From positions 1 to 64,000 of the forward strand of contig JAUICL010000001.1 in NCBI GenBank assembly GCA_030427905.1: a DNA stretch of 64,000 bases, written 5' to 3'. Shown here piece after piece: positions 1 to 64,000 of this stretch. Within the stretch, counting starts at the first letter, position 1, and each line of letters opens with the position of its first letter. The notes under the pieces were generated by a model, which worked only from the letters and a program-made list of their open reading frames with translations, was not told the origin of the DNA and did not search any database. This DNA comes from Bacteroidia bacterium. Lineage in GTDB: Bacteria > Bacteroidota > Bacteroidia > Flavobacteriales_D > Cryomorphaceae. A program made the position numbers and the translations under genes.

Positions 1-988
<988 letters not shown>

Positions 989-1127
989 ATAAAATTGGAT
1001 GTTCTTAAAAGAACAAAAATTGTGAGCTTGACCTGGTAAATTAACAAGGATCTTGGCTTGCTGCTATTACAATATTTTCAAAGAACTTTTTCTTTATTTC
1101 TTGGCACTTCCCATTAAAATGGGAGCG
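989..1127 (-). promoter_or_regulatory. 16S rRNA leader with boxA-like element
   Basis: This is the transcribed spacer between the nearest rRNA promoter and the 16S 5' end. On the minus strand AGTTCTTTGAAAAT at 1074-1087 resembles the boxA antitermination element usual in rRNA leaders. A perfect 14-base palindrome, GTTCTTAAAAGAAC on the plus strand at 1001-1014, lies just upstream of the mature 5' end and may take part in the RNase III processing stem. The boxA role is inferred from position and similarity. Confidence 0.5.
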
Positions 1128-1156
1128 CAAAGGTAATCACTTTTTTCACTTTCCAA
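1128..1156 (-). promoter_or_regulatory. rRNA promoter P1 (nearest to 16S)
   Basis: On the minus strand: TTG (1154-1156), an 18-base spacer, then TACCTTTG (1128-1135). This matches the Bacteroidota housekeeping promoter (-33 TTG, -7 TAnnTTTG). The -7 box is followed by CGCTCCCATTTTAATGGG, a start region with a short palindrome that recurs behind P2 and, in part, P3. Confidence 0.8.
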
Positions 1157-1202
1157 GCTTTTTCAAAAACTTTTTTTTGAACCCGCTTTTCAAATGGGAG
1201 CG

Positions 1203-1234
1203 CAAAGGTAATGATAATCTTTTTACTCCTGCAA
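1203..1234 (-). promoter_or_regulatory. rRNA promoter P2
   Basis: On the minus strand: TTG (1232-1234), a 21-base spacer and TACCTTTG (1203-1210). The sequence after the -7 box (CGCTCCCATTT) is the same as behind P1, so the two promoters look like duplicates. Confidence 0.75.
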
Positions 1235-1285
1235 AATTATTTTCGAAATTCTTTTATCCCGAACCGATGTTTTAAAATCGGAGCG

Positions 1286-1314
1286 CAAAGATAACTAAAC
1301 TTTTGAATCTCCAA
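1286..1314 (-). promoter_or_regulatory. rRNA promoter P3
   Basis: On the minus strand: TTG (1312-1314), an 18-base spacer and TATCTTTG (1286-1293), followed by CGCTCCGATTTT, a close variant of the start region of P1 and P2. Confidence 0.75.
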
Positions 1315-1362
1315 ACAAACTTTGAAAATATTTTTTCGCTGCTCGTTTTTAAAACCGGATGG

Positions 1363-1391
1363 CAAAGGTACAACCTAATTCGAATTCCCAA
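1363..1391 (-). promoter_or_regulatory. rRNA promoter P4
   Basis: On the minus strand: TTG (1389-1391), an 18-base spacer and TACCTTTG (1363-1370). The downstream sequence CCATCCGGTTTT is diverged from P1-P3 but keeps a short pyrimidine-rich start. Confidence 0.75.
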
Positions 1392-1480
1392 AACAAATGT
1401 TGAAAAGATTTTGAACTTCTTTCGCTGCATTCAGCTTATTTCAGTTCCTTTTCTAACACGCCTTTCGTTCAAAGCGGCTG

Positions 1481-1510
1481 CAAATGTAGAGACTATTTTC
1501 GTTTACACAA
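1481..1510 (-). promoter_or_regulatory. rRNA promoter P5 (most distal)
   Basis: On the minus strand: TTG (1508-1510), a 19-base spacer and TACATTTG (1481-1488). It is the most diverged of the five and lies farthest from the 16S gene, about 500 bases upstream of the mature end. Confidence 0.65.
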
Positions 1511-1574
1511 TAGTCACACCAAGTTTTTTTTGATCTTTTTTTCGATCAATCCCATAACTATCTGATAATCTACC

Positions 1575-2267
1575 TTATGGATTTTGTTTAGATAGTGGGA
1601 TTATTTTCCCGCGCATCACTTTTGGAGCATCCAGCGCAAAGTTGACAATGTAATTTGCCATCTCTTCTGGACTACTTGAAGCATCAATTCCTGGGAATGC
1701 ACGCTCAAACATTTCGGTCTGAACACTCCCCAATGCCAAACAATTGAATGTATGTGGCGAGGATTTAAACTCTTCAGCCCACATTTCTGTCAGGCAATTT
1801 AATGCTGCTTTGCTCGAAGAATAGGCAGAAAGACAAGGAAATTTTAAACTCCCCTCTACTCCACCTATACTACTTATGTTAATCACATGTGCATTTTCAA
1901 ACAAGGGAAACAACTTCTGGGTGAGCAGAAATGGTGAAAAAACATTGACGCGATAGATCTCTTCAAGTTCAATCTCATCAATTTCAAGAAACGGTTTATA
2001 AAGTAAGGCACCCGCATTGTGAACTAAAATTGAAACTTTCCCGAACTCCTTCACCTCATCAAAGAGTTTATTCCTCCCCTCTGACTTAGAAATATCTACC
2101 GAAACACACGTAAGTCTTTCGGGATATTCATCTAATCTTACTCTCAAGGCACTAATTTCTTTTGCCCGTGATATCGCTAATACATTATATTCGGTCTTAA
2201 GTAGAAAAGCTTCTACCAAGGCCAGGCCAAGACCACGACTAGCCCCTGTAATACACACCGTATTCAT
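1575..2267 (-). CDS. SDR family NAD(P)-dependent oxidoreductase
   Basis: A 230-residue short-chain dehydrogenase/reductase. The Rossmann cofactor motif TGASRGLG is at residues 7-14, the NAG motif at 84-86, and the catalytic set is Ser132/133 with Tyr149 and Lys153 (YSSSK). Length is normal for a classical SDR. The substrate cannot be told from sequence. The gene stands alone, about 65 bases from the rRNA promoter array and divergent from the small barrel gene at 2310, with only 42 bases between the two start codons. Confidence 0.9.
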   Translation of the reverse strand: MNTVCITGASRGLGLALVEAFLLKTEYNVLAISRAKEISALRVRLDEYPERLTCVSVDISKSEGRNKLFDEVKEFGKVSILVHNAGALLYKPFLEIDEIELEEIYRVNVFSPFLLTQKLFPLFENAHVINISSIGGVEGSLKFPCLSAYSSSKAALNCLTEMWAEEFKSSPHTFNCLALGSVQTEMFERAFPGIDASSSPEEMANYIVNFALDAPKVMRGKIIPLSKQNP

Positions 2268-2279
2268 TATATATATAAG

Positions 2280-2287
2280 TACATTTG
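2280..2287 (+). promoter_or_regulatory. -7 box TACATTTG upstream of the 2310 gene
   Basis: Exact match to TAnnTTTG, 22 bases before the ATG at 2310. No TTG is seen at the usual -33 distance, so it is supported by the -7 element alone. Confidence 0.45.
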
Positions 2288-2309
2288 TTTTAAAACGAAA
2301 TTGACTCTC

Positions 2310-2864
2310 ATGCCAAAGATGATAAAGATAGGAGTGATTGCTCTAACTCTCTCCCTTTTTAGCGCTTCAGTGAATGCCCAAGAAAACACAAACCCATATA
2401 AAGACCTACCATTTAAAGACCGTCTTTTTTATGGTGGTGGTCTTGGGTTATCATTTGGAGACATCACTTTTATAAGAGTAACACCCTTGGTGGGGTATAA
2501 CGTGACTCCAAAATTATCCTTCGGGCTCGGGCCGACTTACGAATATTATAAGGACAAGCGGTATGTGCCAGATTTTGAAACCACCATTTGGGGAGGAAGT
2601 GTGTTCTCGAGGTATTTCGTTTTGCCCATGCTGTTTCTTCATGCCGAGTTGGAAATTTTAAATCTCGATGAATATCATGCCGTAACCGATTTCGATTACG
2701 ACCGTGTGACAATTCCGGCGTTGCTACTGGGTGGTGGTTATAGCCAGCGCACCCAAAACGGAAGCGGCTTTTTTATCGGTATATACTACGATGTTATTGG
2801 CGACATTAATTCTCCGTATCCAGACGACTTCGTTTTTCGAATTGGAGGTACTGTTGCATTTTAG
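2310..2864 (+). CDS. Putative outer-membrane beta-barrel protein
   Basis: A protein of 184 residues from the ATG at 2310; a TTG at 2301 is an in-frame alternative but is a poor start. An N-terminal signal peptide ends near the Ala-Gln of VNAQ. The remainder alternates aromatic and small residues in short strands (for example GGGLGLSFGD and LLLGGGYSQ) and ends in a strand finishing with Phe (GGTVAF), as expected of a small outer-membrane barrel. No specific family is recognised. The -7 box at 2280 supports this start. Confidence 0.7.
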   Translation: MPKMIKIGVIALTLSLFSASVNAQENTNPYKDLPFKDRLFYGGGLGLSFGDITFIRVTPLVGYNVTPKLSFGLGPTYEYYKDKRYVPDFETTIWGGSVFSRYFVLPMLFLHAELEILNLDEYHAVTDFDYDRVTIPALLLGGGYSQRTQNGSGFFIGIYYDVIGDINSPYPDDFVFRIGGTVAF

Positions 2865-2918
2865 TGTAACCCTTTCTTCTCCATTCAGTATAAGACCCGA
2901 CCTTTAAACTATAATGAC

Positions 2919-5900
2919 ATGAATGTCAAGAAAAATTCGAGAAAACTAGCCCTTACTCTCCTTTTGGGCCTATCTCTGATACCTACCATAACCTTTTCAC
3001 AAATCCAGGTGTGGGGAAACACTGAAGCTGGCGGTCCTGACTTTATCGGATCTACCTTTAATGTGTTTGACGATGGTTCAGGTTTTCAGACCAATAGTGT
3101 ATTTAGTAATTCGGAAGAAGGTGCTACCCCTAGGGCAGGCCTTCTAGACTTTGGCGATGGATGGTACTACGGAACCACTGCTACTGATGGACTTTACGAT
3201 GGTGGAACGCTTTTCCGCGTGAATTCTGGAGGAAGTTTGGAAGTATTGCACCACTTTGACCCGGATGTGGACGGCAGCAATTCAAAAGTCGAACTTCTCG
3301 AATACAACGCTAGCGTAATTATAGGCGCCACATCGCAAGGAGGCCCATTTAATGGCGGAACTATTTTTGAATATGAGATCGGAGGTGATGTGACACCAAT
3401 CCACAATCTCAACCCTGCTATTCATGGAGGAAGCATTTCTGGTGTTATCACATACAACTCTAACGACAATACTATGTACTTGACCGCCGCGAACGGAGGG
3501 CAGTCTGGACATGGTACATTGATAGGATTCACACCAAACCAACTGGATGTGGTTCACCATTTCGGTGGTGACGAGGAAGGCGAGTTTCCCCAAGGAGGAG
3601 TAACCTTAGGTACCGATGGCTCACTTTATGGTGTTACACAGTTTGGAGGTGAAAATAACCAAGGGTCGATCTACCGATTTGACCCCGATGCAGAAGATTT
3701 TGAAATCGTTTACCATCTGAATGCAGCCACTACTGATGGACGGTACCCGCTCTCTACCCTCGTTGAGACCGTTGACGGAGATTTTATCGGAACATGTTCT
3801 GAAGGTGGGTCGAATGGAAATGGATCTATTTTTAAAGTTTCAACAGATGGAACCTATGAAGTTCTTCAGAGCCTGATCTCTTCAATTCATGGTTCATTTC
3901 CAAAATCGGGATTGACTTCTTCTGACGGCGAGACTTTCTATGGCGTATGTGAATTTGGAGGAGATTTCGGATTCGGAACCCTTTATAGCATAGAAGCAGA
4001 AGGAAACTTTGCGGTTCTTCACGACTTCGAATATGCTGTTGATGGTAGCAATCCACTTGGAAGACCCAGTTTGAACTCGACAGGTGATATTCTTAGTACT
4101 GCATCAAATGGTGGAACGAACAATTTCGGTACCTTATATACGTACTCCACAGATGGTACCTTCACAAAGCTCTACGATTTAAGCTTGCCTCTCTCTGGAG
4201 CTGTTCCGCATGGCTTAGTTGCAAACGGAAACTCCTTTGTTGGGACCACTCAAAATGGTGGAACATACAACCAAGGGGTTATCTTTAGTCTTGATTTAGA
4301 CGGAACTCGAACTGAAATACACAGCTTAGATCCATTTAATGATGGTCAGCTGCCAAATGATGACCTTCTCATTACAGAAGATGGAACCATTTATGGAACC
4401 GCTCGATTTGGTGGACTAATCCAATCTGGAACGGTTTTCGCTATTACACCGGACGGCTCGTATACTGCTTTTCATCACTTTACTGGTGGTGCACAGGGTC
4501 AATTTCCTATTGGCGGGGTTACCCTACACAGCAATGGTCAGCTTTACGGTACAACCACATCAGGTGGTGACTTCGGAAACGGGGTAATCTACACGTTCAA
4601 TGAAGGCGATTATGAAGTGGTTGGAAGCTTTTTCACCTTTGTAAATGGAGGTGGAGCTGAAGCAACCATGGTCGAGGCCAATGATGGTAAACTTTATGGG
4701 CTTGCTAGCCTAGGTGGTTCCTTTAATAATGGTACCCTCTTTGAATTTGATCCGGAAGCGAATGTGATTAATGTAGTTCACAGCTTTAATGGAAGTACTG
4801 ATGGCGCTTTCCCTAAATCTGATTTGATTCTACATTCCGATGGTGCCCTGTATGGTACCACTTCTTCATCAGGACCAAATAGTGGTGGAACCCTATTCAA
4901 ATATGATTTCGAAACTGGGTTTGAAGTACTGCATAGCTTTGACCCTTCCGCAGAAGGCTACAACTCGCAATCTGGAGTCGTTGAAGACTTGTCGACAGGA
5001 AATGTTATCGGATTCTGCAAGGAAGGTGGACTTTTCAATATGGGATCTACATACAGCTATTCAACTGAAGGCGACTTTGATGTGATATACCACTTTACTG
5101 GAGTGGATGCCGCACCTACAGGAAAGCCTGCCCTATTCTATCCAGAGTGTTATGGTGATGAAGATTGTGTTTCGACTGACCCCTGCGCCATTGGTGTGTG
5201 CAACTTTGGTCTTTGCGAAGAAGTAGCATTCAACCCCGTATTTGAAATTGTCGACATCGGGCTTTGCCAAATAGGCTTGGACATTTACGACCTTGAAATT
5301 AGTCTTCAGCTGGATGGAAATCCAGGTGGTGAAATTACTATTGCCGGACAGACTTTCAGCTTGGAGTCAGGTGCACTGAACTACAATTTCATTCTTGAAA
5401 ACATGCCAGCAAATGGTGAAACCCTAGACTTGGCCTACACATTTGAATTGACTGGATGTTCTGGAAACTCTGGAAATATTGGTACGGCTCCAAACCCTTG
5501 CCCACCTGTAGAGGTCACCTTTATAGTTCACACAGACCAAATTGAAGTTGCAACTGAAGGAATTCACTTGGGAGGTACTTTCCAAGAATGGTCACCAGAC
5601 GAAATTCCACTTACTATGGTAAGTGATGATATATGGGAAGTAACTGTAACTGTTGGAGCTGGAGATTTAGAGTACAACTTCTTTAATGGTTCATCGCTTT
5701 TTGATGGTGAGTATGTGATAGGAGAATGTGCAAACTTTGGGAAGCGTCAAGCCACTATTACGGAGTCAGTGACGATCGAAAACTGCTGGGCATCTTGTGC
5801 TGAAAACTGTACCGTAGGCCTTGGTGATGTAGAACGTATTTCATTCCGAGTGTATCCTAACATACTAGATAAAGGACAGACGGTGAAAATTGAACATCCT

Positions 5901-6083
5901 TCATTCGCACCGGGCCAAACATGGCACATTGTAGACATGAATGGACGTCAAATAAAAGCAGGACAGATAAATGGAGAGAACATGAACATCGACACGAACA
6001 ATCTTGAGTCGGGCATGTACTTCATTCAGATTTCGAACACAGACTCCCAGATCATTGGGGCTGAAAGAATAATAATTAGGTAA
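2919..6083 (+). CDS. Secreted T9SS cargo with 13 GloVer-type (TIGR03803-like) repeats
   Basis: A 1054-residue exported protein. A signal peptide (about residues 1-27, ending TFSQ) is followed by about 13 tandem repeats of some 50-55 residues across residues 40-740, each around a core like LYGTTxxGGxxNxGTLF followed by a DGxxxVLHxF segment. This is the pattern of the TIGR03803 (GloVer) repeat, probably a beta-propeller or solenoid. Then come a Cys-rich stretch near 745-775 (CYGDEDC, DPCAIGVC), a segment near 860-945 resembling a starch/glycogen-binding E-set module (HLGGTFQEWSPDE), and a C-terminal T9SS type A sorting domain (about 975-1054). It is likely exported by the type IX system and either anchored or released. 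The binding target is unknown. Confidence 0.85.
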   Translation: MNVKKNSRKLALTLLLGLSLIPTITFSQIQVWGNTEAGGPDFIGSTFNVFDDGSGFQTNSVFSNSEEGATPRAGLLDFGDGWYYGTTATDGLYDGGTLFRVNSGGSLEVLHHFDPDVDGSNSKVELLEYNASVIIGATSQGGPFNGGTIFEYEIGGDVTPIHNLNPAIHGGSISGVITYNSNDNTMYLTAANGGQSGHGTLIGFTPNQLDVVHHFGGDEEGEFPQGGVTLGTDGSLYGVTQFGGENNQGSIYRFDPDAEDFEIVYHLNAATTDGRYPLSTLVETVDGDFIGTCSEGGSNGNGSIFKVSTDGTYEVLQSLISSIHGSFPKSGLTSSDGETFYGVCEFGGDFGFGTLYSIEAEGNFAVLHDFEYAVDGSNPLGRPSLNSTGDILSTASNGGTNNFGTLYTYSTDGTFTKLYDLSLPLSGAVPHGLVANGNSFVGTTQNGGTYNQGVIFSLDLDGTRTEIHSLDPFNDGQLPNDDLLITEDGTIYGTARFGGLIQSGTVFAITPDGSYTAFHHFTGGAQGQFPIGGVTLHSNGQLYGTTTSGGDFGNGVIYTFNEGDYEVVGSFFTFVNGGGAEATMVEANDGKLYGLASLGGSFNNGTLFEFDPEANVINVVHSFNGSTDGAFPKSDLILHSDGALYGTTSSSGPNSGGTLFKYDFETGFEVLHSFDPSAEGYNSQSGVVEDLSTGNVIGFCKEGGLFNMGSTYSYSTEGDFDVIYHFTGVDAAPTGKPALFYPECYGDEDCVSTDPCAIGVCNFGLCEEVAFNPVFEIVDIGLCQIGLDIYDLEISLQLDGNPGGEITIAGQTFSLESGALNYNFILENMPANGETLDLAYTFELTGCSGNSGNIGTAPNPCPPVEVTFIVHTDQIEVATEGIHLGGTFQEWSPDEIPLTMVSDDIWEVTVTVGAGDLEYNFFNGSSLFDGEYVIGECANFGKRQATITESVTIENCWASCAENCTVGLGDVERISFRVYPNILDKGQTVKIEHPSFAPGQTWHIVDMNGRQIKAGQINGENMNIDTNNLESGMYFIQISNTDSQIIGAERIIIR

Positions 6084-6098
6084 GGTGCTTACAAAACC

Positions 6099-8345
6099 TT
6101 AACTCTTACCCTCCATGATGTTGCCGATTGCATTGTTATACACTTCAACGGCATCATCAATAAAACCGAAATGAGCGTCATCAACCACCATTTTCCCTCG
6201 GGTCACATGACCTAGTAGAGAAAATGGGACGCCTTTTTCGGTAAGAGCTTCTACGATGGCTTCTTCATTGCTTCCGTCGAGTGAAACAACCACACGACCT
6301 TGAGCTTCTCCAAAAAGGAAAGCATCTGCTCTCACGGCGGCATCGCCGGTGATATCAAACCCAAGTCGGTTTGGAAGACCCATTTCGACTAGCGCAGTAT
6401 ATAGCCCACCATCGGCCACATCGTGTGCGGCATTGATAAGACCTTTTGCAATAAGTGTCTTCACCGCATCTTGTACTTCATACTCTTCATCGATATCGAA
6501 GTAAGGCGCTGGGCACTCTTTTATTTTATGGATACTAGCCAAGTATTCTGAAGAAGCAATATCATCTCTGGATTCTCCAATCAAAAAGATCAAGTCACCT
6601 TTTTCCTTGAAATTAAGGCTCATGACTTTATTCTTGTCCTTCACAACACCGATCATACCAATAGTTGGCGTTGGGAAAACAGGAACAGCTTCTTTGCCTT
6701 CCATAGCGGTTTGGTTGTAGAAACTAACGTTTCCACCGGTAACCGGCGTTTCAAACTTTCTACAAGCTTCACCCATTCCTTGAATAGCGTTTACAAACTG
6801 CCAGTATACTTCAGGATTGTACGGATTTCCAAAATTCAAGCAATTGGTAATTGCCGATGGCTCTCCACCAGTACAAACGATATTTCGCGCGGCTTCAGCT
6901 ACTGCGATGGCCGTACCTTTCTTCGGATCATTATGCACATAGCGTGCATTACAGTCTACCGTCATGGCCAAGGCGCTCTTCACACCTTTAATATTGGCTA
7001 CACCAGCGTCAGATGGGAAGTTCGTGCTCATATTTCGAGTACCTACCATGCTATCATACTGCTCGTAAACCCATCGCTTCGAAGCGATATTTGGATTTCC
7101 TAAAAGTTCCATTCCAACAGCAGCCAGATCAGATGGCTCTTCAACATCATCGATATTGAACTCTTGGTTCTTCTTAAAATACGCTGGCTCACGGTACTCT
7201 CGATCGTAAACTGGAGCACCACCACCTAGCACCAAATCGTGTGCTGGCACTTTCGCTACAAGCTCACCGTGCATATAGTACTCGAGCATACCGCCTTCGG
7301 TGACTTCACCGATTTGAACGGCATTCAAATCCCATTTCTCAAAAATATCTTCAACCACCTTTTCTTGTCCCTTTTTCACGACAACGAGCATCCGCTCCTG
7401 CGATTCAGAGAGTAGAATTTCAAATGGCAACATGCCCTCTTGACGGGTAGGAACTTTATCGAGGTCAATGGTCATCCCAAAGCCTTCGTTCGCACTCATT
7501 TCACTGGTAGAACAAGTGATTCCTGCGGCTCCCATATCCTGCATACCAACGATGGCATCCGTTTTTGCGAGCTCAAGTGTTGCTTCTAGCAGAAGTTTTT
7601 CCTGGAAAGGGTCTCCTACTTGTACTGAAGGAAGATCTTCTGCTGACTCTTCTGTAATATCTTTTGATGCGAAAGACGCACCATTAATTCCATCTTTTCC
7701 TGTAGATGAGCCCACGATATACACGGGATTACCAGCCCCACGTGATGTGGCCGAAATCATATCATCCGCATTCATGATACCCACACTCATCGCATTGACG
7801 AGCGGGTTTGAACTATAAGACTCGTCAAAAAATACTTCACCACCTAGCACCGGGATTCCAAAAGCGTTTCCGTAATCGCCAATCCCTTTGACAACACCAC
7901 TTAGCAACCATTGCGTATGATTTGAATCGAGCTTACCAAAACGAAGCGAGTTGAGCTGTGCAATTGGTCGAGCTCCCATCGTAAAGATGTCTCGGTTTAT
8001 TCCACCAACCCCGGTAGCTGCTCCCTGATATGGCTCAAGAGCCGATGGGTGGTTGTGCGATTCGATTTTGAAGGCACATGCAACTCCTTCACCAATGTCT
8101 ACTAATCCTGCGTTCTCTTGACCCGCTTCTACAAGCAAGTGCGGACCTTCCTTTGGAAGGGTCTTTAGCCACTTGATCGAGTTTTTGTAAGAACAGTGCT
8201 CCGACCACATGATTGAAAAAATACTCAGCTCAGTGAAATTGGGAGTGCGTCCCAAAATCTCCTTAATTTTTTCAAACTCTTCGGGCAATAAGCCAAGATC
8301 TTGTGCTTGTTCTAAAGTCGATTCCTCGTGAATAAGAGTGCTCAT
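6099..8345 (-). CDS. purL: Phosphoribosylformylglycinamidine synthase subunit PurL
   Basis: Cytosolic purine synthesis enzyme (ATP-dependent conversion of FGAR to FGAM). It is the small, stand-alone PurL type of 748 residues, which normally works with PurS and PurQ; neither is in the window. Diagnostic segments include [20 protein letters not shown] with its metal/ATP site, and repeated AIRS-like halves ([21 protein letters not shown]). The ATG at 8345 is chosen over the in-frame ATG at 8387 because a -7 box (TACTTTTG, 8375-8382) lies between them. It ends 15 bases from the convergent T9SS cargo gene. Confidence 0.95.
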
Positions 8346-8374
8346 AGTGCTAAATTGGTGCTGTTTTGAGAGGG

Positions 8375-8382
8375 CAAAAGTA
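8375..8382 (-). promoter_or_regulatory. -7 box TACTTTTG for purL
   Basis: Minus-strand TAnnTTTG match 29 bases before the purL ATG. A TTG at 8399-8401 lies 16 bases upstream, slightly short of the usual 18-21 spacing. It decides the purL start, since a transcript begun here lacks the upstream ATG. Confidence 0.55.
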
Positions 8383-8479
8383 CGCATTTTATGCAGATCA
8401 AAAGTGTTTTTGATCTACCCCAATTTACGTACAGAAAACATACTTTTGATCATCTCCATTTTTTGAAACACCAATAGAT

Positions 8480-9796
8480 TTGCACCTTCTTCTTGTCCTT
8501 GTATTCGCATTCGCCTTTTTACTTGTGATCTACTATTCAAGGTGGTTTGATATCCCCCAGGTGCCACGACGCCTGATAATGGGGGTTTTTGTATTGAAGA
8601 TATTGGTGGGCTTTGGATTGGCATGGCTATATACCGACCATTACACTAATCGCAGAACGGGCGATGCTTTTCGCTTTTTTGACGATGCACAAATCATGTA
8701 TTCGAGCTTGGACGATGGAATCGCGCCGTATGCCAAACTTGTATCCGGAATAGGCATCCAAGAAGACTCAGTAGCCCTCTCCTACTACTATCGGATGACT
8801 CATCTGGAACGACCATTTTATCAAGGTTTTTTTAACGACAATGCCACCATTATTCGCTTGAATGCTGTGGTCATGCTGGCTTCGAGAGGGCACTATCACG
8901 TACACACGGTTTTCTGGTGCTTTTTTTCAATAATTGGTCTCACTGCACTAACCAGGTTACTCTTAAGTTTTTTTCCCCGAAAAAAATGGGGCATCATATG
9001 CGCGGTCTTCCTACTTCCCACGGTTCTATTCTGGGGAAGCGGGGTACTGAAAGAACCTATCCTTATTATGGGACTGGGACTGTTTCTCGAAGGATTTTTC
9101 AAATGGTGGAGGGGTGAGCCCTCGACAAAGTTTGCTGTCTTCACGACCATTTTGGGATTCATCATCTTACTCTACACCAAAGGCTATGTGCTGCAGTGTA
9201 TGATGCCAGCTCTAATCGGTCTTTCGCTGTTCAATTTCATAGGTAAGAAGAAGTTTTGGTTGACATTCGCTACCCCCCACTTACTGGTCGTAGCCCTAAT
9301 ATTCATCGGGCCGCACATTAGTGATGGTCTGAAGGTTGCCGAATTGATGAACCTCAAGCAAGAGGCTTTTTATAATGTAGCTGAAGCGAGCCAGTCGGGA
9401 TCGATCACAGAGCTCCCTTCCATTGATTCAAATCTGAGCGTTATTCTAAACTTACCTGAAGCCAATTTCATCACGTATTTCAGTCCACGGCCTTGGGAAT
9501 GGACTAAAGTGATATTCATCCCTCCTGCGTTGGAAAATCTGGCTTTGGTGTTTTGCATTCTGATCATGATTTGGAACTTTAAACTGCCACCGAAATTTCA
9601 ATGGGCAATGATCGCCTTCAGTCTATCATTTGTTATTGTACTTGGCGGATTAACGGGTCAGGTCGTTCCAGTCGTTGGAGCCATCGTTCGTTACAAACTT
9701 CCCTCACTCATATTTCTATTTGTAGTCATTTTTGCTTTTACCGATGAAGCACTGCTGGTGCGCAGATTACCAATTTTAAAACGAATTTTAAAATGA
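8480..9796 (+). CDS. Polytopic membrane protein of unknown function
   Basis: Up to 438 residues with roughly ten hydrophobic membrane segments. Between the first two and the rest is a polar region containing GDAFRFFDDAQ, and there is another soluble stretch near residues 270-330. No catalytic family is recognised with confidence; the layout recalls membrane enzymes of polysaccharide assembly, but this is only resemblance. The first in-frame start is the TTG at 8480, which is itself part of a -7 box match (TAGATTTG, 8475-8482), so the true start may be GTG 8525 or ATG 8579. Its stop overlaps the next ATG (ATGA), implying translational coupling with the dehydrogenase at 9793. Confidence 0.75.
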   Translation: MHLLLVLVFAFAFLLVIYYSRWFDIPQVPRRLIMGVFVLKILVGFGLAWLYTDHYTNRRTGDAFRFFDDAQIMYSSLDDGIAPYAKLVSGIGIQEDSVALSYYYRMTHLERPFYQGFFNDNATIIRLNAVVMLASRGHYHVHTVFWCFFSIIGLTALTRLLLSFFPRKKWGIICAVFLLPTVLFWGSGVLKEPILIMGLGLFLEGFFKWWRGEPSTKFAVFTTILGFIILLYTKGYVLQCMMPALIGLSLFNFIGKKKFWLTFATPHLLVVALIFIGPHISDGLKVAELMNLKQEAFYNVAEASQSGSITELPSIDSNLSVILNLPEANFITYFSPRPWEWTKVIFIPPALENLALVFCILIMIWNFKLPPKFQWAMIAFSLSFVIVLGGLTGQVVPVVGAIVRYKLPSLIFLFVVIFAFTDEALLVRRLPILKRILK

Positions 9797-10548
9797 TAAA
9801 AACCGTCATGATTACCGGAGCGACTTCCGGATTTGGGAAAGCGATTGCTGAAAACTATTCATCCCTGGGCTACCGTACCATTATAACAGGTAGAAGAAGC
9901 GAAAGGCTACTAGAGTTAGCAGAAAAGCTCGGAGCGAAAGATAAAAAGTGCTACCCCTTGTCGTTTGATGTGCGAAACAGATCAGAAGTAGAGCAGGTCA
10001 TCTCTAGTTTACCCGAAGAGTGGAAGAACATCGACATTTTGGTAAACAATGCCGGACTCGCTCTGGGAAAAGAAACCATTGAAAATGGAGATCCGGAAAA
10101 CTGGGATGGAATGCTCGATACCAATGTGAAAGGCCTGCTGTATGTCACTCGCATGGTCATTCCCTCGCTAAAAAAATCTAAGCAAGGACATATTGTCAAT
10201 ATTGGCTCTATCGCTGGAACCGAAGTATATATTGGTGGGAACGTCTATTGTGCTTCCAAGCATGCGGTGAATGCCATCAGCAAAGCTCTGCGTATGGAGC
10301 TTCTGCCCTACGCTATTCGGGTAAGCCAGATTAGACCTGGGCTTGCCGACACCGAATTTTCGCTCGTTCGCTATAAAGGAGATGAAGAAAAAGCTGCAAT
10401 GACATACCAAGGCTATGAAGCACTGATGGCAGAGGATATAGCCCGAGCAACCACATTTATAACAGAATCACCTCAACACGTTTGTATCAATGATCTTGAA
10501 ATCACACCAACCGCTCAAGCCAGTGCGCACTATTTACATAAGAATTAA
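9793..10548 (+). CDS. SDR family oxidoreductase, YdfG-like
   Basis: A 251-residue short-chain dehydrogenase. TGATSGFG at residues 8-15, NNAG at 85-88, and catalytic Ser139, Tyr152 and Lys156 (YCASK). Arg34-Arg35 after the second strand suggests NADP(H) preference. The sequence resembles the YdfG group (3-hydroxy acid / serine dehydrogenases), but the substrate is inferred only. It overlaps the membrane protein upstream by four bases and the amidohydrolase downstream, so the three are probably one transcript. Confidence 0.9.
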   Translation: MIKTVMITGATSGFGKAIAENYSSLGYRTIITGRRSERLLELAEKLGAKDKKCYPLSFDVRNRSEVEQVISSLPEEWKNIDILVNNAGLALGKETIENGDPENWDGMLDTNVKGLLYVTRMVIPSLKKSKQGHIVNIGSIAGTEVYIGGNVYCASKHAVNAISKALRMELLPYAIRVSQIRPGLADTEFSLVRYKGDEEKAAMTYQGYEALMAEDIARATTFITESPQHVCINDLEITPTAQASAHYLHKN

Positions 10549-12157
10549 GGTAGCGGCACTCGCCCTTATTCTCTTCTCATGCTTCCAATCAGAAGAAGCA
10601 GACCTGATCATTCACAATGCCATGATCAACTCTATGGATGAGATGAACACCACCTATCAGGCGGTGGCGGTGAAAGATGGGCGCATTATCGATCTGGGTC
10701 CCGAACGAGAAATCATGAATAGGTATCGGGCCAAGAAAACCATCGATGCGAGAAAGCAATTTGTCTATCCAGGCTTCTACGATGCTCATTCACACTTCAT
10801 GGGTTATGCTCGAAACCTGGGTGAGCTGAGTTTGCACGGTGTGGAATCTGAGAATGAAATGGTAGAACGCGTAGCTGCTTTTGGTGAAAAGTCAGAACGG
10901 GAATGGATCGTAGGAGACGGATGGGACCAGAATCTCTGGGATTCAAAATCGTTTCCTACGAAAGCAAAATTGGACGAACTGTTTCCCGATAGACCCGTCT
11001 ATTTAACTCGCGTGGATGGACATGCTGCGCTTGCCAACGGTGCTGCATTGAAGCTTGGAGGTATCACGGCAGGTCAACAAATCGCTGGGGGCGAAGTGTT
11101 ACTTGATGATAATGGCGAGATGACTGGCATATTGCTCGATATGGCTATGGAGCCTATGTGGAATGTCATACCCGACATATTGGATGATGAAATGGTAAAT
11201 TACCTACTCGAAGCTGAAGAACATTGCTTGAATGCAGGATTAACGACAGTCACAGATGCCGGATTGCCCGTATCTGCCGTTCAGTTTTTAGACAGTCTTC
11301 AAAAGGCGGGTGTACTGAAAATTAACGTCTATGCCATGCTTCAACCGGGTGAAAAAACCATTGACTTTATGAAAAGCGGCCCCTATAAAACGGATCGGCT
11401 GACGGTGTCGGGTGTGAAGCTTTACGGCGACGGTGCCTTGGGATCTCGCGGAGCCTGGCTGAAGGAGCCCTATTCAGATGCTCCCCATTCTCACGGTTTG
11501 CAAATTCTCGATCAGGAAACCTACGCTATGTATTCCCAAGCATGTATCGACTATGGATACCAATTGTGTACGCACTGCATCGGTGATTCATCCAACTCTA
11601 CCCTATTAAATTGGTATGCCGAATCGCTAGGCGGAATGAATGATCTGCGGTGGCGAATCGAACATGCCCAAATCGTTAGTCCAGAAGACAGGCACTTCTT
11701 TAAGGATTACGCCATCATTCCTAGCGTGCAGCCGTGCCATGCCACAAGCGATGGTCCATGGGCAAAAGAACGACTCGGAAGTCAGCGGATGCCATCAGCC
11801 TATGCCTACAACTCATTGCTTGAAGAGCTAGGTGTACTGGCCATCGGAACGGATTTTCCCGTAGAGCGGATTTATCCGATAGAGAATTTCTACGCAGCGG
11901 TATTCCGCAAGCATCGTTTCGGCGAACCCATTGATGGATTTCAAATGGAAGAAGCCATTTCAAGAGAATCGAGCCTGAGGGGAATGACTATTTGGGCAGC
12001 GCTCGCTTCCTTCGAAGAAAAAGATAAAGGAAGCATCGAAATTGGAAAAGTGGCCGATTTGATCATTCTAAACCGAGACTTGCTCAAGGCTCCTGAATCT
12101 GAAATTCTGAAAACCAAAGTAGTACACACCATTTTGCACGGTGAGTTAGTGAATTGA
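10523..12157 (+). CDS. Amidohydrolase family lipoprotein (YtcJ-like)
   Basis: A metal-dependent hydrolase of the Amidohydro_3 (YtcJ-like) group, 544 residues from the GTG at 10523. That start gives a short basic N-terminus and a clean lipobox, LFSC with Cys20, so the enzyme is probably a lipoprotein exposed to the periplasm. The longer in-frame ATG at 10490 would put 11 extra polar residues ahead of the signal. Metal-binding HSH follows the first beta-sandwich segment (YPGFYDAHSHF), and later His and Asp ligands are visible in HCIGDSS, EHAQIVSP and IGTDFPVE. It overlaps the upstream dehydrogenase by 26 bases. The substrate is unknown. Confidence 0.85.
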   Translation: MRTIYIRIKVAALALILFSCFQSEEADLIIHNAMINSMDEMNTTYQAVAVKDGRIIDLGPEREIMNRYRAKKTIDARKQFVYPGFYDAHSHFMGYARNLGELSLHGVESENEMVERVAAFGEKSEREWIVGDGWDQNLWDSKSFPTKAKLDELFPDRPVYLTRVDGHAALANGAALKLGGITAGQQIAGGEVLLDDNGEMTGILLDMAMEPMWNVIPDILDDEMVNYLLEAEEHCLNAGLTTVTDAGLPVSAVQFLDSLQKAGVLKINVYAMLQPGEKTIDFMKSGPYKTDRLTVSGVKLYGDGALGSRGAWLKEPYSDAPHSHGLQILDQETYAMYSQACIDYGYQLCTHCIGDSSNSTLLNWYAESLGGMNDLRWRIEHAQIVSPEDRHFFKDYAIIPSVQPCHATSDGPWAKERLGSQRMPSAYAYNSLLEELGVLAIGTDFPVERIYPIENFYAAVFRKHRFGEPIDGFQMEEAISRESSLRGMTIWAALASFEEKDKGSIEIGKVADLIILNRDLLKAPESEILKTKVVHTILHGELVN

Positions 12158-12286
12158 TCTCACAATATCGCCAGAAGTCATACTCTGTAAAGAGTTGATT
12201 CAATCAAAACACAACAAGGTTGACGCAATTTAGTCGGATTTGAGATCAAAATATTCCCTATTTTGCAGGGTTAGATTTTAAAGATT

Positions 12287-14059
12287 ATGGGGCTTTCAGC
12301 TGAAACGACGAGATTATTTGATTTTATACCATACCAACTTCAACAGTTTCCACAAGACGTTTGCCTTGCCGGCAAAGAAAATGGAACTTGGCGAACATAT
12401 AGCACTCAGGAAATCCTGAACGCGGCTAATGAATTGAGTACTGGACTATTGAGAAAAGGAATAGGTCCTGGCGACAAGGTAGCGCTGATAGCCAACAACC
12501 GTCCAGAATGGATCATAGCCGATTTAGCTATCCTTCAAATCGGCGCGATAAACGTCCCTATTTACTCGACGATCAGCGAAAAGGATTATGCCTTTATATT
12601 TAATGATTCAGAAGTAAAACTCTGTTTCGTTTCTGACGAAGAACTCTTAAGCAAGGCCAAGAAAGCACAGGAGTCTTCACCGAGCTTGAGTGAAATTTAC
12701 ACCTTCGAACCCATTACGGACGCACTCCACTGGTCTGAATTGTTGGACACCAGACCCGATATGGATAAAATCAACGAGCTAAAAGCGGGTGTAAAAGCAT
12801 CTGATCTCGCTACCTTGATTTACACATCAGGTACCACTGGAGTGCCCAAAGGCGTTATGCTATCGCACCAAAACATCGCGAGCAATGTGATCGCTTCAAA
12901 AGAACGCTTACCCGTCAATGACTCGGCTCGCGGAGTGAGTTTCTTACCACTTTGTCACGTCTATGAGCGCATGCTTATTTACCTATACGCTTATACTGGA
13001 GTGTCTCTCTACTTTGCTGAAAGTATGGATACCATAGGTGCTGACATTAAGGAAGTAGGCCCTGAAGTATTCACTGCGGTACCACGGCTACTAGAAAAGG
13101 TGTACGATAAAATCATTGCCAAAGGAGAAGAGCTGGGCGGAATTAAGAAAGCTCTGTTCTTTTGGGCCGTAAGCGTTGGTGAGAAGTTTGAGCCTTACGG
13201 AGCCAACGGTCCCATTTACGAGATCAAACTCAAGTTAGCTCGGAAGCTCATTTTCAGCAAGTGGCAAGAAGCCCTTGGAGGAAACGTAAAAGCTATTGCG
13301 AGTGGTAGTGCCGCTTTAAACCCACGACTCGCTCGCATTTTCAATGCCGCCAATATTCCTGTGCTAGAAGGGTATGGCTTGACAGAAACATCGCCTGTCA
13401 TAAGTGTGAATCAGATCGAAAATGGTGGGATGAAAATTGGAACTACGGGTCGCCCTATCAAGGATGTGCACGTTAAAATTGCCGAGGACGGGGAGATCTT
13501 AGTCAAAGGACCAAATGTGATGATGGGCTACTACAAAAGGCCCGACCTGACATCTGAAGTAATCGACGAAGATGGCTGGTTTCACACGGGCGATATCGGC
13601 ACCATGGTCGGTGGCGAGTTCTTGAAGATTACCGATCGCAAAAAAGAAATTTTCAAAACATCGGGTGGAAAGTATGTCGCACCGCAAATCATCGAGAATT
13701 CCTTCAAAGAAAGTCGGTTTATCGAACAGATTATGGTGATCGGAGAGAACAGAAAACACCCATCTGCCCTTGTCGTGCCTAACTACGAGTTTCTTGAAGA
13801 GTGGTGCAAACGCAAAGGCGTTTCATTCTCTGACAAGTCTGATTTGATCAACAACCAACGCGTAATTGATCGTTACCAACGAGAAATAGAAGAGAAAAAC
13901 AAGGAGTTTGGACGCTGGGAGCAGATCAAAAAATTCAAGCTGCTCAAGGACGAGTTCAGTATTGAAGGTGGTGAGATCACCCCAACACTTAAACTCAAGC
14001 GTAAAAAGATTCTCGAAAAATATGCCGCACTCATCGACGGTATTTACTCGGAGAATTAA
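12287..14059 (+). CDS. Long-chain acyl-CoA synthetase (AMP-forming)
   Basis: A 590-residue ANL-superfamily ligase that activates fatty acids to acyl-CoA with ATP and CoA. The phosphate-binding loop is YTSGTTGVPKGVMLSH, followed by the adenine/acyl motif YGLTETSP, the hinge region GWFHTGDIG and the C-terminal ITDRKKEIFKTSGGKYVAP. The long-chain type (FadD15-like) fits both length and motif spelling. A near-consensus promoter, TTG with a 16-base spacer and TATTTTG (12259-12265), precedes it. It would feed the beta-oxidation operon at 21140-27481. Confidence 0.93.
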   Translation: MGLSAETTRLFDFIPYQLQQFPQDVCLAGKENGTWRTYSTQEILNAANELSTGLLRKGIGPGDKVALIANNRPEWIIADLAILQIGAINVPIYSTISEKDYAFIFNDSEVKLCFVSDEELLSKAKKAQESSPSLSEIYTFEPITDALHWSELLDTRPDMDKINELKAGVKASDLATLIYTSGTTGVPKGVMLSHQNIASNVIASKERLPVNDSARGVSFLPLCHVYERMLIYLYAYTGVSLYFAESMDTIGADIKEVGPEVFTAVPRLLEKVYDKIIAKGEELGGIKKALFFWAVSVGEKFEPYGANGPIYEIKLKLARKLIFSKWQEALGGNVKAIASGSAALNPRLARIFNAANIPVLEGYGLTETSPVISVNQIENGGMKIGTTGRPIKDVHVKIAEDGEILVKGPNVMMGYYKRPDLTSEVIDEDGWFHTGDIGTMVGGEFLKITDRKKEIFKTSGGKYVAPQIIENSFKESRFIEQIMVIGENRKHPSALVVPNYEFLEEWCKRKGVSFSDKSDLINNQRVIDRYQREIEEKNKEFGRWEQIKKFKLLKDEFSIEGGEITPTLKLKRKKILEKYAALIDGIYSEN

Positions 14060-14097
14060 ACTCCTTTTCGGAACTTTACCCTCTTAAAAAGGATTAA

Positions 14098-14775
14098 ATG
14101 AAACCACGTGCCTGGATGCTTACGGTATCCATCTTTTTAGTTGTCCTGATCATTGGGATGTTCTTCGCTTATCCACTTTTGAAGCCTGCCAAAAAGCTAA
14201 AAGTGTATCAGCCTTCAGACGTCAATCCGAAACTCGTTGATGAGTCGCTTCAAAACCAGGATGCCGATCACACTATCGCTTCTTTCTCGTTGATGAACCA
14301 AGAAGGGAAAACCATCACCGAAAAGAACTTCGACAATAAGATTTACGTCGCCGACTTCTTCTTCGCGACCTGCCCGAGCATCTGTCCGATCATGAGTGCC
14401 AACATAGCCGATCTCCAGGAGAAGTTTTCAGACAGGCCCGAAGTTATGTTTCTCTCGCATTCGGTAACTCCAGACATAGACTCTGTAGCTGCCTTGGCTG
14501 AATACGGAGAGCGTTATGGAGCCAACCCCGAAGTGTGGATGCTCACCACTGGCGATAAAAAAGAAATCTATCGACTCGCTCGCAAAAGTTATTTCGCCGT
14601 GCTAGATGAAGGAGATGGTGGAGTTCAAGACTTTATCCATACCGAAAACTTCATTTTGGTTGACACCAAGAAGCGAATCAGAGGATACTACGATGGTACC
14701 AGCCCTACCGATATGGAGCGTTTGGCTGAAGAGATTGAAATTCTTCTTGCCGAATCTTTTCCCGCAGAAGAATGA
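14098..14775 (+). CDS. SCO1/SenC/PrrC family protein
   Basis: A 225-residue membrane-anchored thioredoxin-fold protein used in copper delivery to, or redox care of, cytochrome c oxidase. An N-terminal membrane anchor (about residues 7-27) precedes the fold. The copper-binding CxxxC motif is in ATCPSICPIM and the conserved His in FIHTENFILVD; both are intact. It overlaps the ABC-F gene by four bases (ATGA). No oxidase genes are in the window. Confidence 0.92.
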   Translation: MKPRAWMLTVSIFLVVLIIGMFFAYPLLKPAKKLKVYQPSDVNPKLVDESLQNQDADHTIASFSLMNQEGKTITEKNFDNKIYVADFFFATCPSICPIMSANIADLQEKFSDRPEVMFLSHSVTPDIDSVAALAEYGERYGANPEVWMLTTGDKKEIYRLARKSYFAVLDEGDGGVQDFIHTENFILVDTKKRIRGYYDGTSPTDMERLAEEIEILLAESFPAEE

Positions 14776-16637
14776 ACGTTCTCTCGGTCGAAAATATCTC
14801 GAAGCGGTTTGGACACCGCATGCTCTTTGAGAACTTCTCATTTGGGATGGCTCAAGGCGAAAAATTAGCCATTGTAGCTCCCAACGGATCTGGAAAGAGC
14901 ACCATGCTCAAAGCTGTAGCCGGTGAAGAGCCAACCGATACGGGGAAAATCATTTTTCGAAATGGGCTGCGCGTAGGATACCTTCCGCAAGAACCTGTAT
15001 TCCCGGCGGGAATGAGTTTGCTCGAAGCCATCATGGTTTCCGACAACCCGTTGAAACGAGCCGTTCTGGAATACGAAAAGGCCTTAGAAAATCCAGATGA
15101 TGGCGACCGACTACAAAAGTGTCTGGACGAAATGGATCGGCAAAACGCATGGGACTACGAAGCCCGGGTTAAAGAAGTACTCGGCCAGTTGGGGATTCAA
15201 AACACCGATCTTCAAACCGATGCAGCTTCAGGTGGACAGAGAAAGCGCGCTGCCTTGGCCAAAGTCATGCTCGAACAGCCCGATTTCATTATTCTCGATG
15301 AGCCTACCAACCACCTAGATCTGGACACCATTGAATGGCTTGAGAAGTGGCTTGCTTCGGGCAACTTTACTTTGCTTATGGTCACACACGATCGATACTT
15401 TCTCGATCGCGTTTGTTCCGATATTATTGAGATAGATCGCGGTGAGCTGTTGAGATACACGGGAAACTATTCCTATTTTCTGGAGAAAAAAGCCGAAAGA
15501 AGGGCTCAACAATTGGCTACCCTTGACAAGGCCAAAAACCTATTCAAATCAGAGCTGGAGTGGATGCGCCGCATGCCAAAGGCACGAAGCACCAAATCGA
15601 AGTCTCGGGTTGACGCCTTCTACGATATAAAAAAGGAAGCCAAGAAGCGGTATGATGATGAGTCGGTTGAGATCAGCGTGAAAACCGAAAGACTCGGATC
15701 TAAGATCGTAGAGTTTCACAAAGTTTCGAAGGCTTACGGCGACATTCAGATTACCGATCAGCTCACATACACCTTCAATCGGAAGGAGAAACTTGGGATC
15801 GTCGGAAAAAACGGGACCGGAAAATCTTCTTTTGTTAAACTTTTACTTGGTGAAGAAAGTCCCGATGCAGGAAAAGTCGTTCACGGATCAACCATCAAGT
15901 TTGGGCATTACGACCAAGAAGGGTTAGTCAACGCCGACGACAAGAAAGTAATCGAAGTGGTTACGGCTATCGCGGAAGTCATCGAACTTAAAAAAGGGCA
16001 GAAACTCACGGCCGCACAGCTCCTTGAGCGATTTTTGTTCTCAAGAGAAAAGCAGTGGCAATACGTTTCTACCTTGAGTGGGGGCGAGAAGCGAAGACTC
16101 TATCTCTGCACTGTTTTGATGGCCAACCCAAATTTCTTGGTGCTCGATGAGCCCACCAACGATCTGGACATCGATACCCTTCAGGTTTTGGAAGACTATC
16201 TCCAGAGTTTTGATGGCTGTCTCGTGGTGGTTTCGCACGACCGGTTCTTTATGGACAAGGTGGTCGATCACCTGTTTGTTTTTGAAGGCCAGGGTGCCAT
16301 TCGCGATTTTCCTGGAAACTACACCCAGTACCGAGAGAAAGTCAGAGCCGAAGAAAGCGAACGCAAAAAAGAAGAATTGCCCCAAAAGTCTGCGGCATCG
16401 AATGCAGCAGAGCCAAAGCAGAAAACGAAGCTGACTTACGGTGAAAAACTCGAATTCGAAAAACTCGAAGGTGAGATATTCGAGCTGGAATCAAAAAAGG
16501 ACGAGCTGGCAGAGGCCCTATCCAATACAAGTTCGAATGACGAGTTGATGGAACTCTCATCAAAGCTCGACGCTTTGGTGAAAGAAATCGAATCGAAAAC
16601 CGAGCGCTGGATGGAGTTGGCGCAGTGGGCGGAGTAG
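14772..16637 (+). CDS. ABC-F family ATP-binding protein (Uup-like)
   Basis: A 621-residue soluble protein with two ABC ATPase domains and no membrane segments, typical of ABC-F factors that act on the ribosome. The first Walker A is APNGSGKST and its signature SGGQRKRAAL; the second is GKNGTGKSS with signature LSGGEKRRLY. Both Walker B regions read LDEPTN. A basic linker with two Arg-Met pairs (RRMPKARSTKSKSR) and a C-terminal charged coiled coil (about residues 550-620) point to the Uup subgroup. Translationally coupled to the SCO gene. Confidence 0.92.
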   Translation: MNVLSVENISKRFGHRMLFENFSFGMAQGEKLAIVAPNGSGKSTMLKAVAGEEPTDTGKIIFRNGLRVGYLPQEPVFPAGMSLLEAIMVSDNPLKRAVLEYEKALENPDDGDRLQKCLDEMDRQNAWDYEARVKEVLGQLGIQNTDLQTDAASGGQRKRAALAKVMLEQPDFIILDEPTNHLDLDTIEWLEKWLASGNFTLLMVTHDRYFLDRVCSDIIEIDRGELLRYTGNYSYFLEKKAERRAQQLATLDKAKNLFKSELEWMRRMPKARSTKSKSRVDAFYDIKKEAKKRYDDESVEISVKTERLGSKIVEFHKVSKAYGDIQITDQLTYTFNRKEKLGIVGKNGTGKSSFVKLLLGEESPDAGKVVHGSTIKFGHYDQEGLVNADDKKVIEVVTAIAEVIELKKGQKLTAAQLLERFLFSREKQWQYVSTLSGGEKRRLYLCTVLMANPNFLVLDEPTNDLDIDTLQVLEDYLQSFDGCLVVVSHDRFFMDKVVDHLFVFEGQGAIRDFPGNYTQYREKVRAEESERKKEELPQKSAASNAAEPKQKTKLTYGEKLEFEKLEGEIFELESKKDELAEALSNTSSNDELMELSSKLDALVKEIESKTERWMELAQWAE

Positions 16638-16749
16638 ATTCAAGACTTTTTTACAAGTCTATCGGACTCGCACCCACTGAAAAAAGCCGACTTTGGGTGA
16701 AAACAAACCACCCATTCTCAGTAAATTAAAGAAACCCTAAAATTTACTG

Positions 16750-18741
16750 ATGATGAAATATTTATTGTTTTCAATTTTCGCCATTTCTTTCGTTCACTCC
16801 TTTGCGCAGTGCCCAGAAGAGTACATTGAGTTTAATAATCAAGCCGAAGTTGACGCCTTCGCTCAGCAATGGCCAAACTGTACTTTTTTTGATAACACGA
16901 TTATAATTAACAGTACATCCGAAGAAAATCCGATTCTTAATTTAACAGGTCTGAGCAATTTGGAAGGACTGACCAGTCTAAGAGTTCTAGGCCTAGGGGA
17001 GATGGACGACTATGCGCAATTTACAGGATTAGAAAACATCACATCCCTCGGAAACCTAGTCATTCGAGGCCAATGGAATCAGAGCGTATTTATTGAATCC
17101 CTTGCACCACTTAATCAAATTTCTGGAGCAATAGACTCACTTTCATTGGAATTTGTTCATTTGGCTGAAGAGATCCCAGATTTCAATTTCATCACAAACC
17201 TTAACCGTTTTCGAATACTTTATTCTGATGGGATTGTTCAAACTCCGTTATTCGAAAGTCTTTCACAACTAGGCGGGTACGAAGTAATCGGAAGCTTGCA
17301 AAGCGAATCTTCCTTAACAAGCGTTTACATTCCAAATGAAATTGAAGAACTTGATGCGAACGCATACATGGTAATCAAAGACTTTCCTTCTGTTGAAGAG
17401 ATCATAGGAGGTGGTAATTTGGAGAGCTGTGGTTCAATTCATATTAAAAACCTTCCTGGACTAAACTCGGTAGAGCCATTCACGAATCTCGTTTCTTGTG
17501 GTGACCTTTACCTTGAGTCGTGCAGGGAAGACCTATTCACAGCATTTCAATACTTAGAAGATGCCCAACAAGTTGGAATTAGAATCAATGTTCCGGAGCC
17601 CGATGAATCTTGTATTTCTCCGATTGAAACTCTCGATTTACGCATTGGAGAGAACTCCGATGAATTTGTGTGCACCAGTTTCGTCTTACTGGCCGATAGC
17701 ATTGAAGAGCTGAATGTGTTGACAAGTTTAACCGAAACTGAATACCTATACCTAAATGTTGGGTCTTGTGCAGAATTGACCGGCTTTGAGAACCTGAACA
17801 AACTAACTCGAACTCCCGAGTCGCTTATTCTTTACAGTACAAACTTGGTACATCTACCAAACTTTGAAAATCTAACTGAGATCAGAGGCGCGTTGAAGAT
17901 TTTTCCTCATCACACCCTATCAATGCTTGAAAATTTGGAAGGATTAGAGTCTTTAGAATTTCTAGAAGAGCTGGAAATAAAAGGCCATAACGACTCTGGT
18001 GATCCGTTCCCAAATCTCTCAAGCCTAAATGGTTTAGAATCAGTAGATACCCTTAACTTTTTAACATTGAAGGATCTATCATCTCTTTCAGATATTTCTG
18101 CTTTAAACGGGGTTAGTACAAGTAAGGAGATCCGGCTTCGCGATCTACCCTCTCTCGCGGCATTCGACTTTGATAACCTAAGCTCACTGAGTTTACTTCT
18201 TTTGTACAATTTGGGTATAGACACTTCTCCGAGTCTACCTTCAATGTTTCAAACAGAGTACATGTTCTTTCATGAGAATTCGAACCTCTCCTTGATCGAC
18301 TTTCAGAATTCAATAAATCTCGATGGGGGTGTATTGAGACTAGTTGACAATCAAAACTTAAGCTTTTGCGGCAACATGGAAGCTGTATGTCAACTGATTG
18401 AAACCGCTGGATCAGTAATTTTGGAAGGAAATGATATCGGCTGCAACACAGAATCAGAGATACTCGAAGCCTGTGCCCTTTCTACCGAGAGTCAAGAAAC
18501 CAACAATTTCAAACTCTATCCGAATCCAAGCAATGGAAAAGTTAGACTTGAGTGGGTTGGATCTAACCATGTTTCATCAATAGAAATCATGGACTTGACT
18601 GGACGAAGGGTAAACTTTGTTGAAACTGAGCCTGGACACCTTTACCATGAATTGGATTTTCAGGATTATCCTAGCGGGGTGTATTTGATTACCTCAGCTG
18701 GGACGAGTGGCAAATCAACCGTAAGGTTTGTAAAGCAGTAA
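16750..18741 (+). CDS. Secreted leucine-rich/receptor-L-like T9SS cargo
   Basis: A 663-residue exported protein. A signal peptide ends at SFAQ (about residue 20). The body is a series of leucine-rich, receptor-L-domain-like repeats of the form LxxLxxLxxLxI with asparagines at turns, from about residue 50 to 540. Residues from about 585 form a T9SS type A sorting domain (KLYPNPSNGKVRL, MDLTGRRV, YPSGVYLI). Likely a surface or secreted binding protein; the ligand is unknown. It neighbours another T9SS cargo at 18813, but each has its own upstream gap. Confidence 0.83.
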   Translation: MMKYLLFSIFAISFVHSFAQCPEEYIEFNNQAEVDAFAQQWPNCTFFDNTIIINSTSEENPILNLTGLSNLEGLTSLRVLGLGEMDDYAQFTGLENITSLGNLVIRGQWNQSVFIESLAPLNQISGAIDSLSLEFVHLAEEIPDFNFITNLNRFRILYSDGIVQTPLFESLSQLGGYEVIGSLQSESSLTSVYIPNEIEELDANAYMVIKDFPSVEEIIGGGNLESCGSIHIKNLPGLNSVEPFTNLVSCGDLYLESCREDLFTAFQYLEDAQQVGIRINVPEPDESCISPIETLDLRIGENSDEFVCTSFVLLADSIEELNVLTSLTETEYLYLNVGSCAELTGFENLNKLTRTPESLILYSTNLVHLPNFENLTEIRGALKIFPHHTLSMLENLEGLESLEFLEELEIKGHNDSGDPFPNLSSLNGLESVDTLNFLTLKDLSSLSDISALNGVSTSKEIRLRDLPSLAAFDFDNLSSLSLLLLYNLGIDTSPSLPSMFQTEYMFFHENSNLSLIDFQNSINLDGGVLRLVDNQNLSFCGNMEAVCQLIETAGSVILEGNDIGCNTESEILEACALSTESQETNNFKLYPNPSNGKVRLEWVGSNHVSSIEIMDLTGRRVNFVETEPGHLYHELDFQDYPSGVYLITSAGTSGKSTVRFVKQ

Positions 18742-18812
18742 ATGATAAGGTGATACAACCAATCTCATTTTTCTTCGTCAGGTCTATGATTTAACCCTAA
18801 AACTGAGACGCT

Positions 18813-20987
18813 ATGAGACAAATAACTATAGCCTTTTTTGTCCTCTTGAGCTTAAATGTGGCAGCTCAAGGATTTGTTACCGAACGCATCATCAAAAACG
18901 ATGAAATCAAATGGCATTTTACTGACAGTGTCAATCTCGTAATTGAAGTAAATGCGGAAGAAGGTATTTCTGGATACATTCTCAATATTAAAGGAATACA
19001 CGATGAATTGGAAGATAGTGTGGCGTACTGCGTTCTTGCTGACTCAATTTTTGCCCCTGAAATCCATACAATTAATGTAAATCTAGGAGAGTGCAACCCA
19101 GAGTCAGTTACTTCTGAACAATTATTAAGATACTACTATGAAGCAGAACTAGTACTTGCCAATAATGATAGCTCCCCAACCAGAATAATCGAATTTTATG
19201 TTAGTCCACATTCAATGCTAAACAATCCCGAGTTTCAATGTGACTATCGGTTTTTAAAGCAAGGAGTAAGTGCGCTTACTCAGTCTATTGATATCCCTGT
19301 AGAATCTCAAGACCCTTTAGCAATTGTGGAAGGAGTAGAAGTAATTCTTGATTTTAGATTTGCGAATATACCATTCGGGATAACTTCTTACATAGAAAGC
19401 CCAGATTTGGACAGGGTATATTTGGATAGTGCTGGGTTTGACTTCAATTCAGCTCAGGGTGTGAGCCGAGGTTATGCATACAACGTTGATTTTGACAGCC
19501 CAGATCAAACCTATGGATATTTTAGTCCTTACCATCAGTTAGAACAGTTAAATGGCACATATATCAACGGGGAATGGAAGGTTAAAGTCGAACAAAACAC
19601 ATCGAATGACTTATTTGGTGGATGTGTAAATTTTCACACTTCTCTTTGCATGCAAACTGTTTCAGGTTTAATTTTCTTCGACACCAACAGTGATGGAGAG
19701 TGGGGCGAAGAAGAGTCGGCTTATTCAGGAATAATTGAGAATTCTGAATCGAATGGTTATTATTATACAAACGAAACTGGAGAATTCCAGTTCTGTTCCC
19801 TTGGGGATCTAACTATAGTTCAACCGTTAAATCCGCCTAGTTATTATCAATTTGTGCCAGATTCATATGAATTAGACTTCACAGAACAGGATAGTTTTGA
19901 AGATCTACAATTCGCTCTTCAACCAATTGGCGAATTCGACGACCTCGAAATCGACCTCTATCACACTTTTCCCGATAGGCCAGGGTTCGACAATACCTAT
20001 TATGTTTCATACCAAAATGTTGGCACTACTTGTATTGATGATGCCTCCGTGGTAATCAATCTCGATCCAGCCCTGACCATTGACGGCGTGGAAGGTGTAG
20101 ATTACACGATCGACGGAAATACAATCACCGCATATTTAGGGACACTTTGTTATCCTGAGAGTGGGAGTTTCGTTATCCACCATACCCTTTCGGAAGATAC
20201 ACCAATAGGTACGATACTCGAAAACACCGCAACAATCCAACCTATCGAAACGGATTACGATTCTACAAACAACATTGACAATCACGAATCTGAAGTGTTT
20301 GGTTCATATGACCCCAACGACAAGCTGGTAACACCTGAAGAGTTCCATCCTTCATTTCTTGAAACAGACCAATCACTTGAGTACATGATTCGCTTCCAGA
20401 ACACAGGGACTTTTTACGCTGAGAACGTCGTGATCGTGGATACCATGGACTCGAAACTCGACCTGGGTAGTTTTGAACTCGTTTCTGTATCGCACAATGT
20501 GGAAGTTGAGTTTGAAGGAAATGAAGTTTCGTTCATTTTCAATGACATCTTTCTAGCTGACAGCACAGCAAACGAACCAGAAAGCCATGGATATGTGCGA
20601 TACCGCATTAGACCAAAGGATGACATGAGCATCGGAGAGTCTATCGATAATACGGCCTATATCTATTTCGATTTCAACGAGCCCATTATCACCAATACCA
20701 CTTCTACCCCGCTTACAGAAACAGTCGGCGTGTATGAAATTGACCAAATTGAGCTCACCGCTTTTCCAAACCCAGCGGAAAATGAGATTACCGTGATGTG
20801 GCCACAAGGCATTACAATGGATGGGGTGGTCGTTTTGGATCTTGCCGGCAAAGAAGCGATAAGCCTGAGCTTGGATAATCAAAACAACCAAGTCACCATT
20901 CCTATCTCAAAGCTTTCTTCTGGAATCTATATCATCGAATCGATTGGTGAAACTCAAGCCAAACCGATAAAAATGATCAAGCACTAG
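18813..20987 (+). CDS. Multi-domain T9SS cargo with P-domain-like and SdrD-B-like modules
   Basis: A 724-residue exported protein. After a signal peptide (ending AAQG), a region at about residues 170-285 resembles a proprotein-convertase P domain (LNGTYINGEWKVKVEQN). Next is an SdrD B-like module (GLIFFDTNSDGEWGEEES, about 290-350), then a DUF11/CARDB-like tandem beta domain with SYDPNDKLVTP (about 500), frequent in Bacteroidota surface proteins, and finally a T9SS type A sorting domain (about 645-724, AFPNPAENEITV). No catalytic domain is seen. A strong terminator follows. Confidence 0.83.
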   Translation: MRQITIAFFVLLSLNVAAQGFVTERIIKNDEIKWHFTDSVNLVIEVNAEEGISGYILNIKGIHDELEDSVAYCVLADSIFAPEIHTINVNLGECNPESVTSEQLLRYYYEAELVLANNDSSPTRIIEFYVSPHSMLNNPEFQCDYRFLKQGVSALTQSIDIPVESQDPLAIVEGVEVILDFRFANIPFGITSYIESPDLDRVYLDSAGFDFNSAQGVSRGYAYNVDFDSPDQTYGYFSPYHQLEQLNGTYINGEWKVKVEQNTSNDLFGGCVNFHTSLCMQTVSGLIFFDTNSDGEWGEEESAYSGIIENSESNGYYYTNETGEFQFCSLGDLTIVQPLNPPSYYQFVPDSYELDFTEQDSFEDLQFALQPIGEFDDLEIDLYHTFPDRPGFDNTYYVSYQNVGTTCIDDASVVINLDPALTIDGVEGVDYTIDGNTITAYLGTLCYPESGSFVIHHTLSEDTPIGTILENTATIQPIETDYDSTNNIDNHESEVFGSYDPNDKLVTPEEFHPSFLETDQSLEYMIRFQNTGTFYAENVVIVDTMDSKLDLGSFELVSVSHNVEVEFEGNEVSFIFNDIFLADSTANEPESHGYVRYRIRPKDDMSIGESIDNTAYIYFDFNEPIITNTTSTPLTETVGVYEIDQIELTAFPNPAENEITVMWPQGITMDGVVVLDLAGKEAISLSLDNQNNQVTIPISKLSSGIYIIESIGETQAKPIKMIKH

Positions 20988-21005
20988 ATTAGTAAAACCT
21001 TATTT

Positions 21006-21047
21006 GAAAGCCCCTTCGTTTATAATTGCGAAGGGGCTTTCTCTTTC
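21006..21047 (+). terminator. Rho-independent terminator after the 18813 gene
   Basis: A perfect 13-base-pair stem, GAAAGCCCCTTCG (21006-21018) with CGAAGGGGCTTTC (21029-21041), a 10-base loop, then CTCTTTC. It separates the T9SS cargo from the fad operon. Confidence 0.85.
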
Positions 21048-21098
21048 ATATCCATTCGTGCAGATCGGTTGGGATCAAAATCTAAAAATGAATCCTAA

Positions 21099-21133
21099 TT
21101 TGTTATGCATGCATACTATTTTTTCTATCTTTA
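21099..21133 (+). promoter_or_regulatory. Putative marR/fad promoter with palindromic operator
   Basis: TTTG at 21099-21102 and TATCTTTA at 21126-21133 (one base off TAnnTTTG) are 23 bases apart. Between them lies the perfect 12-base palindrome TATGCATGCATA (21104-21115), a natural site for a dimeric MarR repressor to block the promoter. Transcription would start almost at the ATG (21140). Autoregulation is inferred. Confidence 0.45.
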
Positions 21134-21139
21134 TGCGAT

Positions 21140-21604
21140 ATGAAACCCGAACAAACCATTGATTTTCATCTCAGATGGCTTTGGCTGAAGATAATTAGAA
21201 TCTACAACACGGAAGCGAGCAAATTTGGTGGAACCATGTCGGTGGGATATGTCCTGCTAAATATCGACAAAGAAGGAACGCCAAGCACAAAGCTCGGACC
21301 CAAAATGGGTATCGAATCTAGAAGTCTGACCAGGACTTTGAAATCCATGGAAGAAAAAGGCCTTATATATAAGCTACAGGATGAAAATGATGGGCGTATG
21401 GTTTTGATCCACCTTACCGAAGAAGGTAAAATGTATCGCGACACATCGCGAGAAGTGGTTCTAAAACTCAACGAGTTTCTTCACGAAAATATAGACCCCA
21501 AAGAATTGGAAATATTCTTTAAGGTGGCCACAGATATAAATAACCTTCTCGACAACTCAGGAATTTATGAAGATGTCGAGCTAGAAAACGTAAACAACAA
21601 ATAG
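21140..21604 (+). CDS. MarR family transcriptional regulator of the fad operon
   Basis: A 154-residue winged-helix regulator. The recognition region reads TKLGPKMGIESRSLTRTLKSM and the wing ENDGRMVLIHLTEEG, both standard for MarR proteins. It is the first gene of the beta-oxidation operon, with two bases to the next start. A role in sensing acyl-CoA and controlling the operon is inferred from position. Confidence 0.88.
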   Translation: MKPEQTIDFHLRWLWLKIIRIYNTEASKFGGTMSVGYVLLNIDKEGTPSTKLGPKMGIESRSLTRTLKSMEEKGLIYKLQDENDGRMVLIHLTEEGKMYRDTSREVVLKLNEFLHENIDPKELEIFFKVATDINNLLDNSGIYEDVELENVNNK

Positions 21605-21606
21605 AA

Positions 21607-24018
21607 ATGACTAGCAAGCGAAAAATTGAGAAAGTAGCCGTCCTAGGTTCCGGAGTCATGGGCTCGAGAATTGCCTGTCACTTCGCGAACATTGGAGTCG
21701 AAGTACTACTCCTTGATATCGTACCCCGCGAACTGAACGAAAAAGAAACTGCCAAAGGTCTCACCATCGAGCACCCAGCAGTTCGAAACAGAATTGTAAA
21801 CGACTCATTGACTTTTGCATTGAAGTCGAATCCTTCACCTATTTACTCAAAACAATTTGCGTCCCGCATCACTACGGGAAACTTCGATGATGACATGAGC
21901 AAGATTGCTGATGTGGATTGGATTATTGAAGTTGTTGTAGAAAGATTGGACATTAAGCAAACCGTATTTGAGCAGGTTGAGAAACACCGCAAACCTGGTA
22001 CTTTGATTACATCAAATACTTCGGGAATCCCGATTCATTTGATGAATAAAGGTCGAAGCGAAGATTTCCGAAAGCACTTTTGTGGAACGCACTTCTTCAA
22101 TCCACCAAGATATCTGATATTGTTGGAGCTTATTCCAGGCCCTGATACGGCACCAGAAGTCCTCGACTTCCTATCGCATTACGGCTCGCGCTATCTCGGT
22201 AAGGAAACGGTGGTATGTAAGGATACTCCCGCATTTATCGCCAACCGAGTGGGTGTATACTCCATTATGGAGCTCTTTCACTTGGTTAGTGAAATGGGGC
22301 TTACTGTAGAAGAAGTCGATAAACTAACGGGGCCTGTCATTGGTCACGCCAAATCAGCGACCTTCCGAACAGCCGATGTGGTTGGTCTCGACACCTTGGT
22401 ACACGTAGCCAATGGAGTTAAAGACAATTGCCCAGACGATGAGCGAAATGATGTGTTTAATATTCCACCCTATGTCCAGAAAATGGTGGACAATGGAATG
22501 CTCGGAAGCAAATCAAAAAAAGGATTTTTTCAAAAGGTAAAAGGTGAAGATGGGAGTTCAAATATCTTGACGCTTGACCTCAACACTTTAGAATATAGAG
22601 AACGAAAAAGTGCGTCATTCCCAACCCTGGAAATGACCAAGGCGATCGACAGCCTGGCTCAACGACTCCCAATGCTTTACATGGGTATGGACAAAGCCGG
22701 TGAGTTTTACCGCAAGTCATTCAACGGCCTTTTCAGCTATGTATCATTCCGAATTCCAGAGATCAGCGATGAACTCTACCGCATAGACGCGGCTCTCAGG
22801 GCTGGTTTTGGCTGGAAAATGGGTCCATTCGAAAAATGGGATGCCATCGGCGTTGAAAAGGCCTTGGCCAAAATGGAAGAAGCCGGTGTTAAAGTGAACG
22901 GATGGGTCAAAGAAATGATTGACTCAGGCATCAAGTCATTCTACAAAGTCGAAAACGGTAAGCGCTACTACTACGACATCCAGTCGAAGGCGTACAGCCC
23001 CGTTCCAACACTTGAAGGTCAAATTTTCCTTGATCATATTACTGATGATGGTATCGTCTGGAAGAATTCAGGAACGACTATCAAAGATCTTGGTGATGGA
23101 ATCTTGAATGTGGAATTCCACACGAAAATGAACACCATTGGTGGTGAAGTGATTCAGGGGCTAAACAAGGCCTTGGACATGGCTGAAGCCGAATATAAAG
23201 GGCTTGTCGTTTCCAACACGGGCGACAATTTTAGTGCCGGTGCCAACGTCGGCATGATCTTTATGATGGCCGCAGAGCAAGAGTACGACGAGCTCGAGCT
23301 GGCAGTGCGTACATTCCAAAACACTATGATGCGCATGCGCTACTCCAGCATTCCCGTAGTAGCTGCACCGCACAATATGGCTCTGGGTGGTGGCTGCGAA
23401 CTTTGTCTTCACGTAGACAAAGTAGTTGCACACGCCGAGCTATACATGGGGCTTGTTGAATTTGGTGTCGGGGTAATCCCCGGTGGTGGTGGAACGAAGG
23501 AATTCGCCCTTCGCCTGGCTGATGAGCTGAACGATGGCGATATCCGAATCAACACCTTCCGCAACCGATTCTTGACCATAGGACAAGCCAAAGTTTCGAC
23601 ATCGGCCTACGAAGCCTTTGAGCTAGGTTACCTCAGAAAAGGAATTGACGAAGTGGTGGTAAACCGCGACGATCAATTGGCCTACGCCAAAAGAGCCGCC
23701 TTGATGCTGCACGACAAAGGCTACACCAAGCCAATCAAACGAAAGGATGTAAAAGTCCTTGGACAAGAAGCCCTTGGAATTGTGTACGTAGGTGCGAATA
23801 GCATGATGAGCGGAAACTACATCTCAGAGCATGATCAACTGATCAGCGAAAAGCTCGGATACGTCATGGCCGGTGGAGATCTAAGCGAAGCCACTGAAGT
23901 AAGCGAAGATTACCTTCTCAATCTGGAGCGCAAAGCCTTTTTGGAACTATGCGCCGAGCGAAAAACACTCGAACGATTGCAATCAATGGTTCAGAAGGGG
24001 AAGATTCTTCGGAACTAG
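21607..24018 (+). CDS. fadN: 3-hydroxyacyl-CoA dehydrogenase / enoyl-CoA hydratase (FadN type)
   Basis: An 803-residue bifunctional beta-oxidation enzyme. The N-terminal NAD-binding fold has GSGVMGSRIA (residues about 14-23), followed by the dehydrogenase C-terminal domains. The hydratase/crotonase domain is at the C-terminus (about residues 510-720), with an oxyanion segment DNFSAGANVG and a second site ALGGGCELCLH and PGGGGTKEF. This order, dehydrogenase first, matches B. subtilis FadN rather than E. coli FadB, in which the hydratase comes first. Second in an operon with thiolase and acyl-CoA dehydrogenase. Confidence 0.92.
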   Translation: MTSKRKIEKVAVLGSGVMGSRIACHFANIGVEVLLLDIVPRELNEKETAKGLTIEHPAVRNRIVNDSLTFALKSNPSPIYSKQFASRITTGNFDDDMSKIADVDWIIEVVVERLDIKQTVFEQVEKHRKPGTLITSNTSGIPIHLMNKGRSEDFRKHFCGTHFFNPPRYLILLELIPGPDTAPEVLDFLSHYGSRYLGKETVVCKDTPAFIANRVGVYSIMELFHLVSEMGLTVEEVDKLTGPVIGHAKSATFRTADVVGLDTLVHVANGVKDNCPDDERNDVFNIPPYVQKMVDNGMLGSKSKKGFFQKVKGEDGSSNILTLDLNTLEYRERKSASFPTLEMTKAIDSLAQRLPMLYMGMDKAGEFYRKSFNGLFSYVSFRIPEISDELYRIDAALRAGFGWKMGPFEKWDAIGVEKALAKMEEAGVKVNGWVKEMIDSGIKSFYKVENGKRYYYDIQSKAYSPVPTLEGQIFLDHITDDGIVWKNSGTTIKDLGDGILNVEFHTKMNTIGGEVIQGLNKALDMAEAEYKGLVVSNTGDNFSAGANVGMIFMMAAEQEYDELELAVRTFQNTMMRMRYSSIPVVAAPHNMALGGGCELCLHVDKVVAHAELYMGLVEFGVGVIPGGGGTKEFALRLADELNDGDIRINTFRNRFLTIGQAKVSTSAYEAFELGYLRKGIDEVVVNRDDQLAYAKRAALMLHDKGYTKPIKRKDVKVLGQEALGIVYVGANSMMSGNYISEHDQLISEKLGYVMAGGDLSEATEVSEDYLLNLERKAFLELCAERKTLERLQSMVQKGKILRN

Positions 24019-24019
24019 T

Positions 24020-24486
24020 GTACAAAGTATCAAGTACAAAGTATTAAGACGCAAAAATGCACAGATATAAAGAGTTGAAAATTTGGCAAGAATCGATGAA
24101 ACTGGTTGAAAGCGTTTACCAGCATACCTCTTCATTTCCACATGATGAGAAGTTTGGGCTTACTAACCAGATTCGCCGTTCTGCAGTTTCAATTCCGAGC
24201 AATATAGCTGAAGGAGCAGGTAGAAATTCAAGTAAAGACTTCGCACACTTTTTAACAATAGCAATGGGCTCGACTTGTGAGCTTCAAACTCAGCTAGAAC
24301 TAGCTACAAGACTGTCCTTTTTGGCCGAAGAAGATTTTGTTTCACTAGAGAACAAAATTGAATACATAAGCAATATGAATTATAAGCTTCGAGAATCACT
24401 CTTGAGTAACTCCTTGAATGAACCGGAAGTAAACAATTATAACGAAATCCAATCTTAATACTTTGTACCTAGTACTTAGTACTAAG
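24020..24486 (+). repeat. Inverted-repeat-bounded insert carrying an IVS-type gene
   Basis: The left flank carries a direct repeat of GTACAAAGTAT (24020-24030 and 24034-24044). GTACAAAGTATTAAGA (24034-24049) is an exact inverted copy of TCTTAATACTTTGTAC (24453-24468). The right flank ends in the 12-base palindrome CTTAGTACTAAG (24475-24486). The block separates two enzymes of one pathway and encloses only the four-helix-bundle gene, so it looks like an inserted unit. No transposase is present. Confidence 0.6.
24057..24458 (+). CDS. Four helix bundle protein (23S rRNA intervening-sequence type)
   Basis: A 133-residue protein of the TIGR02436/S23 group, first known from intervening sequences in 23S rRNA and also common as a free-standing gene in Bacteroidota. 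Typical segments are YKELKIWQESMKLVESVY, LTNQIRRSAVSIPSNIAEG and an amphipathic helical C-terminus. Its biochemical role is not established. Its last codons overlap the right inverted repeat. It sits between fadN and the thiolase gene, where it has no evident metabolic link. Confidence 0.9.
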   Translation: MHRYKELKIWQESMKLVESVYQHTSSFPHDEKFGLTNQIRRSAVSIPSNIAEGAGRNSSKDFAHFLTIAMGSTCELQTQLELATRLSFLAEEDFVSLENKIEYISNMNYKLRESLLSNSLNEPEVNNYNEIQS

Positions 24487-24502
24487 CAAAAAAATCCACA
24501 CG

Positions 24503-25678
24503 ATGAACGCATATATAGTATCAGCATACAGAACAGCAGTTGGGAAGGCGCCACGCGGCGTATTTCGCTTTACGCGTCCCGACGATCTGGGAGCAGCCGT
24601 TATTAAAAAGATCATGGCTGAAAACCCACAAATTGACAAAGAAAGAATCGATGATGTAATCGTCGGAAATGCTACGCCGGAAGCAGAACAAGGCCTGAAC
24701 ATTGGGCGAATGATATCGCTCATGGGGCTCGACACCGAAAAAGTACCCGGCATGACGGTCAACAGATACTGTTCTTCAGGACTCGAAACCATCGCAATTG
24801 CCTCAGCGAAGATTCACTCAGGGATGGCCGATTGCATTATTGCCGGTGGAGTAGAAACCATGTCTCCCATTCCTTTTGGGGGATGGAGAATCGTACCCAA
24901 TGCCCAAGTCTCCAAAGTCACACCAGATTGGTACTGGGGAATGGGACTTACTGCCGAAGCAGTGGCACGAGAATTTAAAGTGAGCCGAGAAGACCAAGAT
25001 GAATTTGCTCTGAAGTCCAATCACAAGGCTGTTGCAGCGATTGATGCCGGTAGGTTCAAAGACGATATCGTGCCGATCGAAGTAGAACACATTTTCCTCC
25101 AAGACGGAAAAAGAGCTGCAAAAACGTATACGGTCGATACAGACGAAGGCCCACGTCGCGAAACGAATATGTCGGCTTTGGGTAGACTCCGCCCCGTTTT
25201 TGATGCCAAGGGATCAGTCACTGCTGGTAATGCATCACAAACTTCAGATGGCGCTGCATTTGTTATGGTGGTTTCGGAGAAGTTCCTGAAAGAAAACAAC
25301 CTCACTCCTATCGCCCAGTTGAAGAGCTACCACGTATCGGGTCTCGAACCGCGCATCATGGGAGTCGGGCCGATTTACGCCGTTCCAAAAGCTCTCGAAA
25401 GAGCTGGCTTAAAAATGGATGATATCGAGCTAATGGAGCTCAACGAGGCATTTGCATCACAATCGGTTGCGGTAGTTCGAGAGCTAGGCGTCGACCCGGA
25501 TATCGTAAACGTGAATGGTGGCGCAATTGCCCTTGGTCACCCGCTTGGGTGCACCGGAGCTAAGCTCAGCGTTCAACTATTCAACGAAATGCGACGCCGG
25601 AAAAATAAGTACGGAGTTGTAACCATGTGTGTAGGTACCGGACAAGGTGCTGCCGGGGTATTTGAGTTATTAAATTAA
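24503..25678 (+). CDS. fadA: Acetyl-CoA C-acyltransferase (thiolase)
   Basis: A 391-residue thiolase that cleaves 3-ketoacyl-CoA to acetyl-CoA plus a shortened acyl-CoA. The nucleophilic cysteine is in VNRYCSSGLETIA (about residue 90), the catalytic His in GGAIALGHPLGCTGA and the second Cys in MCVGTGQGAAG. Length is normal. Third enzyme gene of the operon, separated from fadN by the inserted four-helix-bundle gene. Confidence 0.94.
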   Translation: MNAYIVSAYRTAVGKAPRGVFRFTRPDDLGAAVIKKIMAENPQIDKERIDDVIVGNATPEAEQGLNIGRMISLMGLDTEKVPGMTVNRYCSSGLETIAIASAKIHSGMADCIIAGGVETMSPIPFGGWRIVPNAQVSKVTPDWYWGMGLTAEAVAREFKVSREDQDEFALKSNHKAVAAIDAGRFKDDIVPIEVEHIFLQDGKRAAKTYTVDTDEGPRRETNMSALGRLRPVFDAKGSVTAGNASQTSDGAAFVMVVSEKFLKENNLTPIAQLKSYHVSGLEPRIMGVGPIYAVPKALERAGLKMDDIELMELNEAFASQSVAVVRELGVDPDIVNVNGGAIALGHPLGCTGAKLSVQLFNEMRRRKNKYGVVTMCVGTGQGAAGVFELLN

Positions 25679-25702
25679 GGAAGACAAAAGCAGAATAAAG
25701 AA

Positions 25703-27481
25703 ATGAAAAAGCCCATTAAAGGAGGAGAATTCCTCATCAAGGAAACCAAACCAGAAGACATTTTCATCGCCGAAGAGTGGAGCGAAGAACACCGGATGAT
25801 CATGCAGACTTGCCATGACTTTCTCGAGACCGAAATCCTTCCCAACCTCGACCGTATGGACAATATGGAAGAAGGGTTTATGGAAGGCGTGCTTAAGAAA
25901 GTTGGAGAACTCGGCCTACTAGGTGTGAGTGTTCCTGAGCAGTACGGCGGACTCGGTTTGGACTTTAAGTCGAGCATGCTTTCTGCTGAAGCACTCGGTT
26001 CTGGACACTCCTTTTCGGTGGCTTATAGTGCACATACCGGAATTGGTACCCTACCAATTTTGTATTATGGCAACGATGCACAAAAAGAAAAGTACATCCC
26101 CAAACTGGCAAGCGGTGAGTGGATGGCCTGCTATTGCTTGACTGAGCCAAGCGCCGGATCGGATGCCAACTCTGGAAAGACAAGAGCTACCCTAAGCGAT
26201 GATGGGAAACACTACGTTCTGAATGGGCAGAAGATGTGGATTACCAATTCTGGTTTTGCGGATATATTCGTGGTTTTCGCGAAGATCGATGACGATAAAA
26301 AACTCACTGCCTTTATCGTTGAGAAAGGATCGGAAGGACTCGAATTGAACCCCGAAGAAAAGAAAATGGGTATCAAGGGTTCATCAACCCGTCAGGTATT
26401 CTTCAATGATGTGAAGGTACCTGTTGAGAATATGCTCAACGAGCGCGAGATGGGATTCAAAATTGCCTTGAACATCTTGAATATCGGTCGGATCAAGTTG
26501 GCTGGAGCTGTACTTGGCGCCATGAAAGACACCATTACCGACAGTATTAAATATGCGAATGAGCGTGCACAGTTTGGACGTCCAATCTCGAAATATGGAG
26601 CTATCCGCCACAAGCTAGCAGAACAAGCAATCCGCACTTACGCAGTAGAATCTTCTATCTACCGTGCTTCTCAAAATATTCAGGATGCCATCGATGGACT
26701 AATCGCCGACGGTGTTGATAAAGAAGAAGCGACACTGAAGGGAATCGAAGAGTTCGCCGCGGAATGTGCCATGATGAAGGTATTTGGTTCGGAAGGACTC
26801 GACTTTGTTGTAGATGAAGGTGTTCAGATTCACGGTGGTATGGGATACTCAGCTGAAACACGCGTGGAACGAGCGTATCGCGATTCTCGAATCAACAGAA
26901 TCTTTGAAGGCACCAACGAGATCAATCGAATTTTAACGGTAGATATGATCTTGAAGCGGGCCATGAAAGGTGAGCTTGATTTGATGGGACCTGCCATGGC
27001 AGTAGCCAACGAGCTCACATCTATTCCCGAGTTTGGGGACAGCGATGATGGACTGTTCGCTGCCGAGCACAAAGCCGTCGCAAACTTCAAGAAATGTATT
27101 TTAATGGTTGCTGGTTCGGCGGTGCAAAAGCTGATGCAGACCATGGCGAAGGAGCAAGAAATTCTCATGAACATAGCTGATATGGCCATGTATACTTATG
27201 CCTGTGAATCTGTGCTTCTCAGAACGGAAAAAATCATTGCGATGAAGGGTGAAGCGGAAGCAAAAGACCAGATCGCTATGACCAAAACGTGGATTTACGA
27301 TTGCGCTGACCGAATGAATAAAATTGGAAAGGATGCACTCAACTCATTTGTAGAAGGAGATGAACTCCGTATGATGCTAATGGGATTAAAGCGGTTTACA
27401 AAAACGGATGGCGTGAATGTGAAGGCCACTCGACAACAAATTGCACAAACCCTGATCGATTCAGGTAAGTACGTGTATTAA
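25703..27481 (+). CDS. fadE: Acyl-CoA dehydrogenase (FadE, B. subtilis type)
   Basis: A 592-residue FAD-dependent enzyme that makes the first double bond in beta-oxidation. The FAD/substrate segment CYCLTEPSAGSDANSGKT and the C-terminal GGMGYSAETRVERAYRDSR and FEGTNEINR are typical. It carries an extra C-terminal helical domain (about residues 430-592), making it longer than the 380-residue short-chain enzymes and like B. subtilis FadE. It ends the operon, 24 bases after the thiolase gene. Confidence 0.93.
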   Translation: MKKPIKGGEFLIKETKPEDIFIAEEWSEEHRMIMQTCHDFLETEILPNLDRMDNMEEGFMEGVLKKVGELGLLGVSVPEQYGGLGLDFKSSMLSAEALGSGHSFSVAYSAHTGIGTLPILYYGNDAQKEKYIPKLASGEWMACYCLTEPSAGSDANSGKTRATLSDDGKHYVLNGQKMWITNSGFADIFVVFAKIDDDKKLTAFIVEKGSEGLELNPEEKKMGIKGSSTRQVFFNDVKVPVENMLNEREMGFKIALNILNIGRIKLAGAVLGAMKDTITDSIKYANERAQFGRPISKYGAIRHKLAEQAIRTYAVESSIYRASQNIQDAIDGLIADGVDKEEATLKGIEEFAAECAMMKVFGSEGLDFVVDEGVQIHGGMGYSAETRVERAYRDSRINRIFEGTNEINRILTVDMILKRAMKGELDLMGPAMAVANELTSIPEFGDSDDGLFAAEHKAVANFKKCILMVAGSAVQKLMQTMAKEQEILMNIADMAMYTYACESVLLRTEKIIAMKGEAEAKDQIAMTKTWIYDCADRMNKIGKDALNSFVEGDELRMMLMGLKRFTKTDGVNVKATRQQIAQTLIDSGKYVY

Positions 27482-27501
27482 TCTCACGATAATTGAAATC
27501 C

Positions 27502-27535
27502 AGCCCCATCGAATTAGTTCGTTGGGGCTTTTTTT
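27502..27535 (+). terminator. Terminator of the fad operon, inside the 3' end of the convergent gene
   Basis: AGCCCCATCGAA (27502-27513) pairs with TTCGTTGGGGCT (27518-27529) with one T-T mismatch, followed by TTTTTT. The stop codon of the convergent gene (27514-27516) sits in the loop, so the hairpin also encodes that protein's last residues. Confidence 0.8.
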
Positions 27536-29331
27536 GGCACTGTGATTTCCGTCGGGATACCACCCTTGCGGACTTTGAAAAGTTCAAAGTTGTCAATCCC
27601 CAATTCAGCTTTGACCACTTCATTGTACTCTTCAAGTACATCCAGATCCTGACCAGATCGCGTTCGACTAAAGTAGATTTCCATTCGCTCATCCAAATCT
27701 GATTTTATCTTGGTATGAACTTTCAAAATATCACTGGCTGTGGGGTGCGAGAGGGCTTTCACTTTAGATTCGAAATCTCTTCGCGCCAATTCGCAGAGAT
27801 CAAAGTGGATATTGATAAAGGAGTTGGTGAGCGAGTCTTGCGGGAGATTGTAATAACTATCGTAAGCATCAAAAACAGTCTTGCTGAAATAGATTAATGT
27901 ATCATCCATTTCGACGATGTCCAGATACAATTCCACATTCAAATTGTACTTGGCCTTATCGGGTATGACATAACGAGAATCAAACTGATCGGCCTTGAGC
28001 TCCTGCCTAAACTTCTCATCGAAAATCAACCGAGTAGAATCGCTCCATACTCTATTGGTGTGATCGAGCTTGGTTCCAAGGTTTGACTTCAAAGGCTCTA
28101 TGGCCTGTTCACTGTAGTTGTTGAGTAAGCCGTTCTCTTGAAAAAACTTCAAAGCCGCTTCCTGACGATCACTTCTCAACAGGACAGCTTCCTGAGTCCA
28201 AAAAGCCTCGTGATAGGGGGTATTCTGTATTTTCTGATAATCATCTAGATTGGTTTGATAATCAAAAACAGGCTTGATAAAGGGCACACCATAGTCGTAG
28301 TAATACATGATCCCGTCTGAATGTACCGGCTTAACAGCCATCAAATTTGCTTGAGCAATAGGCCGCGATTTGTCGAGTGGCACAAACGAATTGAATCCAT
28401 ACTCGAAGCGAAGCAATGTTGGTACAACTTCGCCTCCGAAGCGATCAAAACGCTGCGTGATCTCCATGTAAACATTTCCAATGGAATCAGTTGGGAAGAT
28501 CGGTTCAAAAGGCTTGACCTGGGCTTCGGTGATGTATAATTTTATCTCAATAGGCTCATACGTAGCCTTATCTACCCATATCTCCCCAGCAAAAAACTTA
28601 CCGGGCTCCATTTTTGGTTCAAAGAGAATGTGATGATAATCGTCATCATCTACCGAAGAGAGAAGACTCAAACTATAGGTTTTCATCATCTTCTTTTTCG
28701 ACATTTCGAGCGGGGTATTGGGCATATACTTCCCCCCTTCTGTCAGATTGAACTTTTGAAAAATAGCTGAAGTAGATAGACTGAGAAAGTATGAATTGTC
28801 AATAGCCGCGATACCCTGCCTACCACTCTTATAATCCAATCGAGATAGATTGGCTGATCGAACATCGGCATTGTAATACATCTCGATAATCTCACCAGGC
28901 ACCTTGTTTACCAGGGTGTGCAGCTCCAAATATGCCTTGCATTCATTCTGCGACTTCTGCATCAACGTTTTTCTGCAAGCAGCGAGAATATCGAAGTAAG
29001 GATCGCTATCTGCAGCAACAGTAAAGGTTCTGAGCTCAAGCGTTTTGGGATTTAGTTTGATTTTTAAATCTGTAAGTCCACTGCCATAAATGAATTCACG
29101 TTTTTCATACCCGAGGTACGAAAACTGTAACGTGTCGCCAAAATCCACTTTCGACAACTGAAACTGACCATCTTCATTTGTGATTGTTCCCATCGCCATC
29201 CCTTTAATAGATACACTTGCAAAAGGTAGCGGTACGCCTGTTTTACTATCCAACACCAGTCCATGTACAGATTGCTGAGAAAAAGCGAGAGCTGGAAGCA
29301 GAAAGATGAGAACGAACAAGTACGTGCGCAT
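27514..29331 (-). CDS. CarboxypepD_reg-like domain protein of unknown function
   Basis: A 605-residue exported protein. A signal peptide (ending AFSQ, about residue 19) precedes an N-terminal CarboxypepD_reg-like beta-sandwich (residues 22-95: VHGLVLDSKTGVPLPFASVS, GTITNEDGQFQL), the module common at the front of Bacteroidota outer-membrane and surface proteins. The remaining 500 residues are not a TonB receptor barrel and are not recognised. They carry conserved-looking segments such as YEPIEIKLYITEAQV. No T9SS tail is seen. Probably periplasmic or outer-membrane associated. Confidence 0.8.
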   Translation of the reverse strand: MRTYLFVLIFLLPALAFSQQSVHGLVLDSKTGVPLPFASVSIKGMAMGTITNEDGQFQLSKVDFGDTLQFSYLGYEKREFIYGSGLTDLKIKLNPKTLELRTFTVAADSDPYFDILAACRKTLMQKSQNECKAYLELHTLVNKVPGEIIEMYYNADVRSANLSRLDYKSGRQGIAAIDNSYFLSLSTSAIFQKFNLTEGGKYMPNTPLEMSKKKMMKTYSLSLLSSVDDDDYHHILFEPKMEPGKFFAGEIWVDKATYEPIEIKLYITEAQVKPFEPIFPTDSIGNVYMEITQRFDRFGGEVVPTLLRFEYGFNSFVPLDKSRPIAQANLMAVKPVHSDGIMYYYDYGVPFIKPVFDYQTNLDDYQKIQNTPYHEAFWTQEAVLLRSDRQEAALKFFQENGLLNNYSEQAIEPLKSNLGTKLDHTNRVWSDSTRLIFDEKFRQELKADQFDSRYVIPDKAKYNLNVELYLDIVEMDDTLIYFSKTVFDAYDSYYNLPQDSLTNSFINIHFDLCELARRDFESKVKALSHPTASDILKVHTKIKSDLDERMEIYFSRTRSGQDLDVLEEYNEVVKAELGIDNFELFKVRKGGIPTEITVPKKAPTN

Positions 29332-29418
29332 ATCCTAAAGTTCAGCACCCAATTTGAATTTCCCAAATGCCATCTCGTTAAATATTAACAAGTCTAAAGC
29401 GGAATCCTATGAGAATGA

Positions 29419-29426
29419 TACATTTG
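29419..29426 (+). promoter_or_regulatory. -7 box TACATTTG for the propeller T9SS gene
   Basis: Exact TAnnTTTG match 15 bases before the ATG at 29441. It lies inside the longer open frame that begins at 29354 and so supports the downstream start. No clear -33 TTG. Confidence 0.5.
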
Positions 29427-29440
29427 ACCAAACCTATATT

Positions 29441-30511
29441 ATGAAACCACTGTACGCCTTCGTCGCCCTTTTCATTTCTCTAAATTCTTTTTGTCAAACA
29501 CTTGGCACAGTCGAAAGCGTTGAATACGACCACGCCAACCAACGATTCTTAGTATCGAACGCCAATTCGATCATCGCGATGAGCCACCCCGATCTGGAAC
29601 TTTCGTTTTTTGGGTCTGGCCAAGCGAGCTACGGGATGGAAATCATGAACAACACCCTTTTCGTGATCCACAACGGCATCAAAGCTTATGATCTGGATAC
29701 AGAAGAAGAAGTGATGTCGCACAGTATTGCTGGAGCAGGATTCTTGAATGGAATGGCCAGTGATGGGAATGGAAGGCTTTGGGTGACCGATTTTAGCAAC
29801 AACCGGATTTACGAGGTAGACGCCACCGATCTCGGTAACCCGAGTCATGAAATAGTCGTGAGCAATACCGGCACCACCCCAAATGGCATCGTTTATGATG
29901 ACATCAACGACCGACTAGTTTTTGTAAGCTGGGGAAACAACGCGCCCATAAAAGAAGTGAGCCTTCCCGATTACGATGTAACGACTCTGACTAGCACTAG
30001 TTTGGGGTTTTGTGATGGGATCGACAATGACGCCCAAAACAATTTTTTCGTCAGTTCTTGGTCGCCTACCCGCATCTCGCGATTTGATCCAACATTTACC
30101 CAAACCCCAGAAATAATTGAAGCACCGGGAATCAACTCTCCGGCTGACATCTGTTACGGGCAAGCCATAGATACGCTCGCGATTCCCAACAGCGGAAACA
30201 GCACCGTAACCTTCGTGGATTTCGGATCAACTACTGGTCTTGAAGAAGCAAACGAGATTGCTGACTTCAGAATCCTGGGCAACCCCGTTTCAGAAGAGAC
30301 GCGGTTTAAATTTGAATTGAAATCAGCCGCCATAGTGGAGTTGCGGATTGTAGACATCAATGGACGCGAAATTGAGTCACTGATTTCTGGCAATCGAAGC
30401 CCCGGGAATTACACCGTTCTGCTAAACGGAATAGAACTGAGCGCTGGCTCATATCTGGTGCAGCTTCGGGTAAATGAGAATCAGGTATCCAAGAAAATCC
30501 TGGTTCAGTAA
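29441..30511 (+). CDS. Secreted beta-propeller (SMP-30/NHL-like) T9SS cargo
   Basis: A 356-residue exported protein from the ATG at 29441, which gives a signal peptide (MKPLYAFVALFISLNSFCQ); the frame is open from 29354, but a -7 box lies in between. The body has repeated blades resembling SMP-30/NHL propellers (NGMASDGNGRLWVTDFSNNR, GIVYDDINDRLVFVSW, GIDNDAQNNFFVSSW). The last 80 residues form a T9SS sorting domain (FRILGNPVSEETRFKF, VDINGREIES, LSAGSYLVQL). Ligand or enzyme activity is unknown. Confidence 0.85.
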   Translation: MKPLYAFVALFISLNSFCQTLGTVESVEYDHANQRFLVSNANSIIAMSHPDLELSFFGSGQASYGMEIMNNTLFVIHNGIKAYDLDTEEEVMSHSIAGAGFLNGMASDGNGRLWVTDFSNNRIYEVDATDLGNPSHEIVVSNTGTTPNGIVYDDINDRLVFVSWGNNAPIKEVSLPDYDVTTLTSTSLGFCDGIDNDAQNNFFVSSWSPTRISRFDPTFTQTPEIIEAPGINSPADICYGQAIDTLAIPNSGNSTVTFVDFGSTTGLEEANEIADFRILGNPVSEETRFKFELKSAAIVELRIVDINGREIESLISGNRSPGNYTVLLNGIELSAGSYLVQLRVNENQVSKKILVQ

Positions 30512-30550
30512 ATTGATGAAGCCTATTTCTGAATGAAGTCTATATTGGCG

Positions 30551-30558
30551 TATCTTTG
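30551..30558 (+). promoter_or_regulatory. -7 box TATCTTTG for the M16 protease gene
   Basis: Exact TAnnTTTG match 8 bases before the ATG at 30567, implying a very short 5' leader. No -33 TTG at standard spacing. Confidence 0.45.
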
Positions 30559-30566
30559 CAGCCCCT

Positions 30567-31790
30567 ATGGACTTTCTCCATCACAGTTTTCCAAATGGTT
30601 TGCGCTTGGTGCACAAACCCACTGCAAATGGGCAGACCGCTCATTTTGGGTTGACCATCAATGCCGGCTCCCGAGATGAACGCGAGCACGAGCAGGGTCT
30701 GGCCCACTTTATAGAGCATTCACTCTTTAAAGGAACCAAACGGCGAAAAGCCTTTCACGTGCTCAATAGGATGGACAGTGTGGGTGCCGAGCTCAACGCT
30801 TATACCACCAAAGAAGAAACCGTGATCTACGCTTCATTTCTGAAGCAAGATTTTGAGCGAGCTATCGAGTTAATCGCCGATATCGCTTCGAATTCGACAT
30901 TTCCAGAAAAAGAAATAGCGAAGGAGCGAGATGTGATTATCGATGAGATTCAAAGTTATCAGGACAGCCCTGCAGAGCTAATTTTCGACGATTTTGAAGA
31001 GCTGATCTATGGATCGCACCCATTGGGCAGAAACATTCTGGGCACAGAAGAAAGCGTGAGAGGCTTAAGGAGAAAGGATATTCTCAATTTTGTCGGTAGA
31101 CGATACCTCGCGAGAGAGATGGTGGTGAGTTCGGTGGGTGATATTCCATTCAAAAAGCTCATCAAATGGGTCGAGAAACACTTTAGCCACCTATCCACAG
31201 AAGCAGGAGATCTCAGCCGATCGCCAATCGAGAAGGTTTACGTAGAGCGGAAGGAAGTAGACATGGATACGTTCCAGGCACACCTGATTATTGGTGGGGA
31301 AGCGTATCCGAACAATCATCGGTTGAACACGGCAACAGTTCTCCTCAACAACTATTTGGGTGGGCCAGCAATGAACTCCCGACTCAACATGAATATTCGG
31401 GAAAAGCACGGGATCGCCTACAACATCGAATCCAATTTTCAGCCCTACACAGATACAGGCGTGTTGAGCATCTACCTTGGCACGGATAAAAAGCTCCTAA
31501 ACCGAAGCGAAAAATTGGTCCATAAAGAGCTGAAGGTACTTCGAGAAAAGAAAATGACCTCTACGGCTTTGCACCGCGCAAAGCAACAGCTTCAGGGTCA
31601 GATCGCGCTTTCTCAGGAAGGTGGAGCCAATATGATGTTGGCTATTGGCAAAAGTATGATCGTGAAAGATCACGTGTCGAACATGAAAGATATTCTTGAT
31701 CGGATTGACCAAGTGACTCAAGAAGATGTATTGGAAGTGGCCAATTTTTGCTTCAGACCTGAGCATTTGAGTACCATGATCTATTATTAA
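30567..31790 (+). CDS. M16 family zinc metallopeptidase
   Basis: A 407-residue insulinase-type peptidase. The inverted zinc motif HxxEH is visible as HFIEH (about residues 46-50), with the third ligand Glu in the downstream ERDVIIDEI segment (about residues 115-125). The C-terminal half carries the usual R/Y segment (LNMNIREKHGIAYNIESNF). No signal peptide, so probably cytosolic. Length is typical of the single-gene processing-peptidase-like members. Substrate unknown. Confidence 0.92.
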   Translation: MDFLHHSFPNGLRLVHKPTANGQTAHFGLTINAGSRDEREHEQGLAHFIEHSLFKGTKRRKAFHVLNRMDSVGAELNAYTTKEETVIYASFLKQDFERAIELIADIASNSTFPEKEIAKERDVIIDEIQSYQDSPAELIFDDFEELIYGSHPLGRNILGTEESVRGLRRKDILNFVGRRYLAREMVVSSVGDIPFKKLIKWVEKHFSHLSTEAGDLSRSPIEKVYVERKEVDMDTFQAHLIIGGEAYPNNHRLNTATVLLNNYLGGPAMNSRLNMNIREKHGIAYNIESNFQPYTDTGVLSIYLGTDKKLLNRSEKLVHKELKVLREKKMTSTALHRAKQQLQGQIALSQEGGANMMLAIGKSMIVKDHVSNMKDILDRIDQVTQEDVLEVANFCFRPEHLSTMIYY

Positions 31791-31812
31791 TCTCCTTTCC
31801 CTTTCAATTGCA

Positions 31813-31820
31813 TAGATTTG
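31813..31820 (+). promoter_or_regulatory. -7 box TAGATTTG for the O-methyltransferase/ltaE pair
   Basis: Exact TAnnTTTG match 19 bases before the ATG at 31839. The final TTG of the box is in frame with the gene and mimics a start codon. No -33 TTG at standard spacing. Confidence 0.5.
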
Positions 31821-31838
31821 TCAAAACCAGTTTTGACA

Positions 31839-32492
31839 ATGGATTTCTTTGACCCCAAACTAGATGAGTACGTCGTAAAACACACAGCGACAGAACCAGC
31901 GGTATTAGCTGAACTCAATAGGCAGACGCACTTAAAAGTGCTCCAGCCGCGCATGCTTTCCGGACATTTTCAAGGCCGGGTATTGAGTATGATCACCCAT
32001 ATGGTAAAACCTAAGAATATTCTTGAAGTTGGAACGTACACCGGGTATTCGGCTCTTTGCATGGCCGAAGGTTTGGTGGAGGGTGGACAGATTGACACCA
32101 TCGATATCAACGAAGAGCTCGAACCTATTATCAGAAAGTACATTTCTGAAGCTGGAGCAGAAAATAAGATCACGTTTCACGTGGGAAATGCCCTTGACAT
32201 CGTTCCAACACTTGACAAAACATTCGACTTGGTTTTCATCGATGCCGATAAGGAAAACTATATCAACTATTTTAATCTGGTAATAGACCGGGTACCCGTT
32301 GGCGGATATATCATTGCTGATAATGTGCTCTGGAGCGGCAAGGTGCTGGATAAAAAGGAGATTGAAAATGACCTCGACACTCGAACCATTGTTGAATACA
32401 ATGCAATGATTCAAAACGATGATCGGGTTGAAAACGTACTTTTCCCCATTCGCGATGGTTTGATGGTAGCTCGAAAAGTCAAGAATTCATGA
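31839..32492 (+). CDS. SAM-dependent O-methyltransferase
   Basis: A 217-residue Methyltransf_3 (catechol O-methyltransferase-like) enzyme. The SAM-binding site reads [18 protein letters not shown], acid after strand 2 is in TIDINEE, and the metal-binding segment is [13 protein letters not shown] followed by [10 protein letters not shown]. The ATG at 31839 is chosen over TTG 31818, because that TTG is part of the -7 box TAGATTTG (31813-31820). It overlaps the threonine aldolase start by four bases. Confidence 0.92.
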
Positions 32493-33520
32493 GCAACAAA
32501 GTAATAGACTTACGTAGCGACACGGTAACCAAGCCAAGCAAGGGGATGATGGAAGCCATGTTTGCGGCTCCGGTAGGCGATGATGTTTTTGGTGAAGACC
32601 CCACGGTGAATGCACTGGAAGAAAAAACAGCGCGTATGTTCGGACATGAAGCGGGCCTTTTTTGTCCTTCTGGTACCATGACCAACCAAATCGCCATTCA
32701 GGTTCACACTTCTCCTGGCGATGAAGTGATCTGCCACAGCTCTTCACACGTCTACAATTACGAAGGTGGGGGAATAGCCAGAAATGCGGCTGCTTCGACC
32801 AAATTGGTGCACAATGATGGAGCTACCATGTCTGTTGCTGAGGTCAAAGCACTGGTCAATGAAGACTTTGATTGGCTTGCTAATACATCTCTTGTGGTTG
32901 CTGAAGACACATCAAACCGAGGTGGTGGAAAATGCTACAATACGGAAGAACTGGAAGCGCTCAGCCGATTTTGCAAGGACTCCAACCTATCTTTTCACCT
33001 CGATGGTGCACGTGTGATGAATGCTATTGTCGAAAAAAATCACGACGTATTGGCTTATGGGAATCTATTCGATAGCATTTCTATTTGTCTGTCCAAAGGG
33101 TTGGGAACCCCAGTTGGGTCGGTTCTTATTGGTCCGAAAAACTTCATTAAAGAAGCACGGCGCGTCAGGAAAGTGATGGGTGGTGGAATGCGGCAAGCCG
33201 GTATACTAGCAGCAGCTGGAATCTATGCACTCGATCAGAATGTGAGTAGATTGACTGATGACCACGACAGAGCTAAGGAATTAGCCCAGGCCCTCAATCG
33301 TGCTTCACAAGTGGTACATGCTATCCCCCCAGAGACAAATATTCTCTTGTTTGACCTCCAATCGAAAGAAGCCAAAGAAGCGGCACTTTTAAATCTCGAG
33401 AAAGAAGGATTGCGAGCCGTGTCGTTTGGACCAGCTAGAATCCGAATGGTCACACACTTGGATATTACCGATCAAGACATTGACGAGTCCAAAAGGATCA
33501 TTTCAAAGGTTTTAGACTAG
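32489..33520 (+). CDS. ltaE: Low-specificity L-threonine aldolase
   Basis: A 343-residue PLP enzyme that cleaves threonine or allo-threonine to glycine and acetaldehyde. The N-terminus [15 protein letters not shown] and segments [15 protein letters not shown] and [12 protein letters not shown] are diagnostic of the family. The PLP lysine is in [15 protein letters not shown] (about residue 200). Coupled to the O-methyltransferase by an ATGA overlap. Its TAG stop is formed by a CTAG shared with the convergent OmpA-family gene. Confidence 0.94.
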
Positions 33521-34812
33521 TAACCAGCTGTATTTTCGATGTACTGTACTTCTACTTTGCGATCGGCTGGATTCGCATATTGACTTTCAGCATCTCCGAG
33601 AAAATTCAGAACTAATCTGGTATTGGCTATTCCGCGTCCTATGAGATATTCTTTTACGGCCGCAGCTCTTTGCTTCGAAATCCAGGCATTGAACTCGGCA
33701 TTTCCAGTTTTATCGGCGTACCCAGTGATCAAGGCTGAGTACGATCGTTCGTTTCGCAATATATCGACCACTTTATTGAGCTGCGCCTGATGAGCCATGT
33801 TCAGCTCATGGCTATTCTTATCGAAAATTAGAGTGGCGCCACCTTCGGGCATAGACGTTGTAGTGCCATCGGGTTCTGAAATCGTTTTCCCTTCACCGAG
33901 TGCCTGGATCATATTTCTCAATTCGGCGATTTCGCCCTTCAACTCTTCATTTCCGGCCACGGCTCGCTCATTTCTAATCTCATTAATCTGACCTTGTATG
34001 TCTTCGAAACGATTGTTGTAGTTGGCTAAGATTCGATTATTCTCCTCGAGTAAATCTACGATACGCTCCGAGAATGGAAGTTCTTCAGGCTCTTCCTTCT
34101 TCTTTTTTTTCGGCTTTTTACCATTAGAGAAATCGATGGCAGGCTCTAGGTTTAATAGTTCGGCTTCGATTGAATTGTCCTTTGGAATACGGTAGTCTTC
34201 GGATGAGAGCAAGGGGGAATCTGACTCATCGTAGCCGCGCTCGTTGGTTTCGGGCATGACCTGATTCAAAAAGCTGAGCACCTGTTCTTCCATTTCCGTT
34301 TTTAAATCATAAACCATTCGCTGAAAAGCATAGAGTCCCACTTCTCCGTTCGCAGGGCTCATCATATCCCGATCTCCAAAATTCAATTGGTATCCATCTA
34401 TTTCTTGTAAGTCTGCAACTTGCCTCAATACAGGATTCACAAAACCATCAAAATCGCTTTCGAACTCTTGGTCGTGGATCCAAAACGCATTTCTCACGAT
34501 TGCTGTGGCTGCTATTTCGAAGTCAGTTGGATTAACCAATACTTCCACTCTACCATCGTATCCGTGTATTTGGTTATCTACGTACGACCGGAGTCCGTAA
34601 CGAATCATTTGCTCCAGGTGGGAGCGTGGTCCTGTATTAGAAAGTTCGTATTCGTTCACCACATACCGGTATTCCTTCACCGATTTGAGTACGTAATTTT
34701 CTTCCGAAATCCCCTTCTCTTCTGATCCGTACTGATTAATAATGGTCACATCCTGAGCCTGTACCAGGCCAGAAACAATGTACATCACTATTAAGCAAGC
34801 TATTCGGATCAC
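33517..34812 (-). CDS. OmpA family protein
   Basis: About 431 residues from the GTG at 34812, which gives a good signal peptide ([20 protein letters not shown]); the frame is open to a TTG at 34872, which would put a poorly typical extension in front. The N-terminal 200 residues are unassigned, a Lys/Glu-rich stretch ([13 protein letters not shown]) and a predicted coiled coil (about 220-280) follow, and the C-terminus (about 310-425) is an OmpA-like peptidoglycan-binding domain ([29 protein letters not shown]). Probably outer-membrane or periplasmic, linking to peptidoglycan. Confidence 0.85.
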
Positions 34813-35138
34813 TCGATTGGCAAATTTTCCACGAACTACATGGATAATTCGACAAATTACAACAGAATCCAATCAAAATCATCTTTTTTGACCCTTGACT
34901 TACCATCAAAATCCTGTTAAAAAGTGGAGTTTATCAACATGTATGCAACCCGCGCCCCACTTGAGTTACCTGTCAGAAGTTCACGCTATGATGTCATCTC
35001 CTAATTTATCCGGACCAGAAGGCCCTTCGTCGAGAAATCAACCACATTTATATGGCAACCTCTCGAATCTGATCTCGTCTTAACTACAGAACCCCGGTTT
35101 TACGGGGCGTTTTTAGAAAGGTTACAAAATATACTATT
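34813..35138. other. Intergenic region with short ORF and terminator-like hairpin; possible small RNA
   Basis: Between the divergent OmpA and DUF5684 genes. A 62-codon plus-strand ORF (34895-35083) has no recognisable product and an atypical composition rich in Ser, Pro and His. It ends eight bases before the hairpin at 35092-35107. No tmRNA, SRP, RNase P or 6S signature could be recognised by eye. It may encode a small RNA, or be only the leader of the next gene. Confidence 0.3.
35092..35114 (+). terminator. Terminator-like hairpin upstream of the DUF5684 gene
   Basis: CCCCG (35092-35096) pairs with CGGGG (35103-35107) around a short T-rich loop, followed by CGTTTTT. The stem is short. It lies 25 bases before the ATG at 35139, so it would either end an upstream small transcript or attenuate the downstream gene. 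Confidence 0.5.
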
Positions 35139-35576
35139 ATGAGCAGCATTATTCAAACATTGTCAGATTTCGCGATGGGCATCTACAACAGCTTCGGAGA
35201 AGGTGTTTTCGTCCTAGCCATTATTGTAGGTTTTATCGGAGTGGTAGCGCAGTGGCGTCTTTACGCTAAGGCGGGCCAGCCCGGAATCGCCTCAATCGTT
35301 CCCATCTGGAACTTTATCGTATTCTTAAGAATCGTTGGTCGACCAGCAAGCCACATTTTCTTGTTCTTGATTCCGATCTACGGTCAATTTTACATGATCC
35401 CAAAAGTTTACATTGAATTGTGTAACAGCTTCGGGAAAACTTCAATTGTAGACTATATCCTCGTGATTGTCTTCAATGGATTTTACGTACTCAACCTTGG
35501 TCTGTCCTATGAAGCAGAGTACCAAGGTCCGGTATACGGAACCGAAAGAGTGCAAGCCAAATCAGCTTTGGCTTAA
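35139..35576 (+). CDS. DUF5684-like small membrane protein
   Basis: A 145-residue protein with about three membrane segments. Segments AKAGQPGIASIVPIWNFIVFL and IVGRPASHIFLFLIPIYGQF are like the DUF5684 family (a signal-peptidase-I-associated or stand-alone membrane module), of unknown function. Its last 15 bases overlap the 3' end of alaS on the other strand. No promoter with a full consensus is seen. Confidence 0.8.
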   Translation: MSSIIQTLSDFAMGIYNSFGEGVFVLAIIVGFIGVVAQWRLYAKAGQPGIASIVPIWNFIVFLRIVGRPASHIFLFLIPIYGQFYMIPKVYIELCNSFGKTSIVDYILVIVFNGFYVLNLGLSYEAEYQGPVYGTERVQAKSALA

Positions 35577-38180
35577 TATCTCTCGGGCGCGGTTTAGGGC
35601 TGATTCAATGCCTTCGGGATTTTTTCCTCCCGCTGTTGCAAAGAATGGCTGTCCTCCACCCCCACCTTTAATATAAGATGCGAGCTCTTTTACAATAGTA
35701 CCGGAGCTAAACCGACCCCCTTTTACCAATTCATCAGACAAGGCCACCGACACGGTGGCTTTGTTTTTTTCAGCTGAAGCCAAAACCAAGAACAATGGAG
35801 CGCATTCAGATTTAAGCTGAAAGGCTAAATCTTTGATCGACCCAGCATCCAGATCAACTCTGGCTGCGATAAATCCAACTCCATTTATTTCTTCCCTTTG
35901 CGCTATCAATTCCGATTTGACCATTTTGGCCTTCGCGCGCGTTAGTGCTTCCAACTCCTTGGTGAGCTTTTGCTGCTCAGAAATCAAGTCTTCAATCGAT
36001 TTCACTGGGTTATTGGGCGACTTTAACATTCCGCGAATAGACTCTAGTGTGTCAATTGTATCAAAGACATAGGATTGTGCCGCGTTTCCAGTCACTGCTT
36101 CGACCCTTCTAATACCCGATGCTACTGAGCCTTCACTAGTAATTTTGAAAAACCCGATTTCACCCGTGTATTGAACGTGTGTCCCACCACAAAGCTCTAC
36201 ACTATCTCCAAATTTGATGACCCGCACAGCATCGCCGTACTTCTCACCAAATAGAGCTATAGCCCCCATATTCATAGCTTCATCCATCGAGATATTCCTT
36301 CTCTCGTCCAAATGAATGTTTTCTAAAATGTGCTGGTTAACCTGCTTTTCAACTTCCCTGATTTCTTCAGGCGTCAGTTTTGCAAAATGACTAAAGTCGA
36401 AACGTAGGTAATCCTTTTCTACAAGCGATCCTTTTTGTTCAACGTGCTTTCCGAGAACATCTCGTAAGGCGTGGTGAAGCAAGTGGGTAGCAGAGTGGTT
36501 TTTGGCAGTTGCATTCCGCTTCGACGCCGTGACCTTTCCAACCCATTCGCCTTCTTTTCCCTCTGGCGATTTTGGTGAAACATGTACGATCAGATTGTTC
36601 TCTTTGTAGGTATTGATAATGGGGAGCTTAACATCATCCATTTCAAGCACGCCTTGGTCGCCTACCTGTCCACCACCTTCTGGATAAAAGGGAGTTTGGT
36701 CAAATACCAAATGAAAGAGATCTTTTCCTTTCTGATTTACTTTTCTGTACTTGTTAATCTTCAAAGGTGAGCTCAGCGTATCGTAGCCCAAAAATTCAGT
36801 TGTTCCAGAATCTTCATTCACAACAATCCAATCTCCTGTATCTTGAGCGGCATCTTTTCGAGATCGAGCCTTTTGCTCAGCTAGAGCGTCATCAAAGGCC
36901 TTTTGATCAAAAGTCTTCCCATTCTCAGAAAGAATCAGTGAAGTCAGATCAGCTGGAAAACCATAAGTATCATATAGCTCGAAAGCGATTTTCCCGTCAA
37001 TGATGTCTCCTTTCGTCTTTGCGACCAACCCATCAATAAGTTCCATTCCTTTGGCAAGTGTCCGCAAGAAAGACTCTTCTTCTTCTTTGATTACCTGTAG
37101 GATAAGCCCTTTGTCCTTTTTTAACTCGGTGAAGAAATCACCCATTTGATCGATAAGCACTTCGCCTAAGCCGAATAAGATGGGCTCTTTGACATTGAGA
37201 AAGCTGTAGGCATAGCGCACAGCTCTTCTCAAAATGCGGCGGATCACATACCCCGCGCCTGTATTCGAAGGCATCTGGCCATCGGCAATAGCAAAGCTCA
37301 CTGCCCGAATGTGATCGACCAATACGCGAATGGCAATGTCAGACTTAGAGTCACTCGCTTGGTACTTAATCCCGCTTACCTTTTCGACATGAGCGATCAA
37401 GCCAGCAAAAACATCAGTATCGTAAGTCGACTGCTTGCCCTGGAGTACCATGGTCAATCGCTCAAATCCCATTCCTGTATCAATGTGTTTTGCCGAAAGC
37501 ATTTCGAGTGATCGATCTGCCTTTCGATTCATCTCCATGAATACCAAGTTCCAAATCTCGATCACGGCTGGGTGATCCATATTCACCAAAGACTTTCCAT
37601 CTACCTTAGCTCTCTCATCATCGGAGCGCATGTCTACGTGAATCTCGCTACAAGGTCCGCAAGGCCCTGAAGCCCCCATCTCCCAAAAGTTGTCTTTTTT
37701 GTTGGCAGCGATGATTCGATCTTCTGAAATCAGCTCTTTCCAAAAATCAAAAGCTTCCTGATCAAATGGAAGACCATCTTCTTCATCACCTTCAAAAACG
37801 GTCACGTAAAGTCGGCTGGTGTCGATCTGATACACCTTGGTCAGCAGCTCCCATGCCCAATTGATCGCTTCCTTTTTGTAGTAATCACCAAACGACCAAT
37901 TACCGAGCATTTCAAACATGGTGTGGTGATAGGTATCTACCCCAACTTCTTCTAAGTCATTATGCTTACCACTCACCCGCAGGCACTTCTGCGTATCAAC
38001 AGCACGACCAAATTTGGCTTCTTCATTCCCCAAAAACCAGTCTTTAAACTGGTTCATCCCAGCATTGGTAAACATCAATGTGGGGTCATTCTTCATGACA
38101 ATAGGAGCAGAAGGAACAATCTTATGTCCCTTTGTCTCAAAGAATTCTAAAAACTTTCGTCTTATTTCGGAGGATTTCAT
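35562..38180 (-). CDS. alaS: Alanine--tRNA ligase
   Basis: An 872-residue class II synthetase. The N-terminal catalytic domain begins with RRKFLEFFETKGHKIVPSAP and has GMGFERL. The editing domain carries the zinc ligands HSATH (about residue 565) and CGGTH (about residue 670), both intact. The C-terminal DHHA1-type domain ends in SYIKGGGGGQPFFATAGGK. Full length. It is divergent from the M23 peptidase gene. Confidence 0.97.
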   Translation of the reverse strand: MKSSEIRRKFLEFFETKGHKIVPSAPIVMKNDPTLMFTNAGMNQFKDWFLGNEEAKFGRAVDTQKCLRVSGKHNDLEEVGVDTYHHTMFEMLGNWSFGDYYKKEAINWAWELLTKVYQIDTSRLYVTVFEGDEEDGLPFDQEAFDFWKELISEDRIIAANKKDNFWEMGASGPCGPCSEIHVDMRSDDERAKVDGKSLVNMDHPAVIEIWNLVFMEMNRKADRSLEMLSAKHIDTGMGFERLTMVLQGKQSTYDTDVFAGLIAHVEKVSGIKYQASDSKSDIAIRVLVDHIRAVSFAIADGQMPSNTGAGYVIRRILRRAVRYAYSFLNVKEPILFGLGEVLIDQMGDFFTELKKDKGLILQVIKEEEESFLRTLAKGMELIDGLVAKTKGDIIDGKIAFELYDTYGFPADLTSLILSENGKTFDQKAFDDALAEQKARSRKDAAQDTGDWIVVNEDSGTTEFLGYDTLSSPLKINKYRKVNQKGKDLFHLVFDQTPFYPEGGGQVGDQGVLEMDDVKLPIINTYKENNLIVHVSPKSPEGKEGEWVGKVTASKRNATAKNHSATHLLHHALRDVLGKHVEQKGSLVEKDYLRFDFSHFAKLTPEEIREVEKQVNQHILENIHLDERRNISMDEAMNMGAIALFGEKYGDAVRVIKFGDSVELCGGTHVQYTGEIGFFKITSEGSVASGIRRVEAVTGNAAQSYVFDTIDTLESIRGMLKSPNNPVKSIEDLISEQQKLTKELEALTRAKAKMVKSELIAQREEINGVGFIAARVDLDAGSIKDLAFQLKSECAPLFLVLASAEKNKATVSVALSDELVKGGRFSSGTIVKELASYIKGGGGGQPFFATAGGKNPEGIESALNRAREILSQS

Positions 38181-38240
38181 AGAGTAGATTTCTAAATTCG
38201 CTTTAACACTAAATGGGAAATGAAGGTTGCTTCATTTAAC

Positions 38241-38248
38241 TACTTTTG
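38241..38248 (+). promoter_or_regulatory. -7 box TACTTTTG for the M23/MerR pair
   Basis: Exact TAnnTTTG match 20 bases before the ATG at 38269. No -33 TTG at standard spacing. Confidence 0.5.
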
Positions 38249-38268
38249 GGCCCCAGAGTAAAAGCTAG

Positions 38269-39240
38269 ATGGCAAAAATAAAATACAAGTACAATCCCAA
38301 CACGCTGAACTACGAAAAAATTCAGCTCACCATAGTCGACAGGCTAAAAAAGGTGGTGACGTATATGCTTGTGGGTTTGTTTTTTGCATCGATCATCATT
38401 TTTCTGGCTTACACATTCTTTGATTCTCCTAAAGAGTTGAACTTAAGAAGGGAGAACGCCCAGCTGAGAAAACAATACGAATTGATTAGTAAGGATCTCG
38501 ATCAGCTGAGTGCGGTATTGGCTGATATTGAGAACCGAGATGACAACATATATCGACAGATTCTTGAAACCGAACCTATTTCTTCAAATGTGCGCGCATC
38601 GGGTGTAGGTGGGGTAAACCGCTATAGTCATCTGGAAGGATATGAGAACTCGGAGCTGGTAATCGACGTTCAAGAGAAGCTTGATAAGCTCGCCAAGCGC
38701 ATGTACGTTCAGTCAAAATCATTTGATGAAGTGGTAGAGCTAGCTAAGGATAAAGAAAAGATGCTGGCATCTATCCCCGCAATTCAGCCAATCCCCAACA
38801 AGGATTTAAAGCGTATGGCAAGTGGCTTCGGGATGCGCGTCCATCCGATTTATAAAGTTCCGAAAATGCACTGGGGCATGGACTTTTCCGCGCCTACAGG
38901 CACCAACATTTTTGCCACTGGCGATGGGGTTGTCGAAAAGGTGGTTCACTCTCGCCGTGGACTCGGGAAATACGTTTTGATCGATCACGGTTATGGATAC
39001 AAAACGCAGTATGGCCACATGAGTGAAACCAAGGTGAGAAAGGGTCAGAAAGTAAAACGGGGCGATGTGATTGGATTGGTTGGAAATACTGGAATCAGCA
39101 GTGCACCACACCTCCATTATGAAGTATTAAAGGATGGTCGAAAAATAAACCCAGTCAATTTTTACTTCAACGATTTAACCCCTGAAGAGTACGATCAGAT
39201 GATCGAGCTTTCGTCTCACGCTAACCAATCTTTCGATTAG
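38269..39240 (+). CDS. M23 family metallopeptidase
   Basis: A 323-residue membrane-anchored LytM-type endopeptidase that likely cuts peptidoglycan cross-links. A short cytoplasmic N-terminus, a single membrane segment (about 30-52), a coiled coil (about 58-95), and the M23 domain at about 185-295. Zinc ligands are present: His and Asp of HWGMDFS and HxH of HLHYEV. It is followed two bases later by a MerR gene. In this phylum such anchored M23 proteins commonly act in cell elongation; that role here is inference. Confidence 0.92.
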   Translation: MAKIKYKYNPNTLNYEKIQLTIVDRLKKVVTYMLVGLFFASIIIFLAYTFFDSPKELNLRRENAQLRKQYELISKDLDQLSAVLADIENRDDNIYRQILETEPISSNVRASGVGGVNRYSHLEGYENSELVIDVQEKLDKLAKRMYVQSKSFDEVVELAKDKEKMLASIPAIQPIPNKDLKRMASGFGMRVHPIYKVPKMHWGMDFSAPTGTNIFATGDGVVEKVVHSRRGLGKYVLIDHGYGYKTQYGHMSETKVRKGQKVKRGDVIGLVGNTGISSAPHLHYEVLKDGRKINPVNFYFNDLTPEEYDQMIELSSHANQSFD

Positions 39241-39242
39241 AC

Positions 39243-39578
39243 ATGCCTTACAAAGAAAGAGAAGTCGAAAAACTGTACTACAGCATTGGTGAAGTCGCGA
39301 AAATGTTTGATGTCAACAACTCTTTGATTCGCTTTTGGGAGAAGGAGTTTGACATTCTAAAACCCAAAAAAAACAAAAAGGGAAACAGGCTTTTCACTAA
39401 AGAAGATGTCGAGAACATCAAAATCATCTACCACCTGGTAAAAGAGCGTGGATACACCCTGCAAGGCGCAAAAGACAAGCTAAAGGACAATAAGAACGAC
39501 ATCGCCGAAAACGTAGAGATTATCAAACATCTCGAAGATGTACGGGCTTTCTTGATGGAACTCAAGAAAAATCTCTAG
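39243..39578 (+). CDS. MerR family transcriptional regulator
   Basis: A 111-residue regulator with only a MerR DNA-binding domain (YSIGEVAKMFDVNNSLIRFW at the N-terminus, then GNRLFTKEDVENIKIIYHLV) and a short helical tail. No effector domain or metal-binding cysteines, so the signal is unknown. Two bases after the M23 peptidase gene, suggesting a common transcript. Its TAG stop arises from a CTAG shared with queA. Confidence 0.92.
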   Translation: MPYKEREVEKLYYSIGEVAKMFDVNNSLIRFWEKEFDILKPKKNKKGNRLFTKEDVENIKIIYHLVKERGYTLQGAKDKLKDNKNDIAENVEIIKHLEDVRAFLMELKKNL

Positions 39579-40639
39579 CGCAAGATCAGCATCGCATCGC
39601 CGTAGGAGAAAAAACGGTATTCTTCATCCACGGCAACTCGATAAACTTCCTTCGTGAATTCGAAACCCATGTATGCCGAAATCAGCATGAGCAAGGATGA
39701 CTTAGGCGTGTGAAAATTGGTCAGTAATGAAACGTTTGTCTTGAACTCATAGCCAGGACGAATGAAGATCTGGCTCGTTGATTTACCTGCACGCACATGC
39801 CCTGTACGATCAGCCGCTGTTTCGAGCGCTCTTAGTGTCGTGGTGCCAACTGCAAGGGTTCTTGATTGAGCATCTCCCACCATTCTATTTACTTCACTAG
39901 CCGTATCGTTGGGAATATCAAAAGACTCCTTGTGTATTTCGAACTCATCCAAATTTTCCCTGTAGATTGGGTTGAAAGTTCCCATGCCGATGGTGAGCGT
40001 GAGGTGCTTTTGCATGACTCCTTTTTTTGATAAAGATTCAAGCAATTTCGGTGTGAAATGAAGACCAGCTGTCGGAGCAGCTAAAGCCCCATCACTTTTG
40101 GCAAAAACCGTTTGATAACGCTCAGAATCACTCCATTCTACTGGGCGGCGTATGTAGGGCGGCAGCGGTGTTTTACCTAACTCAAACAGCTTTGAGCGAA
40201 GTTCAACCTTGGTCAACCCCATTCTAAATCCCACCCGCACTTCTTTTTCAGAGCATATTTCAAGGATCTCACCCAATAACTCCGCTTCACCAAAAACAAG
40301 CTTTGTGCCCACTTTTACCTTTCTCAGTGGATCAACCAGCATAATCCAGGACGGAAATTCACCTTCCGCTTCTTCGACTAGCAAAACTTGAAGCAAGGCT
40401 CCTTTCATCGATTCCTTCCGCGCAGTCATCCGAGCTGGAATAACACGGGTATCATTGAATACCGTTAAGTCGCCAGGTGCAAAATACTCAGGCAAATCAT
40501 AGAACATCCGATGCTCAATGGATTGATCTGCAAGGCGAACGACCATTAATCTGGAGTGATCGCGCTTTTCAGCCGGATACTCGGCTAAGAGGTGATCTGG
40601 TAAGCTGAAGTCAAAATCCGAAAGACCGAGGGCCTTCAT
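39575..40639 (-). CDS. queA: tRNA preQ1(34) S-adenosylmethionine ribosyltransferase-isomerase
   Basis: A 354-residue enzyme that transfers and isomerises the ribose of SAM onto preQ1 in tRNA to give epoxyqueuosine. Diagnostic segments are PAEKRDHSRLMVV, VFNDTRVIPAR and the C-terminal GTTTLRALE and NFHTPKSSLLML. Six bases downstream of hldD and on the same strand. The queuosine-linked genes queD and folE lie 1.1 kb away on the opposite strand. Confidence 0.96.
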   Translation of the reverse strand: MKALGLSDFDFSLPDHLLAEYPAEKRDHSRLMVVRLADQSIEHRMFYDLPEYFAPGDLTVFNDTRVIPARMTARKESMKGALLQVLLVEEAEGEFPSWIMLVDPLRKVKVGTKLVFGEAELLGEILEICSEKEVRVGFRMGLTKVELRSKLFELGKTPLPPYIRRPVEWSDSERYQTVFAKSDGALAAPTAGLHFTPKLLESLSKKGVMQKHLTLTIGMGTFNPIYRENLDEFEIHKESFDIPNDTASEVNRMVGDAQSRTLAVGTTTLRALETAADRTGHVRAGKSTSQIFIRPGYEFKTNVSLLTNFHTPKSSLLMLISAYMGFEFTKEVYRVAVDEEYRFFSYGDAMLILR

Positions 40640-40645
40640 AATCGT

Positions 40646-41611
40646 TTAGAAGTAGTTTCCTTCCACGAGGTAGTTTTGCACGTAGTCCTTTACCCCTTCT
40701 TCCAGGCTTGCAAACCCACCATCATAGCCAATAGATAGTAGTTTATCCATTTCGGCCTGAGTGTAATACTGATACTTGTCTCTGATATCTTCTGGCGTAT
40801 CGATGAAATTGATCTCCGGATCTACTCCCAACGCAGAGAAGGTGGATAGCGCTAGATCTTTGAAAGAACGTGCTTGCCCTGTCCCGAGATTGTAGAGCCC
40901 AGAATTCTTGCGGTGCTCCATCAAGAAGAGACAGACTTTGACTACATCCTTCACATAGACAAAATCGCGGAGCTGCTCTCCATCCTTGTACTCTGGATTA
41001 TGTGATCTAAAGAGCTTAACTGAGCCTTTCTCCTTGATCTGATTGAAAGCATGAAAAATCACCGAAGCCATACGCGCTTTGTGATATTCGTTTGGGCCGT
41101 AAACATTGAAAAATTTCAATCCAGCCCAGAAGTATGGAGCTTCATCTTGCTTGAGCGCCCACTTGTCAAAATCGTTCTTTGAATCACCGTAAGGGTTTAG
41201 TGGCTTAAGCTTCTCAACCACTTCGTGGCTATCTGAGTATCCGTGCTCACCAAGACCATAAGTAGCTCCAGAGCTGGCATAAACCAAAGGAATGCCATGC
41301 TCGATACACTTATTCCACATGGTTTTGGTGTAATTGAGATTGAGCTCATCAAAAATAGCCGTGTCAAACTCCGTGGTATCAGTCCGTGCACCAATGTGAA
41401 AAATGAAATAGACGAGTTTGTGATTTTCTTCTAACCAATCAAAAAATGCGCTGCGCTCTACTTTTTGACTGAAGGTCTTTCCTTCCAGATTTCTGTCTTT
41501 TTCAGTTTTAGAAAAATCATCTACTACAATGATATCCTTATACCCTTTGTTGTTTAAGCCCTGAACTAGACAACTTCCGATAAATCCGGCAGCACCCGTA
41601 ACTACAATCAT
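40646..41611 (-). CDS. hldD: ADP-L-glycero-D-manno-heptose 6-epimerase
   Basis: A 321-residue extended SDR that makes the L,D-heptose donor for LPS inner core. The NADP site is TGAAGFIGS, with VDDFS after the second strand. The active site is ASSGATYG with YGDSK (Tyr-x3-Lys). Segment HIGARTDTTE is characteristic of HldD. The ATG at 41611 is chosen over the in-frame ATG at 41653, because the -7 box (41630-41637) lies between. Fits the Kdo transferase at 51617 in an LPS-making cell. Confidence 0.9.
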   Translation of the reverse strand: MIVVTGAAGFIGSCLVQGLNNKGYKDIIVVDDFSKTEKDRNLEGKTFSQKVERSAFFDWLEENHKLVYFIFHIGARTDTTEFDTAIFDELNLNYTKTMWNKCIEHGIPLVYASSGATYGLGEHGYSDSHEVVEKLKPLNPYGDSKNDFDKWALKQDEAPYFWAGLKFFNVYGPNEYHKARMASVIFHAFNQIKEKGSVKLFRSHNPEYKDGEQLRDFVYVKDVVKVCLFLMEHRKNSGLYNLGTGQARSFKDLALSTFSALGVDPEINFIDTPEDIRDKYQYYTQAEMDKLLSIGYDGGFASLEEGVKDYVQNYLVEGNYF

Positions 41612-41629
41612 TCTTCTCGATTTTGAGCT

Positions 41630-41637
41630 CAAAGATA
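41630..41637 (-). promoter_or_regulatory. -7 box TATCTTTG for hldD-queA
   Basis: Minus-strand TAnnTTTG match 18 bases before the hldD ATG at 41611. A TTG at 41662-41664 gives a 24-base spacer, longer than usual. Confidence 0.5.
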
Positions 41638-41684
41638 TTGATTCGAAGCTCACCTACATTCCAAATCCTTCGGAAATAAGGTTG

Positions 41685-41692
41685 TATATTTG
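41685..41692 (+). promoter_or_regulatory. -7 box TATATTTG for queD-folE
   Basis: Exact TAnnTTTG match, 47 bases from the opposing hldD -7 box, making a compact divergent promoter. It lies inside the longer open frame starting at TTG 41682, and so supports ATG 41703 or 41712 as queD start. Confidence 0.55.
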
Positions 41693-41711
41693 CGCCTCAG
41701 AAATGCAGGCC

Positions 41712-42131
41712 ATGCCTAAAGTGTATATTACAAGACGCGAGCGCTTTAATGCAGCGCATAAACTTTGGAATCCGAACTGGTCGGAAGAAAAGAATTTTGA
41801 AGTTTTTGGTAAGTGCGCCAATGTCAATTGGCACGGGCACAATTACGAGCTATTTGTAACGGTCAAAGGAACGCCAGACCCAGATACCGGGTGCATTATT
41901 GACCTGAAGTTGCTCAGCGCACTGATCAACGAGCATGTTATAGAGCATATCGACCACCGAAACATCAATCTGGACGTACCTTTTATGAAAGGGCAAATGG
42001 CGAGCACTGAAAACTTGGCTGTGGCCATCTGGGGCGAGCTAGAAGGTGTAATTCGTGAAGAAGGTTGTACCTTGCATAGTATTCGTGTCAAAGAGACCGA
42101 AAACAACTTTGCAGAATATTTAGGCGAATAG
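41712..42131 (+). CDS. queD: 6-carboxytetrahydropterin synthase
   Basis: A 139-residue PTPS-fold enzyme from the ATG at 41712 (41703 is possible). Zinc His residues are in FNAAHKL and HGHNYEL, with the conserved Cys in [13 protein letters not shown]; a C-terminal Glu segment (RVKETENNF) closes the active site. Sitting seven bases before folE, it most likely makes 6-carboxytetrahydropterin for queuosine from dihydroneopterin triphosphate. A 6-pyruvoyl-tetrahydropterin role cannot be excluded. Confidence 0.9.
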
Positions 42132-42138
42132 ATTATTA

Positions 42139-42726
42139 ATGACAGATTTCAAAAGTAACCCAGACGTGCAAGCACGTTTGGAAAAAGCCTACACCAATGT
42201 ACTCACCGATTTGGGTGAAGATATCAATCGAAAAGGCTTGGTAGATACACCTAAGCGTGTGGCGAAGGCCATGCAATTTTTGACCAAGGGCTATCACGAA
42301 GATCCAGTGGCCATTCTCAAGTCAGCCATGTTTGAAGAAGAGTATAGTCAAATGGTAGTGGTGAAGGATATCGAAGTTTACAGCATGTGTGAGCATCATA
42401 TGCTACCTTTTTTCGGAAAAGCACACGTGGCGTACATACCTAGTGGGAAAATTGTTGGCTTGAGTAAAATACCGCGGGTTGTCGATGCGTTTTCAAGAAG
42501 ATTGCAAGTGCAGGAAAGGCTGACCAATCAAATCCGCGATTGTATTCAGGAAACCTTGAATCCTCTCGGAGTGGCAGTTGTTATTGAAGCTAGGCATATG
42601 TGCATGCAAATGCGTGGCGTTCAGAAACAAAACTCCAAAACGACCACATCGGCCTTTCACGGAGAATTTTTAAAAGAAAAAACGAGATCGGAATTTATTA
42701 ACTTGATCTCTTCAAACTTGAACTAA
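42139..42726 (+). CDS. folE: GTP cyclohydrolase I
   Basis: A 195-residue enzyme converting GTP to dihydroneopterin triphosphate, the first step of folate and queuosine precursors. Zinc-binding Cys and His are in [12 protein letters not shown], with the partner Cys in [24 protein letters not shown] is characteristic. Length normal. Seven bases after queD and six before the Bax inhibitor-1 gene. Confidence 0.96.
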
Positions 42727-42732
42727 AAAGAA

Positions 42733-43464
42733 ATGAATACAGAGACAGGAAGGTGGGAAGACTCCACCACAGCAGGCCCGATTCAACGAGAGGGTAGCTT
42801 AGCAAAATCATTTGTGAGCCAAGTGATGACCTATATGGCATCAGCATTGGCAATCACGGGTGTTGTAGCTTATTGGTTTGGAACAAACTTAGAGTTGCTT
42901 CAACTTCTATACACAGAAACGGGGATGTCCACCCTAGGTTGGATTGTAACGTTCGCACCATTAGGGATCGTTCTCATAATGGGAGCAGCCGTTCAGCGCA
43001 TGTCGAGCATAGGGCTTATGACACTATTCCTTGTGTTTTCCATTACTATGGGGATGAGTTTAAGCTCCATCTTCTTCGTGTATACGATGGGCAGCATCGC
43101 TACAACGTTCTTTATTACAGCAGGTACGTTCGGAACAATGGCCATTTTGGGTTATACTACATCTACCGATTTGACTAAAATGGGATCGATCCTTTACATG
43201 GGATTGATCGGAATTATCCTTGCCATGATCGTCAACTGGTTTGTAGGCAGCGACACGATGGACTACATTATTAGCATCCTAGGAGTACTAATCTTCACGG
43301 GGCTTACGGCTTACGATATGCAGAAAATTAAGCAGATCGGTATGAGTGTAGATCACGGTAGCGAAGCCGGATCTAAGCTAGCCCTGATGGGAGCTGTGAG
43401 TTTATACCTCGATTTCATCAACCTTTTCCTATTCCTACTTCGCTTGTTTGGAAGCAGAGACTAA
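42733..43464 (+). CDS. Bax inhibitor-1/YccA family membrane protein
   Basis: A 243-residue integral membrane protein with about seven hydrophobic segments. Typical features are the N-terminal FVSQVMTYMASALAITGVVA, the mid-region MGMSLSSIFFVYTMGSIATTF and the C-terminal acidic segment GLTAYDMQKIKQIG (the conserved Tyr-Asp near a calcium-leak site in this family). Probably a channel or protease-interacting protein of the inner membrane. Follows folE by six bases, so co-transcribed with queD-folE despite no clear functional link. Confidence 0.9.
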   Translation: MNTETGRWEDSTTAGPIQREGSLAKSFVSQVMTYMASALAITGVVAYWFGTNLELLQLLYTETGMSTLGWIVTFAPLGIVLIMGAAVQRMSSIGLMTLFLVFSITMGMSLSSIFFVYTMGSIATTFFITAGTFGTMAILGYTTSTDLTKMGSILYMGLIGIILAMIVNWFVGSDTMDYIISILGVLIFTGLTAYDMQKIKQIGMSVDHGSEAGSKLALMGAVSLYLDFINLFLFLLRLFGSRD

Positions 43465-43488
43465 TTAGGTTAAGACCACTGATTTAGG

Positions 43489-43523
43489 AGTCCCTCGAAG
43501 CTGTTCGAGGGACTTTTGTTTTT
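43489..43523 (+). terminator. Terminator after the Bax inhibitor-1 gene
   Basis: A perfect 11-base-pair stem, AGTCCCTCGAA (43489-43499) with TTCGAGGGACT (43504-43514), a GCTG loop and TTTGTTTTT after it. Confidence 0.9.
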
Positions 43524-43548
43524 GATACGGCGCTTATCCGTATTATTG
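43516..43548 (+). promoter_or_regulatory. Putative fabD promoter overlapping the terminator tail
   Basis: TTG at 43516-43518, a 22-base spacer and TATTATTG (43541-43548), one base off TAnnTTTG. The -33 element lies in the T-rich tail of the preceding terminator. Confidence 0.35.
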
Positions 43549-43568
43549 TCGTCCCAAAAACCTATAAA

Positions 43569-44447
43569 ATGAAAGCCTACGTTTTTCCAGGACAAGGATC
43601 CCAATTTCCCGGAATGGGAAAAGAACTATACGAAGCATCTGAAGAAGCCAAAACGCTATTTGAAAAAGCGAATGAAATTGTGGGCTTCCGGATTACAGAT
43701 ATCATGTTTGATGGTAGTGAAGAAGAACTCAAACAAACCAACGTCACCCAACCAGCCATTTTTATACACTCGGTGGTAATGGCCAAAGTCATGGGTGAAA
43801 ACTTCAAACCGGATATGGTAGCTGGCCACAGCCTGGGTGAATTCTCAGCATTGGTTGCTGCCGGAGCGATGAGCTTCGAAGACGGACTCAAACTCGTTAT
43901 TCAACGGGCAAACGCTATGCAAGCTGCTACGGAAATCACTGAAGGTACAATGGCAGCCATCCTGGGTCTAGAAGATGAGCAGGTAGAAAGTATCTGCCAA
44001 GAAATAGATGGAGTGGTACCCGCCAATTACAACTGCCCTGGCCAATTGGTAATCAGCGGAGAGCGCAAAGGTATCGAAGCAGCTTGCGAGAAATTCACGG
44101 AAGCCGGAGCGCGAAGAGCCTTGATTCTACCTGTAGGTGGCGCATTTCACTCGCCACTTATGGAGCCTGCCCGCGCTGACCTAGCCAAAGCGATTGAAAA
44201 CACGCCATTCAACGAGCCGCGATGCCCCGTTTATCAGAATGTAACTGCAAAGCCTGTAACTGATCCAGCGCAGATTAAAGAGAACCTGGTTGCTCAACTT
44301 ACTGCGCCAGTGCGATGGACTCAGACCATGCAAAACATGATTGCCGAAGGTGCAAATGCCGTGGTAGAAGTAGGCCCCGGAAAAGTTCTCCAGGGCCTAT
44401 TCAAAAAAGTAGATAGAAAATTTGAAACGTCTTCTGCGAGCTTATAG
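43569..44447 (+). CDS. fabD: ACP S-malonyltransferase
   Basis: A 292-residue enzyme loading malonyl groups from CoA onto acyl carrier protein for fatty-acid synthesis. N-terminal FPGQGSQFPGMGKELYE, the active-site serine in VAGHSLGEFSAL (about residue 90), an Arg in the QRANAMQ region, and the His in GGAFHSPLM (about 198). Complete. Its last six bases overlap the convergent nucleotide-sugar dehydrogenase gene. Confidence 0.96.
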   Translation: MKAYVFPGQGSQFPGMGKELYEASEEAKTLFEKANEIVGFRITDIMFDGSEEELKQTNVTQPAIFIHSVVMAKVMGENFKPDMVAGHSLGEFSALVAAGAMSFEDGLKLVIQRANAMQAATEITEGTMAAILGLEDEQVESICQEIDGVVPANYNCPGQLVISGERKGIEAACEKFTEAGARRALILPVGGAFHSPLMEPARADLAKAIENTPFNEPRCPVYQNVTAKPVTDPAQIKENLVAQLTAPVRWTQTMQNMIAEGANAVVEVGPGKVLQGLFKKVDRKFETSSASL

Positions 44448-45731
44448 GCTCCAGTATTCGAAAGACGATATTTTTCCTTTGTAGATTCCTTTGAGATCAA
44501 CGAAAACAGCTTGATCTCTAAGGAATTCTGCAAATTCCGATTCTGGTTTATCACAATATTCATCGTGATTTACGGCAACGATCACCGCATCGTATTTTCC
44601 AGAAGGTTTCTCTGAAAGATCGTAGTTGTATTCGTGCTTCACTTCTTCTGCGGAAGCATAAGGATCCACCACGTCTACGCGCACACCAAACGATTGAAGC
44701 TCGCGCACAGTGTCAACCACCTTTGAGTTACGAATATCACTTACATTCTCTTTGAAAGTGGCACCCATCACCAAGGCCCGAACATCTTGAATATTCTTTC
44801 CTTGAGCGATCATTTTTTTGACCGTTTGCTTTGCCACATATCCACCCATCGAGTCATTCACAAATCGACCAGAATTGATGATTTGAGCGTGGTAGCCTAG
44901 CTCCTTAGCCTTGTGAGTAAGATAGTATGGGTCAACTCCAATACAGTGTCCGCCTACCAAGCCCGGCTTGAAGTTTAGGAAGTTCCACTTCGTACCAGCG
45001 GCTTCAAGTACCTCGTAGGTATTGATGTTCATCTTATTGAAGATGATCGAAAGCTCATTGATCAAAGCGATATTCACGTCACGCTGCGTGTTCTCAATAA
45101 TCTTTGCCGCTTCAGCTACTTTAATGGAGCTCGCTCGGTGCACACCGGCATCTACAACAAGCTCATATGTCTTGGCAATAATCTCCGCAGACTCCGGATC
45201 ACATCCAGAACTCACCTTAACGATAGACTGTAAGGTGTGCACTTTATCGCCTGGATTTATGCGCTCCGGACTGTAACCTACCTTGAAGTCTTCCATGTAC
45301 TTGAGTCCAGACTCGGCTTCCAAAACAGGAACACAGTCTTCTTCTGTACATCCAGGGTAGACGGTTGACTCAAAGACAACGAAGTCACCCTTTTTGAGCA
45401 CTTTTCCCACAGTAGTGGAAGCTCCCAAAATCGGCCTTAGGTCGGGTTTGTTTGAGCTATCGATTGGTGTAGGGACGGCCACAATGTAGAAGTTTGCGTC
45501 CTTCAGATCTTCAATATCGGCGGTGAATTCAATGTCACAACCTTCAAAATCTTCTTTCTCAAGTTCCTTACTTGGATCAATTCCATTGCGCATCATTTCA
45601 ACGCGCTGGGCATTAATATCAAATCCGATCACGGATAGTTTTCGGGCAAATTCGAGGGCGATTGGTAAACCAACATAGCCCAATCCGATAACCGCTAGTT
45701 TCTTCTCTTTCTTTACTAGTGCTTCGTACAT
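44442..45731 (-). CDS. Nucleotide sugar dehydrogenase (UDP-N-acetylhexosamine 6-dehydrogenase, WbpA/TviB-like)
   Basis: A 429-residue NAD-dependent dehydrogenase that oxidises C6 of a UDP-HexNAc to the uronate in two steps. The NAD site is GLGYVGLPIALEFA (about residues 16-29), the substrate region FESTVYPGCTEED, and the active-site Cys is in GGHCIGVDPYYL (about residue 265). This spelling separates it from UDP-glucose dehydrogenase, which is present in the same operon. Last gene of the six-gene operon. With WbpB, WbpE and WbpD homologues beside it, UDP-GlcNAc is the likely substrate. Confidence 0.88.
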   Translation of the reverse strand: MYEALVKKEKKLAVIGLGYVGLPIALEFARKLSVIGFDINAQRVEMMRNGIDPSKELEKEDFEGCDIEFTADIEDLKDANFYIVAVPTPIDSSNKPDLRPILGASTTVGKVLKKGDFVVFESTVYPGCTEEDCVPVLEAESGLKYMEDFKVGYSPERINPGDKVHTLQSIVKVSSGCDPESAEIIAKTYELVVDAGVHRASSIKVAEAAKIIENTQRDVNIALINELSIIFNKMNINTYEVLEAAGTKWNFLNFKPGLVGGHCIGVDPYYLTHKAKELGYHAQIINSGRFVNDSMGGYVAKQTVKKMIAQGKNIQDVRALVMGATFKENVSDIRNSKVVDTVRELQSFGVRVDVVDPYASAEEVKHEYNYDLSEKPSGKYDAVIVAVNHDEYCDKPESEFAEFLRDQAVFVDLKGIYKGKISSFEYWSL

Positions 45732-45733
45732 AT

Positions 45734-46762
45734 CTAGCTCTTCTTCGAGTCTCTTACGTTATAAATTCTTTCAATTATATCGACCACCTTCAAGCCTTCG
45801 AGGGCATTGGTAGTTGCTACATTTCTGCTTTTTAGCGTATCCACAACATTTTGGATAATAAAGTGGTGGTTGGCCGCGCTTCCCTTATAAGAACCGTAGT
45901 CGTTTGCCGGACTCGCTTCAGGAAGTTCGGGCATTTCGTAATTCTCTACATGACAGTATTCCACTTCGTTCATGTATTGACCACCAACTTTGATTGAGCC
46001 CTTGCTACCAATAATGGTCATGCTACTCTCCAGGTTTTGACCCCACACTGATGTAGAATAGTTTAGCGAACACGTTCCTCCATTAATGAAATCAAAACTC
46101 ACGATACCGCTGTCTTCAAAGTCTGTCAGGTCCTTGTGATTGAAATCAGCAAATCTTCCCGCAATATTTTCAATATCGCCAAATAGCCAGTACATGATGT
46201 CGATGAAGTGCGAAAACTGGGTGAATAGCGTACCACCATCGATATCGGCTACACCTTTCCATCCGCCCTTCTTGTAGTAACGCTCATCTCTATTCCAATA
46301 GCAATTGATGTCAACCATGTAGATGTCACCCAATCGCTTACTGTCGATCATCTCCTTGAGCCAAACAGAAGGTGGCGAGTATCTGTTTTGCATAACGCAA
46401 AACACGTGACGGCTTACTTGCAGGGCTTTAAAAATCACATTTTCGCAACCTGCCTTGGTGAGTGCCATCGGCTTTTCGCAAACCACATGTTTTCTGTGAT
46501 TCAAGGCTGAAAGAGACTGCTCGGCATGCATTCCATTTGGAGAGCAAACATTGACCACATCTATTTCGGGAACCTGCTCGAACATTTCGTCCATGGACTT
46601 GAAAAAAGGCACACCAAAATCTTCAATTCCGAGTTCAGACTCATCCTTCACATCCAGCATCGCTACGAGCTCTGCTTCTGGATTCCGACGAATCATCTCA
46701 GCGTGACGCTTACCAATGTGGCCACAACCCACTACAGCAAATTTTATCTTCGATTCGCTCAT
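45734..46762 (-). CDS. wbpB: Gfo/Idh/MocA oxidoreductase (WbpB-like)
   Basis: A 342-residue Rossmann oxidoreductase. N-terminal VVGCGHIGKRHAEMI and the family motif CEKPMAL (about residue 97), with the later His of the FSHFIDIMYWLFGD segment. In P. aeruginosa WbpB oxidises the 3-OH of UDP-GlcNAcA, passing the ketone to the WbpE aminotransferase; the same pairing is seen here. Overlaps wbpD by four bases and is two bases from the dehydrogenase gene. Confidence 0.85.
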   Translation of the reverse strand: MSESKIKFAVVGCGHIGKRHAEMIRRNPEAELVAMLDVKDESELGIEDFGVPFFKSMDEMFEQVPEIDVVNVCSPNGMHAEQSLSALNHRKHVVCEKPMALTKAGCENVIFKALQVSRHVFCVMQNRYSPPSVWLKEMIDSKRLGDIYMVDINCYWNRDERYYKKGGWKGVADIDGGTLFTQFSHFIDIMYWLFGDIENIAGRFADFNHKDLTDFEDSGIVSFDFINGGTCSLNYSTSVWGQNLESSMTIIGSKGSIKVGGQYMNEVEYCHVENYEMPELPEASPANDYGSYKGSAANHHFIIQNVVDTLKSRNVATTNALEGLKVVDIIERIYNVRDSKKS

Positions 46763-47328
46763 TTCTTTCTCACTTGATTATTTTCCAAAACATACCAGTC
46801 CTTTCCTTCAGGACACTGTGCTTCGTTGTTTTCATTGAATTCTAATCGATGACCATATACACTCATCCAGCCAATTTGCTTTCCGGGATTGCCTACGATC
46901 AATGCGAATGGCTTTACCTCTTTAGTAACGACCGTACCCGCCCCAATAAAGGCATACTCGCCGATGTCATTTCCGCACACAATCGTGGCATTGGCCCCTA
47001 TACTCGCTCCTTTTTTCACGGTGGTTTTGGCATACTCACCCCGGCGATTTACAGAGCTTCTAGGGTTGATCACATTCGTAAAAACCATAGAAGGTCCTAG
47101 AAAGACATCGTCTTCACAAATCACTCCTGAGTAAATACTCACATTGTTTTGGACCTTGACATTTGATCCGAGTATGACACCGGGAGAAATCACCACATTT
47201 TGGCCGATATTGCATCGCTCACCGAGCACACAATCGGGCATGATGTGTGAAAAGTGCCAAATCTTGGTACCATCTCCTATCCTACAGCCATCGTCTACAA
47301 CGGCCGTTTCATGGGCAAAGTAATCCAT
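46759..47328 (-). CDS. wbpD: Hexapeptide-repeat acetyltransferase (WbpD-like)
   Basis: A 189-residue left-handed beta-helix acyltransferase. Hexapeptide repeats run from about residue 10 to 150 (for example CRIGDGTKIWHFSHIM, VILGSNVKVQNN, GASIGANATIVCG), with a long loop containing NPRSSVNRRGEYAKT. That loop and the start are typical of WbpD-type enzymes that acetylate the 3-amino group of UDP-GlcNAc(3NH2)A. Overlaps its neighbours on both sides, so translation is coupled. Confidence 0.88.
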   Translation of the reverse strand: MDYFAHETAVVDDGCRIGDGTKIWHFSHIMPDCVLGERCNIGQNVVISPGVILGSNVKVQNNVSIYSGVICEDDVFLGPSMVFTNVINPRSSVNRRGEYAKTTVKKGASIGANATIVCGNDIGEYAFIGAGTVVTKEVKPFALIVGNPGKQIGWMSVYGHRLEFNENNEAQCPEGKDWYVLENNQVRKK

Positions 47329-48317
47329 TAACGCTTGATGTACTTATCGAATTGTTTGTGATCTTTTCGGTACAAGTCCTCTTCACTGAGCGTCTTGAAA
47401 TAATCTAGTGTGATTTTCAAGCCTTCACTTCTGTGAACTTTCGGCTCCCAGCCCAATACTTCTTTTGCCTTGGCAATGTTTGGGCGACGTTTTTTAGGGT
47501 CGTCGTGTGGAAGGTCTTTGTAAACAATCTTGGTCTTTGCTCCAGTGAGTTTGATGATCTCTTCTGCAAAATCTCTAATTGTGATCTCATCTGGATTTCC
47601 AACGTTTACAGGATCTACACAATCGCTCAAAAGCAATCTGTAAATTCCTTCTACCAGGTCGTCAACGTAGCAAAACGAACGCGTCTGCGATCCGTCGCCA
47701 AATACGGTAAAGTCTTCTCCACGCAAAGCCTGACCGATAAAAGCAGGCAAAACGCGGCCATCATTCAATCTCATACGTGGACCATATGTATTGAAGATGC
47801 GGACAATTCTGGTTTCCAAACCGTGGAATCGATGGTAGGCCATCGTGATGGCTTCTTGAAATCGCTTGGCTTCATCGTAAACACCTCGAGGTCCGATCGG
47901 GTTCACGTGCCCCCAGTAATCTTCGCTTTGCGGATGTACTTCAGGGTCTCCGTAAATCTCACTTGTACTCGCTACCAATATTCTAGCTCCCTTTGCTTTG
48001 GCAAGTCCGAGCAAATTATGCGTTCCCAATGATCCAACCTTCAGGGTTTGGATAGGAATTTTCAAATAGTCAATTGGGCTCGCTGGCGAAGCAAAATGGA
48101 GAATATAGTCGATGTGTCCTGGCACATGAACGTAGTTGCTCACGTCGTGGTTGTAGAACGTAAAGTCCTCATGAGGGAAAAGGTGCTCAATGTTCCTAAG
48201 ATCTCCGGTAATCAGATTGTCCATCCCGATTACTTCGCAGCCTTCAGCTATGAACCGATCGCAGAGATGAGACCCTAAAAATCCAGCTGCACCTGTTACC
48301 AATACGCGTTTTTTCAT
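47328..48317 (-). CDS. uxs: UDP-glucuronate decarboxylase (UDP-xylose synthase)
   Basis: A 329-residue extended SDR. NAD site [13 protein letters not shown], catalytic STSEIYGDP with YDEAKR (Tyr-x3-Lys), and segments [12 protein letters not shown] and [17 protein letters not shown] that are characteristic of UXS enzymes. It would convert UDP-glucuronate, made by the adjacent Ugd, to UDP-xylose. One base overlap with wbpD and one base gap to ugd. Confidence 0.93.
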
Positions 48318-48318
48318 C

Positions 48319-49632
48319 TTAGCTCTGCGTTACAGTGTTTCGGCCAATGCTTTCGTAGTGGTAACCCAAATCCTTCATTTTATCTCCTTCAAACAGGTTT
48401 CTTCCGTCGAAAATCACTTTCTCTTTGAGAAGCCCATCCATTTTAGAGAAATCAGGATTTCTGAATACAGACCATTCTGTAGCGATCAATAGGGCATCAG
48501 CTCCATCGATGGCGTCGTACATATTTTCTCTGAATTCGATCTTGGCTCCTACCAGTCGCTTCACGTTTTCCATCGCTTCGGGATCAAATGCTACCACTTG
48601 GGCACCAGCATCCACGAGCGCATCTATCATATAAAGCGCGGGAGCTTCTCTAATATCGTCTGTATCGGGTTTGAAAGCCAATCCCCAGAGGCCAAATCGC
48701 TTGCCGGCTAGGTCGCCGTAGTGCTTTTTCAGCTTCTCAATCAAAGTAAGCTTCTGCTTATCATTGACCTGAAGAACTGAGTCCAAAATCTGAAAATCGT
48801 ACCCGTACTGACGACCACTTTTGGCTAGGGCCTGCACATCTTTTGGGAAACAGCTACCACCGTAACCAATTCCAGGAAACAAGAATCGCTTCCCAATACG
48901 CGTGTCTGTTCCAATTCCCGCTCTTACCATATCTACATCGGCACCTACCTTCTCACAGAAATTGGCAATTTCGTTCATGAAGGTGATTTTGGTGGCGAGG
49001 AAAGAGTTGGCCGCATACTTTGTAAGCTCCGCCGATTTCTCGTCCATCACGATCAGTGGATTTCCCTGACGTACAAATGGCTTATAAAGATCTTGCATAA
49101 TCTTAGCAGCGCGCTCTGAGCTCGTTCCGATTACAACTCGGTCAGGCTTCATAAAGTCTTCTACGGCAAATCCTTCTCTCAAAAATTCTGGATTTGAGAC
49201 TACATCAAAGTCTACCGTAGCATTCTCCGCCACCTTTGCGGTAACAAGTTCAGCCGTTCCCACAGGAACAGTGCTCTTGTCTACAATAACTTTATAGTCC
49301 TTGATAAGCTTTCCAAGATCTTCAGCAACACCAAGTACATAAGATAAGTCAGCAGATCCATCTTCACCTGGAGGAGTTGGCAATGCCAGAAATATAATCT
49401 TGGCATCTTCGATCGCGCTGGCTAGGTCGGTTGTAAACGTTAGCCTTTCTTGTTTGATATTTCTTTCAAAGACCGTATCGAGATACGGTTCGTAAATAGG
49501 GACTTCCCCATTTTGCATTCGCTTTACCTTATCGGCATCGATGTCTACACAAATGACATCATTTCCAGTATCGGCAAAACAAGTTCCGGTAACAAGGCCT
49601 ACGTAGCCCGTTCCGACAACAGCAATTTTCAT
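48319..49632 (-). CDS. ugd: UDP-glucose 6-dehydrogenase
   Basis: A 437-residue NAD-dependent dehydrogenase giving UDP-glucuronate. NAD site [15 protein letters not shown] (about residues 7-21), [28 protein letters not shown] and the catalytic Cys in [14 protein letters not shown] (about residue 265). Clearly of the UGD subgroup and distinct from the WbpA/TviB-like paralogue at 44442. Supplies the decarboxylase encoded next to it. Confidence 0.95.
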
Positions 49633-49637
49633 GAGCG

Positions 49638-50768
49638 TTATTGGTTAAAAAAAGATTTGACAGTTTCGGTTATGTATGTGAGCTGCTCATTGTCCAGCTC
49701 AGTTTGCATAGGTAGTGATATTACACGGCTGCAGAGGTCTTCGGTTATCGGAAAGTCACCAGCTTTGTACCGATCATCGACATAAGCTTTCTGCAGATGT
49801 AATGGAACTGGATAGTATATCATTGCTGGCACATCACGCTCCATCAAGTAAGTGCGCAGTTCATCACGATCTACTCCTTTCAATTTCATAGTGTATTGGT
49901 GGAATACATGCGTGCTTTGATCAAAGTAGCTAGGTGTTTCTATTTGATCGATATCCTTGAACGCTTCGTTGTAAAACTCAGCCGTCTTATTTCGAGCGGC
50001 TGCATACTCATCCAGTCGGCGCAATTTGATTCTCAAAACAGCTGCTTGAATAGAGTCAAGGCGCGAGTTGACTCCGATAAAATCGTGGTAATACTGGCGA
50101 GTCTGACCGTGGTTTGCCACCTGACGAATTACTTGAGCCAACTCTTCATTGTTGGTGAAAATGGCACCACCATCACCGTAACACCCAAGGTTTTTACTCG
50201 GGAAAAATGATGTAGCTCCAATATCTCCTATCGTCCCTGCTTTAGCTACACGTCCATCTGAGAATGTGTAATCAGCTCCAATCGCCTGGGCATTATCTTC
50301 AATCACATAGAGATTGTGCTCTTTGGCAATCGCCATAATTTCTTCCATCGGTGCACATTGCCCAAACAAGTGTACTGGCACAATTGCTTTGGTCTTTGGG
50401 GTGATGGCCGCTTTGATGGCTTCCACATCGATATTGAATGTATTTGGATCTACATCAACCAAAACAGGTGTCAATTGTAGCAACCCGATTACCTCAGCCG
50501 TAGCAACATAGGTGAAGTTGGCTGTGATCACCTCATCACCAGGCTTCAAGCCTAGGGCCATCATGGCTATCTGCAAGGCATCGGTACCATTGGCACATGG
50601 AATGACGTGATCTACATTTAAATATGATTCTAAATCTGCTTGAAATGCTTTAACTTCTGGTCCATTGATATATGCCGAAGAGCGAATAACGTTTAAAACA
50701 GCCGTATCTATTTCTTCTTGCATCTTCTCGTACTGCGATACGAGGTCAACCATTTGAATTTTCTTCAT
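49638..50768 (-). CDS. wbpE: DegT/DnrJ/EryC1/StrS aminotransferase (WbpE-like)
   Basis: A 376-residue PLP-dependent sugar aminotransferase. The PLP lysine is in SFFPSKNLGCYGDGGAIFTN (about residue 190), with ANGTDALQIAMMALG and VIEDNAQAIGADY as cofactor-binding segments. With WbpB and WbpD homologues in the same operon it most likely aminates the 3-keto sugar of UDP-GlcNAcA. First gene of the operon, starting 72 bases from the divergent barrel gene at 50841. Confidence 0.9.
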   Translation of the reverse strand: MKKIQMVDLVSQYEKMQEEIDTAVLNVIRSSAYINGPEVKAFQADLESYLNVDHVIPCANGTDALQIAMMALGLKPGDEVITANFTYVATAEVIGLLQLTPVLVDVDPNTFNIDVEAIKAAITPKTKAIVPVHLFGQCAPMEEIMAIAKEHNLYVIEDNAQAIGADYTFSDGRVAKAGTIGDIGATSFFPSKNLGCYGDGGAIFTNNEELAQVIRQVANHGQTRQYYHDFIGVNSRLDSIQAAVLRIKLRRLDEYAAARNKTAEFYNEAFKDIDQIETPSYFDQSTHVFHQYTMKLKGVDRDELRTYLMERDVPAMIYYPVPLHLQKAYVDDRYKAGDFPITEDLCSRVISLPMQTELDNEQLTYITETVKSFFNQ

Positions 50769-50840
50769 GAAAAAAGGCGTAAATTAGCGTTTGCGAATAT
50801 ACGTATTTATACATACCCCAACCCTTTTGAACCCTTTGAT

Positions 50841-51617
50841 ATGGGCCTAAAATTTCTGGTCAAAACACTCTTTTTCCTTTTCTTACTCACTACCTTAAGT
50901 CATTCTTCGGCTGATGCCCAAGGAGATGTTGGCACCGATACGATTCCGATGGTTCTGTTTCAGATTCAAGGAGGTGTCCAACAGCCTTTTGGCGACATGA
51001 GCGATTACTTTGGCACGAATGCCATGGTCGGGTTTTCATTTGCCGGTAAAACAAAAAAGAACTGGCTTTGGGGCGGTGACTTTACTTTTATGTTTGGCGA
51101 TCAGGTCAAAAACAAAAGCCAAATCATCCAAGAACTGCGAAACTCTCAAGGAAATGTAGTAGGATTAACAGGGGAACCCGTCAATTTCTTGTTGCTTGAG
51201 CGCGGATATACTGGTGGGTTTTATGCTGGAAAAATTTTCCCTTGGATTGGTCCGAACCCCAACTCCGGTATTGTCTTTAAACTTGGCGTGACCTATTTCG
51301 AGCACCGCATTTGGATAGAGGCCAGACAAGACGATATCCCACCTATAGAAGGAGAATACAGAAAGGCATACGATCGCAAAAAAGCCGGTTTTGGTCTATA
51401 CGAGTTCGTCGGATACCAGCACTTTAGCAATAATCGATATGCCAATTTCTTTGTCGGTTTTGACTTTTATCAGGCATTTACTGTCGATTACAGAACCTAC
51501 AATATCGATGACATGAGCTACACCGATGGCGACTATTTTGATGGGATCGTCGGATTCCGAATCGGATGGGTAATACCTGTGTATAAACAGGCAGCTAATA
51601 AATTCTACCTCGATTAA
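50841..51617 (+). CDS. Putative outer-membrane beta-barrel protein
   Basis: A 258-residue exported protein starting at the ATG at 50841, giving a signal peptide (ending ADAQG); the frame is open upstream into the wbpE gene but that part is not protein-like. The body has alternating strands and ends in PVYKQAANKFYLD. No family is recognised. It overlaps the Kdo transferase gene by one base (TAATG), so a link with LPS or envelope assembly is possible. Confidence 0.75.
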   Translation: MGLKFLVKTLFFLFLLTTLSHSSADAQGDVGTDTIPMVLFQIQGGVQQPFGDMSDYFGTNAMVGFSFAGKTKKNWLWGGDFTFMFGDQVKNKSQIIQELRNSQGNVVGLTGEPVNFLLLERGYTGGFYAGKIFPWIGPNPNSGIVFKLGVTYFEHRIWIEARQDDIPPIEGEYRKAYDRKKAGFGLYEFVGYQHFSNNRYANFFVGFDFYQAFTVDYRTYNIDDMSYTDGDYFDGIVGFRIGWVIPVYKQAANKFYLD

Positions 51618-52825
51618 TGCGGCACCTTTATACCCTAGGCATTCTATTCTATGGCTTGGGAATCCGCATTGCAGCAAACTTTAATAAGAAAGCGAAGCAG
51701 TGGGTAGCTGGTAGAAAAGGTGGAATTAAGTCTCAGACGAAACTCCAAAACCCGATATGGTTTCACTGTGCATCACTCGGGGAGTTTGAGCAAGGAAGAC
51801 CCCTGATTGAAGAAATTAAGCGCAAGAATCCAAATCAACCAATTCTTCTGTCCTTTTTCAGTCCTTCGGGGTACACTATTCGAAAAGATTATGCGCAGGC
51901 CGATTCAGTGGTCTATCTTCCACTAGACACCCCAAAAAACATGGCTCGGTTTATCGATTACCACAAGCCGAAAGCCGCTTACTTTGTTAAGTATGAAATT
52001 TGGCACAATTGTTTTGAACAGCTCTTTTGCCGAAAGATTCCACTGTATTTGGTATCTGCCATTTTTAGAGAAAACCAAGTTTATTTCAAACCCTTCGGTG
52101 GATGGTTTCGGAGTACTCTGAGAAAAATCACCCACATCTACACTCAAGATGAAAACAGCCAAGAGTTGTTGGATCAAATTGGTGTCTCCAACACCACTTG
52201 TGCTGGCGACACCCGGTTCGACCGTGTTTTGAGCCTGGCTGAAAGCGCTAAGAACGATGCGGTTTTGACTCGCTTCTGTGCTGGAGGAAATGTACTTGTA
52301 GGTGGAAGCACCTGGGCGGAAGACGAGCGGATACTGGAACAGGTTCTCGACGAGACCCCTGATTGGAAGCTGCTTCTTGCCCCTCACGAAATCAATGAAG
52401 CGAAAATATCTAAGATACTAGCACGTCGTTCAGACTGCATCAAGTGGTCTGATTCGCCAGAAGTGCTGCCCCACCATCGGATTTTGATAATCGACACAAT
52501 TGGCCTTTTGGGTGCAGCGTACAAGCTTGGTCACGCGGCCTTTATCGGCGGTGGATTTGGAAAAGGCATACACAATACGCTCGAAGCAGCTGTGTATGGC
52601 CTCCCCGTTTTCTTTGGGCCCAACTACGAGAAGTTTAACGAAGCCAAGGAACTCATCGCCAAAGGTGGCGGAATGGCTTTCGAAACAGAAACCGATGCCG
52701 TGGCTACTTTGAAAAGGCTTTTGGTCGACACAGTGAAACTCACTGAAATGGGGCAGAATGCGAAGGAAATGGTTTTAAAAAATGCAGGCGCCACTTCTAC
52801 CATTCTCAACAATTCCGACATTTAA
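51617..52825 (+). CDS. waaA: 3-deoxy-D-manno-octulosonic acid (Kdo) transferase
   Basis: A 402-residue GT30 glycosyltransferase that attaches Kdo to the lipid A precursor at the inner membrane. An N-terminal membrane-associated helix, the acceptor-site Glu in CASLGEFEQGRPL (about residue 55), and donor-side segments VGGSTWAEDE, LAPHEIN, GGGFGKGIHNTLEAA and FGPNYEKFNEA. The complete set marks an LPS-producing cell, in line with hldD. Confidence 0.95.
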   Translation: MRHLYTLGILFYGLGIRIAANFNKKAKQWVAGRKGGIKSQTKLQNPIWFHCASLGEFEQGRPLIEEIKRKNPNQPILLSFFSPSGYTIRKDYAQADSVVYLPLDTPKNMARFIDYHKPKAAYFVKYEIWHNCFEQLFCRKIPLYLVSAIFRENQVYFKPFGGWFRSTLRKITHIYTQDENSQELLDQIGVSNTTCAGDTRFDRVLSLAESAKNDAVLTRFCAGGNVLVGGSTWAEDERILEQVLDETPDWKLLLAPHEINEAKISKILARRSDCIKWSDSPEVLPHHRILIIDTIGLLGAAYKLGHAAFIGGGFGKGIHNTLEAAVYGLPVFFGPNYEKFNEAKELIAKGGGMAFETETDAVATLKRLLVDTVKLTEMGQNAKEMVLKNAGATSTILNNSDI

Positions 52826-52840
52826 TCTAAAATTCTCGAC

Positions 52841-54145
52841 ATGAAAAAAGGACTCATCATTTTCCTATTTATTCTCGGAATCGCTCTCGGGTACTTTTTC
52901 ACATCTGTCTACCCAAAGCTTGAAATCATCTCGGGATACAACGCCAAAAATCTGTGCTCGTGTATGTTTGTGACTGGTTTGGATCAGGAAACCGCCGAGC
53001 GTGTTGACTTGGGCTTTGGCCCTTTGTGGATGGCTTCGAACACAGTGGATACTAAAAACAAAACGGTATTCTCAAATGTCTTGGGGATGCATCCCAAAAA
53101 AGCCGTGTATCGTGAAGGGATGGGCTGTACCATTGAAGGAGAAAAGACCCTGGTGGAGTGGCCCGGCGAAAAAATCCAGTACAAAGCAGAGATTTGGCCA
53201 GACGAAGTCGTTCCAAACCCCGAACTTCAGAGCGTTTTGGCCGAAGCCTTTGATCAAGGCGGAGAAAGTCTGCTCAACACAAGGGCGGTGATTGTTGTGA
53301 AAGATGGAAAATTGATTGGAGAAGCCTATGGCCCTGGCATCACCAAGGCCACGCCACTTTTGGGGTGGAGTATGGCTAAAAGTGTCACTTCATGCTTGAC
53401 GGGAATTTTAGCAAAAGATGGATTTTGGTCTCCAGAAGACCCTATGCAGATCGCTGACTGGCAAGTGGATGAACGAAGTAAGATTACACTCGGCAACCTG
53501 CTCCAAATGTCTTCAGGCTTAGAGTGGGAAGAAGATTACAGTAAAGTCAGTACGGCCACCACCATGCTTTATGGCACCGATGGAATGGGCACATACGCCG
53601 CTTCTCAACCATTGGCACATGAACCCAACACACACTGGCTTTACTCTTCGGGCACATCAAACATCATCTCTAAGCAGCTAAGCACAGCCTTTGAGACGCA
53701 TCAGGAATATATTCGCTTTCCCTACGAAAGACTTTTTGGACCTATAGGTGCCGAATCCTTTCTAATCGAAACCGATGGGGATGGCTATTTCGTAGGCTCA
53801 TCATACGCCTACGCCACAGGCAGAGACTGGGCTAAATTAGGACTTCTCTATCTGAATCGAGGCAATTGGCTTGGTGAACAAATTATCGACTCCAATTGGG
53901 TAGCATATTCCCATTCACCCGCAGAAGCCAGCTCAAATAAGTACGGGGCACAGTTCTGGCTAAATGCCGCCAACAAATTTCAGGACTATGGCTCAGACGC
54001 GTATTGGATGGATGGATTCCAAGGTCAGCAAGTAGCCATTCACCCTGAGCAAAACATGGTAATCGTTCGGCTGGGAGTCATGTACGACGAGGGCAACTTT
54101 GACTTCTCAGCCTGGACAGCCAAGGTATTTCAAGCTAGTTTATAA
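52841..54145 (+). CDS. Serine hydrolase of the beta-lactamase/penicillin-binding class C fold
   Basis: A 434-residue protein with an N-terminal membrane anchor (about residues 4-22). The nucleophile motif SxxK is SMAK in LLGWSMAKSVTS (about residue 180), and the Tyr motif is YSSGTSN (about residue 268), as in class C beta-lactamase-like hydrolases. Probably periplasmic. The natural substrate, whether peptide, ester or beta-lactam, cannot be told; most members of this family are not true beta-lactamases. Confidence 0.88.
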   Translation: MKKGLIIFLFILGIALGYFFTSVYPKLEIISGYNAKNLCSCMFVTGLDQETAERVDLGFGPLWMASNTVDTKNKTVFSNVLGMHPKKAVYREGMGCTIEGEKTLVEWPGEKIQYKAEIWPDEVVPNPELQSVLAEAFDQGGESLLNTRAVIVVKDGKLIGEAYGPGITKATPLLGWSMAKSVTSCLTGILAKDGFWSPEDPMQIADWQVDERSKITLGNLLQMSSGLEWEEDYSKVSTATTMLYGTDGMGTYAASQPLAHEPNTHWLYSSGTSNIISKQLSTAFETHQEYIRFPYERLFGPIGAESFLIETDGDGYFVGSSYAYATGRDWAKLGLLYLNRGNWLGEQIIDSNWVAYSHSPAEASSNKYGAQFWLNAANKFQDYGSDAYWMDGFQGQQVAIHPEQNMVIVRLGVMYDEGNFDFSAWTAKVFQASL

Positions 54146-54187
54146 GCACTTAAGAACAGATACCCAACAAGTAACTCATCAAATTAA

Positions 54188-54219
54188 TTTGGTTTATAGT
54201 ATAAACTAGTTTACATTTG
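54188..54219 (+). promoter_or_regulatory. Consensus promoter with palindromic operator
   Basis: TTTG (54188-54191), a 20-base spacer and TACATTTG (54212-54219), a full Bacteroidota promoter. The spacer is filled by two overlapping dyads: GTTTATAGTATAAAC (54192-54206, 7-base arms around G) and TAAACTAGTTTA (54202-54213, perfect). A dimeric repressor bound there would block polymerase; the winged-helix protein at 54784 is the obvious candidate. Confidence 0.7.
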
Positions 54220-54236
54220 TGTCAAATCAATTCATT

Positions 54237-54791
54237 ATGGAAACAACTAAAAGTCTTGAAATCATAGAAGCGATGATGAGCGAAAGTCGCAAGTCGCTTC
54301 ACCGCAATTCATTCTACTTCCTTCTCTGGGGAATCCTTCTGGTACCAGCAGGAATAGCGGAATATCTTTTCCGCGACATGAGTTTCGCCTGGTTCGTCTG
54401 GCCCGTAGTTGGAGTGGTTGGCGGAATCATATCAATGATTTATGGTAATCGCGAAGCCAAACGAACAGGTGTTCAAACTTCGACAGATCGCATCACTTAC
54501 TTCACTTGGGGTGCCTTCTTGTTTGGCTTGGCATTTTCGATCGTTTACGCCGTAAGCAATAACATGATGCCCCATGCGCTTATCCTTGCCTTCACAGCTG
54601 TGGCTACGTTCATCAGTGGTGGTATTTCAAAATTTCAGCCCTTTATTTGGGGCGGAATTTTAATCGGAATCGGGGCGATAATCTGCGGTTTCGTATTACC
54701 CGGAACTTATCATCCCCTTGTCTTCTCAGCTGCCATATTCTTGGGGTACGTTATCCCGGGCCTACAACTCAGAAAGAAAGAACATGAATAA
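54237..54791 (+). CDS. Small multi-pass membrane protein of unknown function
   Basis: A 184-residue protein from the ATG at 54237; the in-frame GTG at 54219 is the last base of the -7 box plus two and cannot be the start. A short N-terminal soluble helix (LEIIEAMMSESRKSLHRNS) is followed by about five or six hydrophobic segments from residue 27 to the end. No family recognised. First gene of an operon with a winged-helix regulator (eight-base overlap) and a barrel protein. Confidence 0.8.
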   Translation: METTKSLEIIEAMMSESRKSLHRNSFYFLLWGILLVPAGIAEYLFRDMSFAWFVWPVVGVVGGIISMIYGNREAKRTGVQTSTDRITYFTWGAFLFGLAFSIVYAVSNNMMPHALILAFTAVATFISGGISKFQPFIWGGILIGIGAIICGFVLPGTYHPLVFSAAIFLGYVIPGLQLRKKEHE

Positions 54792-55065
54792 ACTTGACTC
54801 CATGCTTCATCAAGAGTTAAGGCTTTCAATAATGAGTTTTTTGGCCAACGTGGAATGGGCTAATTTTAAGAAACTGATTGAAGTGACCCAGGCGTCTAAA
54901 GGAAATCTGAGCGTTCAGATCACCAAACTTCAGGGTGCTGGGTACATCAAGGTCCGAAAATCATTTCAAAACAATTACCCACTCACCGAATGCCGGATTA
55001 CTCCAAAAGGTAGAGAAGCTCTCGAAAAGTATGTTTCAGACATTAAGAAACTCCTAAACATATAG
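54784..55065 (+). CDS. Winged-helix transcriptional regulator
   Basis: A 93-residue DNA-binding protein. The helix-turn-helix is WANFKKLIEVTQASKGNLSV and the wing VRKSFQNNYPLTECRITPKG, like the small one-domain MarR/ArsR-like regulators (HTH_34 type) that pair with a membrane protein gene. The ATG at 54784 is chosen because the upstream frame runs through the membrane protein gene. The eight-base overlap implies coupled translation. Likely represses its own promoter at 54188. Confidence 0.9.
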   Translation: MNKLDSMLHQELRLSIMSFLANVEWANFKKLIEVTQASKGNLSVQITKLQGAGYIKVRKSFQNNYPLTECRITPKGREALEKYVSDIKKLLNI

Positions 55066-55067
55066 AC

Positions 55068-55628
55068 ATGAAACAACTATTACTCATAGCGGCAGTATGT
55101 GTTCTTTGCGCCGGTAGTTCAGCACAAGAGCAGAAAAATCTCGAGTATTTGGGTGGATATGGTGGAAGTTCAGTCATTTTCACGGGCGAAGGTCACACCT
55201 ATTTTACCGGAGAAGGAGCTGTGCGCATTGGCGCATTCCAGCTCGGGGGATTTGGCTATGGCGGTGAAGCTACAAGCGAAAGAGATCTCATTGGAAATCA
55301 ATTCGACATTGAATTTGGTCTAGGTGGGTTTTTACTGGGGTACGAATCACCTCGCATGGGCATGCTTTCACTAAATGCTGAGCTTCGATTCGGGTTTGGT
55401 TCATTTGAAGCAAACCGTGATTTGGGAGAAAACATCTATGAAATATACCGTGACCGTTTTACGCAGTACACGCCTCGACTCGCACTAGCCTTCACACCGA
55501 TCAACATGGTTCAAGTCAGACTATATGGTGGCTACGCCTTTCACTCAGATGTGGATTTGGGAACGCTCGACTTCGACCCCAACCGACCAGAGTTTGGGCT
55601 TTCGCTATATTGGGGATGGTTTGAGTAA
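55068..55628 (+). CDS. Putative outer-membrane beta-barrel protein
   Basis: A 186-residue exported protein. The signal peptide ends near SSAQ; the remainder is Gly- and aromatic-rich alternating strands (GAFQLGGFGYGGEA, FGLGGFLLGYES, ALAFTPINMVQVRLYGGYAF) with a final strand ending in WFE. No family recognised. Two bases after the regulator gene, so probably the third gene of that operon. Confidence 0.75.
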   Translation: MKQLLLIAAVCVLCAGSSAQEQKNLEYLGGYGGSSVIFTGEGHTYFTGEGAVRIGAFQLGGFGYGGEATSERDLIGNQFDIEFGLGGFLLGYESPRMGMLSLNAELRFGFGSFEANRDLGENIYEIYRDRFTQYTPRLALAFTPINMVQVRLYGGYAFHSDVDLGTLDFDPNRPEFGLSLYWGWFE

Positions 55629-55778
55629 GAACTCGGAAAGCAAGGAGTTAGTTCATGAATCTATAAACTTCGAGCTTTTGGAAATCAAACATGTCTTTCA
55701 GAGTGAGTGTGAGTGCGAGAGTGAAGGAAAATCAGAGCTCAAAACGTCGCTCTCGCTTTGTTTCTTGCTCTGATTTTG

Positions 55779-55863
55779 TACCCGGAGCGGGAATCGAACC
55801 CGCACGGCCGCAATGGCCACAGGATTTTAAGTCCTGCGTGTCTACCAGTTCCACCATCCGGGC
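55779..55863 (-). tRNA. tRNA-Leu(TAA)
   Basis: An 85-base class II tRNA with long variable arm. Acceptor arm GCCCGGA/TCCGGGT (a G-T closing pair as in E. coli tRNA-Leu TAA), D-loop AACTGGTAGACAC, anticodon loop CTTAAAA (anticodon TAA) within stem CAGGA/TCCTG, variable arm GGCCATTGCGGCC and T-loop TTCGATT. CCA is not encoded. A -7 box (TACATTTG on the minus strand, 55876-55883) lies 13 bases upstream. Confidence 0.97.
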
Positions 55864-55875
55864 GGAAAGGGTGGG

Positions 55876-55883
55876 CAAATGTA
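55876..55883 (-). promoter_or_regulatory. -7 box TACATTTG for tRNA-Leu
   Basis: Minus-strand TAnnTTTG match at the normal distance from the tRNA 5' end. No TTG is found 18-21 bases upstream. Confidence 0.5.
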
Positions 55884-56540
55884 ATACTTTCTTCTATTTC
55901 TTACTGACTTATTGAGATGTTCTTGAACTGAAGGCTCAGAATTTGGCAAACACATATATAAACGAGAATACATAGTCAGCTCACCATATAAAAGATGGCT
56001 TTGATTGGCTCACAGCTTGCCAAGTTGAAAATCGCCAATCCTTGTTGGATGTCGTGAGCCAACTTTCGGCCTTAATTTTATTCTCTTAGAAACTCAGAAA
56101 TAAGCGAAAGTCCACCGCACCCATGTTTGAGCTCAGGTATCGGAAGCTCTGCTTCCGCTAATACCGTTTGCGAGTTTGCCCTAGTTGAATCGGCTCCTTC
56201 CGTGGACCACTATTTCATTGCTGACCTGCTTCTTGAGCCGTGAATCAACATCAATTTATTAACTGAAATAATTCGTTCTTTCCCTTTTTACTTTTTGAGC
56301 AGAAGTTTAGTACGTTTCACGAAGTTGTTGATTATTCAACGGGGTTGGGTAAGGTGCTGTAGTGTTTTCGAGAGTTTCAAGAAATAAAATTACAGCCCTG
56401 ATCTTTTGTTCCTTTTGCATCCATCGGCCGCCATAGGCTTGCCGACGGCGATGCAAGGCAAAAGGAAGTTGAAAAGACAAGCTTTTGCCAGTAATGTAGA
56501 TCGTTGCCGTTATCTGGATCATCGCCCCCTTTAGTAGGAG
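55884..56540. other. Gene-free region between tRNA-Leu and the 120-bp repeats
   Basis: No convincing gene on either strand. It holds scattered hairpins: TTGGCTCAC (56005-56013) with GTGAGCCAA (56054-56062), and GGAAGC/GCTTCC near 56151-56165. Short open frames on the minus strand (for example 56307-56558) have no protein-like features. Possibly decayed mobile or repetitive DNA, but no transposase or terminal repeats are visible. Confidence 0.5.
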
Positions 56541-56849
56541 TCTTTCAAGAAAAGCCAACGCCTACTCCACAGGCGAAGCTTTTTTCATTCCCCAAATCCG
56601 CTCAAGCACCCATTCAATGATTACCCCGAAATAAATTTCGGGGTGATCCCAAGTGGGGAGGCTTTCAAGAAAAGCCAACGCCTCCTCCACAGGCGAAGCT
56701 TTTTTCATTCCCCAAATCCGCTCAAGCGAACCTTGAATGATTACCCCGAAATAAATTTCGGGGTGATCCCAAGTGGGGAGGCTTTCAAGAAAAGCCAACG
56801 CCTCCTCCACAGGCGAAGCTTTTTTCATTCCCCAAATCCGCTCAAGCGA
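56541..56849. repeat. 120-bp tandem repeat (two full copies and one partial)
   Basis: Copies at 56541-56660, 56661-56780 and 56781-56849, with an exact 120-base period. Copies 2 and 3 are identical over 69 bases; copy 1 differs at a few sites. Each full unit holds three small hairpins: GGCTTTcaagaAAAGCC, CGCC..GGCG and the perfect ACCCCGAAAT-AA-ATTTCGGGGT. As the period is a multiple of three, a false 40-residue protein repeat appears on the minus strand, but copy 1 has an in-frame TAG, arguing against coding. Confidence 0.9.
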
Positions 56850-56878
56850 GCTTGGCGGATTTGGGGAATGAAAAAAGC
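56818..56878. repeat. Long inverted repeat closing the tandem array
   Basis: 24 bases at 56818-56841 are perfectly inverted at 56855-56878, with CAAGC/GCTTG in the 13-base spacer also complementary. The left arm is part of repeat copy 3; the right arm is a reversed fragment of the same unit, fused to the tRNA-Gly terminator. Confidence 0.9.
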
Positions 56879-56902
56879 CATCGATAATCATCGATGGCTT
56901 TT
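56871..56902 (-). terminator. Terminator of tRNA-Gly
   Basis: AAAAGCCATCGAT (56873-56885) pairs with ATCGATGGCTTTT (56890-56902), 13 perfect pairs and a 4-base loop. Read on the minus strand it follows the tRNA 3' end by four bases and runs into six T residues. Confidence 0.85.
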
Positions 56903-56906
56903 CTTG

Positions 56907-56979
56907 AGCGGGAGACGGGATTCGAACCCGCGACCCCAACCTTGGCAAGGTTGTGCTCTACCAGCTGAGCTACTCTCGC
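56907..56979 (-). tRNA. tRNA-Gly(GCC)
   Basis: A 73-base tRNA with D-arm GCTC/GAGC, anticodon stem CAACC/GGTTG around TTGCCAA (anticodon GCC), T-loop TTCGAAT and discriminator T. The acceptor arm GCGAGAG/CTCCCGC has one A-C mismatch at pair 4-69. CCA is not encoded. Its own upstream sequence lacks a TAnnTTTG box; the nearest good promoter is at 57103-57131, beyond a decayed tRNA copy. Confidence 0.93.
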
Positions 56980-57026
56980 ATATGTCAAATACTTTGCTTC
57001 GTGCAATTTTTGACTATTTCTCCTTT

Positions 57027-57091
57027 GCTCGATTCTCTCAGCGACCCTCCCGAACGCTTTCGGGATGCTCTTAAAGCTGAGCTACTCTCGC
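57027..57091 (-). pseudogene. Decayed tRNA-Gly copy
   Basis: Minus-strand GCGAGAGTAGCTCAGCT at the 5' end is identical to the intact tRNA-Gly, with D-arm GCTC/GAGC and the junction GGGTCGC also kept. The anticodon arm is replaced by TCCCGAAAGCGTTCGGGA and the T-arm and 3' acceptor strand are lost. It starts 12 bases after a full promoter, where a tRNA should start. Confidence 0.75.
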
Positions 57092-57102
57092 AATAAGGTT
57101 GG

Positions 57103-57131
57103 CAAAATTAAGTATAAAATTGAATTTGCAA
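57103..57131 (-). promoter_or_regulatory. tRNA-Gly promoter
   Basis: On the minus strand: TTG (57129-57131), an 18-base spacer and TAATTTTG (57103-57110). Full consensus. Transcription would begin next to the decayed tRNA copy and read through to the intact tRNA-Gly about 110 bases on. Confidence 0.8.
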
Positions 57132-57140
57132 AACAGAATT

Positions 57141-59771
57141 TTAGTTGCCTGAAATCTTTTTGATCTCGTTCAACTTCATCAAGGCTTCTACAGGTGTCAG
57201 AGAATTGATATCAATATTAGTGATCTCATCTCTAATCTGCTCAAGTATAGGATCATCGAGCTGAAAAAAGCTCAATTGCATATCGGAGTCCAGCTCTGGC
57301 TTGGAACTTTTCTTTGGCCTGTCGAGCACATCGCCTGAATGCGATTTTTCGAGTCGCTTCATAATTTCTTGCGCTCTGCCAACTACCACGGGCGGCATTC
57401 CTGCTAGCTGAGCCACATGGATACCAAAACTGTGCTCACTTCCACCCTTCTTCAATTTTCTCAAAAAGATGATTTTATCCTGATACTCTTTCACACTGAC
57501 ATTAAAATTCTGGATACGCTCAAAGCGCGATTCCATTTCATTCAATTCGTGGTAGTGAGTGGCAAACAAAGTCTTAGCCTTGTTTTGCTTTTGCTCGTGG
57601 ATGTATTCAGTAATGGCCCACGCAATTGAGATTCCGTCGTAAGTACTCGTACCACGGCCAATCTCATCGAGCAATACCAAACTCCGATCCGATAGATTGT
57701 TCAAAATACTGGCCGTTTCATTCATTTCTACCATAAAGGTGGACTCGCCCGATGAAATATTGTCACTGGCACCCACGCGAGTAAATACCTTATCGACTAC
57801 GCCGATTCGCGCCGCCGAAGCAGGCACAAAACACCCCATCTGAGCTAGGATCACGATTAGCGCAGTTTGGCGGAGAAGAGCCGACTTACCTGCCATATTT
57901 GGACCGGTAATCATCATAATCTGCTGTGTAGAATCGTCAAGGAAAACGTCATTGGCCACGTAGGACTCCCCAATAGGCAGCTGGTGTTCAATAACCGGAT
58001 GTCGACCATCTTTGATATCCAAAATTTTGGAATCGTCGATCACGGGGCGCACGTAGTTCATTTCTTCTGCCAAGCGAGCAAAAGATAAAAGGCAATCGAG
58101 TTGTGCTACCCGACGAGCATTGATTTGAATTGGTTCTACATACGATCCCAAACTCGACACGAGATCCTGATAAATCTCCGTTTCAAGCGTGAGAATTCGA
58201 TCTTCTGCACCAAGGATTTTTTGCTCATATACTTTCAGCTCTTCAGTGACGTAACGCTCCGCGCTCACCAGCGTTTGCTTTCTGACCCAATCTTCTGGCA
58301 CCTTGTCCTTGTGCGTATTTCGGACTTCGAGGTAGTAACCAAAGACGTTGTTATAAGCAATCTTCAAAGTAGAAATCCCCGTGCGTTCAATCTCGCGTTG
58401 TTGAATCTCGAGCAAACTAGATTTGCCATCGGCTTTGATAGACCGCAAATCATCCAGCTCTTCATTGACCCCCTTGCTAATGACACCACCTTTATTGAGC
58501 TGCACAGGAGCTTCATCATCTATTTCACGACCGATTCGGTCGATTACCTTCTTGCAAGGATTCAATTGCTCAGCAATCCCTTCCAGAGTAGTGTTTCCAG
58601 AATTAGACAGAATTTCCTGAATAGGTACAAGAGCTTTGAGGGCTCTGGCTAACTGTAGCAGCTCCCTTGGATTGATTCGACCCACAGAGACTTTTGAGAT
58701 CAATCGCTCTACATCCCCTATTTGTTCGATGTGGCTGCCAACTTGATCGGCCACATCGTGCTTATCGAGAAAGTATGAAACAGCGTCGTGTCGTCGAGCA
58801 ATCTGGTCTCGATCCTTGAGCGGAAGGAGAAGCCACCGCTTTAGAAGCCTGCTACCCATTGGCGAAATGGTGCGATCGATAATTTGAAGAAGCGACGTAG
58901 CCCCATCTCCTTGAGCACTGACCAATTCAAGATTACGAATGGTAAACCGGTCGAGCCATACGTAGCGATCTTCTTCAATTCTTCTGAGATTGCTGATGTG
59001 GTCTAGCTTCTCGTGGTGTGTATCGCTAAGGTATTGCAATACTGCTCCAGCGGCAATCACGCCTAGACTCATGTTCTCGACTCCAAATCCTTTTAACGAT
59101 TTGGTCTTAAATTGACCCAAGAGTTTCTCATGGGCAAAATCTTCCGTAAACACCCAGTCATCGAGCCTGAAAGTGTGAAACTTCCCTCCAAAAGCATCTT
59201 GAAAATGGTTCTCGAAATGTCTTTGAAACAGGACTTCACTGGGATGAAAGCTTTGGAGAAGTTTATCAATGTAGGGAAGGCTTCCTTCTGCTACAAGATA
59301 CTCTCCAGTAGAGATGTCGAGTAGTGAGAGTCCTGCTCGTTTCTCTCCAAAGTGCACTGCGGCAAGAAAATTGTTCTTTTTGTGGTCGAGCACTTGGTCA
59401 TTGTACGCCACACCTGGGGTCACTAACTCCGTAACTCCCCTTTTAACGATGCTCTTCGTCATTTTTGGGTCCTCCAGCTGATCGCAAATGGCAACGCGAT
59501 ACCCAGCCCGGACCAATTTAGGAAGATATACATCGATGGAATGATGCGGAAAGCCCGCCAATTCGACGTGTGAAGCAGCCCCATTCTTCCTTTTGGAAAG
59601 TACAATTCCCAACACTTGCGCTGCCTTTACAGCATCTTCGCCAAACGTTTCATAAAAATCTCCAACGCGAAACAACAATAAGGCATCTGGGTACTTTGCC
59701 TTTATGCCATAATACTGCGTCATCAACGGAGTTTCCTTCGCCGCTTTCTTCTTTTTCGTTTTTGCCTGCAA
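57141..59771 (-). CDS. mutS: DNA mismatch repair protein MutS
   Basis: An 876-residue MutS1 protein that binds mismatches and recruits MutL. The N-terminal mismatch-binding segment [16 protein letters not shown] contains the Phe-x-Glu motif (FYE). The ATPase has Walker [15 protein letters not shown] (about residue 615), Walker [16 protein letters not shown] and a His switch FATHYHEL. The start is a TTG at 59771, giving a Lys-rich N-terminus ([15 protein letters not shown]); the first ATG (59723) would remove it. Confidence 0.96.
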
Positions 59772-59810
59772 GAATTAAATAGATTGTTCTTCACACGAAT
59801 TTACCATACT

Positions 59811-59818
59811 TATCTTTG
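59811..59818 (+). promoter_or_regulatory. -7 box TATCTTTG for the SpoU methyltransferase gene
   Basis: Exact TAnnTTTG match 35 bases before the ATG at 59854. A TTG at 59784-59786 gives a 24-base spacer, somewhat long. Confidence 0.5.
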
Positions 59819-59853
59819 GTGAAAAATTTGAAACTCCGGACTTTTCATTTCTT

Positions 59854-60405
59854 ATGAACATCAAAATAGCCAACGACGACTTGGGCAGGCTCAATGAGAG
59901 CGCTTACCGCGACGCTGAGAAAATGCCCATCTACGTTATTCTCGACAATGTTCGGAGTGCTCAGAACGTCGGGAGCTTTTTCAGAACTATGGATGCTTTC
60001 AGATGTGAGAAGCTAGTCTTGTGTGGAATATGTGCCCAACCACCGCATAGAGAAATCAATAAGACCGCTCTAGGAGCAACGGAATCTGTAGAGTGGGAGT
60101 ATTTTGAAGATACAATTGATGCTGTAGATTCACTTAGAGCAAAAGGAGTAAAAGTCTTTGCCGTAGAACAAGCCACCGATTCGATTTCGCTCGATGATTG
60201 GACTTCAAATGCCGATGAAAAAATTGCGCTCGTTTTTGGGAATGAAGTGATGGGCGTTGATCAAGGTGTCATTGACAAATGTGACGGATGTATTGAGATC
60301 CCACAATTTGGAACGAAACACTCACTCAATATTGCCGTATGTGCAGGTATAACCATTTGGCACATCGGGAGTACATTTAGATCAAAATTGACTCCCGAAC
60401 CATGA
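59854..60405 (+). CDS. TrmH/SpoU family RNA methyltransferase
   Basis: A 183-residue SPOUT-class enzyme that 2'-O-methylates tRNA or rRNA. Motif 1 is LDNVRSAQNVGSFFRT (about residues 29-44), motif 2 ALVFGNEVMGVDQ (about 129-140) and motif 3 IPQFGTKHSLNIAVCAGI (about 150-167). It is a single SPOUT domain with no extra RNA-binding domain. Which nucleotide it modifies is unknown. Divergent from mutS. Confidence 0.92.
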   Translation: MNIKIANDDLGRLNESAYRDAEKMPIYVILDNVRSAQNVGSFFRTMDAFRCEKLVLCGICAQPPHREINKTALGATESVEWEYFEDTIDAVDSLRAKGVKVFAVEQATDSISLDDWTSNADEKIALVFGNEVMGVDQGVIDKCDGCIEIPQFGTKHSLNIAVCAGITIWHIGSTFRSKLTPEP

Positions 60406-60450
60406 AATTTGTATCTTTCGGCGGTCGTTGAAGACAGGTAACCAGAATCT

Positions 60451-61416
60451 ATGAAGTTCGGAAACTTATTCATTTTCATATTTTTTCTCTTCTCAGCTTC
60501 GGCATTTGGGCAGGCAGGCTATCAAAATAGCTTCTGGAAAAACCAACGTCACACAGTCGGATTTGGTATTGGAGTTACTAACTTCCTAGGGGAGCTAGGT
60601 GGTCGTGATCAGGTTGGCTCCGGCTTTATTTACGACATGGAATGGAAGCAAACCAAACCGTCACTCCTTGTAAATTACCGATACCAGCTAGGCCAACGTT
60701 TCTACACGAGGGCCCAATTTACTTTTGGTTTTATTGGCGGCGATGATGCCTTAACTGAAGAGCGATTCAGAAGAAACAGAAACCTTCACTTCAAGTCGAC
60801 GATCTACGAGTTTAGCGCATACGTCATTTTTGATATTGTCAATTTTACGAGCAACAGTCGCTATGACCGTTTAAATAGTGCTGAAAAGAGAGGCTCGAGC
60901 ATCTATGCCATTGCTGGGGTCGGTGGGGTCAGATTCAACCCGAAAGCCAACTATGAAGGTACTTGGTATGAACTTAGAGAGTTTGGCACAGAAGGACAAG
61001 GTCAGCTCAACGAGCCTGACGAGTACTCTTTATGGTCGGTAGTATTGCCGTTTGGATTAGGGTACAGATATCAACTCAACAGAACCTGGACTATAGGCTG
61101 TGAGCTCATGCACAGGATTACCTTCACCGACTATATGGACGATGTCAGCACCGTGTATTACGACAATGAAATCATCAGCCAAACGAATGGTGAATTGGCT
61201 GCCTATTTTGCTGATCCAAGCCTTGGGTACTACGTAGATGATAATGGGAATGAGATCCCGCTAAACTCCACTGAAACGGGATATCAACGGGGCGACCCTG
61301 AAGACAATGATGCGTACTTTACTTTTACCATTAACGCATATTACAAACTTCCGCAAAAGAGAAGCCGTGGACGTGGAAGAACGGTAAAACGTCGTCAGCG
61401 TAGGGTTCTATTCTAG
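60451..61416 (+). CDS. DUF6089-like outer-membrane protein
   Basis: A 321-residue exported protein. The signal peptide ends at AFGQ (about residue 21). Segment HTVGFGIGVTNFLGELGGRD and the strand pattern that follows (FYTRAQFTFGFIGGDD, YAIAGVGGVRFNPKA) resemble DUF6089 barrels of Bacteroidota. The C-terminus is basic (KKRSRGRGRTVKRRQRR before VLF), unusual for a barrel end. A weak promoter, TTG with a 21-base spacer and TATCTTTC (60412-60419), precedes it. Confidence 0.82.
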   Translation: MKFGNLFIFIFFLFSASAFGQAGYQNSFWKNQRHTVGFGIGVTNFLGELGGRDQVGSGFIYDMEWKQTKPSLLVNYRYQLGQRFYTRAQFTFGFIGGDDALTEERFRRNRNLHFKSTIYEFSAYVIFDIVNFTSNSRYDRLNSAEKRGSSIYAIAGVGGVRFNPKANYEGTWYELREFGTEGQGQLNEPDEYSLWSVVLPFGLGYRYQLNRTWTIGCELMHRITFTDYMDDVSTVYYDNEIISQTNGELAAYFADPSLGYYVDDNGNEIPLNSTETGYQRGDPEDNDAYFTFTINAYYKLPQKRSRGRGRTVKRRQRRVLF

Positions 61417-61720
61417 GGTTTTACTCAATTCTAGCTTACCCATCATTACATTCTTTTCTCCGTAGCGATTGTTGGCTGTTCGACTATTGGTAACAGCTCC
61501 CACCCCTTTTTTCTTTTTGCATGTCTTCGAAAAGTATTGGTTTGAAATTGCTTTCAGAACACAGTCTTGAACATCTTCACTTCATTCCAGCAACTCGACT
61601 CACCAATCGATAATAACTGTTCAACCAGCATTCAAAACATCATTCCCAAGCCATGATGTATACTCAATAGACGGGCCCGAAAAATCGCTTTAGAGTCTAT
61701 TTGCCAAATATAAAAGCATA
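61417..61720. other. Gene-free region
   Basis: About 300 bases between convergent genes. No open frame, tRNA, repeat or strong hairpin was seen before the terminator at 61721. Confidence 0.5.
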
Positions 61721-61752
61721 AAAAAAGTCCCCCGATAAATCGGAGGACTTTT
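61721..61752 (-). terminator. Terminator of the OmpA/TPR lipoprotein gene
   Basis: AAAAGTCCCCCGAT (61723-61736) pairs with ATCGGAGGACTTTT (61739-61752) with one C-A mismatch. On the minus strand it follows the stop codon at 61777 by 24 bases and ends in a run of seven T. Confidence 0.85.
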
Positions 61753-61776
61753 GTACAACCTAAACGAGTTGAAGTC

Positions 61777-63483
61777 TTATTTGATCTGATCTTGAAAGTT
61801 TCTAAACTCAAGATCTTTTGCTGCTTTTTCTTTCAACGACGCATCAAGAGCATATGCACTTTTCAAACTATTCGAAACCATGTTTGCATCATTGTTTCTA
61901 GCACCGATAATTGCCTTCAAGTAAAGACCCATAGCTGTGTCTTTCTCTGATGAGTCAGCAAGCGTCTTCTTCGCTCCATCATTGTCTCCAGACAATACTT
62001 GAGCAAGCGCTTTGTTGAACGTACTTTCACCAGCCATATTTTTGATAGCTGAGCTGTAGTCACCGTTCTGAATATCGACGATACCCATGTTGTAGTTCAC
62101 CTCATCGCCAGCACCGGCAGCGCTTTCATAAAGGCTCATCGCTTTTGAGCGGTCACCATTCAAGCGAGCAATAATACCCATATTGTTATTCGAAACTGGG
62201 TTTTCGTTCATGCTATTAGCCTTATCGAACAATGAGCTAGCTTGCGAAAGTTCATTCTTCATCAAATGAATAACACCCATGTTGTTGAATGCTCTATAAT
62301 CTTCTGGGTAAACTTGAGAAGCCTTTTGGTAGAACGAATATTGCTCGTTCATGTCAGTAGTCAAAGTTGCTGCGTAAAGCATCTCTTCAAGGCTAAGGGT
62401 ATCAGCGTTTGCTGATCTTGCCAAAGCAATGATCTCATCATCAGAGCGCCCCATGATGTCATAGTTTACAGTGATTTGAGAGCGACGTAGCTCAGGAAGG
62501 ATCTCCTTAGCAATCTCTGTGTAAGTAGCTGCCAAGTTTCTGATCTCTTCTTCTCTTTTCGTTACATCAGAGTACATTTCAAGAATTCGAAGAATCAATT
62601 CTTTGTCTTCGATTTCTGAAGCTTGCATTTTTTCTTTGAAACCATCCCAGTCTTCACCTTTTGGAACCAAGTTAAAGAATGCATCTGCATCGTACTCCAT
62701 TTTGTTTCGCTTCATGATGTTTGAAACTGCTTTCTTCGCGCTTGCAGCACGCTCATCAGCCAAGTTCTCATTGATTGAGATCTCACCTTCTGGAGATGCA
62801 TAAGCTTCGATAGACGATCCTTTGAACATGTAATCTTCATTGCTAGCATACTCATCGATCATAGCCTTCAACTCTTTCATGTCCTCATCGCGCAGTTCAG
62901 ATGAACGCACTACAGAAGAGTTAACAAGGTAGTTGATCACAGCATAAGCTTCGTGAGAAGTAACGCGTTGGAATTCATCTTTTGCGATAATTGCCATATC
63001 ATCGCTCATCATGAGATAAGGCGTTGTGATAACTCCATCAGCCAATTTGAAAGGCTCGAATGCCTTTTCTTTATTCCCTTGCTTACCAAGAATATTGATA
63101 ATCAATTCTGAGTTTTCCATGGCTGGAGTGTACGCAACTTTGTCGCTGTACGACACGTTTTTACCAGCTTCAAAAGGAATTACTGTGGCATTGCCAGCAG
63201 CATCTTCTCCTTGAAATGCAACCATTTCGTAAGGAGTAGAACCACCTTCATAAGTCAATGTAGGAGTAACTTCGATCATCGCTTTCTTTCCGAAGTATTT
63301 CGGAGGGAAAGTCCCACTAATGTTAACTGCTACACTATCGCCTCTAACGATAAGCGGATTCGGATCCAACTTATAATTGACGTTCTCGGCATTTTTTGCC
63401 ATTTTCCCGATACCTCCACAGGCGGCCACTAAAACACCTGCAAGTGCCATCAAGACTAATGCTTTCAGATTTGAGAGCTTCAT
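61777..63483 (-). CDS. Lipoprotein with OmpA-like core and TPR repeats
   Basis: A 568-residue protein. Lipobox VAAC with Cys22, so anchored to a membrane. Residues about 30-150 form an unassigned beta-rich region. About 190-350 resembles an OmpA-like domain (SSIEAYASPEGEISINENLADERAASAKKAV has the spacing of a peptidoglycan-binding helix, residues about 222-253). About 365-540 is a run of TPR-like helices (YRAFNNMGVIHLMKNELSQA, VSNNNMGIIARLNGDRSKA). Common in Bacteroidota; function not established. A weak -7 box TATTATTG lies at 63533-63540. Confidence 0.85.
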   Translation of the reverse strand: MKLSNLKALVLMALAGVLVAACGGIGKMAKNAENVNYKLDPNPLIVRGDSVAVNISGTFPPKYFGKKAMIEVTPTLTYEGGSTPYEMVAFQGEDAAGNATVIPFEAGKNVSYSDKVAYTPAMENSELIINILGKQGNKEKAFEPFKLADGVITTPYLMMSDDMAIIAKDEFQRVTSHEAYAVINYLVNSSVVRSSELRDEDMKELKAMIDEYASNEDYMFKGSSIEAYASPEGEISINENLADERAASAKKAVSNIMKRNKMEYDADAFFNLVPKGEDWDGFKEKMQASEIEDKELILRILEMYSDVTKREEEIRNLAATYTEIAKEILPELRRSQITVNYDIMGRSDDEIIALARSANADTLSLEEMLYAATLTTDMNEQYSFYQKASQVYPEDYRAFNNMGVIHLMKNELSQASSLFDKANSMNENPVSNNNMGIIARLNGDRSKAMSLYESAAGAGDEVNYNMGIVDIQNGDYSSAIKNMAGESTFNKALAQVLSGDNDGAKKTLADSSEKDTAMGLYLKAIIGARNNDANMVSNSLKSAYALDASLKEKAAKDLEFRNFQDQIK

Positions 63484-63598
63484 TCGTTTCTTGTTTTTTG
63501 AAAGGGTATAATAGGTTGTTAAAATAACGCTGCAATAATACGTATAGTTTTTTAGATTGAGAAAGGAGAGCCACTATTTTAGGGGATTTCTGGCGTCT

Positions 63599-64000
63599 CT
63601 ATACTTTCATGCGGTGAAGTCCAACACTCAGTTCACTTTCCACTATAGAGAGTATCGACTTAAAATCATTCGCCGATTTTACGAAATCTACTTCCGACGT
63701 ATCTAATATCAACGTGCGCATGTGCTCGTTTTGCTTCCTGAGTGAGTCGAGATACTGGCCTTGAACGCGATCCAAATACTCATAAGAAATCTCCATTTCA
63801 TAAGCTCTTCCACGCTTCTTTATATTCTCCAAAAGCTTCTCTACAGGCAGGTACAAATACACGAGCAAATCTGGCTTCGGCACTGTTTGAAACATGATAT
63901 CGTATAAGTCGCGAAACAACTTGTACTCGTCCTGAGCTAAATTGGCGCTCGCAAAAATCAAAGACTTGGTTAGGAAATAATCCGATACAGTTCTTTTGCC
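63599..64000 (-). CDS. Deoxynucleoside kinase (partial, 5' end outside window)
   Basis: The C-terminal 133 residues of a deoxynucleoside kinase (deoxyadenosine/deoxyguanosine type), which phosphorylates salvaged deoxynucleosides. The frame stays open to the window edge, reading GKRTVSDYFLTKSLIFASAN, the usual DYFxxKSLIFA segment. Later features are YLYLPVEKLLENIKKRGRAYE (the lid region with KRGR) and the closing segment ILDTSEVDF. The P-loop and nucleoside site are outside the window. Confidence 0.88.
   Translation of the reverse strand, partial: GKRTVSDYFLTKSLIFASANLAQDEYKLFRDLYDIMFQTVPKPDLLVYLYLPVEKLLENIKKRGRAYEMEISYEYLDRVQGQYLDSLRKQNEHMRTLILDTSEVDFVKSANDFKSILSIVESELSVGLHRMKV

Follow-up and report, generated by a model that had tools for sequence, protein, structure and literature searches.

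How a promoter came to face a broken copy of tRNA-Gly, with the intact gene lying beyond it, is the question raised by a locus in the 64,000-nucleotide stretch of DNA analysed here (C5:1-64000, called the window). The features of this locus, all on the minus strand, are listed in Table 1. The Bacteroidota promoter consensus is TTG / TAnnTTTG, and a pair of this type was read upstream of the copy; a sigma-70 promoter scan had no entry on the minus strand of the locus. The box is placed 11 nt before the truncated copy, and the intact tRNA-Gly starts 112 nt beyond the start of that copy. Upstream of the intact gene (56979) no full TAnnTTTG was found on reading the sequence, TATTTGACATAT having TTTG alone in common with it. 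The inverted repeat and T run on the 3′ side of the gene are absent from the list of predicted terminators. The end of mutS also precedes tRNA-Gly in the family relatives, as judged by eye. Judging from the relatives of its MutS, the organism is probably one of the Bacteroidota. At 56537-56896, still 3′ of tRNA-Gly, the window has three tandem repeats of 120 nt, in which the terminator region recurs in inverted orientation, and in two genomes (G004 and G005) an inverted copy of that region likewise lies 3′ of tRNA-Gly (by eye).

Table 1. Features of the tRNA-Gly locus, in window coordinates.
Feature	Position	Strand	Details and basis
mutS, upstream neighbour	57141-59771	-	TIGR01070, 910 bits (cut-off 641.7)
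Bacteroidota-type promoter-like pair	57103-57133	-	TTTTG 57133-57129, 18-nt gap, TAATTTTG 57110-57103; sequence reading
Truncated tRNA-Gly copy	57041-57091 (3′ end ~57041)	-	nt 1-17 identical, anticodon arm swapped
Predicted hairpin in leader	57037-57081	-	copied CTCAGC (57081-57076) with new GCTGAG (57042-57037); predicted fold
Palindrome TCCCGAAAGCGTTCGGGA, 18 nt	57048-57065	-	replaces anticodon arm of the copy; pattern search
Second predicted leader hairpin, GTCAAA..TTTGAC	56984-57014	-	directly 5′ of intact tRNA-Gly; predicted fold
Intact tRNA-Gly(GCC)	56906/56907-56979	-	ARAGORN and Rfam, 65.7 bits
Terminator-like inverted repeat, then T run	56873-56902	-	3′ of tRNA-Gly; repeat search and sequence reading

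Starting at 57091, the copy is identical to the intact gene over 17 nt, GCGAGAGTAGCTCAGCT; when the comparison is started one base earlier and run over 27 nt, 24 of the 27 positions agree (89%). Most of what a preliminary description of the locus had reported was recovered, namely a promoter facing a sequence that begins exactly like tRNA-Gly for 17 bases, a substituted anticodon arm (the palindrome of Table 1), a piece of the variable region (GGGTCGC), the absence of a T-arm, of which none was found, and an intact gene without a box of its own. The D-arm, said there to be kept, is so in its stem alone: GCTC/GAGC is preserved, but the GG of the D-loop is gone, with TTTA instead. On covariance scoring of both copies, as had been proposed, the intact gene was recognised with the score given in Table 1, and the upstream copy (57027-57091) had no Rfam RF00005 match even at E 10. 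The copy thus stays below the Rfam gathering score that we required of a functional tRNA, and ARAGORN reported no tRNA there either. No match to the group I intron family RF00028 was found at the window locus, and other Rfam families gave weak matches alone in the leader, far under their gathering scores. Compared with its own upstream 400 nt, tRNA-Gly scores 37, against an upstream maximum of 32 in 1056 control pairings of other tRNAs and flanks from the same genome. The palindrome pattern is present at one place in the window, and its mean number in 100 window shuffles is 0.

Several candidate origins of the inserted sequence were rejected. No phage match was found for it, and the one plasmid match, 43 nt at 84% identity to a cadA gene of Bacillaceae (E 0.03), was taken as chance. 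A BLAST search of the whole region matched elsewhere in the genome over the tRNA part alone, which argues against a repeat present at other places. Between the copy and the intact tRNA-Gly, a few codons resembling the end of a GIY-YIG ORF were seen by eye, too short a stretch to be called a remnant.

The 121-nt leader is predicted to fold better than all 200 of its shuffles (z -5.2). For base pairing between copy and intact tRNA, the predicted value is 0.016, and 0.073 without the hairpin, for a 5-95% range of 0.003-0.440 with shuffled middles; these values come from a program that misses the cloverleaf, even when the tRNA is folded alone (acceptor pairing 0.041). RNA folding therefore does not amount to a proof of sequestration.

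The genus is represented by one genome in our set, so the family (8 genomes, own included) was used as the nearest comparison. None of the 7 relatives has a second tRNA-Gly copy: flank self-matches reach at most 22, versus 37 in the window (downstream flank of 170-700 nt). In 5 of the 7, a single tRNA-Gly follows the box by 11-12 nt. A purely rule-based count gives a TTTG box 11-12 nt upstream in 6 of the 7, from which G005 was excluded, as another box is present about 30 nt further up and this genome has two possible boxes; the tRNA-Gly leader of G004 is 94 nt long. As the copy stands at 11 nt from its box, the spacing of the tRNA in the five relatives, the broken copy likely occupies the ancestral place of the tRNA, and the intact gene has likely been displaced.

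Other tRNA genes of the same genome (which has 33 ARAGORN calls, one of them untyped, versus 34 Rfam tRNAs over the cut-off) also have partial copies of themselves nearby. Upstream copies showing the same arm swap as at tRNA-Gly were found at tRNA-Pro, where the self-copy score is 60, and at tRNA-Ala, where the score of 24 is inside the control tail; the latter copy, and those upstream of tRNA-Arg(TCT) and of one tRNA-Met, were recognised by eye. Downstream, tRNA-Asn scores 65 and tRNA-Met, Arg(TCG) and Cys 34 each; the downstream control reaches a maximum of 40, once in 1056, with 99.9% at 30, and we regard the copies scoring 34 as suggestive. At tRNA-Pro, Met, Arg(TCG) and Cys, as at tRNA-Gly, the copies are found without an ORF. 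In the rRNA spacer after tRNA-Ile/tRNA-Ala, a tRNA-like sequence (L149 ~560-632, own C9:560-632) shows D and T arms but has TCCGAAGCATTTCGGA instead of an anticodon arm; its Rfam tRNA score is 23.6 bits, below the cut-off of 29.

The genome contains 17 occurrences of the palindrome core, CCCGAANNNNTTCGGG, and a single one of the reversed pattern. Of the 17, four begin at most 250 nt from a tRNA and four at most 510 nt from a GIY-YIG match, with one belonging to both groups, so that 7 are near a tRNA or a GIY-YIG match and 10 near neither (7 of the 9 own GIY-YIG matches were used for the distances, the two in long frames being omitted). The own genome has the exact 16-nt palindrome, CCCGAAAGCGTTCGGG, at two places only, the window copy and the broken copy of tRNA-Ala (C5:318412), and this tRNA-Ala copy starts 180 nt from a GIY-YIG match.

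Across the order, the pattern GCGAGAGTAGCT, 70-100 nt, GCGAGAGTAGCTCAG was found in 12 genomes out of 399, own included, which belong to 7 of the 70 genera, and its reversed control in 0. The downstream half of the pattern corresponds to an intact-looking tRNA-Gly in 9 of these genomes and to another partial copy in two (G168, G331); in the last, G378, it is masked. The upstream copies differ in their inner part. Some have D-loop palindromes (G036, G395), others an anticodon arm that is lengthened or swapped (G132, G331, G392 and the window), and others a common structured body (G168, G193, G195, G203, G325). An ORF-sized insert at tRNA-Gly, searched with exact ends over 311-371 nt, was found in 1 genome of 399. 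Partial tRNA-Gly copies near tRNA-Gly were also seen in named Bacteroidota outside the sampled genomes (L033, Prolixibacteraceae; L046, Draconibacterium; L035, L061 and L102). In the tRNA-Leu region 3′ of tRNA-Gly of G195 (L116 1792-1989), a match to the group I intron family RF00028 scored 51.3 bits, for a cut-off of 50.

A separate class of upstream copies, R1, has a structured body in common, which was modelled from 6 sequences; 7 of its 27 predicted pairs are changed on both sides, and the covariation term is only -0.42. At E 1e-4 the R1 model, of about 80 nt, had 13 matches, spread over 8 of 299 genomes; 5 of them were sequences used to build the model. Nine R1 loci (from L257-L269) were examined. 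Eight of them are followed, at a distance of 18-96 nt, by a tRNA for Gly, Arg, Met or His, and six of these eight elements begin at, or at most 2 nt from, the first base of that tRNA; in L265, an R1 locus, ARAGORN found no tRNA. The own genome has one R1 match at E 1e-4, at C8:236563-236637, which is the tRNA-Arg(TCT) sequence used in model building. There is no R1 match at 57091, and we rejected the window copy as a member of R1.

One of the genomes with the tRNA-Gly pattern, G168, holds a fuller form of the arrangement: its tRNA-Gly leader consists of a tRNA 5′ half with a hairpin, followed by a GIY-YIG ORF (PF01541) and by the intact tRNA-Gly, and its tRNA-Leu locus is built alike. The small GIY-YIG ORFs of this genome are 80 and 94 aa long. 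A search with the G168 ORF gave matches in 99 of 249 genomes of the order at E 1e-8. Of 30 loci fetched, among the more numerous matches listed for this query, which is itself tRNA-linked, 23 have an ARAGORN tRNA call at a distance of at most 200 nt, always on the same strand; in three of the 23 (L246, L250, L253) the nearest call is a hairpin-bearing copy, not a normal tRNA. The family list of small GIY-YIG loci, for which 23 of 30 fetched loci were used and 7 with open frames above 200 aa (UvrC-like lengths) omitted, contains 9 with a tRNA within 200 nt and 1 at 228 nt, and in the other 13 no ARAGORN tRNA is present in the fetched stretch. Tandem pairs of GIY-YIG ORFs about 300-400 nt apart were seen in L241 and in G016, G057, G162, G193 and G217, which suggests cassette arrays.

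Is the neighbouring tRNA copied on the far side of these ORFs? Of 27 loci, 19 have their own adjacent tRNA as the best match there, and 8 do not. The sum in a permutation test was 1081, compared to 524 +/- 47, with a maximum of 766 in 20000. Two untyped loci (L246, L253) had been dropped from this set, and loci on an already counted contig merged; the rank and permutation test replaced a control inflated by related and unmasked intact tRNAs (2 of 29 loci at the 99% level, 79). The own tRNA-Ala locus is among the 8 failures, with a rank of 20 out of 24 after the ORF; its copy lies upstream of the tRNA. Partial self-copies were detected in 25 of 40 tRNA contexts adjacent to a GIY-YIG ORF versus 9 of 129 others (Fisher p 1.6e-12), the latter set including loci fetched for holding a copy, which works against the contrast. 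They were detected in 8 of 83 contexts in mutS loci of named Bacteroidota, and in 29 of 2330 for the cross-control. Upstream copies begin at nt 1-3 of the tRNA in all 15 cases (nt 1 for the window copy), and 23 of the 30 downstream copies end in its last 3 nt. Of the 45 copies, 20 have a TCC/CCC palindrome inside them or no more than 50 nt away, compared to 7 of 345 control segments, each 130 nt long; because of overlap between a few loci, the 45 include cases in which one locus contributes two contexts (L033, L046, L061, L236). The window copy has such a TCC..GGA-type palindrome at 57048-57065, a trait that is frequent in the class but not universal.

Our observations thus cover the anatomy of the locus, the single tRNA of the relatives, the recurrence of the arrangement and its association with GIY-YIG ORFs and with palindromes. 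We propose that the broken copy is the left-hand tRNA part of a GIY-YIG cassette, of a tRNA-invading class common in the order, that it was left behind without an ORF and that it has turned into a structured leader; we give this reading a probability of about 0.56. A full cassette would consist of a partial tRNA copy and a small GIY-YIG ORF beside a complete tRNA. Presumably in the sequence given here, the cassette (tRNA part, palindrome and GIY-YIG ORF) would enter or duplicate at a tRNA gene, the nuclease causing this insertion or duplication, and the complete tRNA would be retained. The surplus partial tRNAs, which may be prone to misfolding or half processing, would be tolerated once disarmed, in the window by the palindrome put at the former anticodon arm. 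The locus would once have held the ORF, or been copied with its help; the ORF would have been lost later, none being left at tRNA-Gly. A primary transcript would span the copy and the intact tRNA-Gly, with the copied 5′ strand sequestered in its own hairpin, and the intact tRNA would be released by ordinary end processing, the leader being removed when the tRNA 5′ end is made.

Some of the results speak against this proposal. No GIY-YIG ORF lies between or beside the copy and the intact tRNA in the window, which contains none of the 9 PF01541 matches of the genome. At tRNA-Gly, the ORF-sized insert is rarer than the short form (1 versus 12 genomes of 399). In addition to the 13 of 23 loci of the family list without a tRNA in the stretch, two own GIY-YIG genes are away from tRNAs (L189 and L195, own C8:207640 and C8:197369); they were found among repeats with the same CCCGAA..TTCGGG palindromes. 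Finally, the far-side match fails in 8 of 27 loci, the own tRNA-Ala locus included.

The preliminary description had seen the locus as a tandem tRNA duplication whose promoter-proximal copy decayed and now acts as a leader. In its plain form, a tRNA-Gly duplication by slippage or unequal exchange, followed by decay of that copy and entry of a palindrome, dispenses with any nuclease and needs no further component to account for the 112-nt direct repeat. The order does contain tRNA genes in tandem (tRNA-Val x2, L236), and most short forms at tRNA-Gly have no ORF at the spacing searched. The family relatives, each of which has a single tRNA-Gly at this locus, nevertheless speak against decay of an ancestral pair, and so do the identity, which ends sharply at the palindrome-replaced arm and does not fade, and the recurrence of copies at other tRNAs. 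The excess of self-copies beside GIY-YIG ORFs (25/40 versus 9/129) and the tie to palindromes are left unexplained by it, and we consider plain duplication rather unlikely. The two readings are not fully exclusive, since cassettes of this kind may themselves originate in a tandem duplication of the DNA.

As for the leader, the copy is promoter-proximal and would be part of it if the sole visible promoter is used; the transcript itself is presumed. A selected structured RNA, either a tRNA-like decoy or a processing signal controlling the output of tRNA-Gly, would fit the fold of z -5.2 and the existence of R1, a separate class with a structured body preceding Gly, Arg, Met and His tRNAs. The window copy, however, falls outside R1, the computed sequestration is weak, being inside the range of the shuffles, and at least 5 of the 7 family relatives lack the leader, which is therefore not generally needed. 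We hold such a role to be improbable. Direct repeats of a tRNA end with a restored intact tRNA are typical of tRNA-targeting integrases, and the locus might also be the attachment-site scar of an excised island of this type. Here, however, the repeat is the 5′ end of the tRNA from nt 1, the two starts are merely 112 nt apart, and the insert has no phage match and just the short plasmid match mentioned above, which makes a scar of this kind very improbable.

The cassette reading has counterparts among known systems. Intronless homing by free-standing nucleases is treated in PMC3984707, and SegB is the subject of PMC13096335, as far as the accessible parts of these texts go. Free-standing homing endonucleases such as those of the T4 Seg family likewise have a small GIY-YIG-type nuclease gene (PF01541) beside a conserved target; by analogy, the cassette would work most like one of these. 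It differs in residing on bacterial chromosomes, at many tRNA genes, and in having, at 19 of 27 loci, a partial tRNA copy across the ORF. Bacterial tRNA genes are also invaded by group I introns, which may carry a nuclease gene, according to the accessible part of PMC3984707. In contrast to them, the window copy has no intron match, and the tRNA stays whole beside the insert and is not spliced. Palindromic repeat elements inserted in genes are another known case, for example the Rickettsia palindromic elements. The likeness resides in short interspersed palindromes within RNA-like genes, whereas here the palindrome occupies an arm or a loop of a tRNA copy that is superfluous to begin with. Integrative elements that target tRNA genes duplicate the tRNA end and restore an intact gene; here, the direct repeat is of the 5′ end, the insert is of about 110 nt or one small ORF, and no integrase lies between. 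In the open-access literature searched, subscription papers being outside the search, we recognised no paper on this arrangement of tRNA copy and GIY-YIG ORF, and the accessible parts of PMC1564403 and PMC3984707 do not mention it.

More generally, we put forward as a possibility, to which we give somewhat less than even odds, that these loci belong to a family of tRNA-parasitic cassettes. A minimal GIY-YIG nuclease would cut or rearrange a tRNA gene, leaving beside itself a complete tRNA and a surplus partial one, disarmed by a mobile palindrome in the anticodon, D, variable or T arm. The tRNA-Gly leader would be an ORF-less scar of such a cassette, and the hairpins of surplus copies would prevent the duplicated strand from interfering with the genuine tRNA. 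It is easy to dismiss partial tRNA copies next to tRNA genes as pseudogenes; those described here follow rules, with a kept end, a swapped arm and a neighbouring ORF. If the proposal is true, tRNA annotation can err at such places, as ARAGORN reports some hairpin-bearing copies as odd tRNAs, and a nuclease with a predicted target becomes directly testable. The copies would then be the marks of a small and widespread selfish element whose targets are essential tRNA genes for many isoacceptors.
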